Positions 1 through 8,501 of a stretch of 8,501 nt of DNA are shown in pieces (the first letter of the stretch is position 1; every line of letters begins with the position of its first letter). Under the pieces are notes generated by a model, which saw only the letters and a program-made list of their open reading frames with translations, was not told the DNA's origin and did no database searches. The stretch covers positions 1 through 8,501 of the forward strand of contig CAJWZG010000119.1 in the NCBI GenBank assembly GCA_913049565.1, given 5' to 3'. Both the position numbers and the translations under genes were made by a program. The stretch comes from an uncultured Gammaproteobacteria bacterium (lineage in GTDB: Bacteria > Pseudomonadota > Gammaproteobacteria > Pseudomonadales > Azotimanducaceae_A).

Positions 1-82
1 GGTGGCGAAATTGGTAGACGCAGGGGATTCAAAATCCCCCGGTGGAAACACTGTGCCGGTTCGAGTCCGGCCCCGGGTACCA
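1..82 (+). tRNA. tRNA-Leu (anticodon CAA), 5' end cut off by the window
   Basis: The anticodon stem GGGGA (23-27) pairs with TCCCC (35-39) around a seven-base loop whose anticodon CAA is at 30-32; it reads UUG leucine codons. The long variable arm, the T arm with GGTTCGAGTCC (58-68) and the acceptor 3' strand CCCGGGT, discriminator A and encoded CCA (80-82) are all visible. The layout matches E. coli leuX. Only the last two bases of the 5' acceptor strand are inside the window, so about five bases lie upstream. Leucine tRNA genes are classic integration sites for islands, but I found no second copy of its 3' end within the window. Confidence 0.96.
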
Positions 83-208
83 CTTTCACTTTAAAAGTCT
101 TCGCAAGCCCCTGAAATTACTCACGTTGACATGATGCTTAGACGTAGGGCGACGCGGAGGCGACTGCTAACCTTGATGCCAACGGATTCGATTGAAGACA
201 AGCAACCA

Positions 209-511
209 ATGAAAACGTTCGAGAACCTCTGCCAATGTCTTGCTTCAATTCTCGTGCTTGTACTGCTTAACGGTTGCGCTGGCTCCGCTGGCCCTGGGCC
301 TTTGCCAGATCAAAATATTCGCCTGACCCACCAAGGGGCTTCGCCAAGCACCCGATTAAGTGTGCTTCGGTCCGAGGCACGTTGGTACGCTTACGTTTAC
401 TGTCAAAAGCAACACAAAAATATTCGCGTTCTTGCGTTTGAAGATGCCGCGGGGCCCTTTTTCATCGGTAATTTCCCTCAAACTGATATTGTCTTTTCTT
501 GTACGGAGTGA
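209..511 (+). CDS. small predicted lipoprotein of unknown function
   Basis: I do not recognise the family. With the ATG at 209 the 100-residue product begins with a short lipoprotein signal peptide: Lys2, a hydrophobic stretch at about residues 11-20, and the lipobox LNGC with Cys23 as the predicted lipidated residue. Asn at the -2 position is slightly unusual. The mature part has a Gly/Pro-rich linker (AGSAGPGPLP) and then about 65 residues with alternating hydrophobic positions, suggesting a small beta-rich domain, plus two more Cys near the end. The frame stays open upstream to ATG codons at 131 and 176, but those starts would place 26 or 11 extra residues, Arg-rich in the longest form, before the signal. 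The 209 start therefore fits export best, although its ribosome site (GAAGACAAG) is weak. It lies 126 bp after the tRNA and 72 bp before the next exported protein, on the same strand. Confidence 0.68.
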   Translation: MKTFENLCQCLASILVLVLLNGCAGSAGPGPLPDQNIRLTHQGASPSTRLSVLRSEARWYAYVYCQKQHKNIRVLAFEDAAGPFFIGNFPQTDIVFSCTE

Positions 512-583
512 GCGGCGAAAAAACGCTTCCGTCAATTTGAGGGTGTTGTACGCTTGGCACCGTGTCTAAAAAAGAGAGGTTTT

Positions 584-1036
584 ATGAAATTTATATTCGC
601 AGCGCTGTTCTTTTTTGCTTTCAACGCTTCTGCTGCTGCCGCGGACAGTGGTTTTAATCCCAATGAAATTACCTATGTCGTCACAATGAGCGCCAACGAA
701 AAAACGACCTCGCAAATAGATGATTTTTCCGCGCTCTATCATGTGCTCGTCGAGGGCAATGAACCCAGTACTCTAGCGTGGCAATTTTATCGGGGTTCTG
801 ACAAGAAGATTTACCTGATCGAAAGATATGTCGATTCCGACGCAGCGCTGCAGCACGTCATCAATATCTCCGCCGGCGGCATCCAAGAGAAGGAGTTCGG
901 AGATTTCAGCGATCACTTCGTTATTGAGAATATAGCGATACATGGCACCCCGTCCGCCCAGTTAGTCGAAAGTCTTGAGGCTGTTGGATTGCCTCTGGAG
1001 TTTAGATCGACGATCAGCGGTTACAGCAGAAAGTAG
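584..1036 (+). CDS. exported ABM-like (antibiotic biosynthesis monooxygenase fold) protein
   Basis: The 150-residue product starts with a clear Sec signal: MKF, a Phe/Ala-rich core at residues 4-15, and Ala-rich cleavage sites near residues 17-20. The mature part resembles the dimeric alpha-beta barrel (ABM, YgiN-like) fold. A strand ending in LAWQFYRGSDKK leads to YLIERYVDSDAALQHV, the usual ABM pattern of Glu-Arg-Tyr, an acidic residue, then an Ala-rich helix with His. A second strand (DHFVIENIAIHG) and a C-terminal helix follow. ABM domains are typically cytosolic quinol monooxygenases or heme-degrading enzymes, so an exported one is unusual and its activity is unknown. An ATG at 554 is in frame, but 584 has AGAGG (575-579) just upstream and puts the signal at the N-terminus. 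It may be cotranscribed with the lipoprotein 72 bp upstream. It ends 26 bp from the convergent VOC gene. Confidence 0.75.
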   Translation: MKFIFAALFFFAFNASAAAADSGFNPNEITYVVTMSANEKTTSQIDDFSALYHVLVEGNEPSTLAWQFYRGSDKKIYLIERYVDSDAALQHVINISAGGIQEKEFGDFSDHFVIENIAIHGTPSAQLVESLEAVGLPLEFRSTISGYSRK

Positions 1037-1062
1037 GCTTCGCAAAACACCACATCGCGGGT

Positions 1063-1614
1063 TTACCTTCGAGACGGATGAATGATGTTGCTGGAATCCC
1101 TGTTGTTCTTTGGCTGGGCAGGCTGCGGCGCACGCGGCCACCGATCAAGATGAACCTGTAGCAACTCGATCAATGTGCCATCCGGGTCTTTACAGATCGC
1201 AACCTCAGCCATCCGGTCAGTACACACGGAGGGTGGTGCAAGGAATTCGACACCTCGCCGCACTAATTGTTGGTAATCTGCCTGTAAATCCTCAGATACT
1301 AAGCATAGCCGCACCAGCCCAAGGTCTTGATTTTGCAAGGGAAGGTGCGGGTCTTGTGAGGCAAACTCTGTTAGATCTAACTTTGGCAAGCCTTTACCGA
1401 GTTGCATGATGCAAGCTCGACCTTGAACATTCTGCGGCACTGCCAACGCTTGTGCGACGCCTTGAGATACCGTACTTGACTGGGCAGCTTCTAGGCCTAG
1501 GTAAGGAATGTCAGGACGGAACATTTCAAAACCCAATTCCCTATAAAAGACAATTGAGCGATCAAGGTCAGTGACATTGACGTTGATATGGCCCCACCGG
1601 AAACGTTGGCCCAT
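1063..1614 (-). CDS. VOC-superfamily (glyoxalase/bleomycin-resistance fold) protein with an altered metal site
   Basis: The 183-residue product has two VOC half-modules. The N-terminal one opens with WGHINVNVTDLDRSIVFYRE, in which His9 is the first expected metal ligand. LDLTEF (Glu83) supplies the second. The C-terminal module has GLVRLCLVSEDLQADYQQLV followed by KDPDGTLIELLQ, with Glu150 the last ligand. At the position where the family usually has His (G-x-x-H-I-A-F) this protein has Arg102, so the canonical His-Glu-His-Glu set is incomplete. Members of the superfamily include glyoxalase I, methylmalonyl-CoA epimerase, extradiol dioxygenases and metal-free resistance proteins, and the reaction here cannot be assigned. 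A 30-residue Pro/Arg-rich tail follows the domain. The start is an ATG with only a weak purine-rich site upstream. The 232-bp leader contains a perfect inverted repeat. Confidence 0.88.
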   Translation of the reverse strand: MGQRFRWGHINVNVTDLDRSIVFYRELGFEMFRPDIPYLGLEAAQSSTVSQGVAQALAVPQNVQGRACIMQLGKGLPKLDLTEFASQDPHLPLQNQDLGLVRLCLVSEDLQADYQQLVRRGVEFLAPPSVCTDRMAEVAICKDPDGTLIELLQVHLDRWPRAPQPAQPKNNRDSSNIIHPSRR

Positions 1615-1646
1615 TTGCTTGCTCTGACGCGCATAGAAGCTCGAAT

Positions 1647-1669
1647 CTTATGCCAGTGCCCAGCATAAG
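1647..1669. repeat. perfect 7-bp inverted repeat upstream of the VOC gene
   Basis: CTTATGC (1647-1653) and GCATAAG (1663-1669) are perfect inverted copies separated by nine bases. They lie about 33-55 bp before the ATG of the minus-strand VOC gene at 1614. A second, weaker pair follows (CACCT at 1671-1675, AGGTG at 1689-1693). The first pair could be an operator for a dimeric repressor or a hairpin in the mRNA leader. No T-run follows on either strand, so a terminator is unlikely. Confidence 0.5.
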
Positions 1670-1846
1670 GCACCTTAGCTTAGGCCCGAGGTGTAAAGCA
1701 GGCTTGGCACCAACCAATCGCATATTTTAATGTCTATTGCGGAGCTGCCACCACGGCACATCTTCCCTCTGCGCGAGTCGCGCCATATGGTGTGCAAGGT
1801 CTAACTGCCAGTTGCGAACCGTTACTTGCGGGTCAGCGCGAGCGCT

Positions 1847-2566
1847 CTATTCTTCAAGGTCACCGACAATTAACTCAGCATACGACACTTTTTTACCAAC
1901 TGCTTGGCGCATCTCGGCAATGTCATCGCGATTGTCATACAGCTGTTGTTTTCGTTCAGCAATTTGACTGGAATTGTTCAACGCGGTCGCTCTGTTTTCT
2001 TTCGATTTTTTCAACAGATCGACCACAGTTTGCCGATTTTCATCAGCTAAAGTTTCTAATTCGGTAACTGACTTTTCATTTTCAGCAATCAAGTCTGTCA
2101 CTGTCTCTGCGTCTACGATCTGTGGATTCAGCGCTCCGGATATGAGCTCTGAATTTGAGCTCAAATTCTCCTCATTAAACTCCAGCATATCTTGGTTGAG
2201 CTGCATGACTTCTTGGTTGATCGCGATGAGTTGTTGATTCAGATCGATCATTTTTTCATTCAACGCCAGATTCTGCCTGTTCAAATTTGCGGTATGACCA
2301 AGCAGATCCAATTCCGACCGAGCTTTGGCAGCCTCAACGTAACGGGCCTGTTCGTCACCCTCGAAATCGAACACCTCTAATATCGTCGCACGGCTGGCAA
2401 AAATATCGTCCATGTTATGCAAAGCGAGCTGCTGATTCCCCGACATGGCGGCAACATAATTACTGAGCACTAACAATCGGTTCTGCTCTATGTTCGCCCT
2501 TGACTGGGCCAAGAGCGCCTTGTTATCCATGATTTTGGCACCTAGGGCTTCTATTTTTAGCTTCAT
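1847..2566 (-). CDS. asparagine-ladder coiled-coil protein, function unknown
   Basis: The 239-residue product has no signal peptide or membrane segment, so it is probably cytosolic. Almost all of it is heptad-repeat helix. Residues 96-138 carry Asn at exactly seven-residue intervals (96, 103, 110, 117, 124, 131, 138), each usually preceded by Leu/Ile/Phe and followed four residues later by a second hydrophobic residue, as in ALNEKMI-DLNQQLI. A second Asn register occurs at residues 163, 177, 191, 198 and 212 (motif ENRxT or DNRD), and a third near the N-terminus at 15, 29 and 36. A less regular stretch (residues about 40-90) separates the N-terminal part from the ladder. A break at GALNP separates ladder from tail. 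Buried Asn in coiled coils fixes register and partner choice and occurs in trimeric adhesin stalks, but here there is no export signal. I do not recognise the family. The start is set by the ribosome site at 2576-2580. The gene sits between two VOC genes on the same strand. Confidence 0.82.
   Translation of the reverse strand: MKLKIEALGAKIMDNKALLAQSRANIEQNRLLVLSNYVAAMSGNQQLALHNMDDIFASRATILEVFDFEGDEQARYVEAAKARSELDLLGHTANLNRQNLALNEKMIDLNQQLIAINQEVMQLNQDMLEFNEENLSSNSELISGALNPQIVDAETVTDLIAENEKSVTELETLADENRQTVVDLLKKSKENRATALNNSSQIAERKQQLYDNRDDIAEMRQAVGKKVSYAELIVGDLEE
2141..2284 (-). repeat. degenerate 21-bp tandem repeats encoding the Asn heptads
   Basis: The coding DNA for the seven-Asn ladder shows a 21-bp period. 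The clearest pair on the plus strand is CTTGGTTGA at 2191-2199 and again at 2212-2220. Further degenerate copies lie on both sides (GTTGATTCAG from 2233, and TTCATTCAA before 2263). Each unit encodes one heptad with one Asn. The pattern suggests growth by internal tandem duplication followed by divergence. Confidence 0.65.
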
Positions 2567-2575
2567 GAATCGCAA

Positions 2576-2580
2576 CTCCT
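2576..2580 (-). promoter_or_regulatory. ribosome binding site that decides the coiled-coil gene start
   Basis: AGGAG on the minus strand lies nine bases before the ATG at 2564-2566. An in-frame TTG (2573-2575) directly abuts the AGGAG, leaving no spacer, so the longer TTG-initiated form is unlikely and the ATG is chosen. Confidence 0.75.
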
Positions 2581-2727
2581 AACGACAAACAGACCGTCAC
2601 CCTTCCTAACTTATGCTCTTCTCGCTCTCGATACAAAGGGATAGTGACCTAACCTAAACCGCGCTTATCATGACCGGGATTTATCCCGCTGCCTGTGGCG
2701 ACCATGGCAAAAGGCTTTCAAACCCAA

Positions 2728-3147
2728 TCATTGGGCCGCGAACAAGACCTCGGGGTTCACCATGGTTTTCATCTCCAAGATATTGCCATTGGGGTCTTGG
2801 ACGAAGAACGTTTCCTGCTCGAACTGCGTTCCAACGAAACGGCGATATGGCTCGTCAAGATAGTCGAGACTCGACGCCTCGATCCGTTGCTTTAACTGCT
2901 GGAAGTCCTCTTCACTTAGGTGGGCACCAAAGTGAGGCACTGCGACATTACCCATATCCACATCGTGCCGCACTGAAGGCAGTGCTTCAGTGCTTTGGTG
3001 AAGCGTTAACTCGTTACCCCAGAAATCTATGTCGACCCAGCGCCCCTGTTCACGGTTGCCTGATTTACATCCAAGGATATCTACATAAAATTGTTCTGTT
3101 ACAGCCAAATCACCGGCGGGAACAGCGAAGTGAAAGGTCGCACTCAT
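2728..3147 (-). CDS. VOC-family protein, COG3565 type (predicted extradiol-dioxygenase-like)
   Basis: The 139-residue product is a complete two-module VOC protein. It opens with FHFAVPAGDL (His6) and continues through VTEQFYVDILGCKSG, RWVDIDFWGNELTLHQ (His50), VPHFGAHLSEEDF (His72) and FVQDPNGNILEMKTM (Glu125). This order, especially RW-DIDF-G-, VPHFG and DP-GN-LE-K, is what I know from the COG3565 group, annotated as predicted dioxygenases of the extradiol family; His6, His72 and Glu125 are the likely metal ligands. No substrate is established for that group. Unlike the VOC protein at 1063-1614, its metal ligands look intact, and the two proteins are not close relatives. The ATG at 3147 has only a weak site (AAGTGAG) upstream. 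A short inverted repeat, GCGTT/AACGC (3183-3197), sits 36-50 bp before the start. Confidence 0.92.
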   Translation of the reverse strand: MSATFHFAVPAGDLAVTEQFYVDILGCKSGNREQGRWVDIDFWGNELTLHQSTEALPSVRHDVDMGNVAVPHFGAHLSEEDFQQLKQRIEASSLDYLDEPYRRFVGTQFEQETFFVQDPNGNILEMKTMVNPEVLFAAQ

Positions 3148-3293
3148 ATCAGCTCACTTTTTTCTTATCGTTTTATCAACTCGCGTTAGGCCAACGCTAC
3201 TTAAACTCTCGACTTTGCTGGCATTTACTAACCGTCGTATCTGCCGCCATCTTACCAAACTACGGGTCAGCAGGGCGGCTCGTCAAACACACT

Positions 3294-3731
3294 CTACTTC
3301 AACACGTAGGCTTCGACCGTAATCTGGCTTTTCGCTGTATCGAGGATTATCACATCTAAGTTCTGTGAGCCGTCATTGAGTTGAACCACATTGTGCATCG
3401 TGATGATCGCCCCTTCACGGAAGTAATATCCAGCAAACGTACCGAACGCTATGTCGTTGTTAATCACACCCCGCCCTTGGCCTGACACTGTACCACTTGT
3501 GAGATCTGTCATCCGCAAAGTGTAAGTTGTATACACCTTGCCATATGTACCCATATCACCTGTGGCGGTGATTGTGGTCGCGTCATCACCCAAAATCACG
3601 GAGGTTACCTGCAGTACTGCGTCGGCCTGTCTTTTTTCAAGCTTCAAAGCACCTTCATGGTGCCCAGCCGAAACGGCAAGCGGCAGACACAGACTTATAG
3701 CAAGACAGAGGGATCGAATGGACATTTTCAT
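3294..3731 (-). CDS. small exported beta-rich protein of unknown function
   Basis: The 145-residue product has a Sec signal peptide: Lys2 and Arg6, a hydrophobic core at residues 8-20, and a cleavage site after Ala22 (VSA then GHHEG). The mature protein of about 120 residues alternates polar and hydrophobic positions throughout (for example TTITATGDM, YTTYTLRM, GAIITMHNVV, NLDVIILD), suggesting a small beta-barrel of allene-oxide-cyclase or lipocalin shape. That fold guess rests on pattern only. It has no Cys after the signal and no catalytic motif I can name. The Gly-rich turns (SGTVSGQGRGV, FGTFAGYYF) fit a barrel. AGAAAGG lies seven bases before the ATG at 3731, which supports that start over the ATG two codons later. 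It lies 142 bp downstream of the copper amine oxidase and has its own candidate promoter. Confidence 0.8.
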   Translation of the reverse strand: MKMSIRSLCLAISLCLPLAVSAGHHEGALKLEKRQADAVLQVTSVILGDDATTITATGDMGTYGKVYTTYTLRMTDLTSGTVSGQGRGVINNDIAFGTFAGYYFREGAIITMHNVVQLNDGSQNLDVIILDTAKSQITVEAYVLK

Positions 3732-3775
3732 TTTATAACCTTTCTCTTATCGTCAAATTCTTCGGGACCGAACCT

Positions 3776-3803
3776 ATTATCAATAGATTGCACACACAAA
3801 CAA
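3776..3803 (-). promoter_or_regulatory. candidate sigma70 promoter for the exported beta-rich protein
   Basis: On the minus strand, TTGTTT (3798-3803) and GATAAT (3776-3781) are 16 bp apart. The -10 element matches the consensus at five of six bases, and the -35 element is poor. Transcription would start near 3769, giving a leader of about 38 bases. The placement is sensible but rests on eye inspection only. Confidence 0.35.
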
Positions 3804-3873
3804 AGATTGCCTAGAGCCTCACAGTGCTCGCCAGTTCAGTTGCCTGCCAACAAGATCTGCTCTTGACGCAGAC

Positions 3874-5751
3874 CTAAGTATGGCAACTCGACGGCAGATC
3901 CAGCGTTGGGTTGCGATCGAAAAAGCCAACCGGGATGAGATGAAACCCCGTGTACTCAACCGGCATAACCGGCCAATCCTCAGGTCTGGGCACATGGGTT
4001 AACGCCACGGTATGCCACATCACCAGATCGCCTTTCGAAATGTCTCGATTGTGCTGCGTATAGTGCGGTAAACCGCCGCCGCGATGCATCACTGTGTGGG
4101 CACCAGCGGCACTGAATTCTCCCTCAGCGTAAGGGGTTGCCCATAAGTGATGTTTACCAAAGGCGCCGCGCTTGCCCACCACTGAATTTTCTCCCGCTAG
4201 CAAAGACGGCGAAGCCGCAGGCAGCAGCTTGTAGGACACCGGCTTGCCGAGGCCGTTCAATGACTCCGGGTTAACCACCTTCCAATGACGGCTTTGTTCT
4301 GGTGCTATGTTACGCTTCGCAGAAGACTCGTCGGTTAAATGTCTCGACACCGCCTGAAACTGAGTGCCCTCTGGATTCGTCTCGCTCAACGGCAATACTT
4401 CAATCTGATTTTCAAAGAGCGAATTCGGGCCCCCATCCAGATCCCAGTCGAGCCGGAAACAAAATACATGTTGATGGACTGGTGACGCCAGACCTTGCGC
4501 AATCAGCGGCGACTGAGCAGGGTTATGTGTCGCTTCGATGACTGCGCTAACGCCCACGATGCCCGTTAGTTTGATCTCCATTTGCACAGTGCCATCAAGA
4601 TACAGGTACCAGTAGAAGCCGTAGTCGTAGTTGCCAATAGTAAAGATCGAGCTAATGACCAGTCGCCGAGAGCGTCTGACTTCGCTGGTTTGTGTCTCAC
4701 TGTCATAATGTTTCCACTGGATGCCGTAGTCCTCTTCGTGCATGCAGATCGCATTTTCAACCGACTTAACCTTGCCCTCCCAAGTAACTTGGTGAATGTC
4801 AAAGTAGAAAATTTCACCCAAACAATCACAGCCGAGCTTCAGTGAATTGACGAGCATGCCCATGTTGTATTCCGACGCATCGAGCACATGTTTCCAAGAA
4901 TGCATGCTGTCGTTGTCGCCGTAGGGCACGATCATTTCTGACAGCGCTGCTCGGTAGAGCAATGCCCTCCCTTGCAGAGACAACTGATGCAGCACCAAGC
5001 CATGCACTGGATGCATCGATACAGAAAACTCATAACCCTGCCATTTCACCTGATAACCCTCGACTTCAAAGCTGGGGCCCTCTGGCTGAACAATATCTAG
5101 CGGCTTGAGGCCGGATCGGGTGGTCTCTTGATGAGCCGCATCGAAACGCCCGGGATTGGGCGGCATCGGGATTACTCCAGAGTCTTCGACGCAGACAACT
5201 TTTTGGTCGGTGACGTCGACATGGGCAATCAGACCATGAATCGGTCTGGCGTAGCCGTTATCGGTTGCGTCGTCACGCACAAAAGCAATACAGCGCACAG
5301 CGCGGTGGCCCTCAGGAATTTCTGCCACCGGGTATCCACCGGCCGGCCACGGGTCGATCTGAATTCGCTTGAGATCTTCTTCGGTTTTGCAGGCAACCCC
5401 GCGCGCGGCCACGGCCGCCAGCCACTCTTCACTTGACTTGGTGAGCTGCACGGCCATTCCCAGATCCAAATAACCATAGGGCGCTTGCGCATCGGTGGGC
5501 AGCCTCAGCATTTGAGTCACTTTCTTTTCATTCAGATTAACCAGAGCTTCAAATCCGCCGTCTGACGCGCTGTCGGTGCCGAGAAATTTCACTATCCGGT
5601 CAACAGGAAGCCCAGATCGAACATCGGTCTTGGCAGGCTCGCTCAAACCCGATGAGCAAAACACCGCACGCTCATCTGAGTTCTCGCCGCGAAAAATAGA
5701 CACGGCTTCCGCGATTTCAGCTGCGGTCAAAGGCGCAAATGGATTGGTCAT
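3874..5751 (-). CDS. copper-containing primary-amine oxidase (TPQ quinoprotein)
   Basis: This 625-residue enzyme oxidatively deaminates primary amines to aldehydes, releasing ammonia and H2O2. The cofactor motif TIGNYDY (371-377) contains Tyr375, the residue self-processed to topaquinone. Asp291 in LDASEYNMG is the catalytic base, 84 residues before Tyr375, the same spacing as in Arthrobacter globiformis oxidase. Tyr277 in VPYGD matches the conserved Tyr that contacts the quinone. His426 and His428 (HQH) and His586 (ALTHVPRPEDWPVMP) are the copper ligands. Cys310 and Cys336 match the conserved disulfide pair. The C-terminal VGFFDRNPTLDLP is typical of the family. Length fits bacterial enzymes without the extra N-terminal D1 domain. 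There is no signal peptide, so it should be cytosolic, unlike periplasmic E. coli TynA. AGGAA lies seven bases before the ATG. The gene diverges from the PhyH/P450 pair. The preferred amine (aliphatic, tyramine-like or other) cannot be read from sequence. Confidence 0.97.
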   Translation of the reverse strand: MTNPFAPLTAAEIAEAVSIFRGENSDERAVFCSSGLSEPAKTDVRSGLPVDRIVKFLGTDSASDGGFEALVNLNEKKVTQMLRLPTDAQAPYGYLDLGMAVQLTKSSEEWLAAVAARGVACKTEEDLKRIQIDPWPAGGYPVAEIPEGHRAVRCIAFVRDDATDNGYARPIHGLIAHVDVTDQKVVCVEDSGVIPMPPNPGRFDAAHQETTRSGLKPLDIVQPEGPSFEVEGYQVKWQGYEFSVSMHPVHGLVLHQLSLQGRALLYRAALSEMIVPYGDNDSMHSWKHVLDASEYNMGMLVNSLKLGCDCLGEIFYFDIHQVTWEGKVKSVENAICMHEEDYGIQWKHYDSETQTSEVRRSRRLVISSIFTIGNYDYGFYWYLYLDGTVQMEIKLTGIVGVSAVIEATHNPAQSPLIAQGLASPVHQHVFCFRLDWDLDGGPNSLFENQIEVLPLSETNPEGTQFQAVSRHLTDESSAKRNIAPEQSRHWKVVNPESLNGLGKPVSYKLLPAASPSLLAGENSVVGKRGAFGKHHLWATPYAEGEFSAAGAHTVMHRGGGLPHYTQHNRDISKGDLVMWHTVALTHVPRPEDWPVMPVEYTGFHLIPVGFFDRNPTLDLPSSCHT

Positions 5752-5786
5752 AGAGAAATTCCTGTTAAAATCATGGGGTCAGAGTC

Positions 5787-5816
5787 TTGCCAGACGGTCA
5801 ATTGCTAATTTATAAC
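5787..5816 (+). promoter_or_regulatory. candidate sigma70 promoter in the divergent intergenic region
   Basis: TTGCCA (5787-5792) and TATAAC (5811-5816) are 18 bp apart; each matches the consensus at five of six bases. It points toward the PhyH and P450 genes and would give a leader of roughly 147 bases. GTCT/AGAC (5785-5796) forms a short dyad around the -35 element and could be part of an operator. The 219-bp region must also hold the promoter for the amine oxidase, for which I see no convincing -35/-10 pair. Confidence 0.4.
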
Positions 5817-5970
5817 CAACTGATACAGCTTTACCAGCAGCCTGCGAACATCAAATTATCGTGGATGCAACCAAGCAGCGCCTTCTAATCCTGAGCGAAA
5901 AATGTGAAGCAGACGCCGACAAAGTTCCAGACGCTCGATATAAACTCATAAGTAAAGGCGGAGAAGCATT

Positions 5971-6768
5971 ATGCCCTCGACCATTCCTACCTTTGAATCT
6001 AACGCGCCAGCGAGCAGCATTGCATCGGCCTTAGGAGAGGCTGGCTGTGCTGTCGTTAGTGGAGTTAACGATGCGGACCAACGACAAACCATTGTCAGCG
6101 AGTTAGATCCGTTTATGGCACATGCTGACTACAGTGACGAAGACGACCCAGAGGAATTCTATCCAGCGAACACGCGGCGAGTTTCGGCCTTAATCGCACG
6201 TTCGCCATCGGTGACCGATGGTCTGCTGATGCACCCGATCAGCACAGCAATTTGCGATACCCACTTAACGCCCAACGCAAAATTCGGTTATCAGGTACAT
6301 GTCACTGCCGGGTTGGAAGTGGGCCCCGGAGCACGGGCCCAGGTACTGCATCGCGAAGAAGACTCTTTTACCTTCTTCCAGCTGCCTAGGCCCAACATCA
6401 TCGTCGCAAGCATGTGGGCAATGTCAGAGTTTCGCACGGACAACGGCGCCACTTTGATCGTACCCGGTAGCCACTTGTGGCCTGCAGACCGAGTCCCTCA
6501 GCGCCATGAAATCCTCAGTGTAGAAATGCCGGCTGGCTCGGTGCTGTACTGGATGGGAGGTTTACTGCATGGCGCGGGGGCCAACACTTCTCGAGATTGG
6601 CGATACGGTATTATCTTGACTTACTCGCTAGGTTGGGTGCGCCAAGAGGAAAATCAGTATTTAGATATACCTCCTCGGCGACTGACCGAGCTATCCCCTG
6701 AAGCCAAGCGCATTGCCGGAATTGAAATGTACGATGCGCTGGGTTTCTATGACCCGACTGTCAGTTAA
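5971..6768 (+). CDS. phytanoyl-CoA dioxygenase (PhyH) family Fe(II)/2-oxoglutarate oxygenase
   Basis: The 265-residue product has the PhyH double-stranded beta-helix layout. An N-terminal helical part (LGEAGCAVVSGV) comes before the iron site, which is made by His127 and Glu129 (HRE in QVLHREED) and the distal His200 (LLHGAG). Arg211, eleven residues after His200 (DWRYG), is the likely 2-oxoglutarate carboxylate ligand. The core signature DNGATLIVPGSHLWP (157-171) is typical. Most family members have HxD, so HxE is a variant, though still a competent facial triad. PhyH-family enzymes hydroxylate lipid, terpenoid and secondary-metabolite substrates, and the real substrate here is unknown. There is no signal peptide. 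GGAGAAG lies a few bases before the ATG. The P450 gene follows after 144 bp on the same strand and may be cotranscribed, suggesting successive oxidation of one substrate. Confidence 0.93.
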   Translation: MPSTIPTFESNAPASSIASALGEAGCAVVSGVNDADQRQTIVSELDPFMAHADYSDEDDPEEFYPANTRRVSALIARSPSVTDGLLMHPISTAICDTHLTPNAKFGYQVHVTAGLEVGPGARAQVLHREEDSFTFFQLPRPNIIVASMWAMSEFRTDNGATLIVPGSHLWPADRVPQRHEILSVEMPAGSVLYWMGGLLHGAGANTSRDWRYGIILTYSLGWVRQEENQYLDIPPRRLTELSPEAKRIAGIEMYDALGFYDPTVS

Positions 6769-6855
6769 ACCCCAGCTAAACCTCAGTTGATCCTCAATTG
6801 CCTATCCGGCCCCGCCTGGAAGTGCGCCTATCGGAAATCAACCAAAGACTCCCCT

Positions 6856-6872
6856 CTCGAAGCAACTTCGGG
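6856..6872 (+). other. small hairpin in the PhyH-P450 intergenic space
   Basis: CTCGAAG (6856-6862) pairs with CTTCGGG (6866-6872) through seven pairs including one G-U, around a CAA loop. It lies 40 bp before the P450 start. No T-run follows, so it is not a standard terminator; it could stabilise or separate the two messages. The rest of the 144-bp spacer shows nothing I can name. Confidence 0.3.
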
Positions 6873-6912
6873 CATTCTTCTGCTTAGGACGAGCGGGAGT
6901 AGGTAGACAACT

Positions 6913-8166
6913 ATGAGTGCAGGCACAGGGCTAACAGCGAACGCTGAGGCGCAGGATATCGGCGACATCGACAGCTTTGATGTCAGTCGGGCCCGCATGT
7001 TCTCAAAGGACATATGGCGGCCGTATTTCAAGCGCCTGCGCGAAGAGTCCCCGGTGCATTTCCACCCAGAGTCGGCCTTCGGCCCCTACTGGTCTGTTAC
7101 CACTTTCGATCACATTATGGCGGTGGACAAAAACAACAAGCAGTTTTCTTCTGCTCGCGGCATCACCTTAGTTGATCAAGACCCTAATTTACCCACCCAA
7201 AGTTTCATTACCGCAGACCAGCCGCGGCATGGGCCTGAGCGCAAAGCGGTACAGCCGGTCGTTGCGCCGAAGAACCTAACTAATTTGGAATCGTTGATAC
7301 GGGATCGTGTCATTGAAATTCTCGATCGACTGCCTCTCAGCAAACCCTTCAACTGGGTAGACACCGTTTCTATCAACCTGACAACCCAGATGCTAGCAAC
7401 CCTCTTTGGCTTCCCCTTTGAAGAGAGGCACAAACTCACTGCCTGGTCAGATAACTTTACCAACGGCGTTCGCCGGGACGATATCGAAGGACTAAAGGCG
7501 CGCAAGCAGATGATGATCGAGTGTCTCGAGTTTTTTCAGGCCCTATGGCTTCAGCGTAAAGCAGAGCCCGTCGAAGGCTTCGACTTGATCTCTTTAATGC
7601 AGTGCGACCCGACCACAGCGGATATGGTTGACCGGCCGATGGACTACTTGGGCAATCTCGGTCTGTTGATCGTTGGCGGGAATGACACCACCCGTAACTC
7701 CATCACCGGCGGTGTGCTGGCTTTGAACCAAAACCCCCAGGAATACGCCAAACTCCGAGCGAACAATTCGCTAATCAATTCCATGGTGCCGGAAATTATT
7801 CGCTGGCAAACACCCCTAACCCATATGCGGCGCACGGCGTTAGAAGATGTGGAGCTCGGTGGCAAAACTATTCGCAAGGGTGACAAAGTGGTGATGTGGT
7901 ATATCAGCGGAAACCGCGACGACAGCGTTATCGAGCATGCAGACGATTTCATTATCGATCGCAGCAACCCTCGCCACCACGTTTCTTTCGGCTTCGGGAT
8001 TCATCGTTGTATGGGCAATCGACTGGCGGAAATGCAGCTTAGAGTGCTGTGGGAGGAAATTATGCAGCGCTACAAAAAGATTGAAGTGGTTGGACCGGAA
8101 CAACGCATCCATTCGAACTTCGTGCGCGGCTACACAGACCTACCTGTCGTGGTTCATCCTCATTAG
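6913..8166 (+). CDS. cytochrome P450, CYP153 type (terminal alkane/fatty-acid hydroxylase family)
   Basis: The 417-residue soluble bacterial P450 has all core motifs: I-helix GGNDTT (255-260) with the oxygen-activating acid-Thr pair, the K-helix ExxR (Glu294 to Arg297 in PEIIRW), and the heme loop FGFGIHRCMG with the axial thiolate Cys366. Several stretches match CYP153 as I remember it: FGPYWSVT near 56-63, SINLTTQMLATLFGFPFE (153-170), TRNSITGGVLALNQNP (260-275), QTPLTHMRRTAL, KGDKVVMWY, and FVRGYTDLPV at the C-terminus. CYP153 enzymes hydroxylate the terminal methyl group of medium-chain alkanes, cyclic hydrocarbons or fatty acids, using a separate ferredoxin and NAD(P)H ferredoxin reductase. 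Neither partner is in the window. The exact substrate range is not readable. AGG (6901-6903) lies nine bases before the ATG. It shares orientation with the PhyH gene and is followed at once by an overlapping or abutting open frame. Confidence 0.96.
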   Translation: MSAGTGLTANAEAQDIGDIDSFDVSRARMFSKDIWRPYFKRLREESPVHFHPESAFGPYWSVTTFDHIMAVDKNNKQFSSARGITLVDQDPNLPTQSFITADQPRHGPERKAVQPVVAPKNLTNLESLIRDRVIEILDRLPLSKPFNWVDTVSINLTTQMLATLFGFPFEERHKLTAWSDNFTNGVRRDDIEGLKARKQMMIECLEFFQALWLQRKAEPVEGFDLISLMQCDPTTADMVDRPMDYLGNLGLLIVGGNDTTRNSITGGVLALNQNPQEYAKLRANNSLINSMVPEIIRWQTPLTHMRRTALEDVELGGKTIRKGDKVVMWYISGNRDDSVIEHADDFIIDRSNPRHHVSFGFGIHRCMGNRLAEMQLRVLWEEIMQRYKKIEVVGPEQRIHSNFVRGYTDLPVVVHPH

Positions 8167-8501
8167 CCCCGTACTACTAGGTATTGCCCTGCTGCTTGGC
8201 CTGACTAGTGCGGCGTCGATAAATCAAACCGCATCAGAATTTTACGCTGAAAAAAATAGGGCCGAGGCCCGCTACACAACCTGCCTCGATAACGTCAGCG
8301 CCCAACAAACCGAGATCGGCAGCAATAGCACCGCAAGAGGCGCAGTTTGGCCATGTTTTCACCAACAAATACTTGCCGGCGAGTACGTCAACAAGCGCTC
8401 TGCTTTGGCCGAGATAGCAAACCCTAGCGACGATCAAAGGACCCTATATCTCATCACTTTGACTGGTTTACGTTGGTTAGGAGCCATTACTCCGATAGGT
8501 G
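8090..8501 (+). CDS. partial open frame with N-terminal hydrophobic segment, 3' end beyond the window
   Basis: A frame without stops runs off the right edge. From about 8144 it encodes a strongly hydrophobic stretch (WFILISPVLLGIALLLG) followed by a polar region. That region has Cys in YTTCLDNV and WPCFHQQ and the helical segments ASEFYAEKNRAEARY and LAGEYVNKRSALAEI. This reads as a membrane-anchored or exported protein. No ATG or GTG is available in frame between about 8000 and the hydrophobic stretch, so the start is uncertain. TTG at 8090 is the best conventional candidate. It would put 18 residues before the hydrophobic stretch and overlap the P450 gene by 77 bases. I do not recognise the family. 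The frame could be fortuitous in its first part, but the region after 8166 is otherwise empty. Confidence 0.5.
   Translation, partial: MDRNNASIRTSCAATQTYLSWFILISPVLLGIALLLGLTSAASINQTASEFYAEKNRAEARYTTCLDNVSAQQTEIGSNSTARGAVWPCFHQQILAGEYVNKRSALAEIANPSDDQRTLYLITLTGLRWLGAITPIG

Follow-up and report, generated by a model that had tools for sequence, protein, structure and literature searches.

The protein encoded at positions 1847..2566 on the minus strand of the window (the whole 8,501-nt stretch of DNA analyzed here) carries a heptad pattern of Asn residues that is real, conserved among its relatives, and more extensive than was first noted. The heptad Asn residues and the gene neighborhoods of three subfamilies are conserved, and the single chain is predicted to form three helices. 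With moderate confidence, we assign the protein to an undescribed family of rods, in which an antiparallel three-helix chain with polar Asn layers may serve as a soft scaffold or adaptor. Buried Asn residues normally weaken coiled coils, in which they are rationed because polar layers cost stability. If this reading is correct, a natural family with Asn at most of its core layers would allow the evolutionary balancing of a hydrated core to be examined, and the Asn-layered single-chain bundle would provide designers with a template. For a family found here to be unannotated, the genomic links with antiporter-PII genes and with the flagellar export region point to partners that could be tested.

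The Gene and Its Asparagine Ladder

The open reading frame begins with an ATG at 2566-2564 and its stop codon, included in the span, ends at 1847; it encodes 239 aa, and the close homologs share the initial Met. A Shine-Dalgarno-like AGGAG (CTCCT on the plus strand) can be read at 2576..2580 on the minus strand, 9 nt before the ATG. The promoter scan gave four hits versus 2.9 expected, and the terminator scan gave none.

The seven-step Asn ladder described in the first-pass annotation has held up: residues 96, 103, 110, 117, 124, 131, and 138, all located in the predicted helix 2, are Asn at a spacing of exactly seven, and their codons run from 2281 to 2153 (2153..2281, minus strand), within the interval 2141-2284 indicated previously. 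The other Asn residues of the protein are those at positions 15, 25, 29, 36, 44, 51, 94, 99, 134, 147, 163, 177, 191, 197, 198, and 212. The autocorrelation of all these Asn residues peaks at lags 7, 14, and 21 (9, 9, and 7 pairs), and at most four pairs are found at any other lag up to 29. Runs of at least seven rungs are rare, occurring in 1 of 200,000 shuffles of all the residues and in 3 of 200,000 when only the non-hydrophobic residues were shuffled, and the longest Asn heptad run in the 453 non-family ORFs of the fetched neighborhoods has three rungs. A DNA tandem repeat was rejected as the origin of the ladder, since Tandem Repeats Finder returned no match and the seven 21-nt units all differ.

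The protein contains neither Cys nor Trp, its pI is 4.57, and its best 19-residue Kyte-Doolittle mean is 0.92. As had been proposed, it shows no sign of export, nor any of membrane insertion; a signal-bearing or membrane protein was rejected because no hydrophobic segment is present, and the protein is probably cytosolic.

Conservation of the Asparagines

Conservation was assessed on 43 representatives at 80% identity, drawn from a MAFFT alignment of 183 rows from which proteins shorter than 210 aa were left out. The seven-residue spacing is conserved among the homologs: in these 43 sequences, where distant subfamilies may be misplaced by one heptad, Asn occurs 43 times at position 96, 26 at 103, 43 at 110, 36 at 117, 41 at 124, 32 at 131, and 42 at 138. 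The rungs thus alternate, 96, 110, 124, and 138 being nearly fixed, whereas 103, 117, and 131 are variable and are replaced mostly by Ser, Ala, Leu, Gly, or Thr. The flanking Asn registers mentioned in the first description are also present. Helix 1 carries N15, N29, and N36, followed by N44 and N51 (2414..2524, minus strand; Asn in 35, 42, 38, 40, and 36 of the 43 sequences), the register slipping by one beside the conserved Gly43, which is invariant in the 27-row alignment of close homologs. Helix 3 carries N163, N177, N191, N198, and N212 (1931..2080, minus strand; Asn in 34, 35, 35, 23, and 26 of 43). Because conserved heptad Asn residues are also found on helices 1 and 3, the ladder is the densest part of a three-helix Asn pattern.

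An ordinary coiled coil which simply tolerates Asn and has no special property would be consistent with the variability of rungs such as 103 and 131 and with the run lengths at the 34 loci compared, where 12 family members have a seven-rung run and the longest run in the other 22 reaches only three to five rungs. However, N96 and N110 are found in every representative, and the Asn columns hold their heptad phase across the five groups tabulated, even though the window protein shares only 18% identity with the group most distant from it; we regard this explanation as very unlikely.

Relatives and Distribution of the Family

No Pfam or NCBIfam model reached its cut-off with the window protein, no convincing match to the family was found among the PDB sequences, and none of the titles listed by keyword searches of open-licence papers, 12 of 708 in one of these searches, names it. 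The weak model matches, all far below cut-off (the best being CesT_Tir_1, with 16.4 bits versus 27), and a PDB sequence match to ribosomal S8 (E 0.83) were taken to be coiled-coil noise. The suggestion that the protein might represent a new family was therefore probably right: judging from these searches, the protein is probably a member of an undescribed family for which the libraries searched hold no model.

The protein database yielded 27 relatives with a single query, 52 with a first alignment, and 382 with a wider alignment, 120 of the latter being listed. Among the 156 relatives listed, which were obtained by searches restricted to lengths between 0.55 and 1.75 times that of the query, 147 have 222-255 residues, eight have 135-177, and one has 315.

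Matches were found in 6 of 293 genomes of one order, in 15 of the 97 genomes related to one carrier, and in 11 of the 76 related to another, these three sets overlapping and including carriers already known. Six genomes of the 97-genome set (G002, G184, G666, G677, G692, and G694) have two or three family matches each, one of the two in G677 being at a contig end; further searches of related genomes, which covered this set again, gave no new carrier. A phylum-wide search matched 4 of 398 genomes, namely the known carrier G004 and three with E-values of 1e-4 to 9e-4, which were taken to be coiled-coil noise. Within the sensitivity of the searches, no family match occurs in 50,697 phage records, and none of 44 pattern-matching stretches of viral contigs encodes a relative; the viral relatives expected of a viral or phage fiber protein were not found. 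Among 72,556 plasmid records, one carries a relative, which is 38% identical and belongs to Octadecabacter arcticus.

The six named carriers are MAG or single-cell records classified as Gammaproteobacteria, Proteobacteria, or the K189A clade (two of the six). The family is carried by largely uncultured bacteria, and its distribution is patchy, not core. The offshore host of the plasmid and the Tara-derived relative P0067, among the matches listed, suggest a marine habitat. The sole plasmid copy found, on pOA238_160 (L007:6612-9973), has IS6-family transposases on both sides, which suggests that it is mobile.

Predicted Fold and Position of the Asparagines

When run on one chain, AlphaFold2 predicted three consecutive long helices joined by short turns both in the window protein (pLDDT 90.9) and in an 18%-identical relative (pLDDT 91.1), with the turns at similar places in the two models. 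In the window protein, the predicted helices 1, 2, and 3 comprise residues 2-65 (2372..2563), 71-143 (2138..2356), and 153-222 (1901..2110), all on the minus strand. The first-pass annotation had compared the ladder with those of trimeric adhesin stalks and had considered a trimer. Since AlphaFold2 places three helices in each chain, the trimer is more likely to consist of three helices of one chain, and the models give moderate support to a putative intramolecular three-helix rod in place of the adhesin-like trimer.

The orientation of the Asn residues was analyzed on helical wheels with 3.5 residues per turn, leaving out the ladder residues, using three sequence sets and 2000 permutations. 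In helix 2, the angle between the hydrophobic center and the Asn residues is 25 to 33 degrees, the moment being reached in 0 of 2000 permutations in each set; in helix 3, the angle is 22 to 40 degrees, with the center on the side opposite to that in helix 2 (3, 5, and 0 of 2000 permutations). The angle is 27 to 41 degrees, on the helix 3 side, in the first half of helix 1 and 62 to 81 degrees in its second half, neither moment being significant. The burial of the Asn residues assumed in the first-pass annotation is probably correct: on these wheels, the Asn residues of helices 2 and 3 probably point into the core, and the result for helix 1 is not significant. With 3.6 residues per turn, the angles shift progressively from one end of a helix to the other, so this reading of burial assumes a left-handed coiled coil.

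With a at about +26 degrees and d at about -26 degrees (our own geometry), the wheel angles are best read as placing Asn at a in the middle helix and at d in the outer helices, a combination which shares layers in an up-down-up bundle. Tentatively, position sums of 139 for helices 1 and 2 and of 301 for helices 2 and 3 would give the window protein the all-Asn layers 15/124/177, 29/110/191, and 36/103/198, with mixed layers between them. A sum of 294 for helices 2 and 3 agrees better with where the helices end in the first model, and 301 with where they end in the second, and the covariation analysis did not decide the register.

The line of Asn residues might instead be a surface groove on a wide g-a-d-e face, binding a partner helix or peptide in a four-helix or larger complex, in which case the ladder would be a recognition strip. 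In helix 2, the hydrophobic positions g, d, and e do surround the Asn residues on a broad face, and few positions are as well conserved as these Asn residues; on helix 1, N44 and N51 are located near the margin of the hydrophobic face, and the conserved same-strand neighbors described below in three subfamilies could be partners. We nevertheless think such a groove unlikely, as the presence of Asn series on all three helices suits a shared interior better than a single strip.

Comparison with Known Coiled Coils

As proposed here for the family, the stalks of trimeric autotransporter adhesins and engineered GCN4 trimers with Asn at d (N@d) contain several consecutive core heptad Asn residues beside aliphatic layers (PMC4786415; PMC12933892). 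The systems described there are parallel homotrimers, secreted in the case of the adhesins, whereas the present family has one predicted antiparallel chain with no export signal. When the N@d heptad was compared with the window protein, helix 2 was found to fit [L/I/M]xxNxxx but with the phase of a, helix 3 has the phase of d, and helix 1 was not significant. Neither an export signal nor an outer-membrane anchor of the adhesin kind was detected, there being no hydrophobic segment, a helix predicted from residue 2 onward, and no Pfam match to an anchor.

It seems improbable to us that, instead of closing on itself, the chain opens or swaps its helices to build a longer homo-oligomer such as a parallel N@d trimer of the adhesin-stalk kind or a filament. 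The helix 2 heptads are close to the [I/V]xxNxxx motif given for the chloride site of parallel trimers (PMC12933892), heptad Asn repeats which may belong to trimeric fibers occur in viral contigs, and each AlphaFold2 prediction covered a single chain. Against this, both models consist of three confident helices with similarly placed turns, the phase of helix 2 fits a better than d, and most of the relatives listed by the length-limited search keep to 222-255 residues, with no extension of the repeat.

It had been stated that continuous Asn ladders are known mainly from adhesins, which proved too narrow, since in-frame heptad Asn repeats are also found in viral contigs (L092, L100, and L115, for example). 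In open frames of at least 100 codons, 394 in-frame matches, some overlapping, were listed at 80 loci; at least 77 of them, distributed over 22 loci, look helix-like. These repeats resemble the family in having continuous Asn, but unlike the family they often contain Ala, Ser, or aromatic residues; we read them as possible fiber-type proteins.

The single-chain antiparallel designs closest to the putative rod are the sc-apCC3 bundles, which are also up-down-up and have polar layers mixing antiparallel a and d positions; as reported, they have eight core layers, at most four of them polar, whereas the family is natural and longer and would have Asn in most layers (PMC12441935). Designed three-helix bundles with three polar layers melted at 86.5 C and those with four at 25.3 C, and no melting was recorded for those with zero to two (PMC12441935). 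AlphaFold2 did not register this loss of stability in the designs (PMC12441935), and its confidence in the present case is therefore no proof of stable folding. Foldseek ranked the designed three-helix bundle 4tql first and second for both models; its single chain, comparable in length, has three long helices, with E-values of 0.03 to 0.19, a TM-score of about 0.4, and no sequence match.

A spectrin repeat spans about 106 residues, with helices some 30 residues long and a conserved core Trp, features which the Asn-ladder protein does not show. BAR and I-BAR domains have a cationic membrane face.

Genomic Neighborhoods of the Subfamilies

The comparison covered 34 loci with 34 family members (32 genome stretches, the plasmid stretch, and the window); for each group, neighbor functions were assigned with Pfam or NCBIfam at one or two loci and extended to the remaining loci by BLAST clustering. 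Four groups were distinguished, each forming, among the labelled rows, one side of a branch with 99-100% support in an 89-row tree.

At all three loci of the first group, a DUF1538 protein (c40) and two c39 proteins adjoin the family gene on the same strand. At L077, the DUF1538 protein is above the Pfam cut-off, and the UmpA and UmpB models both match it below theirs; one of the c39 proteins is above the P-II cut-off, and the other, which has no model match, is PII-like by clustering only. The family gene (8365-9114 in L077), the UmpAB-type DUF1538 gene, and the two genes of the PII-like cluster form an apparent operon at L076, L077, and L078. UmpAB, a relative of the DUF1538 neighbor, is a Na+(Li+,K+)/H+ antiporter (PMC5484666), and a word search of the main text of that paper found none of the terms PII, P-II, and GlnB. 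The compared loci of the window's own subfamily show no link to UmpAB.

In the second group (six of six loci), the family gene lies downstream of cluster c3, with c2 divergent; at L072, Pfam identifies c3 as FliO and c2 as a lytic transglycosylase, with FliP beyond. The FliP cluster is found at five of these loci, the contig of the sixth ending there. The family gene (8431-9153 in L072) and the divergent lytic transglycosylase gene are thus located between fliO and fliP of a flagellar operon at L072 and, judged by clustering, at L065, L067, L070, L073, and L074.

In the third group, the family gene follows genes for proteins of 271 and 171 aa at four of five loci, the fifth being cut by the contig end. 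At L081 (8127-10188), L082, L083, and L084 the three genes are on the same strand, with gaps of 13 and 39 nt at L081. The 271- and 171-aa proteins, tested in L083, gave no convincing Pfam, NCBIfam, or PDB match. The fourth group is a pair of loci sharing a common syntenic block.

A Possible Mode of Action

We propose that a single chain would run up, down, and up again to form an antiparallel three-helix coiled coil. With 64 to 73 residues per helix and a rise of 1.5 A per residue, each helix would be about 100 A long. In the middle helix, almost all heptads would have Asn at a, and in the two outer helices many would have it at d, so that polar Asn layers may alternate with hydrophobic ones; here the conservation of the Asn residues is observed, the fold is predicted, and their burial and layering are inferred. 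The Asn core would be partly hydrated, with side-chain hydrogen bonds fixing the helix register, and the rod would be only marginally stable, which would let it bend, open, or re-register upon binding. Such a soft, hydrated rod would function as a scaffold or adaptor, perhaps contacting a partner through a conserved patch of helix 1 (about residues 15-55). The subfamilies might then serve different machines, one associated with the DUF1538 antiporter-type protein and the PII-like proteins, another with the flagellar fliO-fliP region.

Chloride binding by triads of Asn is described for parallel trimers (PMC12933892; PMC4786415). In the simulations reported, chloride binding was unfavorable in two of three cases (PMC12933892), and for this reason ion binding by the Asn layers of the family is put forward only as a possibility. 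It is highly improbable that the protein is a cytosolic, single-chain analogue of the N@d coiled coils, in which stacked Asn layers would bind halide or water and the length or openness of the rod would report intracellular salt, one subfamily being coupled to a Na+/H+ antiporter-PII operon and another to flagellar assembly.

Neighborhood in the Window

Within the window, the family gene lies between two VOC genes on the minus strand: a downstream neighbor of the VOC/glyoxalase fold at 1063..1614 (PF00903, E 3e-13) and an upstream neighbor at 2728..3147 (PF00903, E 7.5e-6). The company of VOC genes envisaged at first is not general: a homolog of the larger VOC gene, itself matching PF00903, clusters with it near only one other locus, i.e., at 2 of 34 loci including the window, with BLAST clustering at 1e-8, which a diverged VOC gene could escape. 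No neighbor is conserved across all the loci of the window's subfamily; an SDR-like protein and a 178-aa protein occur at three loci, an epimerase-family protein at three, and the VOC gene at two.

The rest of the window carries genes for a copper amine oxidase at 3874-5751 (NCBIfam PRK11504, above cut-off), a PhyH dioxygenase at 5971-6768, and a P450 at 6913-8166 which is nearest to SolI, far below the cut-off of that model. At the edge of the window, positions 1-82 look by eye like a tRNA-Leu(CAA) gene, which was not called by ARAGORN.
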